Part shown: positions 1-64,000 of the stretch, one piece after another
Layout of the letters: every line of letters begins with the position of its first letter
How positions within the stretch are numbered: the first letter of the stretch is position 1
NCBI RefSeq assembly: GCF_900172325.1
Contig: NZ_FWFR01000001.1
Span: 1,690,335-1,754,334 of the forward strand
Direction: 5' to 3'
Source: Oceanibacterium hippocampi
GTDB taxonomy: Bacteria > Pseudomonadota > Alphaproteobacteria > Sneathiellales > Sneathiellaceae
Length of the DNA stretch: 64,000 nt
Position numbers and translations under genes: made by a program
The notes under the pieces: generated by a model
The model's input: the letters and a program-made list of their open reading frames with translations, nothing else
What the model was told of the DNA's origin: nothing
The model's database searches: none

Positions 1-2
1 TC

Positions 3-905
3 GCCGCGCTCCGGTCGCGTCTCGCGGCCCGGCTGCACGCGATCGCGCGGGCGGACGGCGTCGTCCTGCTGACCGTCCATGCGCCGGAGCTTGCGCGCCG
101 CCATCGGCCAGGCTTCCGTTACAAGCTGCAGCGGCTGGCCCGCTTCGCCCCGGTCGAGAACGATACCCGTCTGGTGCGCGACATGACCGCGGCCGTCGGC
201 GCCGGGGCCGATGCCGAGGCCGGCCGTCTCTACCTGGCGGTCGCCGATGACGTTGCCGGCTCGCTGCTCGCCCGGACGCTGTCGCCCGGCGACATGCTCG
301 CGGTCATGGGGCCGAGCGGCGAGGCACTGGACCCGGGGGCGGGCGAGCGGGTGCTGATGATCGGCCAGGGCTTCGTCCAGGCGGCGCTGATCGGGTACGC
401 CGGGCGTGTCGCGGCGACCGGCGGGCGGGCCGATTACCTGGCTTTCCACGGGACCGAATCCTCGCCCGTCGAGACCGCGTTGCGGGCCGAGGCGGCGAAC
501 GCCGAGGCCGTGGCCGACATGGCGGAATTGGGGCGGATCGATTTCGCTGCCTACGACCGGGTGATCGTGGCCGCGCCGGTGCCCACGCTGGTCGCGCTGC
601 AGGCGCGGCTCGCCGGAGAGGGACTGCCGGGCTTGCGTCCCGGTACGCCGGTCGTCGCCGCGCTCGACGCGCCGATGCAATGCATGATCAAGGAGGTCTG
701 CGGGCGCTGCCTGCAGAGCCGGGTCGATCCGGAAAGCGGCCGTCGGGAAAATTTCTTCGCCTGCGCCGAGCCGAACCAGGCGCTCGCCGCCGTCGATTTC
801 GCCCTGCTGGCTGCCCGTCGGGACGCCGATTCCGTGTCCGGGCGGATCAACGCGCTGTGGCTCGACCATTGCCTGAACCGCGAAGAGGCGGCGACGGTGG
901 CCTGA
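3..905 (+). CDS. FAD/NAD-dependent oxidoreductase, C-terminal part with PyrK/DHODB-like Fe-S domain (5' end outside window)
   Basis: The reading frame is open from the left edge of the window to the TGA at 903-905, so this is a 3' partial gene of about 300 visible codons. The visible part begins in a ferredoxin-reductase-like segment (LTVHAPELARRHRPG). It then runs through a nucleotide-binding region with GEAL, GERVLMIGQGF and VIVAAPVP patches. It ends in a cysteine cluster (MQCMIKEVCGRCLQ plus a later FFACAEPNQ) arranged like the 2Fe-2S site of the dihydroorotate dehydrogenase electron-transfer subunit PyrK. In large bacterial FAD oxidoreductases this module passes electrons between NAD(P)H, FAD and Fe-S centres. 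It lies about 100 bp upstream of a molybdenum hydroxylase and a ferredoxin-type reductase in the same orientation, so it may be the electron-transfer partner of that pathway. The substrate is not identifiable. Confidence 0.7.
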   Translation, partial: AALRSRLAARLHAIARADGVVLLTVHAPELARRHRPGFRYKLQRLARFAPVENDTRLVRDMTAAVGAGADAEAGRLYLAVADDVAGSLLARTLSPGDMLAVMGPSGEALDPGAGERVLMIGQGFVQAALIGYAGRVAATGGRADYLAFHGTESSPVETALRAEAANAEAVADMAELGRIDFAAYDRVIVAAPVPTLVALQARLAGEGLPGLRPGTPVVAALDAPMQCMIKEVCGRCLQSRVDPESGRRENFFACAEPNQALAAVDFALLAARRDADSVSGRINALWLDHCLNREEAATVA

Positions 906-957
906 CTCCGGCGGCCGTCCAGAGCCTCTTGACGAGGCCCCCGCCATGGGTTCAATA

Positions 958-973
958 TTTGTATGTATACAAA
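958..973. promoter_or_regulatory. Perfect inverted repeat, candidate operator of the hydroxylase/reductase cluster
   Basis: TTTGTAT-GT-ATACAAA is a perfect 7-bp inverted repeat with a 2-bp spacer, set in an AT-rich patch inside very GC-rich DNA, 30 bp ahead of the start of the FAD-subunit gene at 1003. Its size and symmetry fit a GntR/FCD or LysR-type dimer site. No regulator gene lies next to it in the window, so the binding protein is unknown. Confidence 0.5.
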
Positions 974-1002
974 CAAAAATATCCGACAGGGCTGGTTGAA
1001 TC

Positions 1003-1863
1003 ATGGGTGCCTATTATCGCCCGACTGGGCTCAGCGAAGCGCTTGATATTCTCAAGGGCGAAGCGGTCGCCATCCTCGCCGGCGGCACGGATTTCTTTCC
1101 CGCGCGCGTCGCGTGTCCGGTGGACGAGAACATACTCGACATCAGCGCGCTGGCCGGTCTCGACGCCCTCGACGAGGACGGCGCGCAGTGGCGGATCGGC
1201 GCCGGCGTGACCTGGAGCCGGCTGCTCGGCAGCGCGCTGCCGCCGGCCTTCGACGGGCTCAAGCGCGCGGCGCGGGAAGTCGGCGGCATCCAGATCCAGA
1301 ATGTCGCGACGATCGCCGGCAATCTCTGCAACGCCTCGCCGGCGGCGGACGGGGTGCCGCCGCTGCTTGCCCTCGACGCCCGTGTCGTGCTGGCCTCGGC
1401 GACCGGCGAACGCGAAGTGGCGCTGGCCGACTTCATCACCGGCAACCGGGCGACGCTCCGGCGCGCCGACGAACTGCTGACCGCGATCCTGGTGCCGAAG
1501 CAGGGGCTTGAGCGGGCCAGCGGTGATTTCCTCAAGCTCGGCGCGCGGAAATACCTGGTCATCTCGATCGTCATGGCGGCGGCGGTATTGCCGCTCGACC
1601 CGACCGGCCGGATCGCCGGCGCGCGAGTCGCGGTCGGCGCCTGCTCGGCGGTCGCCCGGCGCCTCCCGGCGCTCGAGGCGGCGCTGGAGGGGCAGAAACC
1701 GGCTGGCGGCCTCGGCGGGCTGGTCAGCGGCGAACAACTGGCGGCGCTGACGCCGATCGACGACATCCGGGCGAGCGCCGGTTACCGGCAGGACGCGGCG
1801 CTGACCCTGGTCGCCCGCCTGCTCGATCGGATGGCGGACAGGGCAGGGGATCAGGCGGCATGA
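1003..1863 (+). CDS. Molybdenum hydroxylase FAD-binding subunit (CoxM/XdhB-like)
   Basis: A 286-residue protein of the xanthine dehydrogenase/CO dehydrogenase medium-subunit family, which carries FAD and passes electrons from the 2Fe-2S centres to the final acceptor. Visible family marks are the N-terminal YYRPTGLSEAL, the FAD pyrophosphate loop AGGTDFFP (about residues 26-33) and the second FAD motif QNVATIAGNLCNASPAAD (about 101-118), followed by the CODH-type C-terminal domain. Length is normal. The start codon has only a weak Shine-Dalgarno sequence. Its stop overlaps the next gene's start by 4 nt (1860-1863), indicating translational coupling with the molybdopterin subunit. Together with the 6-hydroxynicotinate reductase-like gene downstream, the likely substrate is nicotinate or a related N-heteroaromatic; that is inference from context. 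Confidence 0.88.
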   Translation: MGAYYRPTGLSEALDILKGEAVAILAGGTDFFPARVACPVDENILDISALAGLDALDEDGAQWRIGAGVTWSRLLGSALPPAFDGLKRAAREVGGIQIQNVATIAGNLCNASPAADGVPPLLALDARVVLASATGEREVALADFITGNRATLRRADELLTAILVPKQGLERASGDFLKLGARKYLVISIVMAAAVLPLDPTGRIAGARVAVGACSAVARRLPALEAALEGQKPAGGLGGLVSGEQLAALTPIDDIRASAGYRQDAALTLVARLLDRMADRAGDQAA

Positions 1864-4610
1864 ACGAGATTCGCACGATCGATGGCATTCGCTTCACCGT
1901 CAACGGCCGCGCCGTTGTCGCCTCCGTGCCGCCGGGCAAGCGTCTCGCCGACGTCCTCAGGGACGATCTCGGCCTGACCGGCACCAAGGTCGGCTGCAAT
2001 GCCGGCGATTGCGGCGCCTGCACCGTCCTGCTCGACGGCGAGGCGGTCTGCGCCTGCATGGTTCCGGCGGCGCAGGCTGCCGGACGCGGCGTGGTCACCG
2101 TCGAGGGCCTCGCGGCCGGGGACGAACCGAACCGGCTGCAGCGCGCCTTCGCGCGCCACGGCGCGGCCCAGTGCGGGATCTGCACGCCCGGCATGCTGAT
2201 GGCGGCGACGGCGCTGCTGGCGCACGACCCGGCCCCGGACCGGCAGGCGGTCGAGGACGCCCTGGGCGGCGTGCTCTGCCGCTGCACTGGCTACCAGAAG
2301 ATCGTCGAGGCGGTGCTCGACGCCGCCGGCGGCGCGGCTGAGGGATCGGTTGCGGACGGCGCGGTCGGCGCCCGCCTGGCCCGCGTCGACGGCCTGGCCA
2401 AGGTCACCGGCCGCGACGTTTTCGGCGCCGACGGGGTGCCTGCCGATGCGCTCTGGCTGCGCGCCGTGCGCTCGCCGCATGCCTCGGCCCGCTTCACGCT
2501 CGGCAATCTGGAGGGATTCCTCCGGAACCGGCCGGGGCTGGAGGCGGTGCTGACCGCCGCCGACGTGCCGTTCAACGGGTTCGGCATCTATCCCGACCTG
2601 AAGGACCAGCCGGTGCTGGCCGACCGTCTTGTCCGCTATCGCGGCGAGGCGGTCGTCGCCGTGGTCGGCAAGCGCGCCGCGGTCGAGGGCTTCCGCGACG
2701 ACGACCTGCCGATTTCCTATACGCCGCTCACGGCCCTGACGAGCCTTGCCGAGGCGATGGTGCCGGGCGCGCCGCTGGTCCAGGCCGACCGCCCGGGCAA
2801 CAAGCTGATCGACGGCGTGGTGCGCAAGGGCGACGTAGCGGCCGCGGTCGCCGGCGCCGCCCATGTGGCGAGCGGCGACTTCACCACTTCCTTCGTCGAG
2901 CATGCCTATGTCGAGCCCGAGGCGGGCTGGGCGGTGCGCGACGGCGAGGGCGTGGCGGTGCATGCCACGACCCAGGCGCCCTACATGGACCGGACCGAGG
3001 TGGCGAGCGTGCTCCGCCTCGCGCCGGAACAGGTGCGGATCGTGCCGACCGCCTGCGGCGGCGGTTTCGGCGGCAAGCTCGACGTCTCGGTGCAGCCGTT
3101 GATCGCGGTCGCCGCGATGCGCTTCGACCGTCCGGTCGCCTGCGTTTACAGCCGGCCGGAAAGCATGGCGTCGTCGACCAAGCGACATCCGGCCGAGGTC
3201 CGCGCCCGCTTCGCCTGCGACAGCGACGGGCGGCTCGTCTCGGCCGAGCTCGCGGCCAATTTCAACACCGGCGCCTATGCCTCGTGGGGGCCGACCGTGG
3301 CCGGCCGCGTGCCGGTCCACGGCAGCGGTCCCTACCGGGTCGCCAATGCCGAGATCGCGGGCGCGGCCTTCTTCACCAACGGCCCGCCGGCCGGCGCCTT
3401 CCGCGGTTTCGGCGTCCCGCAGGCGGCGATCGCCCACGAAACCCTGATGGACGACCTGGCGGCGGCAGCCGGCATCGACCGGCTGGAATTCCGCCATCGC
3501 AACGCGATCGCCGTTGGCGACGAGACGGCGACCGGCCAGCGGCTGGAGGCGAGCGCCGGGCTCGCCGCCTGCATCGACGCGCTGCGCGGGCGCTGGGCCG
3601 AGTACGGCGCCTCGGCCGAACGCCACAACCGGGCCGGCTCGGGCCGGCGGCGCGGCATCGGCATCGGCTGCATGTGGTACGGCATCGGCAACACGGCGAT
3701 GACCAATCCTTCGACGATCCGGGTCGGGCTGGGCGCGAACGGCCGCTTCACGCTGTTCAACGGGGCCGTCGATATCGGCCAGGGGTCGAGCACCGTGCTG
3801 GCGCAGATCGCCGCCGAGGCGCTCGGCGTCCCGGTCGACAGCTTCGACCTCGTGGTCGGCGACACCGCGCGCACGGCCGACGCCGGCAAGACCTCGGCAT
3901 CGCGCCAGACCTTCGTGTCCGGCAAGGCCGCCGAGCTCGCCGCGCTCGATCTCAGGGCGAAGATTCTCAGGCTTGCCAATGCGGGCGACGGGGCGGCGAT
4001 CGTGCCGGGCCCGGACGGCCCGGCGATCCGCGACCAGGGTATCGAACACAAGCTGCCGCTCGCCGGGATGGACGCGGATGGCGAGGGCATGGTGCTGCTC
4101 GGCGAGGGCACCTTCGATCCGCCGACCCAGCCGCTCGACGCGAACGGCCAGGGCGTGCCCTACGCGACCTACGGCTTCGCCGCGCAGATCGCCGAGGTCG
4201 AGGTCGACCCGGCCTTCGGCACGGTCCGGGTGCTCCGAATGGCGGCGGCCCACGATGTCGGCCGGGCGATCAACCCGATGCTGGTCGAGGGCCAGATCCA
4301 TGGCGGCATCGCGCAGGGCCTCGGGCTCGCGCTGATGGAGGAATACCTGCCGGGGCGGACCGAGAACCTGCACGACTACCTGATCCCGACCTTCGGCGAC
4401 ATGCCCGAGATCGAGGTCATGCTGATCGAGGATCCGGAACCGCTCGGCCCCTACGGCGCCAAGGGCGTCGGCGAACCCGGCCTGGTGCCGACGGCGCCGG
4501 CGATCCTGGGCGCGATCCGCGACGCGGTCGGCGTCCGGGTGACCCATGTTCCCTGCCTGCCGCACCGGCTTCGCGCCGCGATCCTGGCGAAGGAGAGTTC
4601 CGATGTCTGA
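1860..4610 (+). CDS. Fused 2Fe-2S / molybdopterin-binding subunit of a nicotinate-dehydrogenase-like molybdenum hydroxylase
   Basis: A 916-residue protein in which the small iron-sulfur subunit is fused to the large catalytic subunit. Residues 1-160 form a CoxS-like domain with C46, C51, C54 and C64/C66 for the plant-type cluster and C105, C108, C140 and C142 for the second cluster (QCGICTPGM, CRCTGYQ). The remainder is a xanthine-dehydrogenase large chain with GGGFGGKLD, AFRGFGVPQ, GQGSSTVLAQ and the C-terminal GAKGVGEPGLVPTAP containing the expected catalytic Glu. Such enzymes hydroxylate electron-poor aromatic carbons with water as oxygen donor. Coupling to the FAD subunit is by an ATGA overlap, and the next gene starts at 4603, inside this one. 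The fusion of the two chains, normally separate genes, is unusual but not unique. Substrate assignment rests on the downstream reductase. Confidence 0.85.
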   Translation: MNEIRTIDGIRFTVNGRAVVASVPPGKRLADVLRDDLGLTGTKVGCNAGDCGACTVLLDGEAVCACMVPAAQAAGRGVVTVEGLAAGDEPNRLQRAFARHGAAQCGICTPGMLMAATALLAHDPAPDRQAVEDALGGVLCRCTGYQKIVEAVLDAAGGAAEGSVADGAVGARLARVDGLAKVTGRDVFGADGVPADALWLRAVRSPHASARFTLGNLEGFLRNRPGLEAVLTAADVPFNGFGIYPDLKDQPVLADRLVRYRGEAVVAVVGKRAAVEGFRDDDLPISYTPLTALTSLAEAMVPGAPLVQADRPGNKLIDGVVRKGDVAAAVAGAAHVASGDFTTSFVEHAYVEPEAGWAVRDGEGVAVHATTQAPYMDRTEVASVLRLAPEQVRIVPTACGGGFGGKLDVSVQPLIAVAAMRFDRPVACVYSRPESMASSTKRHPAEVRARFACDSDGRLVSAELAANFNTGAYASWGPTVAGRVPVHGSGPYRVANAEIAGAAFFTNGPPAGAFRGFGVPQAAIAHETLMDDLAAAAGIDRLEFRHRNAIAVGDETATGQRLEASAGLAACIDALRGRWAEYGASAERHNRAGSGRRRGIGIGCMWYGIGNTAMTNPSTIRVGLGANGRFTLFNGAVDIGQGSSTVLAQIAAEALGVPVDSFDLVVGDTARTADAGKTSASRQTFVSGKAAELAALDLRAKILRLANAGDGAAIVPGPDGPAIRDQGIEHKLPLAGMDADGEGMVLLGEGTFDPPTQPLDANGQGVPYATYGFAAQIAEVEVDPAFGTVRVLRMAAAHDVGRAINPMLVEGQIHGGIAQGLGLALMEEYLPGRTENLHDYLIPTFGDMPEIEVMLIEDPEPLGPYGAKGVGEPGLVPTAPAILGAIRDAVGVRVTHVPCLPHRLRAAILAKESSDV

Positions 4611-6081
4611 TGCCACCGAGATGGAACCGGCCGCGGACGGCGGCGAGATCGTCCGCTGCGACGCCTGTCCGGTGCTCTGCCGGATCCGCAAGGGCAAGGC
4701 CGGGGCCTGCGACCGCTATGCCAACGTCGAGGGCGTGCTGACCCGGGTCGATCCGCTGATCGTCTCGGAGCGGGCGGAAAAGATGGTGCCCTTCCTCGAG
4801 GCGGCGGAAGGCTGGGACGGGGCGCTGGTCACCGGCCGGAGGAGCTTCGTCACCGGGATCGGTTCCGGCACCACCTATCCCGACTACAAGCCGGCGCCCT
4901 TCATCGTCTCCAGCCAGGCCGACGGGGCCGACATGGTGACCGTGGTGTCGGAAGGGATCTTTTCCTATTGCGGCGTCAAGGTGAAGATCGACACCGACCG
5001 CTACCTGGGGCCGGAAACGGCGGCGGTCCGGGTCAGGGGCGAACAGGTCGGCCATGTGACGACGGCGGAGTACGGCTCGCAGATGCTCTCGCTCGGCGGC
5101 GTCCGCCATCTGACCGGCGGCAGCAAGAAGGAAGGCACGGTCACCTGCGCCGCGCTGCTCGACCTCTGCAACGGGAAACCGGTCGAGGTGACCGTCGACG
5201 ATGGCGCCACCGTCATCCTCGAGGCCGGCAAGCCGCCGGTCGTGGACGGCGAGACGGAGGCGCTGATGCGGGTCGGCTGCGGCTCCGCGACGATCGGCAT
5301 GTTTGCCAAGCAATGGCACGGCCATGCCGACGAGGTGATCGTCGTCGACGACCACATCACCGGCGTGCTGACCGAGCACCAGGCCGGCCGCTTCCTCGAC
5401 ATGAAGCCGGGCGGCATACGCGTGCGCGGCCGCCGCTCGACGCCCGGGCGCTATTTCCAGGTCGCCGACCACGGCGCCGGGTGGGGCGGGACCAATGTCA
5501 CCGACCCGCTCGACATCATCGACCGGATCGATCCGAAGACCGCCTGGCCGGGCCTGCGCCTGCTGATGGTCTCGACCACCGGCCGCGATGCCGAATGGTT
5601 CGTCCTCGACGATGACCTGAAGCCGCGACCGGCCGAGATGCCGGCGCCGATCGGCGCCGTGGTCGAGCGGATCGCGGAGAATTGCGAGCCGGCGCTGACG
5701 ACGGTGCTGTTCATGGCCGGGGCCGGCGGCTCGCTGCGCGCCGGGGTGACCGAGAACCCGGTCCGCCTGACGCTGTCGGTCAAGGACGCGCTGACCCGGG
5801 TCACTTGCGGCGGCGCGCCGGTCTATGTCTGGCCGGGCGGCGGGATCACCCTGATGGTCGACGTCACGCGGATGCCCGAGAATTCGTTCGGCTACGTGCC
5901 GACGCCGGCGCTGGTTGCGCCGATCGAATTCACCATGGCGCGCGAGGATTACGCCGCGCTGGGCGGGCATGTCGGCAGCATCACGACGCTCGATGCGGTG
6001 CTCAAGTCGACGCGCCACGATTCGCGCGCCTGGGACGAGGGCAATCCCTGGCCGGTCACCGGGCGGGTGCCGCGGGGATGA
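4603..6081 (+). CDS. hnr: 6-hydroxynicotinate reductase-like flavo-iron-sulfur protein
   Basis: A 492-residue protein. The ATG at 4603 was chosen over an in-frame ATG at 4546 because it has AAGGAGAG just upstream and overlaps the previous stop by only 8 nt. The N-terminus holds C19, C22, C26 and C36 in a CDACPVLCRIRKGKAGACDR context, a compact 4Fe-4S site, followed by RYANVEGVLTRVDPLIV. I recognise this from the family annotated as ferredoxin-dependent 6-hydroxynicotinate reductase (EC 1.3.7.1), which converts 6-hydroxynicotinate to 1,4,5,6-tetrahydro-6-oxonicotinate in anaerobic clostridia and in Azorhizobium-type nicotinate degradation. The preceding molybdenum hydroxylase would supply 6-hydroxynicotinate. 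Proteobacterial homologs commonly sit beside a UPF0280 gene, as here. The exact substrate could be another oxo-pyridine or pyrimidine. Confidence 0.7.
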   Translation: MSDATEMEPAADGGEIVRCDACPVLCRIRKGKAGACDRYANVEGVLTRVDPLIVSERAEKMVPFLEAAEGWDGALVTGRRSFVTGIGSGTTYPDYKPAPFIVSSQADGADMVTVVSEGIFSYCGVKVKIDTDRYLGPETAAVRVRGEQVGHVTTAEYGSQMLSLGGVRHLTGGSKKEGTVTCAALLDLCNGKPVEVTVDDGATVILEAGKPPVVDGETEALMRVGCGSATIGMFAKQWHGHADEVIVVDDHITGVLTEHQAGRFLDMKPGGIRVRGRRSTPGRYFQVADHGAGWGGTNVTDPLDIIDRIDPKTAWPGLRLLMVSTTGRDAEWFVLDDDLKPRPAEMPAPIGAVVERIAENCEPALTTVLFMAGAGGSLRAGVTENPVRLTLSVKDALTRVTCGGAPVYVWPGGGITLMVDVTRMPENSFGYVPTPALVAPIEFTMAREDYAALGGHVGSITTLDAVLKSTRHDSRAWDEGNPWPVTGRVPRG

Positions 6082-6953
6082 GCGGCGCGCGGGCGGTGCT
6101 GATGGCGGACGGACGCCGGCTGCATCTGCAGCACGGCCCGATCGACATCGTTGCCGAGGCCTTCGGCCCGTCCGCCGAGATCGAGGCCGCCTACGCGCAG
6201 GCCGCGGCCGTCTTCGGCGGGCTCCTGGGCGAACTGGTCGGCGAACTCGACATCCTGCGAAGCGATGTGAACGGCCTCGACCGCCTGCCGGCGGGCGCGG
6301 TCGCGCGCCGCATGGTGGCCGCGACCCTGGCGCACCGGCCGCTGTACGTGACGCCGATGGCGGCGGTCGCCGGCGCGGTGGCCGAGCGCGTGCTGGCGGC
6401 GCTGGTCGCCGGACGCCGGCTCGAACGCGCCTATGTCAACAATGGCGGCGACATCGCGCTGCATCTGACGCCGGGCACCAGCCTCGACGCGGCAATCGTC
6501 GCCAACCAGGATGCCCCGGCCATCGACGGCCGGATCGCGATCCCGTTCGACAGCGCGATTCGCGGAATTGCCACCTCGGGCTGGCGCGGCCGTTCGCTTT
6601 CCTTCGGCATCGCCGACGCGGTGACGGTGCTGGCCCGCGACGCGCCGGCCGCCGACGTCGCCGCGACACTGATCGCCAATGCCGTCAATATCGATCATCC
6701 GGCGGTCCGCCGGGCGCCAGCGGAGGCCGTGCGCGACGAGAGCGAGCTTGGCGCGCGGCTGGTCACGGTCGCGGTCGGGCCGCTGCCGGACGAGGCGGTG
6801 GCGCGCGCGCTCGCAAGCGGCGCCGCCCGGGCCGAGGCGATGCGCCGGCAGGGGCTGATCGAAGCCGCGTCGCTGGTCTTGCAGGGAAAAACGCGTATCG
6901 TCGGCGATCCGGCAGGTGCGGCAGTTGCGGCCGGAGGCGATCAGGGGCTATGA
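6078..6953 (+). CDS. UPF0280 family protein (ApbE-like fold)
   Basis: A 291-residue protein starting in an ATGA overlap with the reductase gene. It carries the UPF0280 signature in order: HLQHGPIDIV near the N-terminus, VARRMVAAT, TPMAAVAGAVAERV, YVNNGGDIALHL, RGIATSGWRGRSLSFGIADAVTVLA and ANAVNIDHPAVRR, with the family's usual length. UPF0280 proteins belong to the ApbE (FAD:protein FMN transferase) structural superfamily but have no established general function. Tight coupling to a flavo-iron-sulfur reductase suggests a role in maturing or assisting that enzyme; this is inference. No signal peptide is visible, so it should act in the cytoplasm, unlike classical ApbE. Confidence 0.82.
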   Translation: MSGARAVLMADGRRLHLQHGPIDIVAEAFGPSAEIEAAYAQAAAVFGGLLGELVGELDILRSDVNGLDRLPAGAVARRMVAATLAHRPLYVTPMAAVAGAVAERVLAALVAGRRLERAYVNNGGDIALHLTPGTSLDAAIVANQDAPAIDGRIAIPFDSAIRGIATSGWRGRSLSFGIADAVTVLARDAPAADVAATLIANAVNIDHPAVRRAPAEAVRDESELGARLVTVAVGPLPDEAVARALASGAARAEAMRRQGLIEAASLVLQGKTRIVGDPAGAAVAAGGDQGL

Positions 6954-7031
6954 CGTAAAGCGTAGGGCCCATGCAAGCGGGCCGCGTATGATTGGCTGGT
7001 CAGAGAAAACCGAGCAGAGGAGGCTCAAGTC

Positions 7032-8246
7032 ATGGTGACGAGAAGGCGGGTGCTATGGGCGACGGCGGCGGCGACGATGCTGGCCAGCCTCGTTCCGGGT
7101 TCGGCGGCGCTGGCCGCGGACACGATCAGGATCGGTGAGATCAACAGCTATTCGGGGCTGCCGGCATTCACCCTGCCCTACCGGAACGGCTGGGAGCTGG
7201 CGGTCGAGGAAATCAACGCGGCGGGCGGCGTGCTCGGCAAGCAGCTCGAGGTCATCAGCCGCGACGACGCCGGCAAGCCGGCCAACGCGGTCAAGATTGC
7301 CGAGGAGCTGATCGCGAACGAGAACGTGGCGCTGCTTTCCGGCACCTTCTTCTCCCATATCGGTCTTGCCGTCTCCGACCTCGCCAAGCAGCGCAAGGTG
7401 CTGTTCGTCGCGGCCGAGCCGCTGACCGATGCCATCGTCTGGGAGAAGGGCCACAAGTATACCTTTCGCCTCCGTCCGAGCACCTACATGCAGGCGGCGA
7501 TGCTGGCCGACGAGGCCGCCAAGCTGCCGGCCAAGCGCTGGGCGACGATCGCGCCGAACTACAAGTACGGCCAGGATGCGGTGACCGCGTTCAAGGAACT
7601 GCTGCTGGCCAAGCGCCCGGACGTCGAGTTCGTCGACGAGCAATGGCCGGCGCTCTTCAAGATCGACGCCGGCGCGACCGCGCAGGCGCTGCTCGCCGCC
7701 AAGCCCGAGGCGATCTACAACGTCACCTTCGGTTCCGACCTCGCCAAGTTCGCCCGCGAGGGCAAGCTTCGCGGTCTGTTCGAGAATGTCTCGGTGGTCA
7801 GCCTGCTGACCGGCGAGCCGGAATATCTCGACCCGCTCGGCGCCGACGCGCCGGAGGGCTGGATCGTCACCGGCTATCCGTCGACCGAGATCAACACGCC
7901 CGAGCACACTGCCTTCCGCGATGCCTACAAGGCTCGCTACGATGCCCTGCCGATGCTCGGCTCGATCGTCGGCTACAACACCATGAAGGCGGTCGCCGCG
8001 ATCATCACCGCGGCCGGCTCGACCGACACGGATGCCATGATCAAGGCGGCCGAAGGCCTGACGGTGCAGAGCCCGACCGGCCCCTTCACCTTCCGCGCCA
8101 TCGATCACCAGGCAACGATGGGCGCCTATGTCGGCAAGACCGCGGTCAAGAACGGCATGGGCACCATGGTCGACTGGACCTACGCGGACGGCGCCGACTA
8201 CCTGCCGAGCGACGAGGAAGTCCGGAAGATGCGGCCGGCTGACTGA
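7032..8246 (+). CDS. ABC transporter substrate-binding protein, branched-chain amino acid (LivK/AmiC) type
   Basis: A 404-residue exported protein with a good Shine-Dalgarno (GAGGAGG) before the ATG. The N-terminus TRRRVL followed by a hydrophobic stretch and cleavage near ALA-AD (about residue 29) is a signal peptide and could use the Tat route. The mature protein is a periplasmic-binding-protein type I fold (IRIGEINSYSG, AVEEINAAGGVLGKQLEVISRDDAGKPANA). In this family the ligand is captured in the periplasm and delivered to a LivHM permease, which is encoded immediately downstream. Because the importer follows a heteroaromatic catabolic cluster in the same orientation, the ligand may be nicotinate or a related carboxylate rather than leucine; that is inference. 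Confidence 0.88.
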   Translation: MVTRRRVLWATAAATMLASLVPGSAALAADTIRIGEINSYSGLPAFTLPYRNGWELAVEEINAAGGVLGKQLEVISRDDAGKPANAVKIAEELIANENVALLSGTFFSHIGLAVSDLAKQRKVLFVAAEPLTDAIVWEKGHKYTFRLRPSTYMQAAMLADEAAKLPAKRWATIAPNYKYGQDAVTAFKELLLAKRPDVEFVDEQWPALFKIDAGATAQALLAAKPEAIYNVTFGSDLAKFAREGKLRGLFENVSVVSLLTGEPEYLDPLGADAPEGWIVTGYPSTEINTPEHTAFRDAYKARYDALPMLGSIVGYNTMKAVAAIITAAGSTDTDAMIKAAEGLTVQSPTGPFTFRAIDHQATMGAYVGKTAVKNGMGTMVDWTYADGADYLPSDEEVRKMRPAD

Positions 8247-8308
8247 TCCGGGCCGGGCCGGGCAGCGATCCGCCGGCTCGCGGTAACGCGATCCGGCGGG
8301 CCGTCGCG

Positions 8309-8332
8309 CCCGGCCGGCACGGGCCGGGTTTT
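8309..8332 (+). terminator. Hairpin plus T-run between binding protein and permease genes
   Basis: CCCGGCC (8309-8315) pairs with GGCCGGG (8322-8328) across a 6-nt loop and is followed at once by TTTT. This is a perfect 7-bp GC stem of intrinsic-terminator form inside the operon. A second inverted repeat, CCGCCGG/CCGGCGG, lies just upstream. Partial termination or 3'-end protection here would leave the binding protein in excess over the membrane complex. Confidence 0.55.
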
Positions 8333-8391
8333 CCCGGCGGACGGCCGCGGGCCGCCGCCTTCCATGCCATCAGGACGGGAGAGGCCTCGAG

Positions 8392-10233
8392 GTGAGCTTT
8401 TTCGTCGTTCAGTTCCTCACCGGGCTGGCCAGCGCGGCGTCGCTGTTTCTCGTCGCCTGCGGCCTGTCGATCATCTTCGGCGTCACCCGGATCGTGAATT
8501 TCGCGCATGGCTCCTTCTACATGCTGGGCGCCTATCTGGCGGCGACCATCGTCGCCACCCTGCCGGTCGGGATCTTCAGCTACTGGGGGTCGGTGCTGGT
8601 CGCGGCACTCGTCGTCGGCCTGATCGGCATCGTCGTCGAGATCGTCGTCCTGCGGCGGATCTACCACGCGCCGGAACTGTTCCAGCTCGTCGCCACTTTC
8701 GGCGTGGTCCTCGTCGTGCAGGACCTCACGCTGGCGATCTGGGGTCCGGCCGACAAGCTTGGCCCGCTGGCGCCCGGGCTCGACAGCGCGGTCAATATCG
8801 GTGGCCAGCTCCTGCCCGAATACGACGTCGCGCTGATCATCCTCGGCCCCGCCGTGCTCGGCCTGCTGTGGCTGCTGTTCCACCGCACCCGCTGGGGCAC
8901 GCTGGTCCGCGCGGCGACCCAGGACCGCGAGATGGTCGGCGCGCTCGGCGTCAACCAGCGCCGCATCTTCACCTCGGTCTTCTTCCTCGGCGCCTGCCTT
9001 GCCGGGCTCGGCGGCGCGGTGCAGATCCCGCGTGAGCCGATCAGCCTGATGATGGACCTGAACGTCATCGCCGAGGTCTTCGTGGTCGTCGTCATCGGCG
9101 GCATGGGCAGCATCCTCGGCGCCTTCCTGGCGGCGGTGATCATCGGCGAACTGAATGCCTTCGGCATCCTGATCTTCCCCGAGATCACGCTGGTACTGCT
9201 GTTCCTGGTGATGGCGGTGGTACTGGTGATCCGCCCGCGCGGCCTGCTCGGCAAGCCCGAGCTGACGGTCGGCGCGCAGCCGGCGCAGATCGCCGCGATC
9301 CATCTGCCCGGCCCGGCGACCAAGCTCGCGATGGGCGTATTGTTCGCCGTGCTGGCACTGGTGCCGCTGTTCGCCGGCGACTTCCTGCTGGTCCTGCTGA
9401 TCGAGGTCATGCTGCTCGCGCTGTTCGCCGCCAGCCTGCATTTCATCATGGGCAACGGCGGCATGGTGTCGTTCGGCCACGCCGCCTATTTCGGGATCGG
9501 CGCCTATGGCGCGGCACTCGCCGTCGTCCATTCGGACAGCCCGATGGAGCTTGCGCTGGTGCTGGCGCCGACCGCGGCGGGGCTTGCCGGCCTGGTCTTC
9601 GGCTGGTTCTGCGTGCGCCTGTCCGGCGTCTATTTCGCGATGTTGAGCCTCGCCTTCGCGCAGATCGCCTGGTCGGTCGTGTTCCAGTGGTACGAGGTGA
9701 CCGGCGGCGACGACGGCCTGCTCGGGATCTGGCCGTCCGAATGGGCGAGCGACCGCTTCGCCTTCTACTACCTGTCGCTGATCATCGTCGCTGGCGGCGT
9801 GCTGATGCTGCGGCGGATGATCTTCTCGCCGTTCGGCTACGCGCTGCGCGCGGGCCGGGATTCGCCGCTCCGCAGCGACGCCATCGGCATCAACCTGCGC
9901 CACCAGCAATGGGCCTCGATCGTCATCGCCGGTGCCTTCGCGGGCCTCGCGGGCGGGCTCTACGCCTTTTCCAAGGGAAGCGTCTTCCCCGACGCGATGT
10001 CGATCCCGCGCTCGGTCGACGCGCTGGTCATGGTGCTGCTCGGCGGCGTCGACACGCTGGCCGGGCCGCTGGTCGGCGCGGCCGCCCTGATCGGCCTGGA
10101 GGACGCCATCTCGCGCTTCGACTACTGGCGCCTGATCCTCGGGCTGGTGATCATCCTGATCTGCGTGACCGCGCCGAACGGCATCGTCGGCTCGCTCAAG
10201 CTCGCCTTCGCCGGCCGGAGGGAACGCGAATGA
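8392..10233 (+). CDS. Fused LivH-LivM permease of a branched-chain-type ABC importer
   Basis: A 613-residue integral membrane protein starting at GTG 8392 behind a GGGAGAGG ribosome-binding site. The N-terminal half (to about residue 290) is LivH-like (GLSIIFGVTRIVNFAHGSFYMLGAY; VVVVIGGMGSILGAFLAA). The C-terminal half is LivM-like (FGHAAYFGIGAYGAAL; RSDAIGINLRHQQWASIVIAGAFAGLAGGLYAF). Normally these are two genes of about 300 residues each; here they are one chain. It forms the membrane channel for the solute delivered by the preceding binding protein and is powered by the two ATPases that follow. It overlaps the LivG-type gene by 4 nt, so expression should be coupled. Confidence 0.9.
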   Translation: MSFFVVQFLTGLASAASLFLVACGLSIIFGVTRIVNFAHGSFYMLGAYLAATIVATLPVGIFSYWGSVLVAALVVGLIGIVVEIVVLRRIYHAPELFQLVATFGVVLVVQDLTLAIWGPADKLGPLAPGLDSAVNIGGQLLPEYDVALIILGPAVLGLLWLLFHRTRWGTLVRAATQDREMVGALGVNQRRIFTSVFFLGACLAGLGGAVQIPREPISLMMDLNVIAEVFVVVVIGGMGSILGAFLAAVIIGELNAFGILIFPEITLVLLFLVMAVVLVIRPRGLLGKPELTVGAQPAQIAAIHLPGPATKLAMGVLFAVLALVPLFAGDFLLVLLIEVMLLALFAASLHFIMGNGGMVSFGHAAYFGIGAYGAALAVVHSDSPMELALVLAPTAAGLAGLVFGWFCVRLSGVYFAMLSLAFAQIAWSVVFQWYEVTGGDDGLLGIWPSEWASDRFAFYYLSLIIVAGGVLMLRRMIFSPFGYALRAGRDSPLRSDAIGINLRHQQWASIVIAGAFAGLAGGLYAFSKGSVFPDAMSIPRSVDALVMVLLGGVDTLAGPLVGAAALIGLEDAISRFDYWRLILGLVIILICVTAPNGIVGSLKLAFAGRRERE

Positions 10234-10976
10234 GTGTCCTGGAGGTCGAACGACTGGTGAAGAAGTTCGGCGGCGTCGCCGCCGTTCGCGAAGTCAGCTT
10301 CTCGCTCGGCGAGGGCGAGATCCTCGCCCTGATCGGTCCGAACGGGGCCGGCAAGTCGACCTGCTTCAACATGCTGAACGGGCAGCTGCGGCCGGATTCC
10401 GGCCGTATCCGCCTGCTCGGCCGGGATACGGTCGGCCTGAGCCCGCGCCAGGTCTGGCGTCGCGGCGTCGGGCGGACCTTCCAGATCACCGCCACCTTCA
10501 CCTCGATGAGCGTGCGCGAGAATGTCCAGATGGCGCTGCTGTCGCACCACCGACGGCTGTACGCGCTGGTCCCGCTGGCGGCCCGGCAATACCGGGAAGA
10601 GGCGGAGCGGATCCTCGATCTCGTCGGCATCGCCGACCAGGCCGAACGGTCCTGCGGCGTGCTCGCCTACGGCGATCTCAAGAAGGTCGAGCTCGCGGTC
10701 GCGCTCGCCAACGAACCGCGCCTGCTGCTGATGGACGAGCCGACTGCCGGGATGGCGCCGCGCGAGCGGATCGAGCTGATGGCGCTGACCGCCGATATCG
10801 TCCGCAAGCAGGGCATCAGCGTGCTTTTCACCGAGCACGACATGGACGTGGTCTTCACCCATGCCGACCGGATCATGGTGCTGAACCGGGGCGAACTGGT
10901 CGCCGAGGGGGCGCCGCAGGCGGTGCGCGAGGACCCGCTGGTCAAACAGATCTATCTCGGAGCCGGTCATGCTTGA
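10230..10976 (+). CDS. ABC transporter ATP-binding protein, LivG type
   Basis: A 248-residue nucleotide-binding subunit. The start is the ATG at 10230 overlapping the permease stop (ATGA); an in-frame upstream start lies deep inside the permease gene and is not credible. Walker A is GPNGAGKST (about residues 37-45), and the Walker B segment reads LLLMDEPTAGMAPRER. LivG-specific features include the RTFQITATFTSMSVRENV segment and the GDLKKVELAVALA stretch in place of a canonical LSGGQ. With the LivF-type subunit it forms the ATPase pair of the importer. It overlaps the LivF gene by 8 nt. Confidence 0.92.
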   Translation: MSVLEVERLVKKFGGVAAVREVSFSLGEGEILALIGPNGAGKSTCFNMLNGQLRPDSGRIRLLGRDTVGLSPRQVWRRGVGRTFQITATFTSMSVRENVQMALLSHHRRLYALVPLAARQYREEAERILDLVGIADQAERSCGVLAYGDLKKVELAVALANEPRLLLMDEPTAGMAPRERIELMALTADIVRKQGISVLFTEHDMDVVFTHADRIMVLNRGELVAEGAPQAVREDPLVKQIYLGAGHA

Positions 10977-11670
10977 GGCGAGCGGTATCGACGCCTTCTA
11001 CGGTCAGGCGCATATCCTGCACGGCGTCGGCCTGTCGGTCGGCCGCGGCGAGGTGCTGGCGCTGCTCGGGCGCAACGGCGCCGGCAAGTCGACGACGATG
11101 AAGAGCATCATCGGGCTGGTCAGGCCGGCGGCCGGCAGCGTCCGGCTCGACGGGGCCGAGCTGGCCGGCCTGCCGCCGCACGAGATCGCCCGCGCCGGCA
11201 TCGGCTACGTGCCGGAGGAGCGCCGGGTGTTCACCGAGCTGACGGTGATGGAGAACCTGTCCGTCGGGCTCCAGCCGGCCCGCGACAGCACGCCGACCTG
11301 GACGCCGGAGCGGCTTTTCGAGCTCTTCCCGAACCTTGCCGAGATGCGCGACCGGCAGGGCGGCCGGATGTCGGGTGGCGAGCAGCAGATGCTCACCATC
11401 GCGCGGACGCTAATGGGCAATCCGCGGGTCATCCTGCTCGACGAGCCGTCCGAGGGCCTTGCACCCGTCATTGTCGACCAGATGGCGCGGACGGTGCAGG
11501 AGCTGAAGCGCGACGGTTTGACCGTCCTGCTTTCCGAGCAGAACCTGCATTTCGCCTCCGCCGTCGCCGACCGGGCGACGATCATCGAGAAGGGCATCAT
11601 CCGCTACAGCGGGACGATGGCGGCGCTGGCCGCGGACGAGGAGGCGCGCGCCGCCTATCTCACGGTCTAG
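10969..11670 (+). CDS. ABC transporter ATP-binding protein, LivF type
   Basis: A 233-residue subunit with Walker A GRNGAGKST, signature MSGGEQQML, Walker B VILLDEPSEGLAP and the LivF hallmark GYVPEERRVFTELTVMENL. Length and motifs are standard for the second ATPase of LivFGHMK-type importers. The gene starts 8 nt inside the preceding ATPase gene and ends the operon; the next gene begins about 140 bp later and encodes an unrelated signalling protein. No clear terminator was seen after it. Confidence 0.92.
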   Translation: MLEASGIDAFYGQAHILHGVGLSVGRGEVLALLGRNGAGKSTTMKSIIGLVRPAAGSVRLDGAELAGLPPHEIARAGIGYVPEERRVFTELTVMENLSVGLQPARDSTPTWTPERLFELFPNLAEMRDRQGGRMSGGEQQMLTIARTLMGNPRVILLDEPSEGLAPVIVDQMARTVQELKRDGLTVLLSEQNLHFASAVADRATIIEKGIIRYSGTMAALAADEEARAAYLTV

Positions 11671-11813
11671 CGCCGGCGCGACGGTCGCTGCATCCGGCGG
11701 CTGGCGAAATCCGCGGGTGGCCGTATGATGGTGCTCGACTTTCCGGCATGACATCGTTATCCACTGACGGAATGGTTGTCTGGCGCTCGCCATTGTAAAC
11801 CGGCTTTCGATTC

Positions 11814-12365
11814 ATGCAGAGTTACGATCTTTCGCGGTTCTCGGTCCTCGTGGTCGAGGACAATAAGTACATCACCTCGTTACTTGTGATGTGTATGCGG
11901 GTCCTTGGCGTCGGAACGGTCAAGATGGCCACCGACGGCGGCCAGGCGATCGAACTGCTCAAGCTTATGAAGACCGATCCGGTTCGCGCCGGCATGCAGA
12001 ACGTCGATCTGGTCCTCTCGAACTGGCAGATGGCGCCGGTTGACGGGTTGATGTTCCTGCGCTGGATCCGCCGCCACAAGGAAAGCCCCAATCGGTTCGT
12101 TCCCTTCGTGATGATCACCGGTTATGCCGATCCGGAGCATGTCGCGGCGGCCCGCGATCTCGGCGTGACCGACATGCTGGCCAAGCCGTTCTCGATCAAT
12201 TCAGTGGCAGACAAACTGGTCACGCTCATCGAGCGCCCCCGCCAGTTCATCCATACGGCGGACTATTTCGGCCCCGATCGCAGGCGGCGCGCGCTACCCC
12301 ATGCCGGCGAGGATCGGCGCAAGCTCGACGACAAGTCGCCGACCGTGGAGGTCGTCTATGAATAA
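11814..12365 (+). CDS. Receiver-domain protein with Asn at the phosphoacceptor position
   Basis: A 183-residue single-receiver protein without an output domain. The acidic pocket E15-D16 (VVEDN), the switch Thr102 (ITGY) and Lys124 (LAKPF) are in place. The position that should be the phosphorylated Asp reads N70 in VDLVLSNWQM (codon AAC at about 12021-12023). The C-terminal tail carries HTADYFGPDRRRR, a motif I recall from alphaproteobacterial receiver proteins. The gene overlaps the following HPt gene by 8 nt, so the two are probably made together. By family knowledge a D-to-N receiver cannot be phosphorylated normally, and it may act as a phosphorylation-independent binding partner or be locked in one state. 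A sequencing error is the main alternative. Confidence 0.85.
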   Translation: MQSYDLSRFSVLVVEDNKYITSLLVMCMRVLGVGTVKMATDGGQAIELLKLMKTDPVRAGMQNVDLVLSNWQMAPVDGLMFLRWIRRHKESPNRFVPFVMITGYADPEHVAAARDLGVTDMLAKPFSINSVADKLVTLIERPRQFIHTADYFGPDRRRRALPHAGEDRRKLDDKSPTVEVVYE

Positions 12366-12906
12366 GCGCCGTGACCCGAATGCGCCGCCGGTCAAGGTCC
12401 GCATCTACCGGTTCCGCAACCGCCTGAGGGAAAAGGCCGGCGGCCTCGCCGGAAGCGGGGGGGGCAACGGCGGCGCGGCCGAGGGTGGCCGGATCCCCGC
12501 CGAACTGATCGCCAAGGCGCAGGCCGAGTTCGAGAAACTGTCGGAGGATTATCCCGACTGGGTGCAGAAGAATCTCGAGGACCTCCACGGGATCGTCGAG
12601 GAGGCCGAGGCCGACGAGAGCCGGCGGGCGGCACTCTTCAAGCGCATCCAGGAAGTGGCGCACGAACTGAAGGGCCAGGGCGGTACCTTCGGCTATCCGC
12701 TGATCAGCCGGTTCGGCGCCTCGCTCGACGCCTTCACGGGGCCCACCGCCGGCCGCAGCGACAACCACGTCAAGATCGTGAAGGCCCATGTCGACGCCAT
12801 GATCGCGACGATCAGGGCGCGGGTGTCCGGCGATGGCGGGGCGATCGGCGACGAACTCACCAGGACGCTGGACGCGGCCATCGCGAAATACGCCAAGCGG
12901 ACCTGA
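12358..12906 (+). CDS. HPt-domain phosphotransfer protein
   Basis: A 182-residue protein. The ATG at 12358 is preferred over an in-frame ATG at 12301, which lies inside the receiver gene. After a basic, glycine-rich N-terminus (to about residue 45) comes a helical bundle holding the HPt signature AHELKGQGGTFGYPLIS, with H102 as the predicted phosphorylated histidine. HPt modules shuttle phosphoryl groups between hybrid kinases and receivers in the cytoplasm. Its overlap with the receiver gene suggests they are partners, which makes the missing receiver aspartate more interesting. No cognate kinase lies beside it. Confidence 0.82.
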   Translation: MNKRRDPNAPPVKVRIYRFRNRLREKAGGLAGSGGGNGGAAEGGRIPAELIAKAQAEFEKLSEDYPDWVQKNLEDLHGIVEEAEADESRRAALFKRIQEVAHELKGQGGTFGYPLISRFGASLDAFTGPTAGRSDNHVKIVKAHVDAMIATIRARVSGDGGAIGDELTRTLDAAIAKYAKRT

Positions 12907-13004
12907 CGACAGCCGGTCCTGGACCACGGGGTCCCGGCGGCTCTTCCGGCCGAGCGCGCCCCGGGCTATGCTTCCGCGCGGATAATGCGGAACGGGAGCG
13001 GCGG

Positions 13005-13739
13005 ATGGATCGCAAGGAACTCGGGCGCGCGCTGGCGCGGGAAATGCCGGTCGTACCGGCCGATCTCGATCTCGCCGGCGGCGCGGGCAGCGGCTTCGGC
13101 CTGGTCATCGTCGACGAGGTGAACGGCTTCGCGACCGTCGGCGCCGGCAACCTGGCGCCGCCCGTGCCGAACGCGCAGGTCGCGGCCATGGTCGCCGAGA
13201 CCGATCGCCTGGCGCGCGCCTTTGCCGGCCAGGGCTGGCCGGTCCTCGCCTTCCTCGACACCCATGTGCCCGGCAAGCCCGAGCCGCCCTATCCGCCGCA
13301 CTGCGAGGCGGGGACGGGCGAGGAGGAACTGGTGCCCGAACTGCAATGGCTGCATGACGAGCGGCACGCGACGCTGGTCCGCAAGGACTGCATCAACGGC
13401 TTCGTCGGCGCGACCCGCCCGGACGGGTCGAACGCGGTCGCCGACTGGGTCGCGGCGAACGGGCTCCGCCACTTGCTGGTGGTCGGCATCTGCACCGATA
13501 TCTGCGTCATGGACTTCGTCCTCACCGCGCTCTCCGCGCGGAATCACGGAATGCTGGCACCGCTCGAGGAAATCCATGTCTACGACGCCGGCTGCTCGAC
13601 CTACGACCTGCCGCGCGAGGTCGCGGAGAGCCTTGACCTGCCGGCGACGGCGGCTCACCCGCAGGACCTGACCCACCATCTCGGGCTCTATTTCATGGCG
13701 TCGCGCGGGGCCAGGCTGGTCGGTGAGGTTAGCGTTTGA
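13005..13739 (+). CDS. Cysteine hydrolase of the isochorismatase superfamily, probable plant-type nicotinamidase
   Basis: A 244-residue protein. The catalytic triad of the superfamily is visible as D37 (VIVDEVNGF), K127 (LVRKDCINGF) and C167 (GICTDICVMDF). D85 and H87 (FLDTHVPG) with H99 fit the metal site of nicotinamidases. The GICTDICVMDFVLTALSARN segment resembles plant nicotinamidases (NIC1 type) more than bacterial PncA. The reaction would be hydrolysis of nicotinamide to nicotinate and ammonia. This fits the nicotinate-like catabolic cluster at the left of the window, although about 1.3 kb of signalling genes intervene. Other amide substrates of the superfamily cannot be excluded. Confidence 0.72.
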   Translation: MDRKELGRALAREMPVVPADLDLAGGAGSGFGLVIVDEVNGFATVGAGNLAPPVPNAQVAAMVAETDRLARAFAGQGWPVLAFLDTHVPGKPEPPYPPHCEAGTGEEELVPELQWLHDERHATLVRKDCINGFVGATRPDGSNAVADWVAANGLRHLLVVGICTDICVMDFVLTALSARNHGMLAPLEEIHVYDAGCSTYDLPREVAESLDLPATAAHPQDLTHHLGLYFMASRGARLVGEVSV

Positions 13740-13827
13740 GGCGGTAATTTTCTCAAGGCTCAATGAGCGAACTCTCGCGAAAATTGAGATTGCGAAACGC
13801 CAATAGATTGATCTTGTTGTGATTGCT

Positions 13828-13849
13828 CCTGCAAATTTACAATTGCAGG
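13828..13849. repeat. Inverted repeat in AT-rich intergenic DNA
   Basis: CCTGCAA (13828-13834) and TTGCAGG (13843-13849) form a perfect 7-bp inverted repeat around an 8-nt AT loop. It lies between the nicotinamidase gene and the toxin-antitoxin-like pair. It could terminate the upstream transcript weakly (no T-run) or bind a regulator. Confidence 0.35.
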
Positions 13850-13888
13850 TGTGTGGATTTTATCGCCCAAATTTATAGAGCATTGCAA

Positions 13889-13919
13889 TGTTGACATTTG
13901 TTAACATAAATGGCATATG
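13889..13919 (+). promoter_or_regulatory. Promoter with two tandem palindromes for the toxin-antitoxin-like pair
   Basis: TTGACA (13891-13896) and CATATG (13914-13919) are spaced 17 bp. The -10 ends 11 nt before the ATG at 13931 and no Shine-Dalgarno is visible, so the message may be nearly leaderless. Overlapping the -35 are two near-identical palindromes, TGTTGACA (13889-13896) and TGTTAACA (13899-13906), offset by exactly 10 bp or one helical turn. This layout is typical of autorepression by a small dimeric DNA-binding protein such as the one encoded downstream. Confidence 0.5.
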
Positions 13920-13930
13920 GTTTTTAGCAG

Positions 13931-14173
13931 ATGGCTAGGCCACGTCAACCGAGTAAGGAGGTGGAAGATGCGGTCTCCTATGCTGAAGAACTTAACTGGA
14001 AAGTTCGCATGCTAGGGCATTGGGGGAGATTGTTTTGCCCTCATGCGGATCGAGACGGTTGCCAAGTGGGTGTATTCAGTACGCCGAAAAGCCCTAGTGA
14101 TCATGCCAGACAAATTCGCAGAGCTATTGATCGATGCCCTCATGGAAAGGAGGCTGACGATGACTTGCTATGA
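13931..14173 (+). CDS. Small HicA-like protein, putative toxin of a two-gene module
   Basis: An 80-residue protein (EVEDAVSYAEELNWKV, GHWGRLFCPHADRDGCQVGVFSTPKSPSDHARQIRRAIDRC). The order of a short helix, a G-H-containing strand pair and a final STPKxPxDHARQIRRA helix resembles the small dsRNA-binding-like fold of HicA mRNA interferases, with H29 as the possible catalytic residue. Three cysteines and a histidine (CPH, GCQ, RCPHG) could bind metal. Base composition is lower in GC than the flanks, suggesting acquisition. It overlaps the next gene by 14 nt. The toxin assignment is inference from size, fold-like pattern and gene pairing. Confidence 0.55.
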   Translation: MARPRQPSKEVEDAVSYAEELNWKVRMLGHWGRLFCPHADRDGCQVGVFSTPKSPSDHARQIRRAIDRCPHGKEADDDLL

Positions 14174-14639
14174 ATTTAGCCTGATCGCTTCCGGCCTCAA
14201 TCCGGCAGCGGATGATTTTGAGCAACGGTTTTTCGACGCTGGTTGCGATGACGCGACTATCTCTTTCCAAAAGGGTCACATTATCCTTGACTTCGCTAGG
14301 GCGGCGGCGACTTTCGACGATGCAATAGAAACTGCGATTGCCAATGTCGTGGCTGCTGGTGCAACGGTCGATCGGATTGAGCCCGATCCGCTGGTCAGCC
14401 TCTCGGACATGGCGACCCGCACAGGAATGTCGCGAGCGGCGATGACGCAATATGCCAAGGGCCAGCGTGGTCGCGGCTTCCCGCCACCGATCGCACGGGT
14501 GACAACGGACAGTCCTCTCTGGGACTGGGCCACGGTCGCCAACTGGTTTTGCAGGAAGCACAAGCTGCCGCCGGACGCCGTTGCCGCCGCGGAGACGGTG
14601 AAGCGGGTGAACGCGCGATTCTTCGGCGGTGGGCGCTGA
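14160..14639 (+). CDS. Helix-turn-helix DNA-binding protein, putative antitoxin/autorepressor
   Basis: A 159-residue protein whose ATG at 14160 has a strong AAGGAGG site within the upstream gene; an in-frame ATG at 14043 would lie inside that gene without a ribosome-binding site. The N-terminal half (FSLIASGLNPAADDFEQRFFDAGCDDATIS) is an alpha/beta domain of unknown role. Residues from about 85 (SLSDMATRTGMSRAAMTQYAKGQRG) form an HTH, followed by FPPPIARVTTDSPLWDWATVANWF, a pattern recurring in small regulators. As the second gene of an overlapping pair it fits an antitoxin that binds the tandem palindromes at 13889-13906. Identity with a named antitoxin family is not established. Confidence 0.62.
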   Translation: MTCYEFSLIASGLNPAADDFEQRFFDAGCDDATISFQKGHIILDFARAAATFDDAIETAIANVVAAGATVDRIEPDPLVSLSDMATRTGMSRAAMTQYAKGQRGRGFPPPIARVTTDSPLWDWATVANWFCRKHKLPPDAVAAAETVKRVNARFFGGGR

Positions 14640-14781
14640 TCCGTTCATTGCGGGAACGCTGAATTCGCGACTTGATCGGTATGGGCGACTATAGGACGAG
14701 CCGATTATTGGAAGTCAAAGGCGCGGATCCGCTGCTATGAATCGGGCGGCATATTGACATTCTGAGTGAGCCGTGCGGGCG

Positions 14782-15429
14782 CTAGGAACATGCGGTTTCG
14801 AGCCAATCCTGCAGGGCCTGCCCGGCGACCGTGATATGTTGTTCCAGGAGGTTCAGGGCCGCCGGCTTGTCGCGTCGCCGGCAGGCGTCGAGTAGCGCCC
14901 GGTGCTCGTCGTTCGACCGCTTGTCGTAGTCGAGGGCCCGGATCGCCAGCCGCAGGTAACGATCGGAGAGATCGTTCAGCCCGGCCACATGGGCAAGCAG
15001 GCGGGGCCGCCCGCAGGCCTCGTAAAGCGTCATGTGGAAAGCCTTGTTGAGACGGCCGAACGCGGCCAGGTCGCCGGCCTCGACGGACTCCTGGAGGCGC
15101 GCCGCGCGATCGATCCGGGCGTTCGAAAGCTCGGGTATGGCGAGGCGGAGCGCCAGTGTCTCGGCGGCGACCCGCATCTCGTAGATCTCGCCGACCTCGC
15201 GCGGGTCGAGCGGCGCGACCGACGCGCCCTTGTTCGGAACCAGCAGGACAAGCCCCTCGGTCTCCAGCACGCGCAGCGCCTCGCGCACCGGCATGCGGCT
15301 GGTGCCGAGCTGCTCGGCGATGACGTCCTGGCGCAGCGGTTCGCCGGGCGCATAGCGGCCCGCGATGATCATCTCGCGCAGTTTCCGGGCGACCTGCCGC
15401 GCCTGGTCGCCTGACCCGGATCGATCCAT
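14782..15429 (-). CDS. GntR-family transcriptional regulator, FadR/FCD type
   Basis: A 215-residue regulator with an N-terminal winged helix (LREMIIAGRYAPGEPLRQDVIAEQLGTSRMPVREALRVLETEGLV) and a C-terminal all-helical FCD ligand domain whose metal-binding positions are partly visible (D/E near MRVAAE, H in NKAFHMTLYEACG, H in DEHRALLDA). It is divergent from the aminotransferase gene and shares a roughly 110-bp intergenic region containing TTGGATCCAA-type elements. It is probably a repressor of the aminotransferase-dipeptidase operon that releases DNA on binding an organic acid or amino acid. The effector is not predictable. Confidence 0.9.
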   Translation of the reverse strand: MDRSGSGDQARQVARKLREMIIAGRYAPGEPLRQDVIAEQLGTSRMPVREALRVLETEGLVLLVPNKGASVAPLDPREVGEIYEMRVAAETLALRLAIPELSNARIDRAARLQESVEAGDLAAFGRLNKAFHMTLYEACGRPRLLAHVAGLNDLSDRYLRLAIRALDYDKRSNDEHRALLDACRRRDKPAALNLLEQHITVAGQALQDWLETACS

Positions 15430-15509
15430 ATCTGCTCCCGTCCCGTCCTTCGCCGACCTTCATGCCGGCGGATTGACACAACTGCTAGCCTGATTTACCA
15501 CTACATTCA

Positions 15510-15537
15510 ATATTGGATCCAAAAAAGGATATTGGAT
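15510..15537. promoter_or_regulatory. Candidate GntR operator: palindrome and repeated half-site
   Basis: TTGGATCCAA (15513-15522) is a perfect 10-bp palindrome of the form bound by FCD-type GntR regulators. The half-site ATATTGGAT occurs twice in direct orientation, at 15510-15518 and 15529-15537, 19 bp apart, the second touching the aminotransferase start codon. Binding here would block translation-proximal transcription of the plus-strand operon. Confidence 0.55.
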
Positions 15538-16698
15538 ATGATATCACGACTGGCGGAGATCCCGGGAATCGGCGTCGACCGGATGGGAAACGCGGCCGAC
15601 GCGCTCGGCAGCGCCGAAATGCTGAGGCTGGAGAATCTCGACACCGACATCCCGCCGCCGGCCGAGGCGGTCGAGGCGACGCGGGCCGCCATCACCCGTG
15701 ACGAGGCCAACAGCTACCTGCCGTTCCTCGGCATCCATTCGCTGCGCCGGGCGGCGGCCGAGCGGGTCTCGAAGGCTGCCGGGCATGCCTACGATCCGGA
15801 CGCGGAATGCATCGTCTCCGCCGGCGGCCTTTCGGGCATCCTCAATGTTCTTCTCGCGCTCATCGAGCCAGGTGACGAGGTCATCATCACCGATCCCGCC
15901 TATGCGGGCCTGATCAACCGCATCCGCCTGGTCGGCGGTAAGCCGGTCTTCGTGCCTCTGGTGGTCCGCGACGGCGGCTGGCGGCTCGATCTCGACGCAC
16001 TGGCGGCGGCCCGTTCGCCGCGCATCCGAGCCGTGCTCACCATGAGCCCCTCGATGCCGAGCGGGGTCGTCCATGACCGGGCCGAGTGGGAGGCGATCGC
16101 CGAGCTCGTCCGGGCAGCGGATGCGTGGCTCATCCATGACGCGGCCATGGAACGGATCCTCTTCACCGGCGCGCCGGTGCTGCATCCGGCCTCGTTCGAC
16201 GGGATGGCCGAACGCACGATCACCATCGGCAGCGTTTCCAAGGAGTACCGCATGATCGGCTGGCGTGTCGGCTGGATCGTCGGGCCGCGCAAGGTGATGA
16301 ACGACGTCGGTCTCGTCAGCCTGTCGAACGTGGTCTGCCAGGTCGGCATCGGCATGCCCGGCGCGGCGGCGGCGATCACCGCGCCCGACGACGGCATTGC
16401 CGCCGCCACGGCGGTGTGGAAGGGGCGGCGCGACCGGATCCTCCGGGAGATGGACGGCCTGCCGGTCGTCCGTCCCGATGGCGGCTGGTCCCTGCTGATC
16501 GACACCGTCGCGCTCGGCATGGCCCCGGCGGAGGCCTCGAAACGGTTGTTCGACAAGGGCCTGATCGCGGCGACGCCGATGACCGGATGGGGCGCGGAGG
16601 AGCGCGCCGGCCGCTATCTCCGCTTCGTCTTCGCCAACGAGCCGGTCGAGCGGCTGGCGGGATTGCGCGAGCGTATCCGCCGCGCCTGGGCGGTCTGA
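15538..16698 (+). CDS. PLP-dependent aminotransferase, class I/II
   Basis: A 386-residue fold-type I aminotransferase. ATG 15538, 7 nt after AAAGGAT, is preferred to a TTG two codons upstream. Family marks are SAGGLSGILNVLLALIEPGDEVIITDPAYAG (cofactor-binding region), NxxxPSG-like SPSMPSGVV, HDAAMERILF (PLP-contacting Asp) and SVSKEYRMIGWRVGWIVGP with the Schiff-base Lys. It transfers an amino group between an amino acid and a 2-oxoacid; the substrate cannot be read from the sequence. It is the first gene of an operon with the dipeptidase-like gene (TGATG junction) and is divergent from the GntR regulator, its likely controller. Confidence 0.88.
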   Translation: MISRLAEIPGIGVDRMGNAADALGSAEMLRLENLDTDIPPPAEAVEATRAAITRDEANSYLPFLGIHSLRRAAAERVSKAAGHAYDPDAECIVSAGGLSGILNVLLALIEPGDEVIITDPAYAGLINRIRLVGGKPVFVPLVVRDGGWRLDLDALAAARSPRIRAVLTMSPSMPSGVVHDRAEWEAIAELVRAADAWLIHDAAMERILFTGAPVLHPASFDGMAERTITIGSVSKEYRMIGWRVGWIVGPRKVMNDVGLVSLSNVVCQVGIGMPGAAAAITAPDDGIAAATAVWKGRRDRILREMDGLPVVRPDGGWSLLIDTVALGMAPAEASKRLFDKGLIAATPMTGWGAEERAGRYLRFVFANEPVERLAGLRERIRRAWAV

Positions 16699-17726
16699 TG
16701 GGCGCCCCGGTCATCCCGCCTGCCGGGGCCGACGCGGCCGACTGGCGGGCGCAACGCCCCTGGCTCGCCACGCTCCCGGTCTGTGACGGCCTGCTTTCCT
16801 GGACCGACTATTTCCTGCCGCCCGGCGCCTCGCTCGTCGAACAACTGAAACGTTTTCAGAATTCCGGTATCGACCATGTCTCGGTGACCGTCGGCGGCAA
16901 GGGCGACACGGCGGAGATGGCGATGCGCACCATCGGCCGGCTGACCGCTTCGCTCCGCGAGGCCGGGATCGCGATCACCGGCAGCCGGGCGGCGATCGAA
17001 CAGGCGCGCGCCGAGGGCCGGCTCACCGCCGCCTTCCATTTCCAGTGCGCGACGCCGATGGCCGGCAGCCTCGATCTTGTCGACGCCTTCTTCGCCGCCG
17101 GCGTGCACCGCGCCATCCTCGCCTACAACGAGGCCAACATCTTCGCCGACGGCTGCCACGAATCCCGCAACGCCGGGCTCACCGGCGCGGGCCGGCGGCT
17201 GGTCGAGCGCATGGACCGGGCCGGGATGCGGATCGACCTCACCCATTGCGGCGAGCGCACGACCTTCGAGGTGGCGGAAATGGCGCTGTCGCGGCCGCCG
17301 CTCTATTCGCATTCGAACGCGCGGGCGCTCTACGATCACGAACGCAACCTGAGCGACGCGCAGATCTGCGCCGCGGCCGAACGAGACATGTTCATCGGCG
17401 TGAACGGGGTCGGCTTCTTCCTCGGCGCCGAAGGCCCGGAGATTCCGCGCGAGATGGCGCGGCACCTGGCCCATATGGCCGGGATCGCCGGGGCCGAGCG
17501 GCTCGGCCTCGGTCTCGACTTCATGTATCTGGAAGGCAGCGACTATGCCTTCTATCACCGGTCGAGATCGACCTGGCCACGCGGCTACCCGTCGCCTCCC
17601 TGGAGCTTCCTGCAGCCGGAACAGGTCGGCGACCTCGTGGAGGCGCTCGAGGCAGAGGGCTTCAGCCGGGACGAGATCGCCGGCATTCTCGGCGCCAACT
17701 ATCTCGCCCGGGTGACGATGCCCTGA
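16698..17726 (+). CDS. Membrane dipeptidase (peptidase M19)-like protein with altered active site
   Basis: A 342-residue protein of the renal dipeptidase TIM-barrel family. The start overlaps the aminotransferase stop by one base. The later metal ligands are recognisable as DLTHCG and YSHSNARAL, and the C-terminal PEQVGDLVEALEAEGFSRDEIAGILGANYLRV-type tail is typical of M19. The first H-x-D ligand pair expected near the N-terminus is not evident: the segment reads VCDGLLSWTDYF. The bridging glutamate is also unclear. The protein may act on a different substrate or be an atypical amidohydrolase. Its last 99 nt are contained in the left copy of the long direct repeat. Confidence 0.78.
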   Translation: MGAPVIPPAGADAADWRAQRPWLATLPVCDGLLSWTDYFLPPGASLVEQLKRFQNSGIDHVSVTVGGKGDTAEMAMRTIGRLTASLREAGIAITGSRAAIEQARAEGRLTAAFHFQCATPMAGSLDLVDAFFAAGVHRAILAYNEANIFADGCHESRNAGLTGAGRRLVERMDRAGMRIDLTHCGERTTFEVAEMALSRPPLYSHSNARALYDHERNLSDAQICAAAERDMFIGVNGVGFFLGAEGPEIPREMARHLAHMAGIAGAERLGLGLDFMYLEGSDYAFYHRSRSTWPRGYPSPPWSFLQPEQVGDLVEALEAEGFSRDEIAGILGANYLARVTMP

Positions 17727-18014
17727 TCTGCCGGTCGGCCCGAAGCGGCCTCAGGCGGCGTTGAGCAACGTTCCGGCGATCCGTTCCGCGTCCGCCTCGT
17801 CGAGGGCGCGGGCGTTCGCCTGGCACATCGGCTGGTTCTCGGGCGCCAGCGTCAGCGCCGCCAGCCGCCCGGCATCGGCACCGGTCAGGCCGCTGTCGTC
17901 GAGCGCGATCTTGAGCTCGACCTTGCGCAGGAAGGCGTCGTAATGGGCGGCGAGGCTGGCCGCCAGTTCGGCGTCCGACTTGCCGTCCGAGGGCGCCCCC
18001 ATGGCGCGCGCGAC
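17628..18014. repeat. Left copy of the 387/386-bp direct repeat flanking the ABC-3C island
   Basis: This segment is repeated at 21850-22235 in the same orientation. I aligned the copies by eye: they differ by one extra base in a G/C run (around 17737) and one C/G substitution (17856 region, synonymous in the dehydrogenase). It spans the last 33 codons of the dipeptidase gene, the 24-bp gap and the last 88 codons of the convergent dehydrogenase gene. The match stops sharply at both ends (17627/21849 and 18015/22236). Confidence 0.95.
17751..18014 (-). pseudogene. 3' fragment of the iron-containing alcohol dehydrogenase gene
   Basis: This encodes the last 87 residues (from VARAMGAPSDGKS to the end LLNAA) of the dehydrogenase whose complete copy is at 21972-23150. 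The homology stops at 18014 where island DNA begins. Upstream on the minus strand the frame runs on into unrelated sequence, so no functional protein is expected. It is a by-product of the duplication that accompanied island insertion. Confidence 0.9.
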
Positions 18015-18184
18015 AACGACCGGAGTTAACGCGCCCCCGTCTTGCCGCCATCTCACCGAGCAGAGATGCCTCGCACCCCTTGCGTTCCCGACAAGGAGGG
18101 AGGTTTCATCTTCCCCATACAGGGCCCGACTTACAAACCGCATGCTACACTTGCTGGTGAAAACTTGGGTCGCAAGAATCATTT

Positions 18185-18212
18185 TTGACTCGTCTTTCCA
18201 ACATGTTATTTT
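18185..18212 (+). promoter_or_regulatory. Probable promoter of the ABC-3C operon
   Basis: TTGACT (18185-18190) and TATTTT (18207-18212), 16 bp apart, precede the first island gene by 24 bp. The region is strongly AT-rich. A sigma-70-like promoter inside the island would make the module self-sufficient wherever it inserts. Confidence 0.45.
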
Positions 18213-18235
18213 TGTAAAAAAATGAGAAAAACTAT

Positions 18236-19423
18236 ATGAACCAAGATACAAAATATAGTGCTGGTAGCTCCCTGGCCGGATATCTGTTTCAGTGCAGGCT
18301 TGCGTTACTCCGCGGGCTTGAACTGGCCCGCAAGAGTCCTGCCAGTGATATATCGATCGAGAAGTTTGACGACATATCCTTTGAAACTGATGATTTGGCA
18401 AAGTGCCTCATTCAGGCAAAACATCACATCACTACAAAATCGGTAGACAACAAAAGCGTTGACGTCTGGAAGACAATTGGCATCTGGACCGACGGCTTCG
18501 TCAGAGGAGTGTTTCAAGGAGAAAAGACGACGTGCTTTCTTATCACAACGGCAACCGCCGCCGATGGATCAGCGCTCGCAAAGCTTCGTGATGGAGCTTC
18601 TGAGCAAGACCGTGCAGATGCTCTTGCTATCCTTCGCAAGGCTGCGGAGGAGTCCAATAACAAGGCCACAGAATCGGCGCGAAAAAAATTTATGAAACTC
18701 AGCGATTACGAAGCAAAGCGACTGATTGCAAAGATTACTGTGTACGATAATCACTCGAATCTGACTGATGTAATGAGTGATATTGAAGCCGAGCTTGTGC
18801 TTATAGCTCCTGGAAAAACCGGATTGGCAGCTCAGTATCTTGAAGGCTGGTGGTTGAGAGTTGTAGGTGAGCAGTTGATAGCAAGGAAGAGCTCCACGAT
18901 ACCGATTCAGCATATCATCATCAAAGCCAGTGAGATCGGTCGCAGCCTTCAGAAAGAGTCCTTGCCACTGGACGACCCAGATGTACTTGAGGTCAAGGAA
19001 TACTCTGAAGACGATGAAAGGCGAATTTTTGTTCGCCAGTTGCGGGCGATACAAATTTCCGACAGATATATCGAAGGCGCAGTTTATGATTATTATCGCG
19101 CCTACGCTCAAAGGTCGAAATGGGCGCGTGAAAACCTGATACTTGAAAACGAACTTGGAGATTATGACCGGAAACTTGAAGATTCCTGGCGGCGAAAGTT
19201 TGATGGCGAGTGCATTTCTTCGGAACCCCTGACCGAAACTGATAGGATAAAGCTTGGCAGATTACTTTACATTTGGGCATCACAGGAGTCTGTCGCTCTC
19301 AGAAACATTGTTGAGAAATGGATTACCGCCGGATCGTTTCATGGGCTTTCTGATGAGCTCCGCATTAGGTGGCATCCCGAATTTCCGCAACTCCTGAAAG
19401 ACGCGGAGATGGAGGATGCGTGA
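18236..19423 (+). CDS. ABC-three-component system protein with Cap4/DUF4297-like nuclease N-terminus
   Basis: A 395-residue protein, first gene of the island operon. Residues 8-65 (SAGSSLAGYLFQCRLALLRGL, then E42, D45, D46 in IEKFDDISF and Q60-x-K62 in LIQAKHH) match the beginning of the restriction-endonuclease-like dsDNA nuclease domain found in Cap4/DUF4297 conflict proteins, with the D...QxK metal-site pattern. The remainder is helical and ends in a domain found in ABC-3C effector subunits. The family role is as toxin or effector in phage defence, held in check or triggered by the ATPase. It overlaps the middle-component gene by 8 nt. Codon use and GC content are unlike the host genes. 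Nuclease activity itself is inferred. Confidence 0.75.
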   Translation: MNQDTKYSAGSSLAGYLFQCRLALLRGLELARKSPASDISIEKFDDISFETDDLAKCLIQAKHHITTKSVDNKSVDVWKTIGIWTDGFVRGVFQGEKTTCFLITTATAADGSALAKLRDGASEQDRADALAILRKAAEESNNKATESARKKFMKLSDYEAKRLIAKITVYDNHSNLTDVMSDIEAELVLIAPGKTGLAAQYLEGWWLRVVGEQLIARKSSTIPIQHIIIKASEIGRSLQKESLPLDDPDVLEVKEYSEDDERRIFVRQLRAIQISDRYIEGAVYDYYRAYAQRSKWARENLILENELGDYDRKLEDSWRRKFDGECISSEPLTETDRIKLGRLLYIWASQESVALRNIVEKWITAGSFHGLSDELRIRWHPEFPQLLKDAEMEDA

Positions 19424-19919
19424 ACACTGGCAAGCACATGCTCGCGAGGAAAGTGTTCTCTTCAACCCAGCCTTTTTGGGCTCGCTACTATGTGACTTCA
19501 GCCATGAATTCTACAAAGCGAAGAGCGCTCCGTGCCCTGTGACGCTGACATTTCTCGCGGCTGGGATTAGCCTTCATCGCCAGACCCGTCAGATGCTTCC
19601 AGGAACAACGGCCACAGCGCTTTATGAGTGGCTACAGGACCATCAGGATGTCCTGGTGGATCTTCCTCGCCGTGTGCGCGGCCTGTCCCCGTTCTTGCGT
19701 GAAGCCTTGATGTTTTCTCTGCATCAGAACACCCTTAAGTTTGAGGCTGGTCATGGGTTGGTCGCCGGAACGAAGAAGGGCCACTTCACCCCCGCAATTC
19801 TTAAATCAAGCACACCGGATATGATTGGTGTCGTCCAGAGGATGCGGTTTCTCGCCAGATGGTTCGCAAAATCCGGTTCTGAGGCATCGATTCTTGCTGC
19901 CTGGGGGGTGCGCCCATGA
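19416..19919 (+). CDS. ABC-three-component system middle component
   Basis: A 167-residue protein starting at ATG 19416 just after GATGGAGG. Features seen are EESVLFNPAFLGSLLCDFSHEFYKA near the N-terminus, FLAAGISLHRQTRQMLP, and FTPAILKSSTPDMIGVVQRMRFLARWFAKSGSEASILAAWGVRP at the end. This pattern (NPAF..., then a final GRWFA-like helix before a short tail) is that of the three-component ABC system middle components, small adaptors that bridge effector and ATPase. It overlaps both neighbours (8 nt before, ATGA after), the standard ABC-3C gene order. No enzymatic motif is apparent. Confidence 0.8.
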   Translation: MREHWQAHAREESVLFNPAFLGSLLCDFSHEFYKAKSAPCPVTLTFLAAGISLHRQTRQMLPGTTATALYEWLQDHQDVLVDLPRRVRGLSPFLREALMFSLHQNTLKFEAGHGLVAGTKKGHFTPAILKSSTPDMIGVVQRMRFLARWFAKSGSEASILAAWGVRP

Positions 19920-21850
19920 GCTTTATTATACGCGCTATAGTGCTCTACAGCCATGACGGGCGGAAGCGTATCCTTTCGTTCTCCGCCTCCGGCCTCAATA
20001 TCATCACAGGGAAATCCAAAACGGGAAAATCGGCGATCATTGATATCGTGGATTACTGCCTGGGGCGGGGCGGCTACAACATTGCTGAAGGTGAGATCAG
20101 GCGCCGCGTATCCTGGTATGGGCTTCATCTAGAAAATGCTGGCGATGAGGTATTTGTTGCTCGCGACAATCCCGGACCGGGAACCTCCACTGGATCGAAA
20201 GTCTACTACCGGCGCGGCCGAGTTGAAGGCTATCCCGACGTAGAGGAGATCGAGAAAAACATCACAGGTTCCAGCCTGAAGACTCTCATGACGCAGTTTG
20301 CTGGAATTGTCGAAAACGAGCATCGCCCGACCACCGGAACGCGCGATCCTTTGAGTGCGAACATTTCTCATTCGCTTTTCATGTGTTTCCAGCCCCAAGG
20401 AATCATTGCCAGCAAGGATCAACTGTTTAACCGGATGAACGATGCGTTCAGGGTTCTAGCTCTGCGTGATACCCTGCCTTATTTCCTTGGAGCAGTAGAC
20501 GAGGACCATTTTCGGCATTTGGCCGAACTGGATGAGTTGCGCAAGAAACTGCGGTTGCTTGAGGCTCAGGAAGCCAAGAAACTTCAAGCGGTTGAGATCA
20601 GTAGAGAGCGCGTGGTTCGCCTAGTCAACGAAGGCAAACGACTAGCGCTCATCCCGCAGGAGTTTCAGGTCATCGATGACACGGTTTTTGATTTTCTGAT
20701 CCAGGTTGCAGGCTCCGATATCGATGAAGTCGCCATCTATACCGATTTTGGAGAAACTGTTGCGCAACTTGAACTTCAGCGCGCAGCGCTTTGGAGGCGG
20801 ATTTCCGAGTTGAACCAGGACCGCAAAGCCGCTCAAAGTTACGTGTTGGCGCAGAGCGAGTATGGGAGAGAGGTTTCGGAGCAGCGGGCGCGGTTGAGTA
20901 GCATCGGCCTTTACAAGGCCGACTGTGGCGATAAATCCCGGTGTCCCGTTTGCAGTGCTGAGCATGACCAGCCCGTCGCGGCTGTTGATGACATTAACAA
21001 GGCACTTGCAGGTATCGATGAACAGCTCACCTCGGTTCGCAAAGAAAGTCCGCATCTCCAGCGCCACATCAATGCTCTGGATGCGGAGATCGAGCGGTTG
21101 TCCGGTGACTTGCGAGAAACATCCCGTGAATTGCGCGCCGCCATTGCTTCGGATGAAGAGGCCAAGGGCGAGCAGGAGCAGCTTGTTGCCAGAGCCCGTT
21201 ACATCGGGCGGTTGACCAACTTTCTGGAAACTATATTGCCAAACGAGGAAAACGGACCGGGAGAGAGCGAAATTGATCAGGTCAAGGCTATGATCGAGGC
21301 TGTTCTGTCGAAGATCCGCTCTGAAGAAGTCGAATCCAAAATGGATACGTTTTTGGACCTGATTGGTCAAAAGATGACAATGTATTCAAACCGACTTGAA
21401 TTGGAACACAAGGGCAGCTCTCTTCGCTTGGATGTCAAGAAGCTGACTGTGGTGGCAAACACCGAGAATGGTCCGATCCCGCTCAATCGGATGGGCAGCG
21501 GCGAGAATTGGGTTGGATATCACGTGCTCGCGCATCTAGCTCTGCACTGGTGGTTTCGACGTAAATCACGTCCGGTCCCGGCGTTCTTGATCCTCGACCA
21601 GCCGACACAGGCGTATTATCCTCCCGACGCACAAGATGGTAGCTTGGATGAGATCGAGATCGATGATGATCGCTCGGCAGTCCTGTCATTGTTCCGCCTG
21701 ATGCAATCGGCTTGCGAAGAAATTGAGGCGCCGTTTCAGCTTGTTGTCCTCGACCACGCGCATTTGCGCGAAAAGTGGTTTGAAGATGCAATCGTTGAGG
21801 AATGGCGCGGCGACAACGCACTCGTGCCGTACGATTGGCCTGTAAACTAG
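19916..21850 (+). CDS. DUF3732 SMC/Rad50-like ATPase of the ABC-three-component system
   Basis: A 644-residue ATPase. Walker A is GKSKTGKSA (residues 32-40) in GLNIITGKSKTGKSAIIDIVDYCLG, the DUF3732 signature. A long coiled-coil region (about 180-430) is interrupted by a Rad50-like zinc hook, C343-P-V-C346. The C-terminal lobe has an ABC signature-like NRMGSGENWVGYH (M526-N531) and Walker B LILDQPTQAYYPPD (D561), with Gln replacing the usual Glu. Such proteins are thought to sense DNA or phage structures and control the associated effector. The TAG stop ends on the first base of the right repeat copy, so the gene reaches exactly to the island boundary. Slight C-terminal trimming at the junction is possible. 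Confidence 0.85.
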   Translation: MSFIIRAIVLYSHDGRKRILSFSASGLNIITGKSKTGKSAIIDIVDYCLGRGGYNIAEGEIRRRVSWYGLHLENAGDEVFVARDNPGPGTSTGSKVYYRRGRVEGYPDVEEIEKNITGSSLKTLMTQFAGIVENEHRPTTGTRDPLSANISHSLFMCFQPQGIIASKDQLFNRMNDAFRVLALRDTLPYFLGAVDEDHFRHLAELDELRKKLRLLEAQEAKKLQAVEISRERVVRLVNEGKRLALIPQEFQVIDDTVFDFLIQVAGSDIDEVAIYTDFGETVAQLELQRAALWRRISELNQDRKAAQSYVLAQSEYGREVSEQRARLSSIGLYKADCGDKSRCPVCSAEHDQPVAAVDDINKALAGIDEQLTSVRKESPHLQRHINALDAEIERLSGDLRETSRELRAAIASDEEAKGEQEQLVARARYIGRLTNFLETILPNEENGPGESEIDQVKAMIEAVLSKIRSEEVESKMDTFLDLIGQKMTMYSNRLELEHKGSSLRLDVKKLTVVANTENGPIPLNRMGSGENWVGYHVLAHLALHWWFRRKSRPVPAFLILDQPTQAYYPPDAQDGSLDEIEIDDDRSAVLSLFRLMQSACEEIEAPFQLVVLDHAHLREKWFEDAIVEEWRGDNALVPYDWPVN

Positions 21851-21948
21851 GCGACCTCGTGGAGGCGCTCGAGGCAGAGGGCTTCAGCCGGGACGAGATC
21901 GCCGGCATTCTCGGCGCCAACTATCTCGCCCGGGTGACGATGCCCTGA
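21850..21948 (+). pseudogene. 3' fragment of the M19 dipeptidase-like gene
   Basis: The last 32 codons and stop of the gene at 16698-17726 are repeated here, starting at a codon boundary. They lack any start and follow directly on the stop of the island ATPase gene. It is the reciprocal partner of the dehydrogenase fragment at the left end. Confidence 0.9.
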
Positions 21949-22235
21949 TCTGCCGGTCGCCCGAAGCGGCCTCAGGCGGCGTTGAGCAACGTTCCGGCGA
22001 TCCGTTCCGCGTCCGCCTCGTCGAGGGCGCGGGCGTTCGCCTGGCACATCGGCTGGTTCTCGGGCGCCAGCGTCAGGGCCGCCAGCCGCCCGGCATCGGC
22101 ACCGGTCAGGCCGCTGTCGTCGAGCGCGATCTTGAGCTCGACCTTGCGCAGGAAGGCGTCGTAATGGGCGGCGAGGCTGGCCGCCAGTTCGGCGTCCGAC
22201 TTGCCGTCCGAGGGCGCCCCCATGGCGCGCGCGAC
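21850..22235. repeat. Right copy of the 387/386-bp direct repeat flanking the ABC-3C island
   Basis: This is the second copy of 17628-18014, one base shorter. It supplies the 3' end of the intact dehydrogenase gene. Homologous recombination between the copies would precisely excise the island and restore a single uninterrupted dipeptidase/dehydrogenase junction. Confidence 0.95.
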
Positions 22236-23150
22236 CGCCGCGTGGCGGGCCGGCGCGGCCTCGGCGTTGAAGTCGAGCGCGGCGCGCAGGCAGAGCCCGA
22301 CGGCGCGGCCGTGGTGGACGCCGGCGAGCGCGCCGAGCGCGTGCCCCATGGCATGGGCGACGCCGGTGCCCGTCGAATCGAAGCCGAGCCCGGCCAGCGC
22401 CGCGGCGATCAGCATCATGCCGCGGGCTTCCAGGTCGTCCGGCGTCGAGACCGCGCGCGGCAGATGCTCGGTGATCAGGCGGATCGCATGCAGGCAGTTG
22501 GCGTCGGCGACCGGCTGGCTGCGCTTCACCGTGCAGCCCTCGATCGCATGGACCATGGCGTCGACCCCGGTCGCCGCCGTCAGGTGCTTCGGCAGCGTCA
22601 CCGTCAGCGTCGGGTCGAGCAGCGCCAGGTCGGCGCGCAGTTCCTCGCCCCAGGCCCAGAGCTTGCGGTGGTCGGCCGAGGTGATGACCGAGGTCCGCGT
22701 CACCTCCGAGCCGGTCCCGGCGGTGGTCGGGATCATGATTTTCGGGAGCGGATTCCTCGGCAGCCGGTTCTGGCCGAGTGCGTAGTGTTCCGCCGGCTCC
22801 GACGCCGGCGCGATCGCCGCGGCGAGCTTGGCGACGTCAAGCGCCGAGCCGCCGCCGAGCCCGATGACGACACTGCCGGGGTTGGCGCGGGCGATGTCGG
22901 CGGCCTGGTCGACCGAGGCGGCGGTCGGATCGCTCTTGACCTCGTGGAACAGGGTCACCTTCAGGCCCCCGCCCCCGACGATGTCGGTGATGCGCCTGGC
23001 CACGCCGCTCGCGACGATGCCGGGATCGCTCACCACCAGCACGTGGCGGGCGTCGCGGGCGAGCCGGCCGATATCCTTCGGCAGGCCGTCGACGCGATTC
23101 TCGGCGAAGGCGATGGAGCTGGCGCTCTGCTGGGTAAAGGCTGCGGGCAT
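21972..23150 (-). CDS. Iron-containing alcohol dehydrogenase / maleylacetate reductase-like
   Basis: A 392-residue group III metal-dependent dehydrogenase. Visible features are GLGGGSALDVAKLAA (NAD(P) binding), IPTTAGTGSEVTRTSVI, GVDAMVHAIEG (metal Asp and His) and GTGVAHAMGHALGALAGVHHG (two further metal His). These enzymes reduce aldehydes, or double bonds in the case of maleylacetate reductase, with NAD(P)H and Fe2+ or another divalent metal. It converges on the aminotransferase/M19 operon in the ancestral arrangement. Its 3' 264 nt lie within the right direct repeat, and a severed copy of that tail lies at 17751-18014. Substrate unknown. Confidence 0.88.
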   Translation of the reverse strand: MPAAFTQQSASSIAFAENRVDGLPKDIGRLARDARHVLVVSDPGIVASGVARRITDIVGGGGLKVTLFHEVKSDPTAASVDQAADIARANPGSVVIGLGGGSALDVAKLAAAIAPASEPAEHYALGQNRLPRNPLPKIMIPTTAGTGSEVTRTSVITSADHRKLWAWGEELRADLALLDPTLTVTLPKHLTAATGVDAMVHAIEGCTVKRSQPVADANCLHAIRLITEHLPRAVSTPDDLEARGMMLIAAALAGLGFDSTGTGVAHAMGHALGALAGVHHGRAVGLCLRAALDFNAEAAPARHAAVARAMGAPSDGKSDAELAASLAAHYDAFLRKVELKIALDDSGLTGADAGRLAALTLAPENQPMCQANARALDEADAERIAGTLLNAA

Positions 23151-23311
23151 GGTCTTCTGTCCTCCGGTTCTGCGCGAAGGGTAGTCGATGGTGCGCCCGG
23201 CGCAAGCCGCTTTTCGACACGGTGTTGCACGCCGGAGCCGGCCGCGCGATTGCAGTTGTGCGGGGACATGGCGTGAGGCAGATTCATCAGCGTTGGCTGA
23301 TGGGTGTGGCG

Positions 23312-24670
23312 ATGTCGGACTTCCCTGAAATCCGGTATGCGAACAGCGACGGCCTCAGCATTGCCTATCAGGTCTGGGGCGAGGGATCGCGCAATCTGGT
23401 GCTGGTTCCCGGGATCTTTTCCCATCTCGAGGCTTTTCTCGAGATGTCGGAATATGCCGACTGGATGCGGGCGCTCAGTTCGTTCTGCAGGGTCATCACC
23501 TTCGACAAGCGCGGCAACGGCATGTCCGACCGGATCGTCGGCGCGCCGACCGTCGACGAGCGGGTGATGGACATCCAGGCGGTGATGGATGCGGCGGGGG
23601 TGAGCAGTGCAGTGCTCGCCGGTTTCTCCGAGGGATCGGCGCTGGCGCTGGTCTTCGCGGCGCGCGAGCCGGTTCGGATCACCAAGCTGATCATCTGCGG
23701 CGGCTTCCCGGCCGGGGAACTGGTGCTCGGGACGCTGACCGAGGAGGACCGGGTCAAGATCCGCCGGCGCCTGCTGGAGAACTGGGGCAAGCCGGGAGGG
23801 CGGCATGCGATCGCCCGGTTCGGTCCGGGGCCGGAGGATCCGGCGGGGCAGGAGATCTTCGCCCATGTCTGCCGGCTGGCCGCGACGCCGACGACGATCG
23901 CCGCCCTTTACGACCTGCAGATGCGCTTCGATGTCCGCAAGGTCCTGCCCTTTATCCGCCAGCCGACGCTGGTGCTGCGCCGCGCGGAGGAGCCGATCAC
24001 GCGCGCGATGTCGAAGTCGATCGCCGACGCCGTGCCGAACGGGATCTACCGGGAGCTTCCCGGTTCCGCCCATGTTCCCTTCTTCGGCGACCAGGAGGAT
24101 TACATCGACGCGATCCGCGACTTCGTGCTCGGCGAGGACGCGGGAGAGACGCCGGTGCCGGGCCGGCGGGTGCTCGCCTCGGTGCTGTTCACCGACCTGG
24201 TGAATTCGACCGGGCAGCAGGCCCGCCTCGGCGACAACGTCTTTCGTGAGCTGATAAGCCGTCACGATGCGCTTGCCCGGCGCCTGGTCGAGCGTCACAA
24301 GGGACGCTTCATCCACAGCACCGGCGACGGCCTGCTGGCGACCTTCGATACGCCGAGCAACGCGATCGCCTGCGCGGTGGCGCTTCGTGACCGGCTGGCC
24401 GGCGGCGAACTCCGCATGCGGGCGGGCGTCCATACCGGCGAGATCGAACTGCGCGGCGACGACATCAGCGGGCTCAGCGTGAACATCGCGTCGCGGATCG
24501 CCGACCTGGCGGGGGAAGGCGAGATCGTCACCTCGGACCTGACCCGGCAGCTGATGATCGGCTCGCGGGTGATTTTCGAGGCGCGCGGCGTGGTCAGCCT
24601 CAAGGGGGTGCCGGGTGAATGGCCGCTTTATACCGCGTTGTCGACCCAGGCCCCGCCGTCGCGATCTTGA
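23312..24670 (+). CDS. Alpha/beta-hydrolase fused to a class III adenylate/guanylate cyclase
   Basis: About 452 residues. Residues 1-285 are an alpha/beta-hydrolase fold with GFSEGS (nucleophile elbow) and a late GSAHVPFF histidine. From about residue 290 there is a class III nucleotidyl cyclase domain: VLFTDLVNST (first metal Asp), HSTGDGLLATFDTP (second metal Asp), RMRAGVHTGEIELRGDDISGLSVNIASRIADLA. This fusion recurs in alphaproteobacteria and actinobacteria and probably makes cAMP in response to a small hydrophobic ligand bound by the hydrolase domain. The start is uncertain: ATG at 23300 or 23312, or GTG at 23222, none with a strong ribosome-binding site. It is separated from the dehydrogenase by a divergent region of about 160 bp. 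Confidence 0.85.
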   Translation: MSDFPEIRYANSDGLSIAYQVWGEGSRNLVLVPGIFSHLEAFLEMSEYADWMRALSSFCRVITFDKRGNGMSDRIVGAPTVDERVMDIQAVMDAAGVSSAVLAGFSEGSALALVFAAREPVRITKLIICGGFPAGELVLGTLTEEDRVKIRRRLLENWGKPGGRHAIARFGPGPEDPAGQEIFAHVCRLAATPTTIAALYDLQMRFDVRKVLPFIRQPTLVLRRAEEPITRAMSKSIADAVPNGIYRELPGSAHVPFFGDQEDYIDAIRDFVLGEDAGETPVPGRRVLASVLFTDLVNSTGQQARLGDNVFRELISRHDALARRLVERHKGRFIHSTGDGLLATFDTPSNAIACAVALRDRLAGGELRMRAGVHTGEIELRGDDISGLSVNIASRIADLAGEGEIVTSDLTRQLMIGSRVIFEARGVVSLKGVPGEWPLYTALSTQAPPSRS

Positions 24671-24691
24671 CTCCCGGGCGGCCGCGAAATA

Positions 24692-24706
24692 GAACAAAAA
24701 GGGAAC
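24692..24706. promoter_or_regulatory. LexA (SOS) box of the imuA-imuB-dnaE2 operon
   Basis: GAAC-AAAAAGG-GAAC is an exact alphaproteobacterial LexA site (GAAC-N7-GAAC, complement of GTTC-N7-GTTC). It lies 49 bp upstream of the imuA start codon. DNA damage should induce the three-gene mutasome operon through LexA cleavage. Confidence 0.88.
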
Positions 24707-24754
24707 ATTTATCGAGGCGGCCACCCATGCGCCCCATGCGGCAAGGATGTTGTC

Positions 24755-25504
24755 GTGACATCGCAGAACAAGGAAAGCCTGCTCGCCGGCCTGCGCGACC
24801 GCATCCGCCGGCTGGAGGGGGGCGCCGGCGTGGCGCGCCCGACGATGCGCTTCGGGCTTGCCGCGATCGACGGTCACCTGCCGGGCGGCGGTCTCGCCGC
24901 GGGCGGCCTGCACGAGATCGCCGGCGCGCCGGGGGCGGCGGCGGCGGACGGCTTCACGGCGGTGCTGGCGGCCCGGTTCGCCGCCCTGGCCGGGATCGTG
25001 CTCTGGGTCCAGCCGCGCCGCGAGGCGGGCGAGGCGGGGCTGCTCTACGGCCCGGCGATGGCCGCTTTCGGGCTGTCGCCCGGGCGCCTGCTGATGGTCG
25101 CCGCCGGGACCCGGCAGGAAACCCTCTGGGCGCTCGAGGAAGGCTTGCGGAACCCGGCCGTGACGGTGGTCGTGGGCGAACTCGACCAGTTGCCGCTGGC
25201 GCCCAGCCGGCGCCTGCATCTGGCGGCCGAGGCGACCGGCGCGACGGCGCTGATCCTGCGCCGCTCGCCCGCCCCGGAGGACTTCGCCCCGAATGCCGCG
25301 CTCAGCCGCTGGGCGGTCTCGGCCGGGCCGGCGATGGACGGCGCCCCGGTCTGGCGGCTCCGGCTCTGGCGCCTGCGCGGCGGCCGGCCGGGGGAATGGC
25401 GGGTGCGCTTCGATGAGGAAACGCTTCGTTTCGATCTGGCTGCCCCGCTGGCCGACGGAACGGTTGCAGCGCCGGCGCGCGCGGGCCGGGCGGGCGGCGC
25501 CTGA
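24755..25504 (+). CDS. imuA: ImuA, mutasome accessory protein
   Basis: A 249-residue protein starting at GTG 24755. It is a RecA-like fold protein (FGLAAIDGHLPGGGLAAGGLHEIAG; VLWVQPRREAGEAGLLYGPAMAAFGL; TVVVGELDQLPLAPSRRLHLAAEATGATALILR) of the ImuA/SulA-like family found ahead of imuB and dnaE2. With ImuB it supports DnaE2-dependent mutagenic translesion synthesis after DNA damage. A LexA box lies 49 bp upstream. Its 3' end overlaps the start of imuB by 92 nt, a common arrangement in this operon. Confidence 0.9.
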   Translation: MTSQNKESLLAGLRDRIRRLEGGAGVARPTMRFGLAAIDGHLPGGGLAAGGLHEIAGAPGAAAADGFTAVLAARFAALAGIVLWVQPRREAGEAGLLYGPAMAAFGLSPGRLLMVAAGTRQETLWALEEGLRNPAVTVVVGELDQLPLAPSRRLHLAAEATGATALILRRSPAPEDFAPNAALSRWAVSAGPAMDGAPVWRLRLWRLRGGRPGEWRVRFDEETLRFDLAAPLADGTVAAPARAGRAGGA

Positions 25505-27029
25505 GCGGTCGGCCGGGCAATCGGCGGATCTGGAACCGCTCGCCCTCGTCCGTCACGAGCGCGGCACCGTGCGGCTTGCCGCCGTCGATGCCGTCGCGGC
25601 CGGCGAAGGCGTCGGCCCGGGCATGACGCTCGCCGATGCCCGCGCCGTGCTGCCGTCGCTGCGGGTCGCCATGGCCGACCCGGTCGGCGACCGCGCCGCG
25701 CTGGAGGCGCTGGCCGACTGGTGCGGCCGCTGGAGCCCGTGGACGGCGACCGACGGCGCCGACGGCCTGGTCCTGGAGATCACCGGCGTCGCCCACCTGT
25801 TCGGCGGCGAGGAGGCCTTTGCGGCGCTCATCGCCGGAACCCTCGACGGCCTGGGTTTGAGCGCCCGGATCGCCGTCGCCGACAGCCCCGCCGCCGGCTG
25901 GGCGCTGGCCCGCTTCGCCGATGCCGGCGGGCGGCCGCTGATCGTCCCGGCGGGCGAGGGGGCGGCCGCGCTGGACCCTCTTCCGGTCGCCGCCCTCCGT
26001 CTCGAGGCCGACACCGTCGCCGCGCTCGACGGGCTCGGGCTGCGCACCATCGGCGCCCTCGCCGGGCTGGCCCGCGGCCCGCTGGTCCATCGTTTCGGAC
26101 CGGGCGTGATGCGCCGCCTCGACCGGGCGCTGGCCCGCGAGGACGAGCCGGTGACGCCGCGCCGGCCGCCGGCCGCCTGCCGGAGCCGCCTCGCCTGGCC
26201 CGAGCCGATCGGCCATCTGGCCGACATCGAGGCGGCGACCGGGCAATTGCTGGACACCCTCGTGGACATGCTTGACCGTCGCGGCGAGGGCGCGCGGCGA
26301 CTCGAACTGGCGCTTTACCGGGTCGATGGCGAGGTCCGCCGGGTCACCGTCGGGACCAGCCTGCCGAGCCGGACGAGCGGCCATCTGATGCGGCTCTTCC
26401 GGGAACGCATCGGCGATCTCGATCTCGGCTTCGGGGTCGAGACGATGATCCTCTCCTGCCTTGTCGCGGCGCCGCTGCCGCCCCGCCAGGCGGCCCTGCC
26501 CGCCGACCGCGCGGCCGGCGCCGATCCCGCTGCCCGGCCGGGCCTGACGGCCTCGGCGGCGATGGAGAGCCTGGGCGAACTGGTCGACCGGCTGGAGAAT
26601 CGTCTCGGCCCGCGCCGGGTGGTCCGTGCCCGGCCATTCGGCAGCCACCTGCCGGAACGCGCCGTCGAACGGGTGCCGGCGCTCGGCGAACCGTTTTCCG
26701 GGGGCGTCACCTGGCCCGGCGGGATCGTCCGCCCGCTCCGCCTGCTGCCGGTGCCGGAGCCGGTCGAGGTCGAGGCCGCCGGGCCCGGCGCGGTACCGGA
26801 TTTCTTCCGCTGGCGGCGGATCGGCTACCGGGTCGCCCGGGCCGAGGGGCCGGAACGGCTTGGCCCCGAATGGTGGCACGAGGTCGCGGCGCAGAGCCGC
26901 GATTACTACCGGATCGAGGATCTCGAGGGACGGCGCTTCTGGCTGTTCCGGCAGGGCCTCCTCCGGGAGCGCGGGCCGGCCGCGGAACGGGCCGGGCTCG
27001 ACTGGTTCCTGCATGGCCTGTTCGCCTGA
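25413..27029 (+). CDS. imuB: ImuB, catalytically inactive Y-family polymerase-like protein
   Basis: A 538-residue protein; ATG 25413 (MRKRFVSIWLPRW) is chosen because it matches the usual ImuB N-terminus, whereas the in-frame ATG at 25293 lies deep inside imuA. The Y-family palm is present, but the metal-binding acidic residues expected in the first motif are replaced (FVSIWLPRWPTERL). The helix-hairpin-helix region (LDGLGLRTIGALAGLARGPLVHRFG) and the little-finger and C-terminal domains follow. ImuB acts as the hub that connects DnaE2, ImuA and the beta clamp. It is translated from within imuA and followed 13 nt later by dnaE2. Confidence 0.9.
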   Translation: MRKRFVSIWLPRWPTERLQRRRARAGRAAPERSAGQSADLEPLALVRHERGTVRLAAVDAVAAGEGVGPGMTLADARAVLPSLRVAMADPVGDRAALEALADWCGRWSPWTATDGADGLVLEITGVAHLFGGEEAFAALIAGTLDGLGLSARIAVADSPAAGWALARFADAGGRPLIVPAGEGAAALDPLPVAALRLEADTVAALDGLGLRTIGALAGLARGPLVHRFGPGVMRRLDRALAREDEPVTPRRPPAACRSRLAWPEPIGHLADIEAATGQLLDTLVDMLDRRGEGARRLELALYRVDGEVRRVTVGTSLPSRTSGHLMRLFRERIGDLDLGFGVETMILSCLVAAPLPPRQAALPADRAAGADPAARPGLTASAAMESLGELVDRLENRLGPRRVVRARPFGSHLPERAVERVPALGEPFSGGVTWPGGIVRPLRLLPVPEPVEVEAAGPGAVPDFFRWRRIGYRVARAEGPERLGPEWWHEVAAQSRDYYRIEDLEGRRFWLFRQGLLRERGPAAERAGLDWFLHGLFA

Positions 27030-27042
27030 CCGGAGGGCCCCG

Positions 27043-30000
27043 ATGTCCGCCTATGCCGAACTGGAGATCGCCAGCAATTTCAGCTTCCTGCACGGCGCCA
27101 GCCATGCCTGGGAATATGCCGGGAGGGCGAAGATGCTGGGCCTCACCGCCTTCGCCGTCACCGACCGCAACAGCCTGGCCGGCGTGGTCCGCGCCCATGT
27201 CGCGGCGAAGGAGGCGGGCATCCGCTTCGTGGTCGGCGCCCGGCTCGATTTCCGCGACGGGCGGAGCCTGCTCTGCTATCCGACCGACCGTGCCGCCTAT
27301 GGCCGGCTGTCCCGGCTGATCACGCTCGGCCGGCGCCGCGCGCCGAAGGGCGAATGCCATCTCGATGTCGCCGACTTCCTCGACCATGGCGAGGGCCAGA
27401 TCGCGATCGCGCTGGCCGAGCGCGCCGACGAGCCCGGCCTCGCCGACTGGCTGGTCCGGCTCCGCGACGGCCTTGGTCCCGGCGCGCTTCACCTGGCGCT
27501 CCATCATCTCTGCCGGGGCGACGACGAGCGCCGCATCGCCGGTCTTGTCGCGCTCGCCGGGCGGCTCGAGATCCCGGTTGTCGCCTGCAACGCGGTCCAT
27601 GCCCACGCGCCGGAACGGAAGCGGTTGCAGGACGTGCTGGTCTGCATCCGCGAGGGGGTGACGATCGACGCCGCGGGGCACCGCCTGTTCGCCAACGGCG
27701 AGCGCCACCTGAAGGGCCCGGCCGAGATGGCGGCCCTGTTCGCCCGCTGGCCCGAGGCGTTGGCGGCCGGCCTGCGGATCGTCGAAGCCTGCCGTTTCAG
27801 CCTCGACGAACTGGCCTACGAATATCCGAAGGAACTCAGTTCCTCGGGCCGGAGCCCGCAGGAGGAACTGGAGCACCTGACCCGGGCCGGGGCGGCGAAG
27901 CGCTATCCGGACGGGGTGCCGGAGAAGGTGCGGACGGCGCTCGGGCACGAACTCGACCTGATCGGTTCGCTCGGCTACGCGCCCTATTTCCTGACGGTCG
28001 AGGATATCGTCCGCTTCGCCCGTGGTCGCGGCATCCTCTGCCAGGGACGGGGCTCGGCGGCCAATTCGGCGGTCTGCTACTGCCTCGGCATCACCGCCGT
28101 CGACCCGGCCCGGGCCGACCTGCTGTTCGAGCGCTTCGTCTCGGCCGCGCGCCGGGAACCGCCCGACATCGACGTCGATTTCGAGCATGAGCGGCGCGAG
28201 GAGGTGATCCAGTATATCTACGCCAAGTACGGCCGCGAGCGGGCCGGGCTGGCGGCGACGGTGATCTCCTATCGCCCGAAGATGGCGATCCGCGAGGTCG
28301 GCAAGGCGCTCGGGCTTTCCGAGGATGTCGTCGCCGTGCTCGCCCGCACCGTCTGGGGCCGCCACCGCGATGGCCTGCAGCGCGATCAGATCCGCGAGGC
28401 CGGCCTCGATCCGGAGGAGCCGCGCCTCGCCCTGGTGCTGGAACTGGCCGAAACCCTGCTCGGCTTCCCCCGCCATCTTTCCCAGCATGTCGGCGGCTTC
28501 GTCATCACCGAGGGGCCGCTCTGCGAACTGGTGCCGATCGAGAACGCGGCGATGGCCGACCGCACCGTGGTCGAATGGGACAAGGACGACCTCGACGCCC
28601 TCGGCATCCTCAAGATCGACGTGCTGGCGCTCGGCATGCTGACCTGCATCCGCAAGGCCTTCGCCCTGCTCGCCAGCCATTACGGAAAACGTTATACCCT
28701 GGCCGGCGTGCCGCCCGAGGTGCCGGCGGTCTACGACATGCTGTGCCGGGCCGATTCGGTCGGCGTCTTCCAGGTCGAGAGCCGGGCCCAGATGTCGATG
28801 CTGCCGCGGCTCAAGCCGCGCACCTTCTACGACCTGGTGATCGAGGTCGCGATCGTCCGCCCGGGGCCGATCCAGGGCGACATGGTGCATCCCTACCTGC
28901 GCCGCCGTTCGGGCGAGGAGGCGGTCGAGTTCCCGTCGGAGGATCTTCGCCAGGTGCTCGGCAAGACGCTCGGCGTGCCGCTCTTCCAGGAACAGGCGAT
29001 GCGCATCGCCATCGTCGCCGCCGGCTTCACACCGGCCGAGGCCGACCAGTTGCGCCGCGCCATGGCGACCTTCCGGCGGAACGGCACGATCCACAGCTTC
29101 CGGGAGAAGATGATCGACGGCATGACGGCGCGCGGCTACGAGGCCGAGTTCGCCGAGCGCTGTTTCAGCCAGATCGAGGGCTTCGGCGAGTACGGTTTCC
29201 CGGAAAGCCACGCGGCGAGCTTCGCCCTGCTGGTCTATGTCTCGGCCTGGCTCAAGCATGTCTATCCGGCGGTCTTCGCCTGCGCGCTGCTGAACAGCCA
29301 GCCGATGGGTTTCTACGCCCCGGCCCAGATCGTTCGCGATGCCCGCGAACATGGCGTCGTCGTGCGCCCGGTCGACGTCAACCGGAGCGACTGGGACGCC
29401 ACCCTGGAAAGGACCGTCGGCGCCCCCGACGGCATCGCCCTTCGGCTCGGCTTCCGCGAGGTCAAGGGCTTCCGCGCGGCGGCGGCCGAGGCGCTGGTCG
29501 CCGCCCGGGGCGACGGTTACGACACCGTACATGCGCTGTGGCGGCGAAGCGGGCTCGGCCCGGCCGAACTCGAACGGCTCGCCGAGGCGGATGCCTTCGG
29601 TTCGCTCGGCCTCGGCCGGCGCGAGGCGCGCTGGGCGATCCGGGGCCTGGGCGAGACACCGCTGCCGCTCTTCGCCGCGGCCGAGGCGCGGGAACGCGCC
29701 GGCCATAACGGGGCGCCCGTGGCGCTCCTGCCGGAGCCTGTCGTGCGCCTGCCCGACATGCCGGTCGGCGAGGCGGTGATCGAGGATTACGCGAGCCTCA
29801 GGATGTCGCTCCGCGCCCATCCGATGGAACTTCTGCGATCCCAGATGCGGGCCGTCGACGTGGTTCCGGCGGCGACGCTCAAGGACATGAAGGACGGCAT
29901 GCCGGTCCGCGTCGCCGGACTGGTGCTGGTCCGCCAGCGTCCCGGCACGGCGCAGGGCGTGATCTTCGCGACCCTCGAGGACGAGACCGGGATCGCCAAC

Positions 30001-30204
30001 ATCATCGTCTGGCCGACGATCTTCGAGCGCTTCCGCCGGACCGTGCTGACCAGCCGGCTGCTCTGCGTCCAGGGCATCGTGCAGAAGGAGGGGCTGGTGA
30101 TCCATGTGATCGCCCGCCGGCTTGTCGATTACGGCGAATATCTCGCCACGTTGCGCCATCGCGAGGCTGCGGCGACAATGCCGAAAGGCCGCAACTTTCA
30201 CTGA
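27043..30204 (+). CDS. dnaE2: DnaE2 error-prone DNA polymerase III alpha subunit
   Basis: 1053 residues from ATG 27043 after CGGAGG. It has an N-terminal PHP domain (ELEIASNFSFLHGASHAWEY), a C-family palm with catalytic PPDIDVDFEHERREEVI (D375, D377, D379), VISYRPKMAIREVGKALG, the VIVRPGPIQGDMVHPYL-type region, tandem HhH, and an OB-fold near the C-terminus (VRVAGLVLVRQRPGTAQGVIFATLEDETGIANIIVWP). This is the inducible lesion-bypass polymerase responsible for most DNA-damage mutagenesis in bacteria lacking PolV. It is the last gene of the LexA-controlled operon and of normal family length. Confidence 0.95.
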   Translation: MSAYAELEIASNFSFLHGASHAWEYAGRAKMLGLTAFAVTDRNSLAGVVRAHVAAKEAGIRFVVGARLDFRDGRSLLCYPTDRAAYGRLSRLITLGRRRAPKGECHLDVADFLDHGEGQIAIALAERADEPGLADWLVRLRDGLGPGALHLALHHLCRGDDERRIAGLVALAGRLEIPVVACNAVHAHAPERKRLQDVLVCIREGVTIDAAGHRLFANGERHLKGPAEMAALFARWPEALAAGLRIVEACRFSLDELAYEYPKELSSSGRSPQEELEHLTRAGAAKRYPDGVPEKVRTALGHELDLIGSLGYAPYFLTVEDIVRFARGRGILCQGRGSAANSAVCYCLGITAVDPARADLLFERFVSAARREPPDIDVDFEHERREEVIQYIYAKYGRERAGLAATVISYRPKMAIREVGKALGLSEDVVAVLARTVWGRHRDGLQRDQIREAGLDPEEPRLALVLELAETLLGFPRHLSQHVGGFVITEGPLCELVPIENAAMADRTVVEWDKDDLDALGILKIDVLALGMLTCIRKAFALLASHYGKRYTLAGVPPEVPAVYDMLCRADSVGVFQVESRAQMSMLPRLKPRTFYDLVIEVAIVRPGPIQGDMVHPYLRRRSGEEAVEFPSEDLRQVLGKTLGVPLFQEQAMRIAIVAAGFTPAEADQLRRAMATFRRNGTIHSFREKMIDGMTARGYEAEFAERCFSQIEGFGEYGFPESHAASFALLVYVSAWLKHVYPAVFACALLNSQPMGFYAPAQIVRDAREHGVVVRPVDVNRSDWDATLERTVGAPDGIALRLGFREVKGFRAAAAEALVAARGDGYDTVHALWRRSGLGPAELERLAEADAFGSLGLGRREARWAIRGLGETPLPLFAAAEARERAGHNGAPVALLPEPVVRLPDMPVGEAVIEDYASLRMSLRAHPMELLRSQMRAVDVVPAATLKDMKDGMPVRVAGLVLVRQRPGTAQGVIFATLEDETGIANIIVWPTIFERFRRTVLTSRLLCVQGIVQKEGLVIHVIARRLVDYGEYLATLRHREAAATMPKGRNFH

Positions 30205-30282
30205 AAAAGACGCTACGCTGGCGGCCCCGGGATATCCATATAGGCGGACAGGGCGGCACCCCGGGCGGTCGAGGAGGAAGGG

Positions 30283-31113
30283 ATGAGCGGACAGGACGCA
30301 ACCGTGACCGCGCATTACACGCGCGGCGACCTGAAAACGCGTTTGCTGGATCTGCTGCGCGAGGCGGGCAAGGATCCCGACCGGCTGACCACGGCCGACC
30401 TGGCACCGGTGGACGAGTTCCACATCCGCGGCCGCGAGGCGACGGAAGAACTGATCCAGGCGACCGGCTTCGTCGCCGACGATCATATCCTCGATGTCGG
30501 CAGCGGCATCGGCGGCCCGGCCCGGCATCTGGCCGAGGCGGTCGGCTGCCGGGTCACCGGCGTCGACCTCACGCCCGCCTTCTGCGAGGCGGCGACCATG
30601 CTCGCGGCCCGCGTCGGGCTCGCCGACCGGGTCACCTACCGGGCCGCGAACGCCCTCGACATGCCATTTGCCGACGGCGCCTTCGACGGCGCCTGGACCC
30701 AGCATGTCGCCATGAACATCGCCGACAAGGCGGCACTCTACCGCGAGATCCGGCGCGTCCTGAAGGCCGGCGCGGTGTTCGCCCTCTATGATGTCATGCT
30801 CGGCCCGGCCGGCGATCCGCACTACCCGGTGCCCTGGGCGGCCGAACCCGGAATCAGTTTCCTCGAGACCCCGGACCGCGTGCGCAGCCTCGTCACCGAG
30901 GCCGGCTTCGAGATCGTCGACAGCTGGGACCGCTCGCCCGAGGGGCTGGCCTGGTTCGAGGCCGCTGCCGCCCAGGCTGGAAAGGCCGGTCCGCCGCCGC
31001 TCAGCCTGGCCGCCCTGCTCGGCGCCGAGTTCCGGGACATGGCCCGCAACATGCGGCGCAACCTGGCGGAACAGCGGATCGCGCTGGTCGCGTTGACGGC
31101 CCGCGCCGCGTGA
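30283..31113 (+). CDS. SAM-dependent methyltransferase, class I
   Basis: A 276-residue protein with a GAGGAAGGG ribosome-binding site. Motif I is ILDVGSGIGGPARHLAEAVGCRVTGVDLTPAF, followed by NALDMPFADGAFDGAWTQHVAMNI and the late VFALYDVMLGP. It is of the UbiE/glycine-sarcosine methyltransferase-like type. The acceptor is unknown; an N-terminal helical extension (GDLKTRLLDLLREAGKD) precedes the catalytic domain. It overlaps the PqiA-like gene by 4 nt (GTGA), so a shared operon with that gene and the cyclase is likely. Confidence 0.85.
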   Translation: MSGQDATVTAHYTRGDLKTRLLDLLREAGKDPDRLTTADLAPVDEFHIRGREATEELIQATGFVADDHILDVGSGIGGPARHLAEAVGCRVTGVDLTPAFCEAATMLAARVGLADRVTYRAANALDMPFADGAFDGAWTQHVAMNIADKAALYREIRRVLKAGAVFALYDVMLGPAGDPHYPVPWAAEPGISFLETPDRVRSLVTEAGFEIVDSWDRSPEGLAWFEAAAAQAGKAGPPPLSLAALLGAEFRDMARNMRRNLAEQRIALVALTARAA

Positions 31114-31655
31114 CCTCGCCGCCCGCACCTGCCACCGCGCCGAGTCTCGCCGGCCGCGCCGCCGGCCTCGACCGGGCGCTCGGCCCGGCACTCGTGCTCG
31201 CCGCGGGTCTGCTCGTCGCCGGCGTCGCGCTGCCCTTCGTCCAGGTCGAGCGCTTCTTCATCTTCACCGACCAGTACTCGCTGCTCTCGGCTATCGGCAG
31301 GCTCGCGGCCGAGCGGCATTTCCTGCTGGCGTTCGTGGTCGGGCTGTTCTCGCTGGTCTTCCCGCTCGTCAAGCTGGCCGCCGCAGGCTGGCTGTGGTTC
31401 ATCAGGAACCCGGCCGATCCGGGCTTCGCGCGCCTCGTCCACCGGCTCGAGGCCATCGGCAAATGGTCGATGCTCGACGTCTTCGTCGCCGCCCTGCTGG
31501 TCTTCTCGCTGAAGGCATCGGCGGTCGCCGACGCCCGGCTGGCGCCCGGTCTCTACCTGTTCGTCGCGGCGATCCTGCTGTCGATGCTGGCGGTGACGCG
31601 GATCGGCGTCCTGGCGCGCCGCCATGCCGGCGACAAACGCGGAAACGGAGGGTAG
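31110..31655 (+). CDS. PqiA-family membrane protein (single domain)
   Basis: A 181-residue inner-membrane protein with four predicted transmembrane segments, starting at GTG 31110. The region VHRLEAIGKWSMLDVFVAALLVFSLKA is the hallmark of paraquat-inducible protein A. E. coli PqiA contains two such domains; this is a single-domain version and lacks the N-terminal zinc-ribbon. PqiA proteins partner with MCE proteins in lipid transport and envelope maintenance, but no MCE gene is nearby. It is in an operon with a methyltransferase and an adenylate cyclase. Confidence 0.82.
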   Translation: MTSPPAPATAPSLAGRAAGLDRALGPALVLAAGLLVAGVALPFVQVERFFIFTDQYSLLSAIGRLAAERHFLLAFVVGLFSLVFPLVKLAAAGWLWFIRNPADPGFARLVHRLEAIGKWSMLDVFVAALLVFSLKASAVADARLAPGLYLFVAAILLSMLAVTRIGVLARRHAGDKRGNGG

Positions 31656-31657
31656 GA

Positions 31658-32953
31658 ATGTTCGACACGCTGGTTCGCCTGTTCGGTGGCGACCCGTCGC
31701 GCGAGACGCCGATATCGCGGGGCGTGCTGAAGCCCTTCACGCTGCGTTTCCTCGACAAGACACTCGAGGCCCGCTACTGGGAGGATCAGCGCGACGGCGA
31801 CCTGTTCTGGTCGCGCGTCGTCTTCGCCTTTCTCTTCGGCATCAATTGCCTGTTCGCGATCGTCGACGTCCTGACGGTGAGCGAGGGCCTCGGCACGGTG
31901 CTCTGGCTCCGTCTCGGACTGCTGAACGCGCTGGCGATATTCTGCTTCTTGCTCACTTACCGGCCGTTCTTCCGCCGGCGGCACGAATGGCTGCTCCATC
32001 TCACGGCGATCAGCCACACGCTGGTCTATCTCGCGATGAACCGGGTCGCGGACGTCGGCGAGGGCACGTCCTTCGGCTTCTCGCTCGCGGTGCTCGGGAT
32101 TTACGTGCTGCTGCCGATGGACCTGATCTACAGCGTCTCGATCGGCCTGCAATGCACCGCGATCTTCCTCGGAGTGTCCTGGTTCGGCGAAACGCTGCCG
32201 CCGGAAGTTCTCATCGGCCTGACCAGCCAGGTGGCGATCGCCAACGTCATCGGCCTGTTCGCCCGTTACCGGGCGGAACGCTTCCGCCGGCTCGACTATA
32301 TCAACATGCGCGGCATCGAGGCGGAGCGGGGCCGCTACCGGGCCCTGCTGGAACGTATCCTGCCGGTCCCGATCGCCGCGCGGCTGCAGGCCGGGGAACG
32401 GCAGATCGGCGACCGCTTCGAGGCGGTGACGATCCTGTTCGCCGACCTGGTCGGCTTCACCCGCCAGATGGCGGCGACGCCCGATGCCGTGATCGACATG
32501 CTGAACCGGGTCTTCGACGCCTTCGACGCGGCGGTCGAGCAATGCGGGCTGGAGAAGATCAAGACCATCGGCGACGCCTACATGGTCGGGTCGGGCATCC
32601 CGGTGCCGCGCGCCGACCACCTGGAAGCGGCGGCAGGGCTGGCGCTGGAGCTGAGGCGGATCGCCGAGGGATTCACCTGGCCGTCGGGCGAACCCGTGGT
32701 GCTCCGGATCGGCATCCACACCGGGCCGCTGATGGCCGGGGTGATCGGCGACAAGCGCTTCCTCTACGACGTCTGGGGCGACACGGTGAATGTCGCGAGC
32801 CGCCTGGAGCGGATGGCCGAGCCGGGCCGGATCCAGGTCTCCGACGCGGTGCATGACGGTCTGAACGGCGACTTCCGCCTGGAATCGCGCGGCGAGATCG
32901 AGGTCAAGGGGCGCGGCATGATGCCCGCCTGGTACCTGGAAGCGGCGGGCTAG
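31658..32953 (+). CDS. Membrane-bound class III adenylate cyclase
   Basis: 431 residues; ATG 31658 follows GGAGGGTAGG, while an in-frame ATG at 31394 lies inside the PqiA-like gene. The N-terminal half has about six hydrophobic segments (residues 50-200). The C-terminal cyclase domain contains VTILFADLVGFTRQM (metal Asp), LEKIKTIGDAYMVGSG (Lys typical of ATP selectivity plus second metal Asp) and LYDVWGDTVNVASRLE (Asp of the adenine pocket). It should make cAMP at the inner membrane. Nothing in the window identifies the signal sensed by the membrane domain. Confidence 0.9.
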   Translation: MFDTLVRLFGGDPSRETPISRGVLKPFTLRFLDKTLEARYWEDQRDGDLFWSRVVFAFLFGINCLFAIVDVLTVSEGLGTVLWLRLGLLNALAIFCFLLTYRPFFRRRHEWLLHLTAISHTLVYLAMNRVADVGEGTSFGFSLAVLGIYVLLPMDLIYSVSIGLQCTAIFLGVSWFGETLPPEVLIGLTSQVAIANVIGLFARYRAERFRRLDYINMRGIEAERGRYRALLERILPVPIAARLQAGERQIGDRFEAVTILFADLVGFTRQMAATPDAVIDMLNRVFDAFDAAVEQCGLEKIKTIGDAYMVGSGIPVPRADHLEAAAGLALELRRIAEGFTWPSGEPVVLRIGIHTGPLMAGVIGDKRFLYDVWGDTVNVASRLERMAEPGRIQVSDAVHDGLNGDFRLESRGEIEVKGRGMMPAWYLEAAG

Positions 32954-32961
32954 GGGCCGCC

Positions 32962-33654
32962 TCACTCCTCGTTGTTGAGGATGATCGTCGGCTTGATGAG
33001 GAGGATGAGCTCGTTCCGCCTGGTGCGGTGCGCCTCGCCCCGGAACAGGGCCGCCAGTCCCGGGACATCCGACAGCATCGGCACCCCGGAGGCGCTTTTC
33101 GTCGTGCCGTCGGCGACCAGGCCGCCGAGGATGGTAGCGCCGTTCTCGGGCATCAGCCGGGTGACGACTTCGCGCGTCGCCACTCTCGGCGGGGCGGCGA
33201 AACGATAGCTGTAGTCGGCGTTCAGGATCACCAGGTCGAGGTCGGCCGTGGCAACCTGTGGCGTGACGGAGACCAGAATCGTCGGCGGCTCGATCAGCAC
33301 GTCGCCGACCCGCGTCTCGTCCGTGAAATCGTCCGCCGACCAGCCCGCACGGGTCAAGCCGGCGAGAAAGCCGAGATTGATACGGTTCTCGTTTTCCCGG
33401 ACGATCCCGAAATCGACGCCGAATTCCCGGATCTCGTCCCGGGAAGAGGTGAGCAGCACCGTCTCGATCCGCACCTGGGTCTGCCCCGGCAGGCGGAGGA
33501 GCAATTCCCGGAGCCGCGCGGTATCGCCACCGCTGCCGGCATCGCCGCCGCGATCGCCGTCGTTGCCGGCCTCCTGCGCACGGCCGCCATGGGGGGCGGC
33601 GAGCATCAGGGCCGCGAGGATCGCGACACAGGAAAGGAGGGAGGTTAGCCGCAT
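32962..33654 (-). CDS. Short secretin-like protein (type II/IV secretin C-terminal domain)
   Basis: A 230-residue exported protein: signal peptide to about residue 26 (MLAAPHGGRAQ), then LRLPGQTQVRIETVLLTSSRDEIREFGVDF, and the secretin signature MPENGATILGGLVADGTTKSASGVPMLSDVPGLAALFRG...RNELILLIKPTIIL. Full secretins are 500-700 residues with several N-domains; here only the last N-domain-like part and the barrel region remain. No other secretion gene lies nearby. It could be a degenerate secretin, a specialised outer-membrane pore, or a chaperone-like derivative. It is convergent with the cyclase gene. Confidence 0.78.
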   Translation of the reverse strand: MRLTSLLSCVAILAALMLAAPHGGRAQEAGNDGDRGGDAGSGGDTARLRELLLRLPGQTQVRIETVLLTSSRDEIREFGVDFGIVRENENRINLGFLAGLTRAGWSADDFTDETRVGDVLIEPPTILVSVTPQVATADLDLVILNADYSYRFAAPPRVATREVVTRLMPENGATILGGLVADGTTKSASGVPMLSDVPGLAALFRGEAHRTRRNELILLIKPTIILNNEE

Positions 33655-33728
33655 CGCTCTGCCCCCGCGTGAATATTACGAACGACTGTTATGATAGCCG
33701 CACCCGGCCGCCGGGCCAATGGCCGTGA

Positions 33729-34871
33729 TCAGGCGGCCGGGCCGGCCCCGTCGTTCGGGCCGGGGACGAGGCGCGGAAGATAGAGTTCGACGGTCGTGCC
33801 CTTGCCCGGGGCGGAGTGGAGCGTGATATGGCCGCCCGACTGCCTTGCGAAGCCGTAGGCCATCGCCAGGCCGAGGCCCGACACGTGACCGACACCCTTC
33901 GTCGTGAAGAAGGGCTCGAACGCCTGGTCGACGACAGCAGCCGTCATGCCCGCGCCGGTATCGGTCACCGAGAAGCGGACATAATCGCCGGCCGTGACGG
34001 CGGCATGACGTGTCGCGTATCGGGCATCGAGCCGGACATTGTCGGCCGCGATGGTGAGTGTGCCGCCGGCGGTCATGGCCTCGTGCCCGTTGATCGCCAG
34101 GTTGACGAGTGCGGTTTCCAGGTCGCGGTCGTCGGCGAAGCAGGTCCAGAGCCCGTCCTCGATGGCGATGCGAAGCGAGATCTCCGCCCCGAGGACGTCC
34201 TCGATCAGGGCCTTGCGGCCGCGCAGGAAGGCCGCCCCGTCGATCGGCCCCGGGGTCAGCAATTGCCGCCGGGAATAGGCGAGCAGGCGCCGGGTCAGAC
34301 CGGCCCCGCGATCGGCGGCGTCGAGCGCGCGTGTCAGCGCCTCGTGGAGCGGCGCCGGCAGATCGCCGGCGAGCGCGATATCCAGATTGCCGAGGACGAT
34401 CGCGAGGAGGTTGTTGAAATCGTGGGCGACCCCGCCGGCGAGCGCGCCGATGGCGGTCATCGTCTGGTCCTGGCGGAGCCGCTCCTCGAGCAGGCGGGCC
34501 TCGGTCACATCCTCGACGATACCGGCGTGATAGAGCGGCTTGCCCTCCGGGTCGCGGACAAGAAAGGCACGGTCGTGCAGCCATTTCAGGGTGCCGTCGG
34601 GATGGACGACCCGGAAGGTCATGTCGAAGCTGCCGGCCGCCTGCAGGGGCAGCCTGGCCTCCACCGCCTCACGATCGTCCGGGTGGACGGCGTTCAGCCA
34701 GTCAAGGGGATCGCTCTCGAGCGGCGCGGCGGAGCGGCCGTAGAGTTCTTCGTAATTGCCGACAAGGAAGAGGTTTTTCGTCTGTTCAGGATTATCCGCC
34801 CAGAACACCTGGTTCATGCGCTTGGCGATCTCCTGATAGGCGTATAATTCGCCCGGCAAGGTCGACATCAT
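33729..34871 (-). CDS. PAS-domain sensor histidine kinase
   Basis: 380 residues: a PAS/PAC sensor (about 20-125, [58 protein letters not shown]), a dimerisation/phosphoacceptor helix with H150 ([20 protein letters not shown]) and an HATPase domain with the N box ([13 protein letters not shown]), G1 (DTGAGM), F (FEPFFTTK) and G2 ([10 protein letters not shown]) motifs. There are no membrane segments, so it is a soluble kinase. No receiver is attached and no response regulator gene is adjacent; it is divergent from nothing and sits downstream of a region facing the VWA gene. Confidence 0.9.
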
Positions 34872-34935
34872 CTTGTCTGTACCTCATACGCTACTGTTAC
34901 TGATTACTCTCAACGTCCGGTGCCCCCTGGCGGGA

Positions 34936-36114
34936 TCACCGGGTCAGTTCCTTCATCGCTCCTTCGAGGCCGGCAATGGTCAGCGGGAACATGCGGTTTT
35001 CCATCAGTTCCCGCATCATCTGCACCGAGGGGGTGTAGTCCCAGTATTTCTCCTGCACCGGGTTCAGCCAGACCGCCTTCGAATAGACGTCCAGCATCCG
35101 CCGCATCCAGACCTGTCCGGCCTCCTCGTTCCAGTGTTCCACGCTGCCGCCCGGGTAGGCGATCTCGTAGGGACTCATCGTGGCGTCGCCGACAAACACC
35201 AGCTTGTAGTCGGCCGGGTAGGTATGCATCACCTCGAAGGTCGGCTTGAACTCGGAATGGCGCCGACGGTTGTCCTTCCACAACTTTTCATAGAGACAGT
35301 TATGGAAGTAATAATACTCGAGATGCTTGAACTCGCCGCGCGCCGCCGAGAACAGTTCCTCGCAGGCCCGGATATGGTCGTCCATCGAGCCGCCGACATC
35401 GAACAGGATCAGGACCTTGACCGCGTTGTGGCGCTCCGGCCGCATCTTGATGTCGAGCAGCCCGGCGTTGCGCGCGGTCGAGCGGATCGTGTCGTCGAGG
35501 TCGAGCTCCTCGGCCGCGCCCTCGCGGGCGAAGCGGCGTAGCCGTTTCAGGGCGACCTTGATGTTGCGCGTGCCGAGTTCGATCGAATCGTCGAGGTTCT
35601 GGTACTCGCGCTTGTCCCAGACCTTGACGGCCCGCCGGTTGCGGGAGCCCTCCTGGCCGATCCGGACGCCTTCCGGATTGTAGCCGTAGGCGCCGAACGG
35701 CGAGGTGCCGGCGGTGCCGATCCATTTCGATCCGCCCTGGTGGCGCTTCTTCTGTTCCTCGAGCCGCTTCTGGAGTTCCTCCATCAGCTTCTCGAAGCCG
35801 CCCATGGCCTCGATCGCCTTCTTCTCCTCCTCGCTGAGCGCGAGTTCGGCGAGCTTGCGCAGCCATTCCTCCGGAATCTCGGCTTCCGACGCCTCGGAAA
35901 TGAACTCGATCCCGTTGAAGCACTGGCCGAAGACGCGGTCGAACTTGTCGATATTCTTCTCGTCCTTCACCAGCGTGGCGCGGGCGAGATAGTAGAACTG
36001 CTCGACCGAGTAGTCGGCGACGCCGGCCTTCAGTGCCTCCGTGAGCGTCAGGTATTCGCGCAGGCTGCAGGGAAGCTTGGCGTCGCGAAGCTGCAGGAAG
36101 AAGTTGATGAACAT
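34936..36114 (-). CDS. VWA-domain protein, CoxE-like
   Basis: 392 residues. After a helical N-terminal region rich in Glu/Lys (LRKLAELALSEEEKKAIEAMGG, LMEELQKRLEEQKKRH), the C-terminal half is a von Willebrand factor A domain with the MIDAS motif LFDVGGSMDDH (D239-x-G-x-S243). Such CoxE-like proteins pair with MoxR AAA+ ATPases to remodel or insert metal into target enzymes. The MoxR partner is 37 bp upstream in the same orientation. The target is not evident; a molybdenum hydroxylase, the classical CoxDE client, is present 30 kb away in this window. Confidence 0.88.
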   Translation of the reverse strand: MFINFFLQLRDAKLPCSLREYLTLTEALKAGVADYSVEQFYYLARATLVKDEKNIDKFDRVFGQCFNGIEFISEASEAEIPEEWLRKLAELALSEEEKKAIEAMGGFEKLMEELQKRLEEQKKRHQGGSKWIGTAGTSPFGAYGYNPEGVRIGQEGSRNRRAVKVWDKREYQNLDDSIELGTRNIKVALKRLRRFAREGAAEELDLDDTIRSTARNAGLLDIKMRPERHNAVKVLILFDVGGSMDDHIRACEELFSAARGEFKHLEYYYFHNCLYEKLWKDNRRRHSEFKPTFEVMHTYPADYKLVFVGDATMSPYEIAYPGGSVEHWNEEAGQVWMRRMLDVYSKAVWLNPVQEKYWDYTPSVQMMRELMENRMFPLTIAGLEGAMKELTR

Positions 36115-36151
36115 TGGCGTCGACCTCCGGTCCGGGCGTCAGTGCGGTCCG

Positions 36152-36997
36152 TCAGTTGCGCTCGCGGCGGGCGAGGAAGGCGAGGCGCTCGAACAGATGC
36201 ACGTCCTGCTCGTTCTTCAGCAGCGCACCATGCAGCGGCGGGATCAGCTTCGCCGGGTCGCGCGAACGCAGCACCTCGACCGGCAGTTCCTCGGCCATCA
36301 GCAGTTTCAGCCAGTCGAGCAGTTCGCTGGTCGACGGCTTCTTCTTCAGCCCCGGCGTCTCGCGAACCTCGAAGAACACCGACAGCGCCTCGCGCAGCAG
36401 GTCCTTCTGCACGTTCGGGAAATGGACCTCGACGATTTCCTTCATCGTCTCGGTGTCGGGGAAGCGGATGTAGTGGAAGAAACAGCGGCGCAGGAAGGCG
36501 TCGGGCAGTTCCTTCTCGTTGTTCGAGGTGATGACGACGATCGGCCGGCGCTCGGCGACGACGGTTTCGCCGGTCTCGTAGACGAAGAACTGCATGCGGT
36601 CGAGTTCGAGTAGCAGGTCGTTCGGGAACTCGATGTCGGCCTTGTCGATCTCGTCGATCAGCAGCACCGGGCGCTCGGGCGCGGTGAAGGATTCCCAGAG
36701 CTTGCCCTTCTTGATGTAGTTGCGGATGTCGTGGACCTTCTCGTCTCCGAGCTGGGAATCGCGCAGCCGAGAGACTGCGTCGTATTCGTAGAGGCCCTGC
36801 TGCGCCTTGGTCGTCGACTTGATGTGCCATTCCATCAGCGGCGCGCCGATCGCCTTGGCGATCTCGTGCGCCAGCACGGTCTTGCCGGTGCCGGGTTCGC
36901 CCTTGATCAGCAGCGGTCGCTCCAACGTGATGGCGGCGTTGACGGCGACCATCAGGTCTTCCGTGGCAACGTAGCGATCGGTCCCTTTAAACTTCAT
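36152..36997 (-). CDS. MoxR-family AAA+ ATPase
   Basis: 281 residues. The start at 36997 (MKFKGTDRYVATEDL) has GAGG seven bases upstream and matches the family N-terminus; an in-frame ATG at 37021 is less likely. Walker A is GEPGTGKT (residues 33-40), Walker B LLIDEIDKADIEFPNDLL, sensor 1 VVITSNNEKELPDAFLRRC, with an arginine finger in the latter. MoxR ATPases work as chaperones with VWA-domain partners, here the next gene. The pair forms a compact operon. Confidence 0.93.
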   Translation of the reverse strand: MKFKGTDRYVATEDLMVAVNAAITLERPLLIKGEPGTGKTVLAHEIAKAIGAPLMEWHIKSTTKAQQGLYEYDAVSRLRDSQLGDEKVHDIRNYIKKGKLWESFTAPERPVLLIDEIDKADIEFPNDLLLELDRMQFFVYETGETVVAERRPIVVITSNNEKELPDAFLRRCFFHYIRFPDTETMKEIVEVHFPNVQKDLLREALSVFFEVRETPGLKKKPSTSELLDWLKLLMAEELPVEVLRSRDPAKLIPPLHGALLKNEQDVHLFERLAFLARRERN

Positions 36998-37135
36998 ACG
37001 ATCCTCGAGGAATTCAGACATGCGCCAACGCCGGATGCAGCGCCAGCGCGCCCGCGACCGGATTTCGGTACGATCAGTCCAGAACAATAGGCGGGGCCAC
37101 GGGAGCGATCAAGCTGCCGCGCGCGATCCACCGGC

Positions 37136-38221
37136 TCAGCAGCCCTGCGGGGCCGTTTCGGGCGCCTGTGCGATCCGGGTCGCGGCGCCGACCGCGCCGT
37201 CCTCGCCCGGCCGGGGCCGGATGTCGCCGGCGATGCCGGCGGCGAGCCATTCCCAGTCGCCGGCGGCGGCGCGTTCGGTCTGCGGCATGCGCACCGGCGG
37301 GATCTCGACCGCCGCGCCGCTCCCGCCGACCTCGGCTACCGCGAAGCGGAAGACATAGGCCGGCGTCAGGCCCATGCGGAGATCGGAGAGCACCAGGTAG
37401 CGGCCTTCCAGGTCGACCCGGTAGAAGCCGTGCGCAAAGGCGGCGAGGGTCGCGGCGGCCGGCAGCCGTTCGATGCAGGTGCCGCCCGGCGGCAGGCGGC
37501 GGTGGGCATGCAGCGCCGGCGGCGCGTTGCCGAAGACCGGGAGGTAGAGGTTGTAATAGCGGTCGCCGTCGATGGCGATTGCCCGCCACAGCAGGGTGTT
37601 GAACGGCATCGCGGTCGCCATCAGCCGCTCCGGCGTGACCCCGTGCGCATCGAGCGCCGTCCGCGCCCGCTCGGTGACCAGGCGCTGCTCGACGATCGCC
37701 CAGCCCTGGTAGGCGGTCGAGAGCACGAGCGCGGCGGTCACGGCGCGGGCCAGCCGGGGCGTCCAGCCGCCCACGAACAGGGCCCATACGGTCACGACCA
37801 GCAGCGGCAGGGTGTAGAGCGGATCGATGATGAAGACCGAGCCGAGCCCGAAGGGTGTCTCGACCAGCGGCCAGAGCAGGCGGGTGCCGTAGATCGTCAG
37901 CCCGTCGAGCAGGGCGTGTGTCGCGAAGACCAGATAGACGGCGATCCAGGTGCGGGAACGCTCGCCCTTCAGGCCGTCGAATAGGCGGACCAGCGGTTCG
38001 GCGACGACCGGCGTGGCGAGCGCCTGGACGAGCAGCGAATGGGTGGCGCTCCGGTGCAGGGTGAAGCTCGCGACCGGGTCGGCGAAGGGATAGAGCACGT
38101 CGAGGTCGGGCAGGGTTCCGAGCACGCCGCCGATCAGTGCCGCCTTGCGCGCGCCCGTCTTCGGACCGAGGCAGGCGACCGCGACGCCGGCGCCGAGGAC
38201 GAACTGGGTCAGTGAATCCAT
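37136..38221 (-). CDS. YdjM-like membrane-bound metal-dependent hydrolase
   Basis: 361 residues with about four to five membrane segments in the first 190. The N-terminus MDSLTQFVLGAGVAVACLG, the LGTLPDLDVLYPFADPV segment and HRSATHSLLVQ (conserved Asp/His metal ligands) followed by FATHALLDGLTIYGT identify the DUF457/YdjM family of predicted inner-membrane hydrolases, some of which are LexA-regulated. The C-terminal half is a soluble domain of unknown role. No LexA-type box was noticed upstream. The enzymatic substrate is unknown for the family. Confidence 0.85.
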   Translation of the reverse strand: MDSLTQFVLGAGVAVACLGPKTGARKAALIGGVLGTLPDLDVLYPFADPVASFTLHRSATHSLLVQALATPVVAEPLVRLFDGLKGERSRTWIAVYLVFATHALLDGLTIYGTRLLWPLVETPFGLGSVFIIDPLYTLPLLVVTVWALFVGGWTPRLARAVTAALVLSTAYQGWAIVEQRLVTERARTALDAHGVTPERLMATAMPFNTLLWRAIAIDGDRYYNLYLPVFGNAPPALHAHRRLPPGGTCIERLPAAATLAAFAHGFYRVDLEGRYLVLSDLRMGLTPAYVFRFAVAEVGGSGAAVEIPPVRMPQTERAAAGDWEWLAAGIAGDIRPRPGEDGAVGAATRIAQAPETAPQGC

Positions 38222-38351
38222 CTGCGCGGGTCGCTCCGTCCTGCGGGTTGGTCATCGTCGGGAACCGACCGGGAACAGGTAGAGCCTCGCGCGCCCGCCG
38301 CCAAGGCTTCGGGGAAGCATTTCCTTAAGAAAGTTCCGGAATAGTCCTCCG

Positions 38352-38888
38352 ATGGGCACAAGCGGACGACAGGACTGGCCGGACTTCCGGGCCGTCGACA
38401 AGGCTTTCGCCGAGGGCGACATGACGGCTCTCCTGCAGGCGCTGGGCGAGCCTGGCGACTTTCCGCGCGCCCCCGTGGCGCTCGGCCCGGGGCTTGGCGA
38501 GAATCCGCTGGAGTACGCGATCTACTGGAGCCCGGTCGCCTTCGTGGCCGAACTGCTCGAACGTGGCGCCGATCCGTCGCGGCCGGATCCGGCCGGCTTC
38601 CCGCCGGTGATCGCGGCGCTGTCGAGCGAGCGCCCGGAGCGGCTGAAGATCATCGCCCTGCTGCTCGAGCACGGCGCCGATGTCGCCCAGCGCGGCATCA
38701 ACGACTGGACGCCGCTGCATTACGCGGTCGCCCAGGGCGATCTCGCCGGGGCGGCCCTGCTGCTCGAACACGGCGCCGATCCGGGCTTGCGCACGCGCAT
38801 CGACCATTGCACCAGCGCGCTCGAGGATGCCGAGGCGGCCGGCTTCGAGGAAGCCGCGGCGTTGCTGCGGGGTGCGCTCAGTCGCTGA
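38352..38888 (+). CDS. Ankyrin-repeat protein
   Basis: 178 residues with about four ankyrin units, the clearest being AFVAELLERGADPSRPDPAGFPPVIAAL, IIALLLEHGADVAQRGINDWTPLHYAV and AGAALLLEHGADPGLRTRIDHCTSALEDAE. No signal peptide or catalytic domain is visible, so it is probably a cytoplasmic protein-binding scaffold. Its 3' end overlaps the convergent AraC gene by 11 nt. Confidence 0.82.
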   Translation: MGTSGRQDWPDFRAVDKAFAEGDMTALLQALGEPGDFPRAPVALGPGLGENPLEYAIYWSPVAFVAELLERGADPSRPDPAGFPPVIAALSSERPERLKIIALLLEHGADVAQRGINDWTPLHYAVAQGDLAGAALLLEHGADPGLRTRIDHCTSALEDAEAAGFEEAAALLRGALSR

Positions 38889-39945
38889 GCGCGGCCGCGC
38901 CGGAACGTGACCGCCTCGCGCCCCGGCGCCATTCCGCGGGCGGCATGCCGAAATGCCGCGAGAAGGCCCGGCTGAAGGCGGCCTCGGTGCCGTATCCCGC
39001 ATCCAGCCCGATGGCGACCGTCGGCCGCTCCGTCGTTCGCAGGTCGACGCTGGCCAGATAGAGCCGCCAGTCGCGCAGGTAGCGGATCGGCGAGGTGCCG
39101 AGGACCGCCTCGAAGCGCTCGGCCAGCGTGCTCCGAGACAGGCCGGACTCGCGGGCCAGCGAGGCCAGCGTCCAGTCGCGGACCGGTTCGCCGTGGAGCA
39201 GGGTCAGGCAGCGCCCGAGCGCCGGATCGGCGATCGCGGCGAGCCAGCCGGTTTCCGCCGGCGTGGCCTGCAGGAACTGCCGGCGCAGCAGCTCCAGGAA
39301 GGCGACCTCGGTCAGCCGCTCGAGGACCGACGTGCCGCCCTGTTGCGGACAGTCGACCTCCTCGATGATCTGCGCGATCGTCGCGGCCAGCCAGTCGGCC
39401 CGGTCGGCGCCCGCCGTCCGCACATGGATGAAGCGGGGCAGAAGGCTCTTGAAGGGCCGGAAGTTCATCGCCTCGCACTGGACGTAGCCACACAGGATCC
39501 TGGTCTGCTCCGGCTCGTCGCCGTAGCGGAGGATCGGGATCTCGCGCCAGGGCGCCGGCGGCAGGTCGTTGCCGGGGTCGATCAGGCGCCCGCCGGTTCC
39601 GGCGCCGATCATGTGCGGCGAACCGAAGGGGAAGGCGGCGATATCGCCCTTGCCCAGGTCGGTCTGCTCGCCATCGAGATTCACCCAGCATGTCCCCGCC
39701 GCGACGATGTGAAAACCCATCGCGTCGCGCGGCTTGTACGGCGCCGGCGTGGCGTCCGTGGTCCAGTTGCCGCTGGGCATGAAGCAATATTGCATGGAGC
39801 CGGAGATGCGGATTCGCCGCAGCGCCCCCGAGAGGAGATCGCCTGTCGCGACGCCGTTCGGCGGCGGATTCCTGGTCAATTTTTCCGGCATTCCGGCCAA
39901 AGACGCTCTGCTGCCCGCGGAGTGAGAATGCGCCTGCGAATTCAC
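38878..39945 (-). CDS. AraC-family transcriptional regulator with cupin sensor domain
   Basis: 355 residues. The N-terminal cupin (about 40-220: AMGFHIVAAGTCWVNLDGEQTDLGKGDIAAFPFGSPHMIG) is followed by a C-terminal double HTH (DWTLASLARESGLSRSTLAERFEAVLGTSPIRYLRDWRLYLASVDLRTTERPTVAIGLDAGYGTEAAFSRAFSRHFGMPPAEWR). This is the cupin_6/AraC type that commonly controls a neighbouring oxidoreductase or efflux gene. The divergent DsrE-like gene, whose start is 24 bp away, is the obvious candidate target. Confidence 0.9.
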   Translation of the reverse strand: MNSQAHSHSAGSRASLAGMPEKLTRNPPPNGVATGDLLSGALRRIRISGSMQYCFMPSGNWTTDATPAPYKPRDAMGFHIVAAGTCWVNLDGEQTDLGKGDIAAFPFGSPHMIGAGTGGRLIDPGNDLPPAPWREIPILRYGDEPEQTRILCGYVQCEAMNFRPFKSLLPRFIHVRTAGADRADWLAATIAQIIEEVDCPQQGGTSVLERLTEVAFLELLRRQFLQATPAETGWLAAIADPALGRCLTLLHGEPVRDWTLASLARESGLSRSTLAERFEAVLGTSPIRYLRDWRLYLASVDLRTTERPTVAIGLDAGYGTEAAFSRAFSRHFGMPPAEWRRGARRSRSGAAALSD

Positions 39946-39968
39946 GACAAGTGAGCAGGGAGATTATC

Positions 39969-40337
39969 ATGAACGCCGGTACCGACAAACTCGTGATCCT
40001 GGTGACCAGGGGGATCGATTCCGAGCTCTCCTCGGTCGCCTTCACCATCGCCAACGGCGGGCTGACGGCCGGTCTCAAGGTCAGCATGTTCCTGACCAGC
40101 ACCGCCATCGACCTTGTCCGGAAACGCGGTCACGACCTGACCCAGGTGGCGCCCCTCGACCCGCTGCGGGACCTGATTACCGACTTTCTCAAGCGCGGCG
40201 GCGTGATCTGGGCCTGCCCGCCCTGCGTCAAGTCGCGGGGCTACGAGCAGTCGGACCTGATCGACGGGGTCGAGGTCATCGGCGCCAGCGCGCTCCACGG
40301 CGAGATCAAGAAGGGCGCGGCGACGCTGTCGTTCTAG
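39969..40337 (+). CDS. DsrE/DsrF-like family protein
   Basis: 122 residues from ATG 39969 with CAGGGAGA upstream (a GTG at 39951 is in frame but lacks a site). The fold pattern KLVILVTRGIDSELSSVAFTIANGGLTAGLKVSMFLTSTAIDLV and the late cysteine pair in GGVIWACPPCVKSRGY match DsrE-like sulfurtransferase or peroxiredoxin-like small proteins. The C-x-x-C (CPPC) could carry a persulfide or disulfide. It is divergent from the AraC regulator and overlaps the convergent EamA gene by 4 nt. Confidence 0.85.
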   Translation: MNAGTDKLVILVTRGIDSELSSVAFTIANGGLTAGLKVSMFLTSTAIDLVRKRGHDLTQVAPLDPLRDLITDFLKRGGVIWACPPCVKSRGYEQSDLIDGVEVIGASALHGEIKKGAATLSF

Positions 40338-41260
40338 GATCTGGGTGGCGGGACGGCGCGGGACGCCGCCCCGGCTCTCGACCGGCCGGGGTCGATCAGG
40401 GCCAGCGCGACCGAGCCGATGACAAGGGCGAGCGCGCCCAGCTTGGTCGCGGTCAGCGGGTCGCCGAGCAGGAGCGCCGACGACAGCACGCCCACGACCG
40501 GGATCAGCAGCGTGCCGATGGCGGCGACCGAGGCCGGCAGGCGGCCGAGCAGGATCACCCATGCGGCGTAACAGATCACCATCGGCAGCGCCAGGTGGTA
40601 GAGCAACACGAGCAGCACCGTCGGTGACGGCGAGGCGAGCGCCCAGGGCGTTTCCAGCAGCAGCGCTGCGAACAGGGCCGGCGGCGCCGAGACGCCGACG
40701 ATCCAGGTCGTGAGGGCAAGCGGCCCGAGGCTCCAGCGCCGCGACTTGAGCGCGACCGTGCCGGCCGCCCAGGAGAGCGCGGCGCCGAGCATGATGAGCG
40801 GGCCGGCCGGGTTATGGAGGAAATTCTCCATATCGCCGCCGACAAGCAGCGCAAGCCCGCCGAGGCCGAGCGGGATCGCCACCATGCGAGCCGGTGTGAT
40901 CCGTTCGGACAGGACGGCGGCCGACAGCAGGGCCGCCCAGAGCGGCATGGTGAAGGCGATGATCGCCGCCTTGGAGGTCTCGGTGACGAGCTGGCCGAAG
41001 GCGGTCAGCACGTTGAAGCCGAACACCGACAGCAGGCCGGCGAGGATCAGCCGCGGCGCCTCGGCCCGGTTCGGCAGCAATCGCTCGCCGCGGGCGAGCG
41101 CCAGCGCGGCGAGGACCGGCGCGGCAACGGTGAAGGCGATGGCCCGCAGCGTGAAGGGCGGGATCTCGCCCAGGATGACCTTCACCGCCGGCCAGTTGAG
41201 GCCCCAGAACACCCCCAGCAGGACGATCAGCGCCAGGTCGCGCCCGGCGACCCCCCTCAA
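40334..41260 (-). CDS. EamA/DMT-superfamily permease
   Basis: 308 residues with ten predicted transmembrane helices arranged as two EamA repeats (IVLLGVFWGLNWPAVKVILGEIPPFTLRAIAFT; LILAGLLSVFGFNVLTAFGQLVTETSKAAIIAFTMPLWAALLSA). It is of the RhaT/YdcZ-like metabolite exporter group; the substrate cannot be predicted. It is translated in overlap with the upstream GNAT gene (41257-41260). Confidence 0.88.
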   Translation of the reverse strand: MRGVAGRDLALIVLLGVFWGLNWPAVKVILGEIPPFTLRAIAFTVAAPVLAALALARGERLLPNRAEAPRLILAGLLSVFGFNVLTAFGQLVTETSKAAIIAFTMPLWAALLSAAVLSERITPARMVAIPLGLGGLALLVGGDMENFLHNPAGPLIMLGAALSWAAGTVALKSRRWSLGPLALTTWIVGVSAPPALFAALLLETPWALASPSPTVLLVLLYHLALPMVICYAAWVILLGRLPASVAAIGTLLIPVVGVLSSALLLGDPLTATKLGALALVIGSVALALIDPGRSRAGAASRAVPPPRS

Positions 41261-41709
41261 ACCGTCATCTCGTAGACATTCCAGATCGCCTTCTTCGCGA
41301 CCCTGTCATAGAGGCTGCGGGCGCGGTAATTGTCGTCGGCGGTGAGCCAGCGGACGACGCCCCAGCCGCGCGCCTTCGCCGTCGCCCGCAGGTGATCGAA
41401 CAGCGCGTCGGCGGCGCCGCTGCCGCGTGCTTCCGGCGTGACGAACAGGTCGTCGAGGAATCCGACGTCGGTGCCGCGAAGCGGGCTCGGCATGCGCCGG
41501 TAGTGCGCGAGCCCGACCGGCCGGCCGTCGCGCAGGGCAACGACGCCTTCGACCTCGTGCGCCGGATCGTGGATCCAGCCCCAGACGGCCTCGGCGATCG
41601 CGTCCGTCATCTCGCGCTTGTAGAAGGTCGCGTAGCCGTCATAGAGCGTCCGCCAGCCTACCTTCAGCGCCGCGTCCGGCTGTACGATCTCGATTCCCGA
41701 CGATGCCAT
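41257..41709 (-). CDS. GNAT-family N-acetyltransferase
   Basis: 150 residues; the ATG at 41709 has a GGGAGGGGG ribosome-binding site and is preferred to one 42 nt upstream. The acetyl-CoA binding region is LDDLFVTPEARGSGAADALFDHLRATAKARGWGVVRWLTADDNYRARSLYDRVAKKAIWNVYEM, a typical motif A/B of GNAT enzymes acting on small amines. It is coupled to an exporter gene by a 4-nt overlap, which suggests detoxification by acetylation and/or export of the same compound. Confidence 0.88.
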   Translation of the reverse strand: MASSGIEIVQPDAALKVGWRTLYDGYATFYKREMTDAIAEAVWGWIHDPAHEVEGVVALRDGRPVGLAHYRRMPSPLRGTDVGFLDDLFVTPEARGSGAADALFDHLRATAKARGWGVVRWLTADDNYRARSLYDRVAKKAIWNVYEMTV

Positions 41710-41806
41710 GGCCCCCTCCCTCGCTTGCCGTGCTTGTCTGGAGGGGAGCATTGCCCGCCCGCCCGCCCGGGTAAAGGGGCGAATGCGCGGTCATCCTGCC
41801 CGCAGG

Positions 41807-42394
41807 TCAGGGCAGCAGTACGGGAGTCCGCGCCGCGAGTTGCGCGGGCAGGGCCGGGTTGAGCGCCATCAACTGGTCGAGCGACGCACCCGAACGGGCG
41901 GCGACGTCGGCAAGACTGCCGCCGTTCTGCACGACATAGACATGGTCGCCCTCGGCGAAGGCGGGCGCCAGCACCGGCATCGGACCTGCATTGCGGACAT
42001 AGAACCAGCCGTCACCCCAGCAGGCGATATCCTTCACCGTCGCCGTCGCGCCGGCCGAGGCGAAACGATCCTCGAAACTGCGGCACATCGTGCCCTCGAT
42101 CCTGGCGGTGCCGAGTATGGTGATCGTCCCTGCCACATCGGCGGCGGACCATTGCCGGGCCCCGCCATTCGGGCCCTCGAGAGACAGGTGTAGGGCGCGG
42201 GCATGGGCGGCGCGCACCGGCGCCGCGGCCGTCGTCCAGGCAATCCGGTCGGGCGGGAAGGGGGCATGTGCGGCTTGCCCGGCCTGCCGGGCGCCATTGC
42301 CGGCAGCGCATGCGGCCAGCGCCAGGATCGACAGGGCCGTGGCTGCTTTCGCAAGGCGGTCCGGCAGCGCGGGGCTTTCAGAGGCCGAGCGCAT
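41807..42394 (-). CDS. LysM-domain lipoprotein
   Basis: 195 residues. The lipobox LALAAC places the lipidated cysteine at residue 29, so the protein is anchored to a membrane facing the periplasm. The middle domain has two cysteines (MCRSF, IACWGDGWFYV) that may form a disulfide. The C-terminus is a LysM repeat (DHVYVVQNGGSLADVAARSGASLDQLMALNPAL), which binds peptidoglycan. It overlaps the small secreted-protein gene upstream by 17 nt, so the two are co-expressed. The family of the middle domain was not recognised. Confidence 0.72.
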   Translation of the reverse strand: MRSASESPALPDRLAKAATALSILALAACAAGNGARQAGQAAHAPFPPDRIAWTTAAAPVRAAHARALHLSLEGPNGGARQWSAADVAGTITILGTARIEGTMCRSFEDRFASAGATATVKDIACWGDGWFYVRNAGPMPVLAPAFAEGDHVYVVQNGGSLADVAARSGASLDQLMALNPALPAQLAARTPVLLP

Positions 42395-42653
42395 CTTGCG
42401 CCATCATTTCCGCGATCGCATGTGGGGTGCGCGTGCGATCCCGGGTCCACTCCTCGAATTCCTTCTTGGTCGGAATTTCGGATCTGGGCTCTTTGTCGGC
42501 CTGGTTGGGCTCCGGGGCGAACGGCCCCGGGTACGGGATCGCTTCCTCTGGATCCCTGCCGCCGCCGTCGCCGCCGGCTTGTGCCGCACCACCTAGCGCG
42601 AGGACGGTGATCAAGGCGAGCATGCTCGGAAAAGCAGAAATACGGAAACGCAT
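42378..42653 (-). CDS. Small exported protein of unknown function
   Basis: 91 residues: signal peptide MRFRISAFPSMLALITVLALGGAAQAG with cleavage near AQA-GG, then a Gly/Pro/Glu-rich stretch (PEEAIPYPGPFAPEPNQADKE) and a charged C-terminal helix (TKKEFEEWTRDRTRTPHAIAEMMAQDAL). No family was recognised. The start is preceded by GGAGG at a suitable distance. It is co-transcribed with the LysM lipoprotein. Confidence 0.62.
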   Translation of the reverse strand: MRFRISAFPSMLALITVLALGGAAQAGGDGGGRDPEEAIPYPGPFAPEPNQADKEPRSEIPTKKEFEEWTRDRTRTPHAIAEMMAQDALGL

Positions 42654-42687
42654 GGCAAGTGCCTCCGCTCGGTCTGCATATGCTTTA

Positions 42688-42717
42688 ATATTAGTATGAA
42701 AGAATATACATGATCAA
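42688..42717 (-). promoter_or_regulatory. Probable promoter of the small exported protein/LysM lipoprotein pair
   Basis: On the minus strand TTGATC (42717-42712) and TAATAT (42693-42688) are 18 bp apart, in an AT-rich island, 35 bp ahead of the start at 42653. Confidence 0.4.
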
Positions 42718-42742
42718 GCGGATTGCGATCGTTCGCGGCGGC

Positions 42743-43927
42743 TCAGCCGTTCCGCATGCCGGCCTTCAGCATGCCGGCGGCCGAGGCGTAGCCGCCGCCG
42801 GCGCCGTCGACGAAATGCATGTGGTCGGGGGCGAGCGCCGACGGCACGATGCAGGTCATCAGGGCCTCGTCCTGGGTATGCATGCCGTAACGGACGAGAC
42901 CTTCGCCGGCGGCTTCGTCGAGCAAGGTGCGGAGCCGTTCGACCGCTTCCGCCGGGCAGTCCACGGTCATCATCAGGCCGTCGTCGAACTTCCGGAAGTC
43001 GGTATTTGCCGCGACCTCGCGCCGGTAGCGCATGGCGTCGAATGAACCGAGACGCATGCCGAACTTCAGGATCATCCAGATCGGCACGGTGGCGAAAAAG
43101 ACATAGATCTGCCGCCACCAGAGCGGCCAGCCACTCCGCGCGATCCGGGCCTGGAAGCCGTTGGCGAGCAGCGGCCAGCGTACCGGCGGCCCGCCCGGCG
43201 GCACCGGGCTGACCGACCCGGTTTCCTCGAGGATCGTCACCGCGGCCGAGGCCACCTCGGCGAAACGCGCGTCGTCGGCCCCTGGCAGCTTCTTGACGAT
43301 CAGCGACAGGATGGTGCCGCGCCGGGGCAGGATCGCACCCCATTGGCAGGACAGTCCGGTCAGGTCGGGGTCCCGGTCCGCCGAGGCGGCGGCGATCACG
43401 TTCTCGCCGGCCCGCATCCGCGCTTCCGCCCATTCGATGCCGCCGCCGGCGAACATCGCGTAGCGGATGTTCGGCGAGGCCTGCCAGTAGGCGGCGCGGA
43501 CATCGTGTCCGGCGGCGCGGACCTCGGCGACGGTCGTCATGCCGGCTCGCAATTCGAGCCCGAGATCGCGCTGTGCCCAGCCCGCGGCGCGGGAAAGCGC
43601 GTCGCGGGCCGCCGCGGCTTTCGCCGGCGGGACAACGAAATGGGCGCCGTCGCCCTCGAACACGAACAGCGGCAGTACCCCGCCCAGGGCGTTCGACACG
43701 GCGCTGATCGTGCCCGCGCCGGCCAGGTTGACCGCCTTGTAGCGTCCATCGGCGATCGCGCCGGTGGAATTGACCACATCCGACAGCCCGATTTCCCAGT
43801 CGTCGGGCAACGGCATGTAATGCGACGCGTCGGCGACGTCGGCGAAGCGGTTCAGCACCGGCACGCCATCCGACCAGTCGCCGGCGCCCAGCGGGCGGTC
43901 ACTCTCCACGTGCGGTTCGGCCGTCAT
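42743..43927 (-). CDS. DUF3095 family protein
   Basis: 394 residues. Start at 43927 ([10 protein letters not shown]) with GGAGAG upstream, rather than 66 nt earlier. Characteristic segments are [60 protein letters not shown], and a C-terminal [62 protein letters not shown]. The D-S-T and GDGA patches recall the two metal-binding segments of class III nucleotidyl cyclases, so a cyclase-like fold is plausible, but no activity is established for the family. It is divergent from the amino-acid importer operon. Confidence 0.8.
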
Positions 43928-44112
43928 TCTCGATCTCTCCAGCGTTCGCCCTTTCCGTGATACGGGGCGACGATCATTTTGGACGACCAGCATATGTCAT
44001 TCCCGGTCCGCCGGACATGCGCGAGTTGGCCCCGGCGGCCGACTTGCCAGCCCTCGGAAACGTCGCTAACGTCGATGCGGGGAGACAACAAAGAACAACC
44101 GACGGGAGAGGC

Positions 44113-44883
44113 ATGGGCGCGGAAACGGTAGCCCTCGAGGTACGTGACCTGCACAAGAGCTTCGGTTCGATGGAGGTGCTGAAGGGCGTCTCGCTGACCG
44201 CCCGGGAAGGCGACGTCATCTCGATGCTCGGCTCTTCCGGCTCGGGAAAATCGACCTTCCTCCGCTGCATCAATCTCCTGGAGATTCCCAACGCCGGCGA
44301 AGTCCGGGTCGGTGGCGAGCTCATCAGGATGCGCCCGAAGAACGGCCGGCAGGAGCCCGCCGACCGCCGGCAGGTCGATCGCATCCGGGCCTCGCTCGGC
44401 ATGGTGTTCCAGCAGTTCAATCTCTGGTCGCACATGACCGTCCTCGGCAACGTGATGGAGGCGCCGGTCCACGTGTTGAAGCACCCGAGGGCGGAAGCCG
44501 AGGCCCGGGCGCGCGAGATTCTCGAGAAGGTCGGGCTCGGCGATCGGATGGACTATTACCCGTCGCACCTGTCCGGCGGCCAGCAGCAGCGGGCGGCGAT
44601 CGCCCGCGCGCTTGCCATGGAGCCGAAGGTCATGCTCTTCGACGAGCCGACCTCGGCGCTCGATCCGGAACTGGTCGGCGAGGTCCTGCGGGTGATCCGC
44701 GAACTGGCCGACGAGGGCCGAACGATGATCGTCGTCACCCACGAGGTCGGCTTTGCCCGCGAGGTGTCGTCGAACGTGATCTTCCTCCACGAGGGGATGA
44801 TCGAGGAGGAGGGGCCGCCGGCGGAAGTCTTCACCCGCCAGAAATCGGAGCGGTTCCGCCAGTTTCTTGCCAGCAACCTCTGA
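44113..44883 (+). CDS. Polar amino-acid ABC transporter ATP-binding protein (HisP/GlnQ type)
   Basis: 256 residues from ATG 44113 behind GGGAGAGG; an upstream in-frame start at 43957 is not supported. Walker [11 protein letters not shown]-loop [16 protein letters not shown], signature LSGGQQQR, Walker [15 protein letters not shown] and H-loop VTHEVGF are complete. The [14 protein letters not shown] stretch is typical of basic/polar amino-acid importers. It heads an operon with the binding protein and two permeases, an order with the ATPase first. Confidence 0.93.
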
Positions 44884-44952
44884 GACTGGCGAGGGGAGGC
44901 GGAGCATGTCCCGAGCGGCCAACGAAGATGTGACAACAGGGAGAAGGTAGCA

Positions 44953-45750
44953 ATGCGGAAACTTTCCTTAGCCGTCGCCGCTGTGGCCGCGATCGGCGTT
45001 CTGGCGACGTCCGCCCTGGCGGCCGACATGCAGAAGGTGCGGATCGGCACGGAGGGTGCCTATCCGCCTTTCAACTACATCGATTCCGACGGCAAACTGG
45101 TCGGCTTCGATATCGATATCGCGAAGGCGCTCTGCGTCGCCGCGAAATTCGACTGCGAGTTCGTCGTGCAGGACTGGGACGGCATCATTCCCGGCCTGAT
45201 CGCCAAGAAGTACGACGCCATCATCGCCTCGATGTCGATCACCGAGGAGCGCAAGGAGAAGGTCGACTTCACCGGCAAGTATTATTCGACGCCGGCCAAG
45301 TTCGTCGGCGCCAAGTCGATGAAGGTGGACATTCCGGAGGGCACCGACGCCGGCAACAAGGCGCTCGCCGGCAAGGCGATCGGCGTGCAGCGGGCGACCA
45401 TCCACGAGAATTTCCTGCGCGACAATTTCCCCGACGCGGACATCAAGGTCTATGCGACCCAGGACGAGGCCAACCTCGATCTGGCGAACGGCCGGCTCGA
45501 TCTCGTGATGGCGGATTCCATGGCGCTCAAGGAAGGCCTGCTGAACACCGAGGACGGCAAGGACTTCGAGTTCAAGGGCCCTGACTACAACGAGCCGAAA
45601 TGGCACGGACTGGGGGCCGGCATCGCCATCCGCAAGGGCGAGGACGCGCTTCGCGAGAGCCTCGACAAGGCGATCGCCACGATCCGCGCGGACGGTACCT
45701 ACCAGAAGATCAACGACAAGTACTTCGACTTCGACGTTTACGGCAAGTAG
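44953..45750 (+). CDS. Polar/basic amino-acid ABC transporter substrate-binding protein (ArgT/HisJ type)
   Basis: 265 residues with a signal peptide cleaved near SALA-AD (residue 24). The mature protein has VRIGTEGAYPPFNYIDSDGKLVGFDIDIAKALCVAAKFDCEFVVQDWDGIIPGLIAKKYDAIIASMSITEERKEKVDFTGKYY, the typical SBP family 3 ligand pocket. A C-x14-C-like cysteine pair (ALCVAAKFDC) matches the disulfide of HisJ/LAO proteins. It probably captures Lys, Arg, ornithine or His in the periplasm. A strong hairpin follows the gene. Confidence 0.92.
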   Translation: MRKLSLAVAAVAAIGVLATSALAADMQKVRIGTEGAYPPFNYIDSDGKLVGFDIDIAKALCVAAKFDCEFVVQDWDGIIPGLIAKKYDAIIASMSITEERKEKVDFTGKYYSTPAKFVGAKSMKVDIPEGTDAGNKALAGKAIGVQRATIHENFLRDNFPDADIKVYATQDEANLDLANGRLDLVMADSMALKEGLLNTEDGKDFEFKGPDYNEPKWHGLGAGIAIRKGEDALRESLDKAIATIRADGTYQKINDKYFDFDVYGK

Positions 45751-45774
45751 GCCGGCGACCGGCTGATCGGGACG

Positions 45775-45804
45775 CCCCCGGCCGGCAATGGCGCCGGCCG
45801 GGGG
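45775..45804 (+). terminator. Strong hairpin between binding protein and permease genes
   Basis: A perfect 12-bp GC stem (45775-45786 pairing with 45793-45804) closes a 6-nt loop and is followed by TTCCTTG. It sits 25 bp after the binding-protein stop and ahead of the permease gene. It should stabilise the upstream mRNA or partly terminate, giving excess binding protein. Confidence 0.7.
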
Positions 45805-45850
45805 TTCCTTGTCGATAGTCACCGGCCGGCGGCGACAGGCGGATACGGGT

Positions 45851-46540
45851 ATGTTCGATCTTCAGGGCTACGGCTGGATGCTGTGGGACGGGTTGCAGAT
45901 GACCCTGCTCGTCGGCCTCTGCTCGCTCGTTCTGGCGATCCTGATGGGGCTGATCGGGGCCTGGGGAAAGTTGTCCGAGAACCGCGTCGCCCGCGCCGCC
46001 GCCGCCACCTACACGACGGTCATCCGGGGCATTCCGGAACTGCTGCTGCTGCTGATCATCTTCTACGGCACGCCGACCCTGATCCAGGGCATCGCCGAGG
46101 ATCTCGGCTACGACATCATCGTCGATTTCAATCCCTTCATCGCCGGCGTGCTGACCATCGGCTTCATCTACGGCGCCTTTGCCACGGAGGTCTTCCGCGG
46201 CGCCTTCATCGCCGTGCCGCCGGGCCAGATGGAGGCCGCGCGCGCCATCGGCATGAGTTCCGTGCTGGCCTTCCGCCGGGTCATGCTGCCGCAGATCTGG
46301 CGTTTCGCGCTGCCCGGGCTCGGCAATATCTGGATGGTGCTGATCAAGGCGACGGCGCTGATCTCGGTGATCCAGCTCGAGGAGCTGATGCGCAAGTCGT
46401 TCATCGCCATGGGGGCGACCAAGCTGCCCTTCACCTTCTTCTTCACCGCCGCGCTCATGTATCTCGCGATTACCGTCATCTCGATGCTCGGCCAGCAGCG
46501 TATCGAGCGCTGGGCCAATCGCGGCATCCGGAGGGCCTGA
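45851..46540 (+). CDS. Amino-acid ABC transporter permease (HisQ type)
   Basis: 229 residues, start ATG 45851 (MFDLQGYGWMLWDGLQMTLL); an in-frame ATG at 45788 lies within the hairpin region. About five membrane helices and the EAA loop GQMEAARAIGMSSVLAFRRVMLPQIWRFALPGLGNIW are seen. It forms one half of the membrane channel with the next gene, 3 nt downstream. Confidence 0.92.
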   Translation: MFDLQGYGWMLWDGLQMTLLVGLCSLVLAILMGLIGAWGKLSENRVARAAAATYTTVIRGIPELLLLLIIFYGTPTLIQGIAEDLGYDIIVDFNPFIAGVLTIGFIYGAFATEVFRGAFIAVPPGQMEAARAIGMSSVLAFRRVMLPQIWRFALPGLGNIWMVLIKATALISVIQLEELMRKSFIAMGATKLPFTFFFTAALMYLAITVISMLGQQRIERWANRGIRRA

Positions 46541-46543
46541 GCG

Positions 46544-47275
46544 ATGGACTTCCAGATCATCGTCGACAGCTTCCCGAAACTCCTTGAGGGGATGGCGTTG
46601 ACGATCGAGATCACCGGGCTCGCGCTGATCATGGGTTTCGCGCTGGCGGTGCCGCTGGCCCTCCTCAGGCTCTCGCCCAACCCGCTCGTCTGGCCGCCGG
46701 TCTATGCCTTCGTCCTGTTCTTCCGCGGCACGCCGCTGCTCGTCCAGATCTTCCTGGTCTATTACGGCGCCGGCCAGTTCCGCCCGCTGCTGCAGGAGTA
46801 CGGTCTCTGGGCCTATTTCCGGGAAGCCTATTTCTGCGCCGTTCTCACGCTCACGCTGAACACCGCCGCCTACACGACCGAGATCTTCCGCGGCGCCATC
46901 CAGGCGGTGCCGCACGGCGAGGTCGAGGCGGCGCGGGCCTGCGGCATGTCGGGCTGGCTGCTCAACCGCCGGATCGTGCTGCCGAAGGCGCTTCGCCTGG
47001 CGCTGCCGGCCTATTCGAACGAGGTCGTCTTCCTGTTCCAGTCGACCTCGCTGGTCTCGATCATCACCCTGATGGACCTGACCGGCGTGGCCCGGGTGAT
47101 CGTCGCCCGGAGCTTCGACGTCTACGAGATCTACATCACCGCCGGGCTGATGTACCTGGCCGTCACCTACGGCATCCTCGGGATCTTCAGGCAGGTCGAG
47201 TTCCGCCTGTCCGGCCATACCCGGGAACGGCCGGACGGGGACGCCACGGCCGACCCGCTGAAGCCGTTCGGCTGA
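46544..47275 (+). CDS. Amino-acid ABC transporter permease (HisM type)
   Basis: 243 residues with about five membrane helices and EAA loop GEVEAARACGMSGWLLNRRIVLPKALRLALPAYSNE. The N-terminal FRGTPLLVQIFLVYYG segment is the family signature. It begins 3 nt after the HisQ-type gene and completes the importer. Confidence 0.92.
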   Translation: MDFQIIVDSFPKLLEGMALTIEITGLALIMGFALAVPLALLRLSPNPLVWPPVYAFVLFFRGTPLLVQIFLVYYGAGQFRPLLQEYGLWAYFREAYFCAVLTLTLNTAAYTTEIFRGAIQAVPHGEVEAARACGMSGWLLNRRIVLPKALRLALPAYSNEVVFLFQSTSLVSIITLMDLTGVARVIVARSFDVYEIYITAGLMYLAVTYGILGIFRQVEFRLSGHTRERPDGDATADPLKPFG

Positions 47276-47318
47276 ACTGACACCATGACCGCCCCGTTCG
47301 CGGACCAGGAGACATGAC

Positions 47319-47978
47319 ATGAAGAAATACCTCGCCGGGCTTGTCGCGCTGGGCGTTCTCGTATCAGCACCCGCCCTGGCCCACCATCCGCTCGGCGGCA
47401 TGCCGATGACCACCTTCGGCCATGGCCTGCTGTCCGGCGTCGGCCATCCGCTGCTCGGCTTCGATCACCTGTTCTTCGTCGTCGCCGTCGGCATCGCCGC
47501 GCTTTTCACCGGGCGCCGGCTACTCGCCCCGCTTGCCTTCGTGGCCGGCATGCTGGGCGGCGTCCTGCTGATCGTCGGCGGCGTCGCGCTGCCGGCCGTC
47601 GAGGCGGTGATCGCCCTCTCGCTGCTGCTGATCGGCGGCCTGCTGGCGCGCGGCAAGGCGCTCGGCCTACCGCTCGCCGCCGTGCTTTTCGCCGGCCTCG
47701 GCCTGTTCCACGGCTGGGCCTTCGGCGAGACCATCGCGGGCCAGGAGGGCGGCGCGCCGCTCGCCGTCACGATCGGCTATCTGGTCGGCCTTGCGGCGAT
47801 CCAGTGGGTCATCGCGGTTGCCGCCGGCTTCGCGGTCGGGACGCTCGGCCGGGCGACCAGCGCCGCGGCGCTGCCGGCCCGCCTGTCCGGCGCGATGGTC
47901 GCCGGGGCGGGCGCCTTCCTGCTGCTCGAGACCTTCGAGGGCGTGCTGTTCGCTACCATGGGCGTGGTCGCCGGCTGA
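47319..47978 (+). CDS. HupE/UreJ family protein
   Basis: 219 residues: signal-like N-terminus, then HHPLGGMPMTTFGHGLLSGVGHPLLGFDHLFFVVAVGIAALFTGRR, the His-rich HupE/UreJ signature, and six or so membrane helices. Family members are nickel or cobalt permeases associated with hydrogenase or urease; neither is present here. It lies 43 bp after the amino-acid importer in the same orientation and may be cotranscribed. Confidence 0.88.
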   Translation: MKKYLAGLVALGVLVSAPALAHHPLGGMPMTTFGHGLLSGVGHPLLGFDHLFFVVAVGIAALFTGRRLLAPLAFVAGMLGGVLLIVGGVALPAVEAVIALSLLLIGGLLARGKALGLPLAAVLFAGLGLFHGWAFGETIAGQEGGAPLAVTIGYLVGLAAIQWVIAVAAGFAVGTLGRATSAAALPARLSGAMVAGAGAFLLLETFEGVLFATMGVVAG

Positions 47979-48009
47979 TCCGGACGGGCGGAAAGCGGAG
48001 GCGGGGTCG

Positions 48010-48807
48010 ATGACACAGCTTGAAATCGCGGTCGACGGCGGCATCGCCCTTGTCACCTTCGCCAGCCTGCCCGGCGGCTTCATGAACGACGACACGGCCG
48101 CCGAACTAAACGGCTATCTCGACCGGGCCGAGGGCGACGGCGCGATCCGCGCGACGATCTTCACCGGCGGCGAGCCCGGCGTCTTCATCCGCCATTTCGA
48201 CGTCGCTACGCTGGAAGCGCGCGGTCGCGCCATGGCCGCCCGGGGGCTCCGCTTCGATCCCGCCCGGCCGGTCCCGGAATCGCCCTATCTCGCCGCCCTC
48301 CGGCGCATCGAGGAATCGCCCAGGCCCTTCGTCGCGGCGATCAATGGCGTGGCGATGGGCGGCGGTTTCGAACTGGCGCTCGCCTGCGACATCCGGCTCG
48401 CAAGGACCGGCGACTATCCGCTCGGCCTGCCGGAAATCAATATCGGCCTGCTGCCCGGCGCCGGCGGCACCCAGCGCCTGACCCGGCTGATCGGCGAGGC
48501 GAAGGCGCTGGAACTTCTGCTCCAGGGTCGCACCTTCGGGCCGGAGGAGGCACGGGGCCTCGGACTGGTCTCGGAATGCGTCGCCGGCGACGTCGTCGGC
48601 CGGGCCCGCGAAATCGCCGGCAGGCTCGCCGGCCAGCATCCGAAGGCGCTGGCGCATATCAAGCGGCTGGTGCGCGGTGTCCAGGGCCGCCCGGCGGCGG
48701 ACGGCCTCGCCGATGAGCGCACGCTGTTCTGCGACCTGATGGTGGATGCGGATTCCATCGCGCTGATGGCCGACTTCAACGCCGGAAAGCGCGGCATCCG
48801 GGACTGA
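48010..48807 (+). CDS. Enoyl-CoA hydratase/isomerase family protein
   Basis: 265 residues from ATG 48010. The crotonase fold shows NGVAMGGGFELALACDIRLA (oxyanion loop and first catalytic Glu) and LPEINIGLLPGAGGTQRLTRLIG (second Glu). A hydratase acting on a short or medium enoyl-CoA is likely, though isomerases and decarboxylases share these motifs. It is 31 bp after HupE and convergent with the aconitase X gene. Confidence 0.9.
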   Translation: MTQLEIAVDGGIALVTFASLPGGFMNDDTAAELNGYLDRAEGDGAIRATIFTGGEPGVFIRHFDVATLEARGRAMAARGLRFDPARPVPESPYLAALRRIEESPRPFVAAINGVAMGGGFELALACDIRLARTGDYPLGLPEINIGLLPGAGGTQRLTRLIGEAKALELLLQGRTFGPEEARGLGLVSECVAGDVVGRAREIAGRLAGQHPKALAHIKRLVRGVQGRPAADGLADERTLFCDLMVDADSIALMADFNAGKRGIRD

Positions 48808-48825
48808 CGGCGTTCGCCGGGTGCC

Positions 48826-50499
48826 CTACCCGAGCCATGCTGGCGGATGCGCCGGCGCGCGCCCGGAGAGCGCGGTTCCGACGCAGTCCGAAAGGCTGCC
48901 GAAGCGCACCTCGCGGCCGCAGAGCCCCGGCGCGTAGTGGGCGTATTTGCCGGAGTTGGTCATCAGCACCCGCGTCGCCGGCGGGAACACCGGCTCGGTG
49001 ATCGAGCACCAGCAGAGGTCGGAGACGACCCGCACCCCCGCCGCCTCGAGCCGTGCGAGCACGCCGTCCGCGCGGATGGCCGCGAGCGTGCCCGGCCCCA
49101 CGGTCGCGAGAACCGCCGTTTCCGGGTGTCGTTTCCGCCCCTCCAGCAAGTCCGCCAGGCGGCTGCATTCGGCGGCCGAGAAATGCGGGCTCCCGAAGGC
49201 CACGAGGTCGACCGTCGCGTCGCCCGCATTGAACTGCCACCAGACATCCGCGAGTTCTTCCCGCCCGACGCGAATCCTGTCGGCGTCCGGGGCGACCCGG
49301 CCCGCTTCCGGGGTGTGTCCCGCCACGTGCAGCATCGGCGCGGCCGAGCTCGTGCCGAAGGCCGCGCACAGGGCCTTCAGGTCGTCCTCGCCCGGCGCCG
49401 TCGCCTCCAGTCCGACCAGCAGCGGGATGCGGTCGGGCGACAGCCTGCCCGCGAGATAACCCAGCAGGGGCCAGAGAGCGTCGTCATATCGGGCCGGCAG
49501 CGCCACCTCGATCACGCGGCGCGCGGCTCGTTCGGCGTCGAGATAGACGCCCGACAGGGGCGCCCGCCCGGTCATCGCGATGCACAGGTCGAGAAAATCG
49601 GGATGCTTGACGCTGCGGGCGCCGATCACGCTGTTGGCATAGATTACCGCGTTCGATTCCGCCCAGGCGATGTATTCGCCCCGCTTGGGCCGGTCATCGA
49701 GCTGGTACGGCGCGCAGGTGAAGATCGGTTGCGCGCCCATCGCGACATAGGCGTCGGCAAGCCGGGCCGCCGGCCCGCCGAAGCCGGGCGGCACGCCCTG
49801 TGTCTCCCAGTTGGCGCGATCGACCGAGATCGCGTTCATCGTCGTCGGGACCCGCACCCTGGCCCCCATGTCGCGCATCGCCTCGGCGAAGCGCAGGTTG
49901 GCGGGGCCGGCGTAGATGCAGCCGTCGATATGGGCGCGCGTCACGTCCACGAGCCCTGTCGCGCCTTGCCCGAGGGCCATGGTGCAGATGGTCTCCATGG
50001 CAAAGCGCAACGCCTTGCCCTTCCCGCCGTCGAGCATTGCGCGGTCGGCGGCGTCGAGTTCCAGCCCCTCGAGCGCGGCTGGCGCGAGCGGAAGCGACCA
50101 CGTCCCGGCCACCAGTCTGGTATCCTCGATCCGTGCCGTCGTGGTCCGGCAGAGCGTATCGTATGCGGGCCCCTCCAGCCGCAGCACCGGCAGGGGGCAG
50201 TCGAACATCCGCCCCGCGAGCAGCGCGCCCAGGGTCAGGACGTCCTCGGCCTCGCGGAAGACCAAAGCGGCGGGAGCGTGACCGTTGAGCGCCAGTTCCA
50301 GAAGCACGCCGCTGCCGCTGCAGGAGCCGCGGCTTGTCGGCATCGCGACGATCTGTCCGGCGAGACTCTCGCCATGCTGGGGATGATGCGCGTCGACGAT
50401 CCGCCCCGAGGCCGGATCGACCCCGCCCCAGAAACTGAGCCCCTCCGTAAGCGCGAGGACCGGCGCTTCGGCGCGGCCGGCGATGATGATCCTTGCCAT
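48826..50499 (-). CDS. acnX: Single-chain aconitase X (probable cis-3-hydroxy-L-proline dehydratase or mevalonate-5-phosphate dehydratase type)
   Basis: 557 residues; ATG 50499 has a strong AAAGGAGGGG site. The N-terminal 130 residues are the swivel (DUF126) domain with [36 protein letters not shown], and the rest is the catalytic DUF521 domain with Cys residues for a 4Fe-4S or metal site ([40 protein letters not shown]). In bacteria the fused form is mostly cis-3-hydroxy-L-proline dehydratase. The window contains no adjoining hydroxyproline genes, so the substrate is unproven. Confidence 0.85.
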
Positions 50500-50767
50500 G
50501 CCCCTCCTTTCCGATCCTGTGACGGTCCTGGCAGCCGGCTTTGCTCGTCCGGGGTTTCGACCTGCTGCGATTTCAGCACGTTCGCCTTGCTCTTCCAATT
50601 GTCTTCCAGTGGCCGCCTTGACGAGACATGCCCGACGGATCACCCCGCTGGAGAGGATCGAAGGGATGCCGGGCGCAAGGCTGGACCCCGGCCGCTGCAT
50701 CGGGCACTAGTTGACGGGGCGGGGCGACGGCTTGCGGTCGGACCCCGGAAGCACGAGGCGGCAGGCG

Positions 50768-51616
50768 ATGTTCGATTTCCTCTACCTTCACCTCGATACC
50801 CTCGAGCGGCTGGCATTGGTCGCGATCGTCGTCGCCGGCGCCCATCTCGCCGTCCGCATGGTGCGCGGGGCCAGCGAGCGGCTCATGGCGCGCAGCCTCG
50901 ACCGCTCCTACTCCAAGGCCCGGACGGTCAACAGCCTGGCGACCAGCATCCTCGTTTTCTGTCTCTATTTCGGCGCGCTTGGCTGGGGGCTGAGCGAGCT
51001 CGGCGTTCCGCTGACCGCCTATTTCGCCAGCGCCTCGATCATCGGGCTCGCGGTCGCCTTCGGCTCGCAGGGCATCGTGCAGGACGTGATGACCGGCCTC
51101 ACGGTGCTGCTCTCCGGCCAGTTCGACGTCGGCGACATGGTGCAGATCGGCGACCAGGCGGGCATCGTTCAGAAGATCGGCATGCGTTTCACCGTGCTGC
51201 AGAACGCCATGGGCGCCCAGGTCATCATCCCGAACCGCTCGATCGGCAACGTCACCAACTACCCGCGCGGCTATGTGCGTATCGCCGCCGATGTCACCCT
51301 GCCGGCGGCGCCGGAGCGCGCGGCCGAGGCCGAGGCCGTGACGCGTGCCGTGACCGCCTCGGTGAGCGAGCAGTTCGCCGGCATCTTCCGGGCGCCGTCG
51401 GAATTCGTCGGCCGGTTCACGACCTCCTCGGGCCGGACCTATTTCCGCGTCAAGTTCCGCATCTGGCCTGGCAGGGGCGGACCGGTCGAGACCGCCTTCA
51501 AGCAGGAACTCATGCAGGCGCTGAAGAAGATCGACCCGGATTACGCCGACTGGATGGTGAGCGTGACCTACGAGGTCGAGAAGCCGTTGCCACCGACGCG
51601 GAAGGGAAGAAGGTAG
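50768..51616 (+). CDS. MscS-family small-conductance mechanosensitive channel
   Basis: 282 residues, start ATG 50768 (MFDFLYLHL). Three N-terminal membrane helices lead into the pore/beta domain ASASIIGLAVAFGSQGIVQDVMTGLTVLLSGQFDVGDMVQIGDQAGIVQKIGMRFTVLQNAMGAQVIIPNRSIGNVTNYPRG, the classic MscS motif. It releases solutes upon hypo-osmotic shock. Length and order are typical of the short MscS type. Confidence 0.93.
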   Translation: MFDFLYLHLDTLERLALVAIVVAGAHLAVRMVRGASERLMARSLDRSYSKARTVNSLATSILVFCLYFGALGWGLSELGVPLTAYFASASIIGLAVAFGSQGIVQDVMTGLTVLLSGQFDVGDMVQIGDQAGIVQKIGMRFTVLQNAMGAQVIIPNRSIGNVTNYPRGYVRIAADVTLPAAPERAAEAEAVTRAVTASVSEQFAGIFRAPSEFVGRFTTSSGRTYFRVKFRIWPGRGGPVETAFKQELMQALKKIDPDYADWMVSVTYEVEKPLPPTRKGRR

Positions 51617-51733
51617 GGCCAGGCGCAAGCGCTTCCGGAACGCGATGGCGGACGGGTAGACGCTCGCGCGTGTGGCGCCGGCTTCCGACGTATAATCCTT
51701 GCAAAATTAAAACATTTCTTTGAATATGCATGG

Positions 51734-52906
51734 ATGATACGTCGCCGTCAAACCTCGCTCGTCCGCGAAGCCCTCCGCCGCCAGGCGGCCGTCGCGCTCA
51801 TCGGGCCGCGCCAGGTCGGCAAGACGACCCTGGCCCATGAGATCGCCGAGGGCCAAGGGTCGCTCTATCTCGACCTGGAAGCCGCGGCGGATCGCGACAA
51901 GCTGGCCGACCCGGCGCTGTTCCTCGGCGCATACGAGGATCGGCTCGTGATCCTCGACGAGATTCACCGGGTGCCTGAGCTGTTCCAGGAATTGCGCGGG
52001 TTGATCGACCGGGGACGCCGCCACGGCAGAAGGACCGGGCGTTTCCTTCTCCTCGGTTCCGCCTCGATGGAGTTGCTCCGGCAGTCCGGCGAGAGCCTGG
52101 CGGGCCGCATCGAATATGTCGAGATGAACCCGCTCGATGTCATGGAGGCCGCGCCGGATTCCGCGAGCCTCAGGACCTTGTGGATCCGAGGCGGCTTCCC
52201 GGACAGCGCCCTGGCGGCAACCGATGTCGACAGCCTGACGTTTCGCCAGAACTTCATCCGTACCTATCTGGAGCGTGATGTCCCGCAATTCGGTCGCCGC
52301 ATCCCGGCCGAAACGCTCAGGCGTCTCTGGACCATGCTGGCGCACGGGCAGGGATCGCTCCTCAACGCATCCCGGCTTGCCAGCGGGCTGTCGGTCACTT
52401 CGCCGACCGTGACTGCCTACATCGACTTGCTGGTCGACCTGCTCCTGGTCCGCCGGCTGCGGCCGTTTCACGCGAACGTGGGCAAGCGCCTGGTCAAGTC
52501 GCCGAAGATATACGTGCGGGACAGCGGGCTGGTGCATGCCCTGCTGGGCATTGCGGACTACAACGCGCTGGCCGGGCATCCGGTGGTCGGGCCGAGCTGG
52601 GAGGGCTTCGTGATCGAGAACCTGCTGGCCGTCGCTCCGCCCCGGACGGAGGCGAGCTTCTACAGGACGTCCGCCGGCGCGGAAATCGACCTGCTGCTTG
52701 AGCTCCCGGGCGATAGCGGCCTCTGGGCCGTCGAGATCAAGCGCGGCCTGTCGGCGAAACCGGGAAAGGGCTTCCACAACGCTCGCCAGGATCTCGCGCC
52801 GGCCCGCTGCTTCGTCGTCCACGGGGGCGAGGAGCGCTATCCGCTTGCCCCGGACGTCGAGGCTATCGGACTGCGGGAGATGATGCGGCTGGTCGCCGAC
52901 CTCTGA
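51734..52906 (+). CDS. AAA ATPase with C-terminal DUF4143 domain
   Basis: 390 residues. Walker A GPRQVGKTT, Walker B LVILDEIHRVPELFQELRGLI, sensor LLLGSASMELLRQSGESLAGRIEYVEMNPL, then the DUF4143 domain with a PD-(D/E)XK-like pattern near the C-terminus (AEIDLLLELPG...WAVEIKRGLS). These ATPases are widespread, often patchily distributed, and their role is unresolved, possibly in phage- or plasmid-related conflict. A TATAAT (51691-51696) lies in an AT-rich patch 38 bp upstream. Confidence 0.85.
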   Translation: MIRRRQTSLVREALRRQAAVALIGPRQVGKTTLAHEIAEGQGSLYLDLEAAADRDKLADPALFLGAYEDRLVILDEIHRVPELFQELRGLIDRGRRHGRRTGRFLLLGSASMELLRQSGESLAGRIEYVEMNPLDVMEAAPDSASLRTLWIRGGFPDSALAATDVDSLTFRQNFIRTYLERDVPQFGRRIPAETLRRLWTMLAHGQGSLLNASRLASGLSVTSPTVTAYIDLLVDLLLVRRLRPFHANVGKRLVKSPKIYVRDSGLVHALLGIADYNALAGHPVVGPSWEGFVIENLLAVAPPRTEASFYRTSAGAEIDLLLELPGDSGLWAVEIKRGLSAKPGKGFHNARQDLAPARCFVVHGGEERYPLAPDVEAIGLREMMRLVADL

Positions 52907-52927
52907 CCGGCCACTTCCGCTGCGTGC

Positions 52928-53590
52928 TCAGCCCGAGAGCCTCGTCGAGGCGACAGCGCGGAGGCGGTCGCCGAGCATCCAGGCGTGGAACGGCCCGGGA
53001 AACAGTCCGGCGAAGGCCCGGTCGAGCACGTTGAGGCCGCCGGTATAGGCGCCGAAGGCGGGCATCACGAGGCGCCGGCCGTCGGTCGCGAAACAGGCCC
53101 GCGTCACCCGGCGCCCGCGCACGCTGACCGCGGCCTTCGGATGCAGGTGACCGGCGACCTCGCCGGCTTCCGCGTCAGCGCGGGGTTCGTGGCGGAAATG
53201 CAGGCCGCCGAAATGGACTTCCGGCGCCGCCCGGCCGCCGAGATCGCGGGGCGGCTCCGGGTCGTGGTTGCCGGTGATCCAGACCCAGTCGGTCACCGCG
53301 GTGAGGGCCCGGATGCGGGCGCGTTCCTCGCCGTCCAGGGTCGCCGGACCCTGTTCGTCGTGAAAACTGTCGCCGAGCGCGATCAGCGTGGTCGGGCCGA
53401 GGGCCGCCACCAGCGCCTCGATCCGGGCCAGCGTCTCCCGCGTGTCGAAGGGCGGCAGCGGGCCGTGGCCGCGCCGGGCGAGCGCCGTCCCCTTCTCGAA
53501 ATGCAGGTCCGAGACGACGAGCAGGCGGGCGGCGGGCCACCAGAGCGCGCCGTTCGGCTGACCCTCCAGCCTCTCCCCGTTGACGATCAT
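52928..53590 (-). CDS. pdeM: PdeM, ligase-associated DNA-damage metallophosphoesterase
   Basis: 220 residues with calcineurin-like motifs DLHFEKG, GDSFHDE, GNHD and late GHLHPKA. The family acts with Lhr and a dedicated ATP-dependent DNA ligase in DNA-damage response. It is 30 bp downstream of lhr in the same orientation. The ligase and exonuclease partners that usually complete the cluster are absent from this window. Confidence 0.9.
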   Translation of the reverse strand: MIVNGERLEGQPNGALWWPAARLLVVSDLHFEKGTALARRGHGPLPPFDTRETLARIEALVAALGPTTLIALGDSFHDEQGPATLDGEERARIRALTAVTDWVWITGNHDPEPPRDLGGRAAPEVHFGGLHFRHEPRADAEAGEVAGHLHPKAAVSVRGRRVTRACFATDGRRLVMPAFGAYTGGLNVLDRAFAGLFPGPFHAWMLGDRLRAVASTRLSG

Positions 53591-53620
53591 GCTGTCATCC
53601 CGTTCACCTTTCCCGGATCC

Positions 53621-56110
53621 TTAGAGAAGCCGTGTCGCCTCGGCAATCAGATCGTCGGCGACCTCGTCGATCAGCGCGTCCTGGGCGGCGCCATGAACCG
53701 GTTCGCGGCCGATCTCCAGCATCACCGGCACGGCCAGCGGCGAGACCCGGTCGAGGCGGCGGGTGACGATATGGCCGCGGATGCGGCGCAGCATCTCGGC
53801 CAGCCGGGCGATGTCCAGCAGCCCGCGCGCGGCGTCGGCCCGGGTCGCCTCGAGCAGCACGTGGTCGGGCTCGTGGCTCCTGAGCACGTCGTAGATCAGG
53901 TCCGACGACACGGTGAGCTGGCGGCCCGACTTCTCGGCGCCCGGGTGGCGCCGCTCGATCAGGCCGGCGATCAGCGCGACATTGCGGAAGGTGCGCTTCA
54001 TCAGGCTCGATTCGGCGAGCCAGGCCTCGAGGTCGTCGCCCAGCATGTCCTCGTCGAACAGCGCCGGGATGTCGTGGGGCTCGCGCAGGGACCAGACGGC
54101 AAGCGCATATTCGCTGGCGACGAAGCCGAGCGGCTGGAAGCCGGCCCGCTCCATGCGCCGGGTCAGCAGCATGCCGAGGGTCTGGTGCGCCAGCCGGCCC
54201 TCGAACGGATAGGCGACCATGTAATGCTTCCTGCCGCGCGGGAAGGTCTCGACCAGCAGCTCGCCGGCGCGCGGCAGGATCGAGCGCCATGCCTGGATGC
54301 GAAGCCATTCGGCGACCTGCTTCGGGAGACCGCGATGCTGTCCGGGCTCGGCGATCATCCGCCGCACGCGCTCGGCCAGGAAGGTCGAGAGCGGGAACTT
54401 GCCGCCCATGTAGGAGGGGATCTTCGGATCCTCCGAACGGCTCCGCGAGACGATCGCCGACAGTTCGCGCAGACCCTCGAAGCGCAGCACCTCGCCGGCG
54501 AACAGGAAGGTGTCGCCGATGGCCAGCTGCTCGATGAAGCCTTCCTCGATCTCGCCCAGCACCCGGCCGCGGCCGAGCCGGACCTTCAGCATCGGCGCCT
54601 CGATGATGGTGCCGACATTCATCCGGTACTGGCGCGCGGCGGTCGGCGTGGCGATCCGGTAGAGTCCGTCCCTGTTGCGGCGCAGCCGGTGATACTGCGG
54701 GTAGGCCTTGAGCGCGTAGCCGCCGGTGGTGACGAAATCGAGCACCCGGTCGAAGGTCTCGCGCGGCAGATCGCGGTAGGGCGCGGCGCTCCGCACTTCG
54801 GCGAACGCGGCGTCGGCGGTGAAGGGCTCGGCGCAACCTAGCCCCTGGAGATGCTGGGCCAGCACGTCGAGGCCGCCCGGCGGCGGTTCCTCGCCGTCGA
54901 GCGCGCGTTCGGCGACCGCCTCGACCGCAGCCTCGCACTCCAGCACCTCGAAGCGGTTCGAGGGCACGAGGATCGCCCGGCTCGGCTCGTCGAGCCGATG
55001 GTTGGCGCGGCCGATCCGCTGCAGGGTGCGGGCGATCCCCTTCGGCGCGCCGAGCTGCACGACCAGGTCGACGTCGCCCCAGTCGATGCCCAGATCGAGC
55101 GTCGAGGTGCAGACCACGGCGCGCAACTTGCCGGCGACCATCGCCGCCTCGACCTTGCGGCGTTGCTCCGGCGCCAGCGAGCCGTGATGCAGCGCGATCG
55201 GCAGGTTGTCGTCGTTGAGCCGCCAGAGGGTCTGGAATACGAACTCGGCCTGGCTGCGGGTATTGACGAAGACCAGTGCCGTTCGGGCTTTCGCGATCGC
55301 CGCTAGGACCTCGGCCAGCGCGTGCCGCGTCGAATGCCCGGCCCAGGGAATGCGCGCGCCGGAATCGTGCACCGTGACCTCGGGCAGCACGCCGTCGGCG
55401 CCGCGCACCAGCACCGCCTCGCCACCCGGGACCAGCGCCTGGCGCGCGGCGTCCGGGTCGGCGACGGTCGCCGACAGGCCGATGATCCTGAGCCCGGGCG
55501 CCAGCCTGACCAGCCGGGCGAGGCCCAGCATCATCAGGTCGCCGCGCTTGCTGCCCCGTAGCGCGTGGAACTCGTCGATGATCACCGTGTCGAGGGCGGC
55601 GAAGAAACGCCGCGAATCGCGGTAGGCGACCATCAGCGCGAGCTGCTCCGGCGTGGTCAACAGGATGTCCGGCGGGTTGACGAACTGGCGCTGTCGCTTG
55701 GACGCCTTGGTGTCGCCGCTCCGCGTCTCGATGGTGATGTCGAGCGCCATCTCTCGAACCGGATCCTCGAGGTTCCGGGCGACATCGACGGCGAGCGCCT
55801 TGAGCGGCGAGAGATAGAGGGTATGGAGCCGGCGCGGCGCCGTCCCGGCCTTCGCCCGCCCGTCGCGCCGGCTGAGCGCGACCAGCGACGGCAGGAAGCC
55901 GGCCAGCGTCTTGCCACCGCCGGTCGGTGCGATCAGCAGGGCCGAGCGCCCGGCGGCCATGACATCCAGCAGCGCCGCCTGGTGGTCGCGGATGCGCCAG
56001 CCGCGCCCGGCGAACCAGTCGGCGAAGCGGGGCGGCAGGATGGCGGGCGGGCGACCGCGATCCTGCGGGACCGGTTGCGTTGGCGTAAAGGGTGCGGGAT
56101 CTTCCATCAT
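53621..56110 (-). CDS. lhr: Lhr-type ligase-associated DEXH-box helicase
   Basis: About 829 residues from ATG 56110 (or 56107; neither has a strong ribosome-binding site). A frame continuing to 58084 exists but is antisense to the MFS gene and is rejected. Walker A IAPTGGGKT, DEXH motif VIIDEFHALRG, motif III-like GLSATV, motif VI QRIGRANHRLDEPSR, and a C-terminal winged-helix/Lhr-core region are present. This protein unwinds DNA or RNA-DNA duplexes in repair, in company with PdeM downstream. Confidence 0.9.
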   Translation of the reverse strand: MMEDPAPFTPTQPVPQDRGRPPAILPPRFADWFAGRGWRIRDHQAALLDVMAAGRSALLIAPTGGGKTLAGFLPSLVALSRRDGRAKAGTAPRRLHTLYLSPLKALAVDVARNLEDPVREMALDITIETRSGDTKASKRQRQFVNPPDILLTTPEQLALMVAYRDSRRFFAALDTVIIDEFHALRGSKRGDLMMLGLARLVRLAPGLRIIGLSATVADPDAARQALVPGGEAVLVRGADGVLPEVTVHDSGARIPWAGHSTRHALAEVLAAIAKARTALVFVNTRSQAEFVFQTLWRLNDDNLPIALHHGSLAPEQRRKVEAAMVAGKLRAVVCTSTLDLGIDWGDVDLVVQLGAPKGIARTLQRIGRANHRLDEPSRAILVPSNRFEVLECEAAVEAVAERALDGEEPPPGGLDVLAQHLQGLGCAEPFTADAAFAEVRSAAPYRDLPRETFDRVLDFVTTGGYALKAYPQYHRLRRNRDGLYRIATPTAARQYRMNVGTIIEAPMLKVRLGRGRVLGEIEEGFIEQLAIGDTFLFAGEVLRFEGLRELSAIVSRSRSEDPKIPSYMGGKFPLSTFLAERVRRMIAEPGQHRGLPKQVAEWLRIQAWRSILPRAGELLVETFPRGRKHYMVAYPFEGRLAHQTLGMLLTRRMERAGFQPLGFVASEYALAVWSLREPHDIPALFDEDMLGDDLEAWLAESSLMKRTFRNVALIAGLIERRHPGAEKSGRQLTVSSDLIYDVLRSHEPDHVLLEATRADAARGLLDIARLAEMLRRIRGHIVTRRLDRVSPLAVPVMLEIGREPVHGAAQDALIDEVADDLIAEATRLL

Positions 56111-56209
56111 GAAGGGTGCGACGGGTTCGACGACAGGGAACGGATAGCGGACACCGGCATGTTCGATTAACAAAAACGCACGGCACCTGTTCGAAAAGCA
56201 TAGGCCAAC

Positions 56210-56944
56210 GTGAACAAACAGCAAACAGATAGCGTCCCGGACAGTTCGGCCCTTGCGGCCGGCGACCTGGCCGCGCGCGTCGAGACCGCGATCGGCGAAC
56301 GCGGCGCGGCGCTCGTCCCGGCCATGCTGGATTCCACGACCTGCCGGGATATCGTCGGCCTCTACGGGGACGATGCCCGCTTCCGCAGTCGCATCGAGAT
56401 GGCCCGGCATGCCTACGGGCTCGGCGACTACGCCTATTTCGACTATCCGTTGCCGCCGGTCGTGGCGGCGCTGCGGACCCGGCTCTACGCCGCGCTCGTC
56501 CCGGTCGCCAACCGCATGATGGCCGCCCTCGGGCGGGAGACCCGCTATCCCGACCGGCTCGAGGACTTCCTCGAACGCTGTCACGCGGCCGGGCAGGCGC
56601 GGCCGACGCCGCTGGTCCTGCATTACCGGACAGGTGGCCACAACCGGCTGCATCGCGATCTCTACGGTCCGACCGTCTTTCCGCTTCAGGCGGTCATCAT
56701 GCTGTCGGCGCCGGAGACGGATTTCACCGGCGGCGAATTCGTGCTGGTCGAGAACCGGCCGCGCCAGCAGGCGCTCTGCAGCGTCTGGCAGCCGGGCCAG
56801 GGCGACATGATCGTCTTCCCGGTCGCCGACCGGCCGGTGCCGGGCAAGCGCGGGATGATGACCGCGTCCATGCGGCACGGGGTCAGCCCCCTGAAATCCG
56901 GCGAGCGCTGGACGCTCGGGATCATCCTGCACGACGCCGCCTGA
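56210..56944 (+). CDS. 2-oxoglutarate/Fe(II)-dependent oxygenase
   Basis: 244 residues starting at GTG 56210. The facial triad is H148-x-D150 (RLHRDLYG) and H223 (SMRHGVSP), with R233 (GERWTLGI) for 2-oxoglutarate. The DSBH region HYRTGGHNRLHRDLYGPTVFPLQAVIMLSAPETDFTGGEFVLVE is typical. The function may be protein or small-molecule hydroxylation; being divergent from lhr in a 100-bp region, it could be repair-related, as some 2OG enzymes are, but this is only inference. Confidence 0.85.
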   Translation: MNKQQTDSVPDSSALAAGDLAARVETAIGERGAALVPAMLDSTTCRDIVGLYGDDARFRSRIEMARHAYGLGDYAYFDYPLPPVVAALRTRLYAALVPVANRMMAALGRETRYPDRLEDFLERCHAAGQARPTPLVLHYRTGGHNRLHRDLYGPTVFPLQAVIMLSAPETDFTGGEFVLVENRPRQQALCSVWQPGQGDMIVFPVADRPVPGKRGMMTASMRHGVSPLKSGERWTLGIILHDAA

Positions 56945-57037
56945 GGCCGCCGGAAGCCGGCGACAACGCCGTGGCTTGCCCCGTCCGGGGCGGCGGGGCA
57001 AGATCGACCTCCCTGCACGCAATATCGTCTGGCCAGC

Positions 57038-58294
57038 TTGTCCTCTTTTCCGTCCGACCCCGATCCGGGCGCCCCGCGCGGGTTGCTTCTCCGGATGTTC
57101 GCCATCTTCGCCATGCTCTATGCCTTCGGCCAGTTCCAGCGCTATTCGGGCGGTGTGCTGATGCCCGAGCTGGTGCGCGATTTCGCGCTCACGCCGGGCC
57201 AGGTCGGGGCGATCGGCGCGGCGCTGTTCTTCTCCGCCGCCTGCGTCCAGCTCCCGGTCGGCGTGTTGCTCGACCGCTACGGCGCGCGCCGCACGATGCC
57301 CGCCGTGACGCTGTTCGGCGTTGCCGGGATCGTCGTCTTCTCTTTCGCCGGCAGTTTCACGACGCTCCTGCTCGGCCGCCTGATGATGGGGCTCGGCTTC
57401 TCCGCCGTGATGATGTCGGCGCTGGTCATCCTCGCCCGCTGGACGCCGCGCGCCCGCTTCGCCACCGTCTGGTCGCGGCTGCTCGCCATCGGCAATATCG
57501 GCGGCATCATGGCGACCGCGCCGCTTGCCGCCGCGATCGCCGGGATCGGCTGGCCGACCGCGATGCTCGGGACCGGCGTCGCGGCGCTGGCGATCATCGC
57601 CTATGGCAGCTGGGTGATCCGCGACGCGCCGCCCGGCTATGTCCCGGCGGCGGCCGGCCCGGCCAGCCTCGGCGAGGCGGTGCAGGGCCTCGTGCAGATC
57701 CTGAAATCCCGACCGTTCCAGCGCATCCTGGCGATGGGGCTGGTCGCCTATGCGCCCTCGATGACCCTGATCGGCCTGTGGGCCGGACCCTACCTGGCCG
57801 ACGTGCACGGTCTCGACCGGGTCGAACGTGGCCATGTCCTGTTCCTGATGGCGGTCGCCTCGCCCTTCGGCATTCTCGCCTTCGGGCCGCTCGACCGGCT
57901 GTTCGGCAGCCGCAAGCGTGTCGTGATCGGTGGTGCGCTGGCCTCGGCCGGTTGCTTCGCGCTGCTCGCATTGCTCGACGCGCCGCCGCTCGCCGTCGCC
58001 GTCGGGCTGTTCGTCGCGGCGACCTTCCTGCAGGGCTACCAGGTGCCGCTCGCGGCCCATTGCCGGGCGAGCTTCGCCGACCACCAGGTGGGCCGGGCCT
58101 CGACCGCGCTCAACCTGACGGCGATCATGGGCGTTGCCCTGATGCAGGTGATCGCGAGCCTCGTGATCGACGGGATGGCCGGGCCGGGCGGCCCGGAGGA
58201 GGGTGCCTACCAGGCGGCCTTCGCCGTCGTCGCGTCGCTGATCCTGGCCGCCATGCTGGTCTATCGGCGGGCCGACGACATTCCGCCGGAATAG
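57038..58294 (+). CDS. MFS transporter
   Basis: 418 residues with twelve membrane segments. The initiator is a TTG at 57038; an alternative ATG at 57095 begins at the first helix. The loop DRYGARRTMP between helices 2 and 3 is the MFS signature, and the second half repeats it in weaker form (DRLFGSRKRVVIGG). The substrate is unknown. It converges with the small YdcZ-like gene 16 bp downstream. Confidence 0.85.
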   Translation: MSSFPSDPDPGAPRGLLLRMFAIFAMLYAFGQFQRYSGGVLMPELVRDFALTPGQVGAIGAALFFSAACVQLPVGVLLDRYGARRTMPAVTLFGVAGIVVFSFAGSFTTLLLGRLMMGLGFSAVMMSALVILARWTPRARFATVWSRLLAIGNIGGIMATAPLAAAIAGIGWPTAMLGTGVAALAIIAYGSWVIRDAPPGYVPAAAGPASLGEAVQGLVQILKSRPFQRILAMGLVAYAPSMTLIGLWAGPYLADVHGLDRVERGHVLFLMAVASPFGILAFGPLDRLFGSRKRVVIGGALASAGCFALLALLDAPPLAVAVGLFVAATFLQGYQVPLAAHCRASFADHQVGRASTALNLTAIMGVALMQVIASLVIDGMAGPGGPEEGAYQAAFAVVASLILAAMLVYRRADDIPPE

Positions 58295-58309
58295 GCCGGG
58301 ACGCCGGTC

Positions 58310-58753
58310 TCAGCCGAGGCGGACCAGCAGGACGCCGCCCAGCAGCATCATCGCGCCGAGCAGGCGGAGCGGCGTGATCGCCTGTTCCGCGTAACCGACA
58401 AGGCCGAAATGATCGAGCAGTAGCGAGATCGTGAGCTGTCCGGCGATGATGCAGCCGATCATGGTGGCGGCGCCGAGCTTCGGCGCGGTCGCGGTGAACG
58501 AGACCACGAAGAAGGCGCCGAGGGCCCCGCCGACCCAGGCCCAGAGCGGCACGCTCGCCATCTCCGGCAGGCGGGGCCAGCGCGTGCCGGTCGCCAGGTT
58601 GTAGGCAAGCAGGACGAGGGTGCCGACGAGGAACGAGACGAAGGCGGCAACCAGCGGCCCGCCGACCGAGCGCGACAGCACGGCGTTGAGGCCGGCCTGA
58701 ACCGGGATCGCGGCGCCGGCGGCGAACGCCCAGGCCATGAAAGCGACATCCAT
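58310..58753 (-). CDS. YdcZ/DUF606-type small DMT transporter
   Basis: 147 residues with five hydrophobic segments. GAAIPVQAGLNAVLSRSVGGPLVAAFVSFLVGTLVLL at the N-terminus and FGLVGYAEQAITPLRLLGAMMLLGGVLLVR at the C-terminus are DUF606 family landmarks. Members may function as homo- or heterodimers of five-helix subunits; only one subunit is present here. Confidence 0.85.
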   Translation of the reverse strand: MDVAFMAWAFAAGAAIPVQAGLNAVLSRSVGGPLVAAFVSFLVGTLVLLAYNLATGTRWPRLPEMASVPLWAWVGGALGAFFVVSFTATAPKLGAATMIGCIIAGQLTISLLLDHFGLVGYAEQAITPLRLLGAMMLLGGVLLVRLG

Positions 58754-58858
58754 CGGGGAGACTCCGGGAGCGATTTGCTGACCGACCGGTCAGGTTCCAC
58801 CGCAGCATAGCCGCATCGGCCGGGCTTCGGCCAGTCCGGGCTTGCCGGCGGTCAGCGT

Positions 58859-59440
58859 TCAGTCAGCGCGGAAATTGGCGCACAGGCCGCGCTGGTCCTC
58901 GGCGTCGACGATCTCGCCGGTCGCCTCGCAGAAGCCGCCGAGGGTGCGGTCGTCGGTGACCGCGCAGGCGCCGAACTTGGCGCAGTCGTCGCAGAGCCCG
59001 AAGCGGCGGTCCTCGCCGATCCGGAGCAGGCCGTCGAGCAGGCGGTCGAGGCCGTCGGCGAGCAGCGCCGCGGTCAGCGGGTCGAGCGATTCGGCGGCGC
59101 GGAGAATCTCGCCGAGCGGATCGCGGTCGAGCAGGGCGCGGCCCTGGTCGGTCAGTTCGAGTTCGATCACGCGGCGGTCGCGGGCGCACTGGACCCGGTG
59201 CAAAAGTCCTTTGCCTTCGAGCGCGATCACCGTCTGCGAGGCCGTTCCCTTGGTCGTCCCGAGATAGGCGGCGAGCGCCCCGGGGCTGCGCGAAAAGCGG
59301 TTGGCCCGGCCCAGATACCGCAAGGCTTCCCATTGCGCCGGGTTCAGGCCGGCACCGAATTGGCGTTCCCGCGCGAGACGGCTCAGGCGCCCGATCCGGG
59401 CGACAATATTCTCGGCGTGGCCAGACGCTGCATCTGTCAT
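58859..59440 (-). CDS. MarR-family regulator with C-terminal cysteine cluster
   Basis: 193 residues from ATG 59440. The winged HTH is LNPAQWEALRYLGRANRFSRSPGALAAYLGTTKGTASQTVIALEGKGLLHRVQCARDRRVIELELTDQG. The C-terminal 45 residues hold C150, C153, C159, C171 and C187 (GLCDDCAKFGACAV, GGFCEATG, GLCANF), suggestive of a metal or redox switch. It is divergent from rpoH, sharing a 115-bp region. Confidence 0.85.
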   Translation of the reverse strand: MTDAASGHAENIVARIGRLSRLARERQFGAGLNPAQWEALRYLGRANRFSRSPGALAAYLGTTKGTASQTVIALEGKGLLHRVQCARDRRVIELELTDQGRALLDRDPLGEILRAAESLDPLTAALLADGLDRLLDGLLRIGEDRRFGLCDDCAKFGACAVTDDRTLGGFCEATGEIVDAEDQRGLCANFRAD

Positions 59441-59555
59441 AGGGATAAAATAGCGACTCGATAATACTGTTGCAACGTCCATCCGCTCCCATATAGTATC
59501 GACCCAATACCAACGGGTCGCCCGACGCGGCCCGACAGGTTCAGGAGCTTGCAAG

Positions 59556-60449
59556 ATGGCCACGCAGGATTTCAGGACAGAGCGCAACCACGACCGGGAA
59601 TTCGTCGCCAAGGCGATGGGAATCCCGCTGCTCAGCGAGGAAGAGGAAATCGACCTCGCGGTGCGCTGGCGCGATCAGCATGACGAGAAGGCGCTGCATC
59701 GCATGGTTTCCGCCTATATGCGCCTGGTGATCTCGACCGCTTCCAAATTCCGCAATTACGGCTTGCCGCTCGGCGACCTGGTGCAGGAAGGCAATGTCGG
59801 CCTGATGCTCGCCGCCGCCCGCTTCGATCCGACCCGCGAGGTCCGTTTCTCGACCTATGCGAGCTGGTGGATCCGCTCGGCGATGCAGGAGTTCGTCCTG
59901 CGCAACTGGTCGATCGTCCGCACCGGCACGAGCGCGGCGCAGAAGTCGCTGTTCTTCAATCTGCGCTGGCTGCGGGCCAAGATCGAGGGCCGCCCCGGCG
60001 AACTCAGCGTCGAGGAGGCGAAGGCGGAACTGGCGCGCCAACTCAACGTCAATGTCGACCAGGTCTCGGCGATGGACGAACGGCTCTCGCGCCGCGACCA
60101 GTCGCTCAACCAGCCGGTCGGTGAATCGGGCGGCGAGGAATGGGGTTCCTTCATCGCCGACGACGCCGACGGGCCGGAAACGCAGGCGATCCGCAACCGC
60201 GACAACGAGATCCAGTCGCGCTGGCTGAAGGCGGCGCTGGCCGAACTCAGCGACCGCGAGCAGCTGATCATCAATCGCCGGCGTCTGCAGGAGGACCGCT
60301 CGACGCTCGAGGAGCTCGGCGGCCAGCTCGGCATCACCAAGGAGCGGGTCCGCCAGATCGAGCACAAGGCGTTCGAGAAGCTTCGCAGCTCGGTGCTGCG
60401 GATCTCCCGCCAGGCGGTCGACGGCGGGCCGATGGCCTACGTGAACTGA
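59556..60449 (+). CDS. rpoH: RNA polymerase sigma-32 factor, RpoH type
   Basis: 297 residues. Regions 2 and 4 are complete: NVGLMLAAARFDPTREVRFSTYASWWIRSAMQEFVLRNWSIVRTGTS (regions 2.3-2.4), QKSLFFNLRWLRAKIEG (RpoH box-like), and LSDREQLIINRRRLQEDRSTLEELGGQLGITKERVRQIEHKAFEKLR (region 4). It directs transcription of heat-shock or oxidative-stress genes. Alphaproteobacteria often carry several rpoH paralogs; this is the RpoH II-like shape, without certainty. It is divergent from the Cys-rich MarR gene, which could be its regulator. Confidence 0.92.
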   Translation: MATQDFRTERNHDREFVAKAMGIPLLSEEEEIDLAVRWRDQHDEKALHRMVSAYMRLVISTASKFRNYGLPLGDLVQEGNVGLMLAAARFDPTREVRFSTYASWWIRSAMQEFVLRNWSIVRTGTSAAQKSLFFNLRWLRAKIEGRPGELSVEEAKAELARQLNVNVDQVSAMDERLSRRDQSLNQPVGESGGEEWGSFIADDADGPETQAIRNRDNEIQSRWLKAALAELSDREQLIINRRRLQEDRSTLEELGGQLGITKERVRQIEHKAFEKLRSSVLRISRQAVDGGPMAYVN

Positions 60450-60510
60450 ACCCGGACCGGCGCGGCCGGAACGGCTTCCCGGGACCTCCCGGCGCCGTCC
60501 GGCCGCTGCC

Positions 60511-61182
60511 TCAGAACAGCGTCCCGGCAGGCTTGATCGGCTCGATCAGGCCGGGATGGTCGTTCCGCACGTTGCCGATTGCCCGGTCGATCCGGTGGCA
60601 CTCGGTCTCCGTTGCCGGCCAGGGCTGCAGGGCTTCCGCATCGGCGATCCCGCGCAGCCAGGTCCTGTAAAGCCCCGGGGCGAGGATCACCGGCATGCGC
60701 GGATGGATGTCCCGGATCCGCTCGTTCGCCGTGGTGGTGATGATCGTGTAGGTCAGGATCGTTTCGCCGTCCGGCGCGCGCCAGCTCTCCCAGAGCCCGG
60801 CGAAGGCGAACAGCTTGAAATCGCGAATCCCGATCCGCCACGGCTGCTTGCCGTCAGGGGTCTTTTCCCATTCGTAGAAGGCGTCGGCCGGCACCAGGCA
60901 TCGCCGCTGGCGGTAGGCGCTGCGGAAGGACGGCTTCTCGGCGACCGTCTCGGCCCGGGCGTTGATGGTATGGGCCGCGATCCCATCGTCCCGCGCCCAG
61001 GACGGGATCAGTCCCCAGCGCATGGTGACCAGTTCCGGCGTGCCGTTCTCGCCGCTCCGGATGACCGGTGCGGTCTGGGTCGGCGCGATGTTGTAGCGCG
61101 GGCCGACATTCGGCATTCCGGAAAAGCCGAAGAGCTGGCGCATGGCCTCGGTCGGGCTGGTCAGGCTGTAGCGTCCGCACAT
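60511..61182 (-). CDS. SRAP/YedK-type abasic-site processing protein (SOS response-associated)
   Basis: 223 residues. The catalytic Cys is C2 after Met removal (MCGRYSL), with N75 (NARAET), E104 (YEWEK) and H160 (DIHPRMPVIL) in the correct positions. The protein covalently traps abasic sites in single-stranded DNA through a thiazolidine bond with Cys2. It is convergent with rpoH. No exact LexA box was seen upstream. Confidence 0.93.
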   Translation of the reverse strand: MCGRYSLTSPTEAMRQLFGFSGMPNVGPRYNIAPTQTAPVIRSGENGTPELVTMRWGLIPSWARDDGIAAHTINARAETVAEKPSFRSAYRQRRCLVPADAFYEWEKTPDGKQPWRIGIRDFKLFAFAGLWESWRAPDGETILTYTIITTTANERIRDIHPRMPVILAPGLYRTWLRGIADAEALQPWPATETECHRIDRAIGNVRNDHPGLIEPIKPAGTLF

Positions 61183-61491
61183 GGTCGGACGATAGCACGG
61201 ATGCGTGGCCGCTGACGACGGCGCCGCGTGGCGTCCCGCAGCCCGGCCCGGCCGGCGCCGGGCGCTGTCCGGGCGCCGTTCGCGTCAGCGGCGGACTGCC
61301 GCGACGGTGAACGCGTTCACATGTATCGGAACGATATATATTGTTTTGGTCGCCAAGCTGGTTATCTCCAGGACATCAGGATTAACGAGCGTTAGCGCTT
61401 CCACTTTGAACCGTCCGTCGTTCGATTTGTCGCGTCGAAGCGAACGCTCCCGTGGGCCGAAGCGGCCCTCGCAAGATAAGGAATGTGAACG
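61183..61491. other. 309-bp intergenic region
   Basis: This stretch between the SRAP gene and the small membrane ORF holds GC-rich hairpin-prone DNA in its left half, a 14-bp perfect palindrome at 61307-61320, and an AT-rich patch (around 61328-61345) that may serve as promoter. No convincing gene is seen. Confidence 0.5.
61307..61320. promoter_or_regulatory. Perfect 14-bp palindrome, candidate operator
   Basis: GTGAACGCGTTCAC is a perfect palindrome followed by an AT-rich stretch. It is 125 bp upstream of the SRAP gene and 172 bp upstream of the small ORF. It does not follow the LexA spacing; the protein that binds is unknown. Confidence 0.4.
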
Positions 61492-61740
61492 ATGTTTCGC
61501 GAAGTGGCTTCGGCCTGGCTTCTGGCGCTGTTCTTTGTCGCCATTCTTGGAATCAGTTCGCTCGGCGTGCTGACGGAAGAGAACAAGAGCCGCCTGACGA
61601 TGCAGGACCCTGCCCGCGACGACGGCCGGGTCGTGATGCAGATCGATCCCGTGGTGCCGTCGCTGGTCGTCCCGTCCGGCAGCGAATGGCGCGGTCAGCC
61701 GATCTCGGCGAGCCCGGGGAAAAGCTCGATCATCCAGTAG
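61492..61740 (+). CDS. Possible small membrane protein
   Basis: 82 residues with AAGGAA at a plausible distance upstream of the ATG. One N-terminal membrane segment (WLLALFFVAILGISSLGVL) precedes a soluble tail. Its last 46 nt overlap the convergent ccdA gene, which may indicate that the true gene is shorter or not real. No family was recognised. Confidence 0.45.
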   Translation: MFREVASAWLLALFFVAILGISSLGVLTEENKSRLTMQDPARDDGRVVMQIDPVVPSLVVPSGSEWRGQPISASPGKSSIIQ

Positions 61741-62435
61741 GCGAGCACCTGGAACTGGTTGAAGAAGATCAGGAGGCCGGTGGCGACGAGCATGCCGCCG
61801 GCCGCCAGTTCGACCTTGTGCATGTGGCGGCGGAAGCGGGCCGCGAAACGCATGAAGGGGTTGATCGCCAGCGCGGCGAGCAGGAACGGGATGCCGAGGC
61901 CGAGCGAGTAGACGGTCAGCAGCGAGACCCCGTAGCCGAGCCGGTCGCTTGACGCGGCGATCGTCAGGATGGTCGCCAGGATCGGGCCGATGCAGGGCGT
62001 CCAGCCGAAGCCGAAGGCGAGCCCGGCGACATAGGCGCCGACCGGGCCGGCCGGCCGCTTGCCGCCCTGGAAGCGCGCTTCCCTGTTGAGCAGCGGGATC
62101 CGGAAGAGGCCCATGAAATGCAGGCCGAAGATCACGATCAGCGCACCGGCGATCTTCGAGATCACGTCGAGATGCTGGTAGAGCAGCCGGCTGACCGCCG
62201 AGGCGGAGGCGCCGAGCAGGACGAACACGGTCGAGAAGCCGATCACGAAGACCAGCGACATCGCCACCACCCGCCAGTCGATCCGCGGCCGGTCCTCTCT
62301 CTCGCCGACCATTTCCTCCAGCGAGGTCCCGGCGACGAAGCAGAGATAGGCCGGCACCAGCGGCAGAACGCAGGGGCTGAGAAAACTGACCAGCCCGCCA
62401 ACGGCGGCGACGGTGTAGGTAATTTCGACGGCCAT
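61695..62435 (-). CDS. ccdA: CcdA, cytochrome c biogenesis transmembrane thiol transporter
   Basis: 246 residues from ATG 62435. Six membrane helices; the redox cysteines are in LSPCVLPLVPAYLCF and FGWTPCIGPILATIL. CcdA moves reducing power from cytoplasmic thioredoxin to periplasmic thioredoxin-like proteins for cytochrome c maturation. The other maturation genes are not in this window. Confidence 0.93.
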   Translation of the reverse strand: MAVEITYTVAAVGGLVSFLSPCVLPLVPAYLCFVAGTSLEEMVGEREDRPRIDWRVVAMSLVFVIGFSTVFVLLGASASAVSRLLYQHLDVISKIAGALIVIFGLHFMGLFRIPLLNREARFQGGKRPAGPVGAYVAGLAFGFGWTPCIGPILATILTIAASSDRLGYGVSLLTVYSLGLGIPFLLAALAINPFMRFAARFRRHMHKVELAAGGMLVATGLLIFFNQFQVLAYWMIELFPGLAEIG

Positions 62436-62581
62436 GGAACCCTGAACCCGTGCTTGGCGGAAACTGTCGCCTGATGACCTATCCCCTGACACAACCGGCG
62501 ACCAGTAACAACTGCGTCAATTCCGCGCTATACCCGTCATCAATATAGTGTGTTCGGACAGTACGGGGATGCGGCAGCGAC

Positions 62582-63556
62582 ATGAAGGGGATGATCTGCG
62601 AACGCCTGGACGGGCCCCGGGCGCTTCGCCTCGCGGACTGGCCGGCGGTGCCGCCCGGGCCGGGCGAGGTCCGGGTCGCACTGCAGGCCGCCGGCGTCAA
62701 TTATCCGGACCTCCTGATGACCCGTGGCGGCTACCAGCACAAGCCGGCCCTGCCCTTCGCGCCGGGCATGGAAGGGGCGGGCGTCGTGGCCGAGATCGGT
62801 CCCGGCGTCGAGGGTTTCGCGGTCGGCCAGCCGGTCGCGGTGACGGCGCGCAGCGGCACCTTTGCCGATACCATCACCGTGCCGGCCGACGCATTGCTGG
62901 CACTCGCGCCCGGGACCGACCCGGCTGTCGCCGCGGCGCTGCCGGTGGCGATCAAGACGGCGCATGTCTCGCTCGTCCGGCGCGCGCGGCTGCGCGCGGG
63001 CGAATGGCTGCTGGTACACGGCGCGGCGGGCGGGGTCGGCGCCGCGACCGTGGTTCTCGGCAAGCGCCTGGGGGCCCGGGTCATCGCCGCCGGCTCGACC
63101 GCCGCGAAACGCGACTTCCTGCGCGAACTCGGCGCCGACCGGGTGATCGATGCCGAGCCCGGCTTCGCCGCCCGGGTCAACGAAATTACCGACGGGCAGG
63201 GTGCGGACGTGGTGTTCGACCCGGTCGGCGGCGCGGTGTTCGAGGAAAGCGTGCAGTGCCTGGCGCAGCGCGGCCGGCTGCTGATCGTCGGTTTCGCGGG
63301 CGGCACCTTCGGCGTGCCGGACCTGCAGAGGCTGCAACGCGGGGAGGGGCAATTGATCGGTGTGAGGGCCGGCGAGATCGGCCGCCGCGACCCGGCGGTC
63401 GGTGCCGCGAGCCGGGCGGCGATGCGCGAACTGCTGGTCGCGCCGGAGTTTGCCCCGATCGTCCGGGAAAGCCTGCCGCTCGACGACGCTGCGATGGCGC
63501 TGGAACGGCTCGACGGACGCCGGGCGATCGGCAAGATCGTGCTCCGGACCGCTTGA
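62582..63556 (+). CDS. NADPH:quinone oxidoreductase family protein (zinc-free MDR)
   Basis: 324 residues starting at ATG 62582. Seen are the quinone reductase N-terminus (RVALQAAGVNYPDLLMTRGGYQHKPALPFAPGMEGAGVVAEIG), the nucleotide-binding LLVHGAAGGVGAATVVLGKRLGARVIAAGST and the C-terminal GKIVLR. The zinc-binding cysteines of classical ADHs are missing. Likely an NADPH-dependent enone or quinone reductase. A bidirectional terminator follows. Confidence 0.9.
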   Translation: MKGMICERLDGPRALRLADWPAVPPGPGEVRVALQAAGVNYPDLLMTRGGYQHKPALPFAPGMEGAGVVAEIGPGVEGFAVGQPVAVTARSGTFADTITVPADALLALAPGTDPAVAAALPVAIKTAHVSLVRRARLRAGEWLLVHGAAGGVGAATVVLGKRLGARVIAAGSTAAKRDFLRELGADRVIDAEPGFAARVNEITDGQGADVVFDPVGGAVFEESVQCLAQRGRLLIVGFAGGTFGVPDLQRLQRGEGQLIGVRAGEIGRRDPAVGAASRAAMRELLVAPEFAPIVRESLPLDDAAMALERLDGRRAIGKIVLRTA

Positions 63557-63612
63557 GCGGATCGCTCGACATTGCCGGCCGCCGCGTGCGTTGACGGGCA
63601 GCCTGGGCATAG

Positions 63613-63645
63613 AAAAAGCGCCGGGGGCGAACCGCGGCGCTTCTT
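63613..63645. terminator. Bidirectional intrinsic terminator
   Basis: AAGCGCCG (63616-63623) pairs with CGGCGCTT (63635-63642) around an 11-nt loop; A-rich bases precede and a T-rich stretch follows the stem, so it can serve both the quinone oxidoreductase gene and the convergent ArsR gene. Confidence 0.75.
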
Positions 63646-63668
63646 CCGTTCGGCGGTGGCCAGTTCGG

Positions 63669-63995
63669 TCAGGCGACCTGGGCCAGTCCGTCCTTCTCTT
63701 CCTTTCCGAGGTAGATGTCGGAAAGCAGTTCGAGAACCTCGACGACCGACTCGCTGTTCAGCGAATAATAGATCGTCTGGGCTTCGCGCCGGGTCTTCAC
63801 CAGGTCCTCGCGGCGAAGCCGGGCGAGATGCTGGGACAGGGCCGACTGGCTGAGCCCGACAATGCGTTCCAGCTCCCCGACGGAGCGCTCGCAATCGACG
63901 AGATTGCAGAGCACCATGAGCCGGTGCTTGTTGCTCATTGCCTTGAGGAAGCGGCTCGCGTCCTGAGCCTTGTCTTGCAACGATTGAATGGACAT
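63669..63995 (-). CDS. ArsR-family transcriptional regulator
   Basis: 108 residues with the winged HTH SVGELERIVGLSQSALSQHLARLRREDLVKTRREAQTIYYSL. Cysteines occur at positions 30 and 35 (LCNLVDCERS) but none near the C-terminus, so the sulfide-sensing pair of SqrR/BigR is not present. The regulated gene is not evident; any divergent partner lies beyond the window edge. Confidence 0.9.
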   Translation of the reverse strand: MSIQSLQDKAQDASRFLKAMSNKHRLMVLCNLVDCERSVGELERIVGLSQSALSQHLARLRREDLVKTRREAQTIYYSLNSESVVEVLELLSDIYLGKEEKDGLAQVA

Positions 63996-64000
63996 TGGCG

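Follow-up and report, generated by a model that had tools for sequence, protein, structure and literature searches.

Two overlapping genes of Oceanibacterium hippocampi, located in the 64,000-nucleotide stretch analysed here (the window), encode a receiver that has Asn in place of the phosphoacceptor Asp and carries an arginine-rich tail, and an HPt protein. The Asn is fixed and under selection across a whole lineage, the tail motif with its key arginines and the HPt phospho-His are conserved, the two proteins are constantly paired, and receiver, tail and HPt are naturally fused in relatives. We tentatively propose, giving the reading close to an even chance, that the pair is the split form of a receiver–tail–HPt module in which a phosphorylation-blind, c-di-GMP-sensing pseudo-receiver docks on, or gates, its own HPt. 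Features on which this proposal is based are as follows:

11814..12365, + strand: single-domain pseudo-receiver, 183 aa, with a C-terminal arginine-rich tail (ORF, translation, Pfam, AlphaFold)
11844..12212, + strand: receiver domain, residues 11–133 (Pfam coordinates)
12021..12023, + strand: codon 70 (AAC), the Asn that occupies the phosphoacceptor site (direct read; common to 41 distinct sequences)
12153..12155, + strand: R114, helix alpha-4 Arg at the CleD R113 position (conserved in 40/41; helix 107–115 in the model)
12240..12332, + strand: arginine-rich region R143 to D173 (RQFIHTADYFGPDRRRRALPHAGEDRRKLDD), putative Cle-type c-di-GMP-binding motif (phmmer, motif, conservation)
12358..12906, + strand: HPt protein, 182 aa, with an 8-nt overlap between its start and the receiver stop (ATGAATAA) (ORF, Pfam Hpt)
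12397..12444, + strand: conserved N-terminal motif of the HPt protein, VRIYRFRNRLREKAGG (fused homologues have a similar motif between tail and HPt)
12661..12663, + strand: H102, HPt phospho-His, codon CAC (38/39 Asn-type pairs with a readable site)
12787..12789, + strand: H144, second conserved HPt His (KAHxD; 63/68 aligned HPt rows)

A receiver with an intact pocket but no acceptor Asp

The receiver protein matches the Pfam Response_reg profile PF00072 (1.6e-17; 64.1 bits against a cut-off of 30.2), and its AlphaFold model (pLDDT 83.8, pTM 0.75, with low confidence in the tail) has a CheY fold that a structure search matched to CheY structures. Besides N70, the pocket residues E15, D16, T102 and K124 are all kept; coordinates and residues agree with a preliminary description of this DNA, and codon 12021–12023, re-read in the assembly, is AAC. 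With Asn70 instead of the acceptor Asp, the protein is not a canonical phosphorylatable receiver and belongs to the aspartate-less pseudo-receivers as defined in PMC12632262. Receivers devoid of the acceptor Asp make up 2.0% in published counts (PMC12632262), and Asn accounts for 16% of acceptor-Asp substitutions (PMC4395418). Among the 48 receiver domains of the window genome the acceptor residue is Asp in 46, Ser in one and Asn in one, the window receiver, which speaks against a chance occurrence. The domain with Ser (G000:C16:1924188-1924520) lies in an ORF that also holds a second receiver and a GGDEF match, in a PleD-like order.

The tail resembles the c-di-GMP-binding region of Cle proteins

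In a phmmer search the tail matched the arginine-rich c-di-GMP-binding peptide of Caulobacter CleD (PDB 6SFT, E=0.0014). Residues 143–173 are laid out as RQFIHTAD-YFGPDRR-RRALP-HAGEDRR-KLDD: the first repeat, YFGPDRR (151–157, with R143 upstream), fits the Cle motif [YF]xGP[DE][RK]R (PMC5677366), while the second, HAGEDRR, is a degenerate version of YxGPxRR in which G, the acid and RR remain while Y and P are absent. The CleD residues R113, R156 and R169, of shown importance (PMC5677366), have counterparts in R114, R157 and R169 of the window receiver. On a comparison with the CleD receiver made by spacing rather than alignment, R114 and R157 are 43 residues apart, as are R113 and R156 of CleD, and R157 to R169 spans 12 residues as against 13 in CleD. 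In the Asn lineage, R114 is conserved in 40/41 sequences and R143 in 41/41, both R157 and R169 are present in each of the 39 that are readable, and pairwise identity is 0.76 for the tail core versus 0.56 for the receiver. The tail is also conserved in relatives with the acceptor Asp, and so cannot by itself explain the Asn. We did not find the tail motif in the other receiver stretches fetched from the window genome.

By analogy with the Cle proteins, the tail of the window receiver may bind c-di-GMP. CleA and CleD act in a c-di-GMP-driven manner for which phosphorylation is not needed, and the acceptor site of CleD is a Glu (E70; E70A allele) (PMC5677366). Moreover, GGDEF proteins are encoded in all 40 Asn- or Ala-type genomes tested, with 11 in the window genome. 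The preliminary description had recognized an Asp-less receiver paired with an HPt, which holds and is conserved in evolution, but had overlooked the Cle-type tail as a possible phosphate-independent input and the occurrence of the pair as one receiver–HPt fusion protein in relatives.

The HPt partner is adjacent in the Asn form and fused in relatives

The partner barely exceeds the Pfam cut-off for Hpt (PF01627; 2.7e-5, 24.7 bits versus 24.6), and the profile was found in 17 of 18 homologues at E<=0.01. Its phospho-His, H102 counted from the ATG at 12358, is within 'VAHELKGQGGTFGYPLI' (AHELKGQGG), so that profile and motif both identify it as an HPt protein, and a direct read bore out the H102 given in the preliminary description. 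Compared with the 38/39 Asn-type pairs that keep this His, Asp-type relatives have it replaced (by L, R, D, M or Y) in 10/45 cases spread over several branches (L085, L086, L087, L094, L096, L097, L098, L032, L082 and L093; Fisher p=0.009, the related sequences not being independent). The published background for HPts that lack the phospho-His is 0.9% (PMC12632262). Since either the receiver or the HPt half can thus be chemically silent, direct receiver–HPt phosphotransfer is not the one universal function of the module. H144 is present also in ten rows without the canonical His.

Searches of relatives revealed N70 in 41 distinct sequences, the window one included, which span 11 alphaproteobacterial family groups and a MAG named Kordiimonadaceae that possibly falls in one of those groups. 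Alignment of orthologs at residue 70 upheld the substitution first noted in the window: near relatives have Asn (40 besides the window) or Ala (one), with Asp only in more distant members. In a phylum-wide sample of 398 genomes, every match at E<=1e-35 came from the same class as the window. A maximum-likelihood tree that left out column 70, and also one Asp sequence with a very long branch (L096) that had been placed within the Asn lineage in a first tree, separates the Asn sequences and the one Ala sequence (L034) from the rest at a branch supported by 85/84, which is suggestive, not decisive, of a single Asn/Ala lineage.

Outside the Asn/Ala group, homologues have Asp, and most are single proteins of 348–415 aa in which receiver, tail and HPt follow one another as in the window pair. 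For one such natural Asp-type fusion, the AlphaFold model (pTM 0.83 over 355 residues, both domains) is compatible with a defined receiver–HPt arrangement, the modelled protein being the fusion and not the window pair; in a structure search with this model, CheY filled the matches and the HPt half was barely probed. Where the complete gene arrangement of an Asn-type member was established, receiver and HPt are encoded by two genes, which in many cases overlap or are separated by a few bases. The Asn form thus belongs to the split version of a receiver–tail–HPt family, but it shares the split state with some divergent Asp-type members. Genus g2 is mixed, with the Asn-type pair in some genomes and, in others, a separate HPt gene near a divergent Asp-type receiver of 161–181 aa (L014, L016–L024 versus L006–L012). 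A gene for a metallo-beta-lactamase-fold protein (PF12706) lies 1.2–4.7 kb from the pair in nine loci of the lineage (L061, L062, L064–L068, L070, L071); none was found near the window pair, and a search across loci for a conserved operon partner gave no neighbour common to all.

These arrangements bear on an alternative that we consider unlikely, in which the c-di-GMP-bound pseudo-receiver is a Cle-like effector of motor or surface responses, acting on the flagellar switch or another target, with the HPt as an independent neighbour. The tail and the alpha-4 Arg are like those of CleA and CleD, which bind the flagellar switch (PMC5677366), FliM is present in the window genome, and the window receiver is the only one there, among the stretches fetched, with the tail motif. 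However, FliM was not found in 12 of 40 lineage genomes (9 of the 33 well-assembled ones, gaps in MAGs being a caveat), which makes an exclusively flagellar role improbable as a general rule. A joint function is also favoured by gene order: in the examined Asn-type loci the HPt gene lies next to the receiver gene, and in most Asp-type relatives the two are fused.

The Asn site appears to be maintained by selection

All 41 sequences of the Asn lineage have Asn70 and Trp71, and Asp at residue 16 (39/41), Thr or Ser at 102 (39/41) and Lys124 (40/41) are nearly invariant; residue 69 is Ser or Thr in 35/41 and Ala in 6/41. Segment 65–78 exceeds the whole receiver in conservation by a larger margin in the Asn lineage (0.75 versus 0.56) than in the Asp lineage (0.51 versus 0.43). 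Receiver dN/dS, estimated only where synonymous change is unsaturated, is about 0.04–0.10, and HPt values are similar except for one pair at 0.51. Given the invariant N70 and W71, the kept pocket, the conserved segment and the low dN/dS, the Asn site looks maintained and not decaying. Signs of decay are seen in two members: L034 has A70 and M124, and the near relative L013 (G002) has changes in both partners, with D16N, T102C and K124S in the receiver and H102N in the HPt. Its tail core is intact, and both of these decayed receivers retain the core tail arginines.

A ligand-free decoy or scaffold, whereby the Asn receiver would be a constitutive dock that sequesters or stabilizes the HPt and the tail would be purely structural, could account for the pocket retained alongside Asn, for the natural receiver–HPt fusion in relatives and for the joint loss of pocket and HPt His in L013. 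Such a role seems to us less probable still than a motor effector, as the greater conservation of the tail core than of the receiver would be unexpected for a mere spacer and its core arginines survive even in L013 and L034.

Fainter again is the likelihood of slow activation, in which N70 would deamidate to Asp with age to yield a phosphorylatable receiver, or Ser69 would be phosphorylated instead. CheY D57N is phosphorylated at the preceding Ser, and the kept pocket residues and the frequent Ser or Thr at 69 would fit such a scheme. On the other hand, six sequences have Ala at this position, the Trp after Asn is no fast-deamidating neighbour, and it is Asn, not Asp, that is fixed across the whole lineage. 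In favour of such activation, reversion to Asp is on record for a receiver with Asn at the acceptor site, in work cited in PMC4395418. Lastly, the Asn70 codon is AAC in 25 and AAT in 16 of the 41 sequences, so that read error and recent mutation are both excluded; the 40 further Asn sequences, with both codons, rule out a sequencing error or a lone mutation in one genome.

Discussion

According to the gating reading that we prefer, the two window genes would be the split version of the alphaproteobacterial receiver–tail–HPt module, whose receiver changed from Asp to Asn in one lineage, probably once, and then retained it. The Asn receiver would be unable to accept phosphate from the HPt, and its conformation may instead be set by c-di-GMP on the Cle-type tail with R114 assisting, as we infer from CleD. 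The pseudo-receiver would then dock in a c-di-GMP-dependent manner on its own HPt and either open or block access of phospho-H102 to other receivers, be they hybrid kinase donors or downstream regulators, so that the c-di-GMP level would be coupled to the phosphorelay at the HPt step. The more specific idea of a c-di-GMP-gated phosphotransfer switch at the HPt, and not at the kinase, in a family that trades off which half is active (receiver Asp or HPt His), is possible yet more doubtful. The preliminary description had suggested that the receiver acts as a decoy or allosteric partner for the HPt: an allosteric or docking role is the class of explanation that has survived best, and the decoy found no direct support.

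Switching of bacterial pseudo-receivers has been described as largely unknown (PMC12632262). The present lineage provides a natural comparison set of Asp-containing, mostly fused, and Asn-containing, split, receiver–tail–HPt modules and, as a candidate ligand and a partner are both evident, makes pseudo-receiver switching directly testable. If our proposal is true, the Cle family would gain an HPt branch, and there would be a case of a phosphorelay under second-messenger control at the HPt instead of at the kinase.

Among known systems, RitR is an aspartate-less receiver that likewise has Asn (Asn53) at the acceptor position, but RitR regulates by binding DNA and has additional changes in its pocket (Lys10, Asp81), whereas the window receiver keeps the rest of its pocket. 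The window HPt shares with PF01627 proteins the HxxKG-type phospho-His motif in a helical domain, and differs in its weak Pfam score and in its additional N-terminal NRLxEKAGG, KAHxD and GDGG motifs. A possible parallel is HmrABCX, where putative HPts are linked to c-di-GMP production; the accessible part of that report (PMC11481889) describes no receiver tail. CleA and CleD have in common with the window receiver the CheY-like receiver followed by a C-terminal arginine-rich region, an alpha-4 Arg at the same 43-residue spacing from a tail Arg, and an acceptor Asp that is dispensable (CleA) or absent (CleD E70). The window receiver differs from them in its acceptor Asn, in a degenerate second repeat one residue shorter, and in the HPt pairing or fusion of its family, a pairing that we did not find in the text of the Cle paper (PMC5677366); the Asn-type pair, moreover, occurs in genomes where FliM was not found. 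REC1 of the Caulobacter hybrid kinase ShkA is a pseudo-receiver with c-di-GMP as its signal and a phosphorelay under its control, as proposed here for the window receiver, but in REC1 the ligand sits on the alpha4-beta5-alpha5 face and the pseudo-receiver gates a kinase domain in cis, whereas the window system combines a Cle-type tail with an HPt partner.
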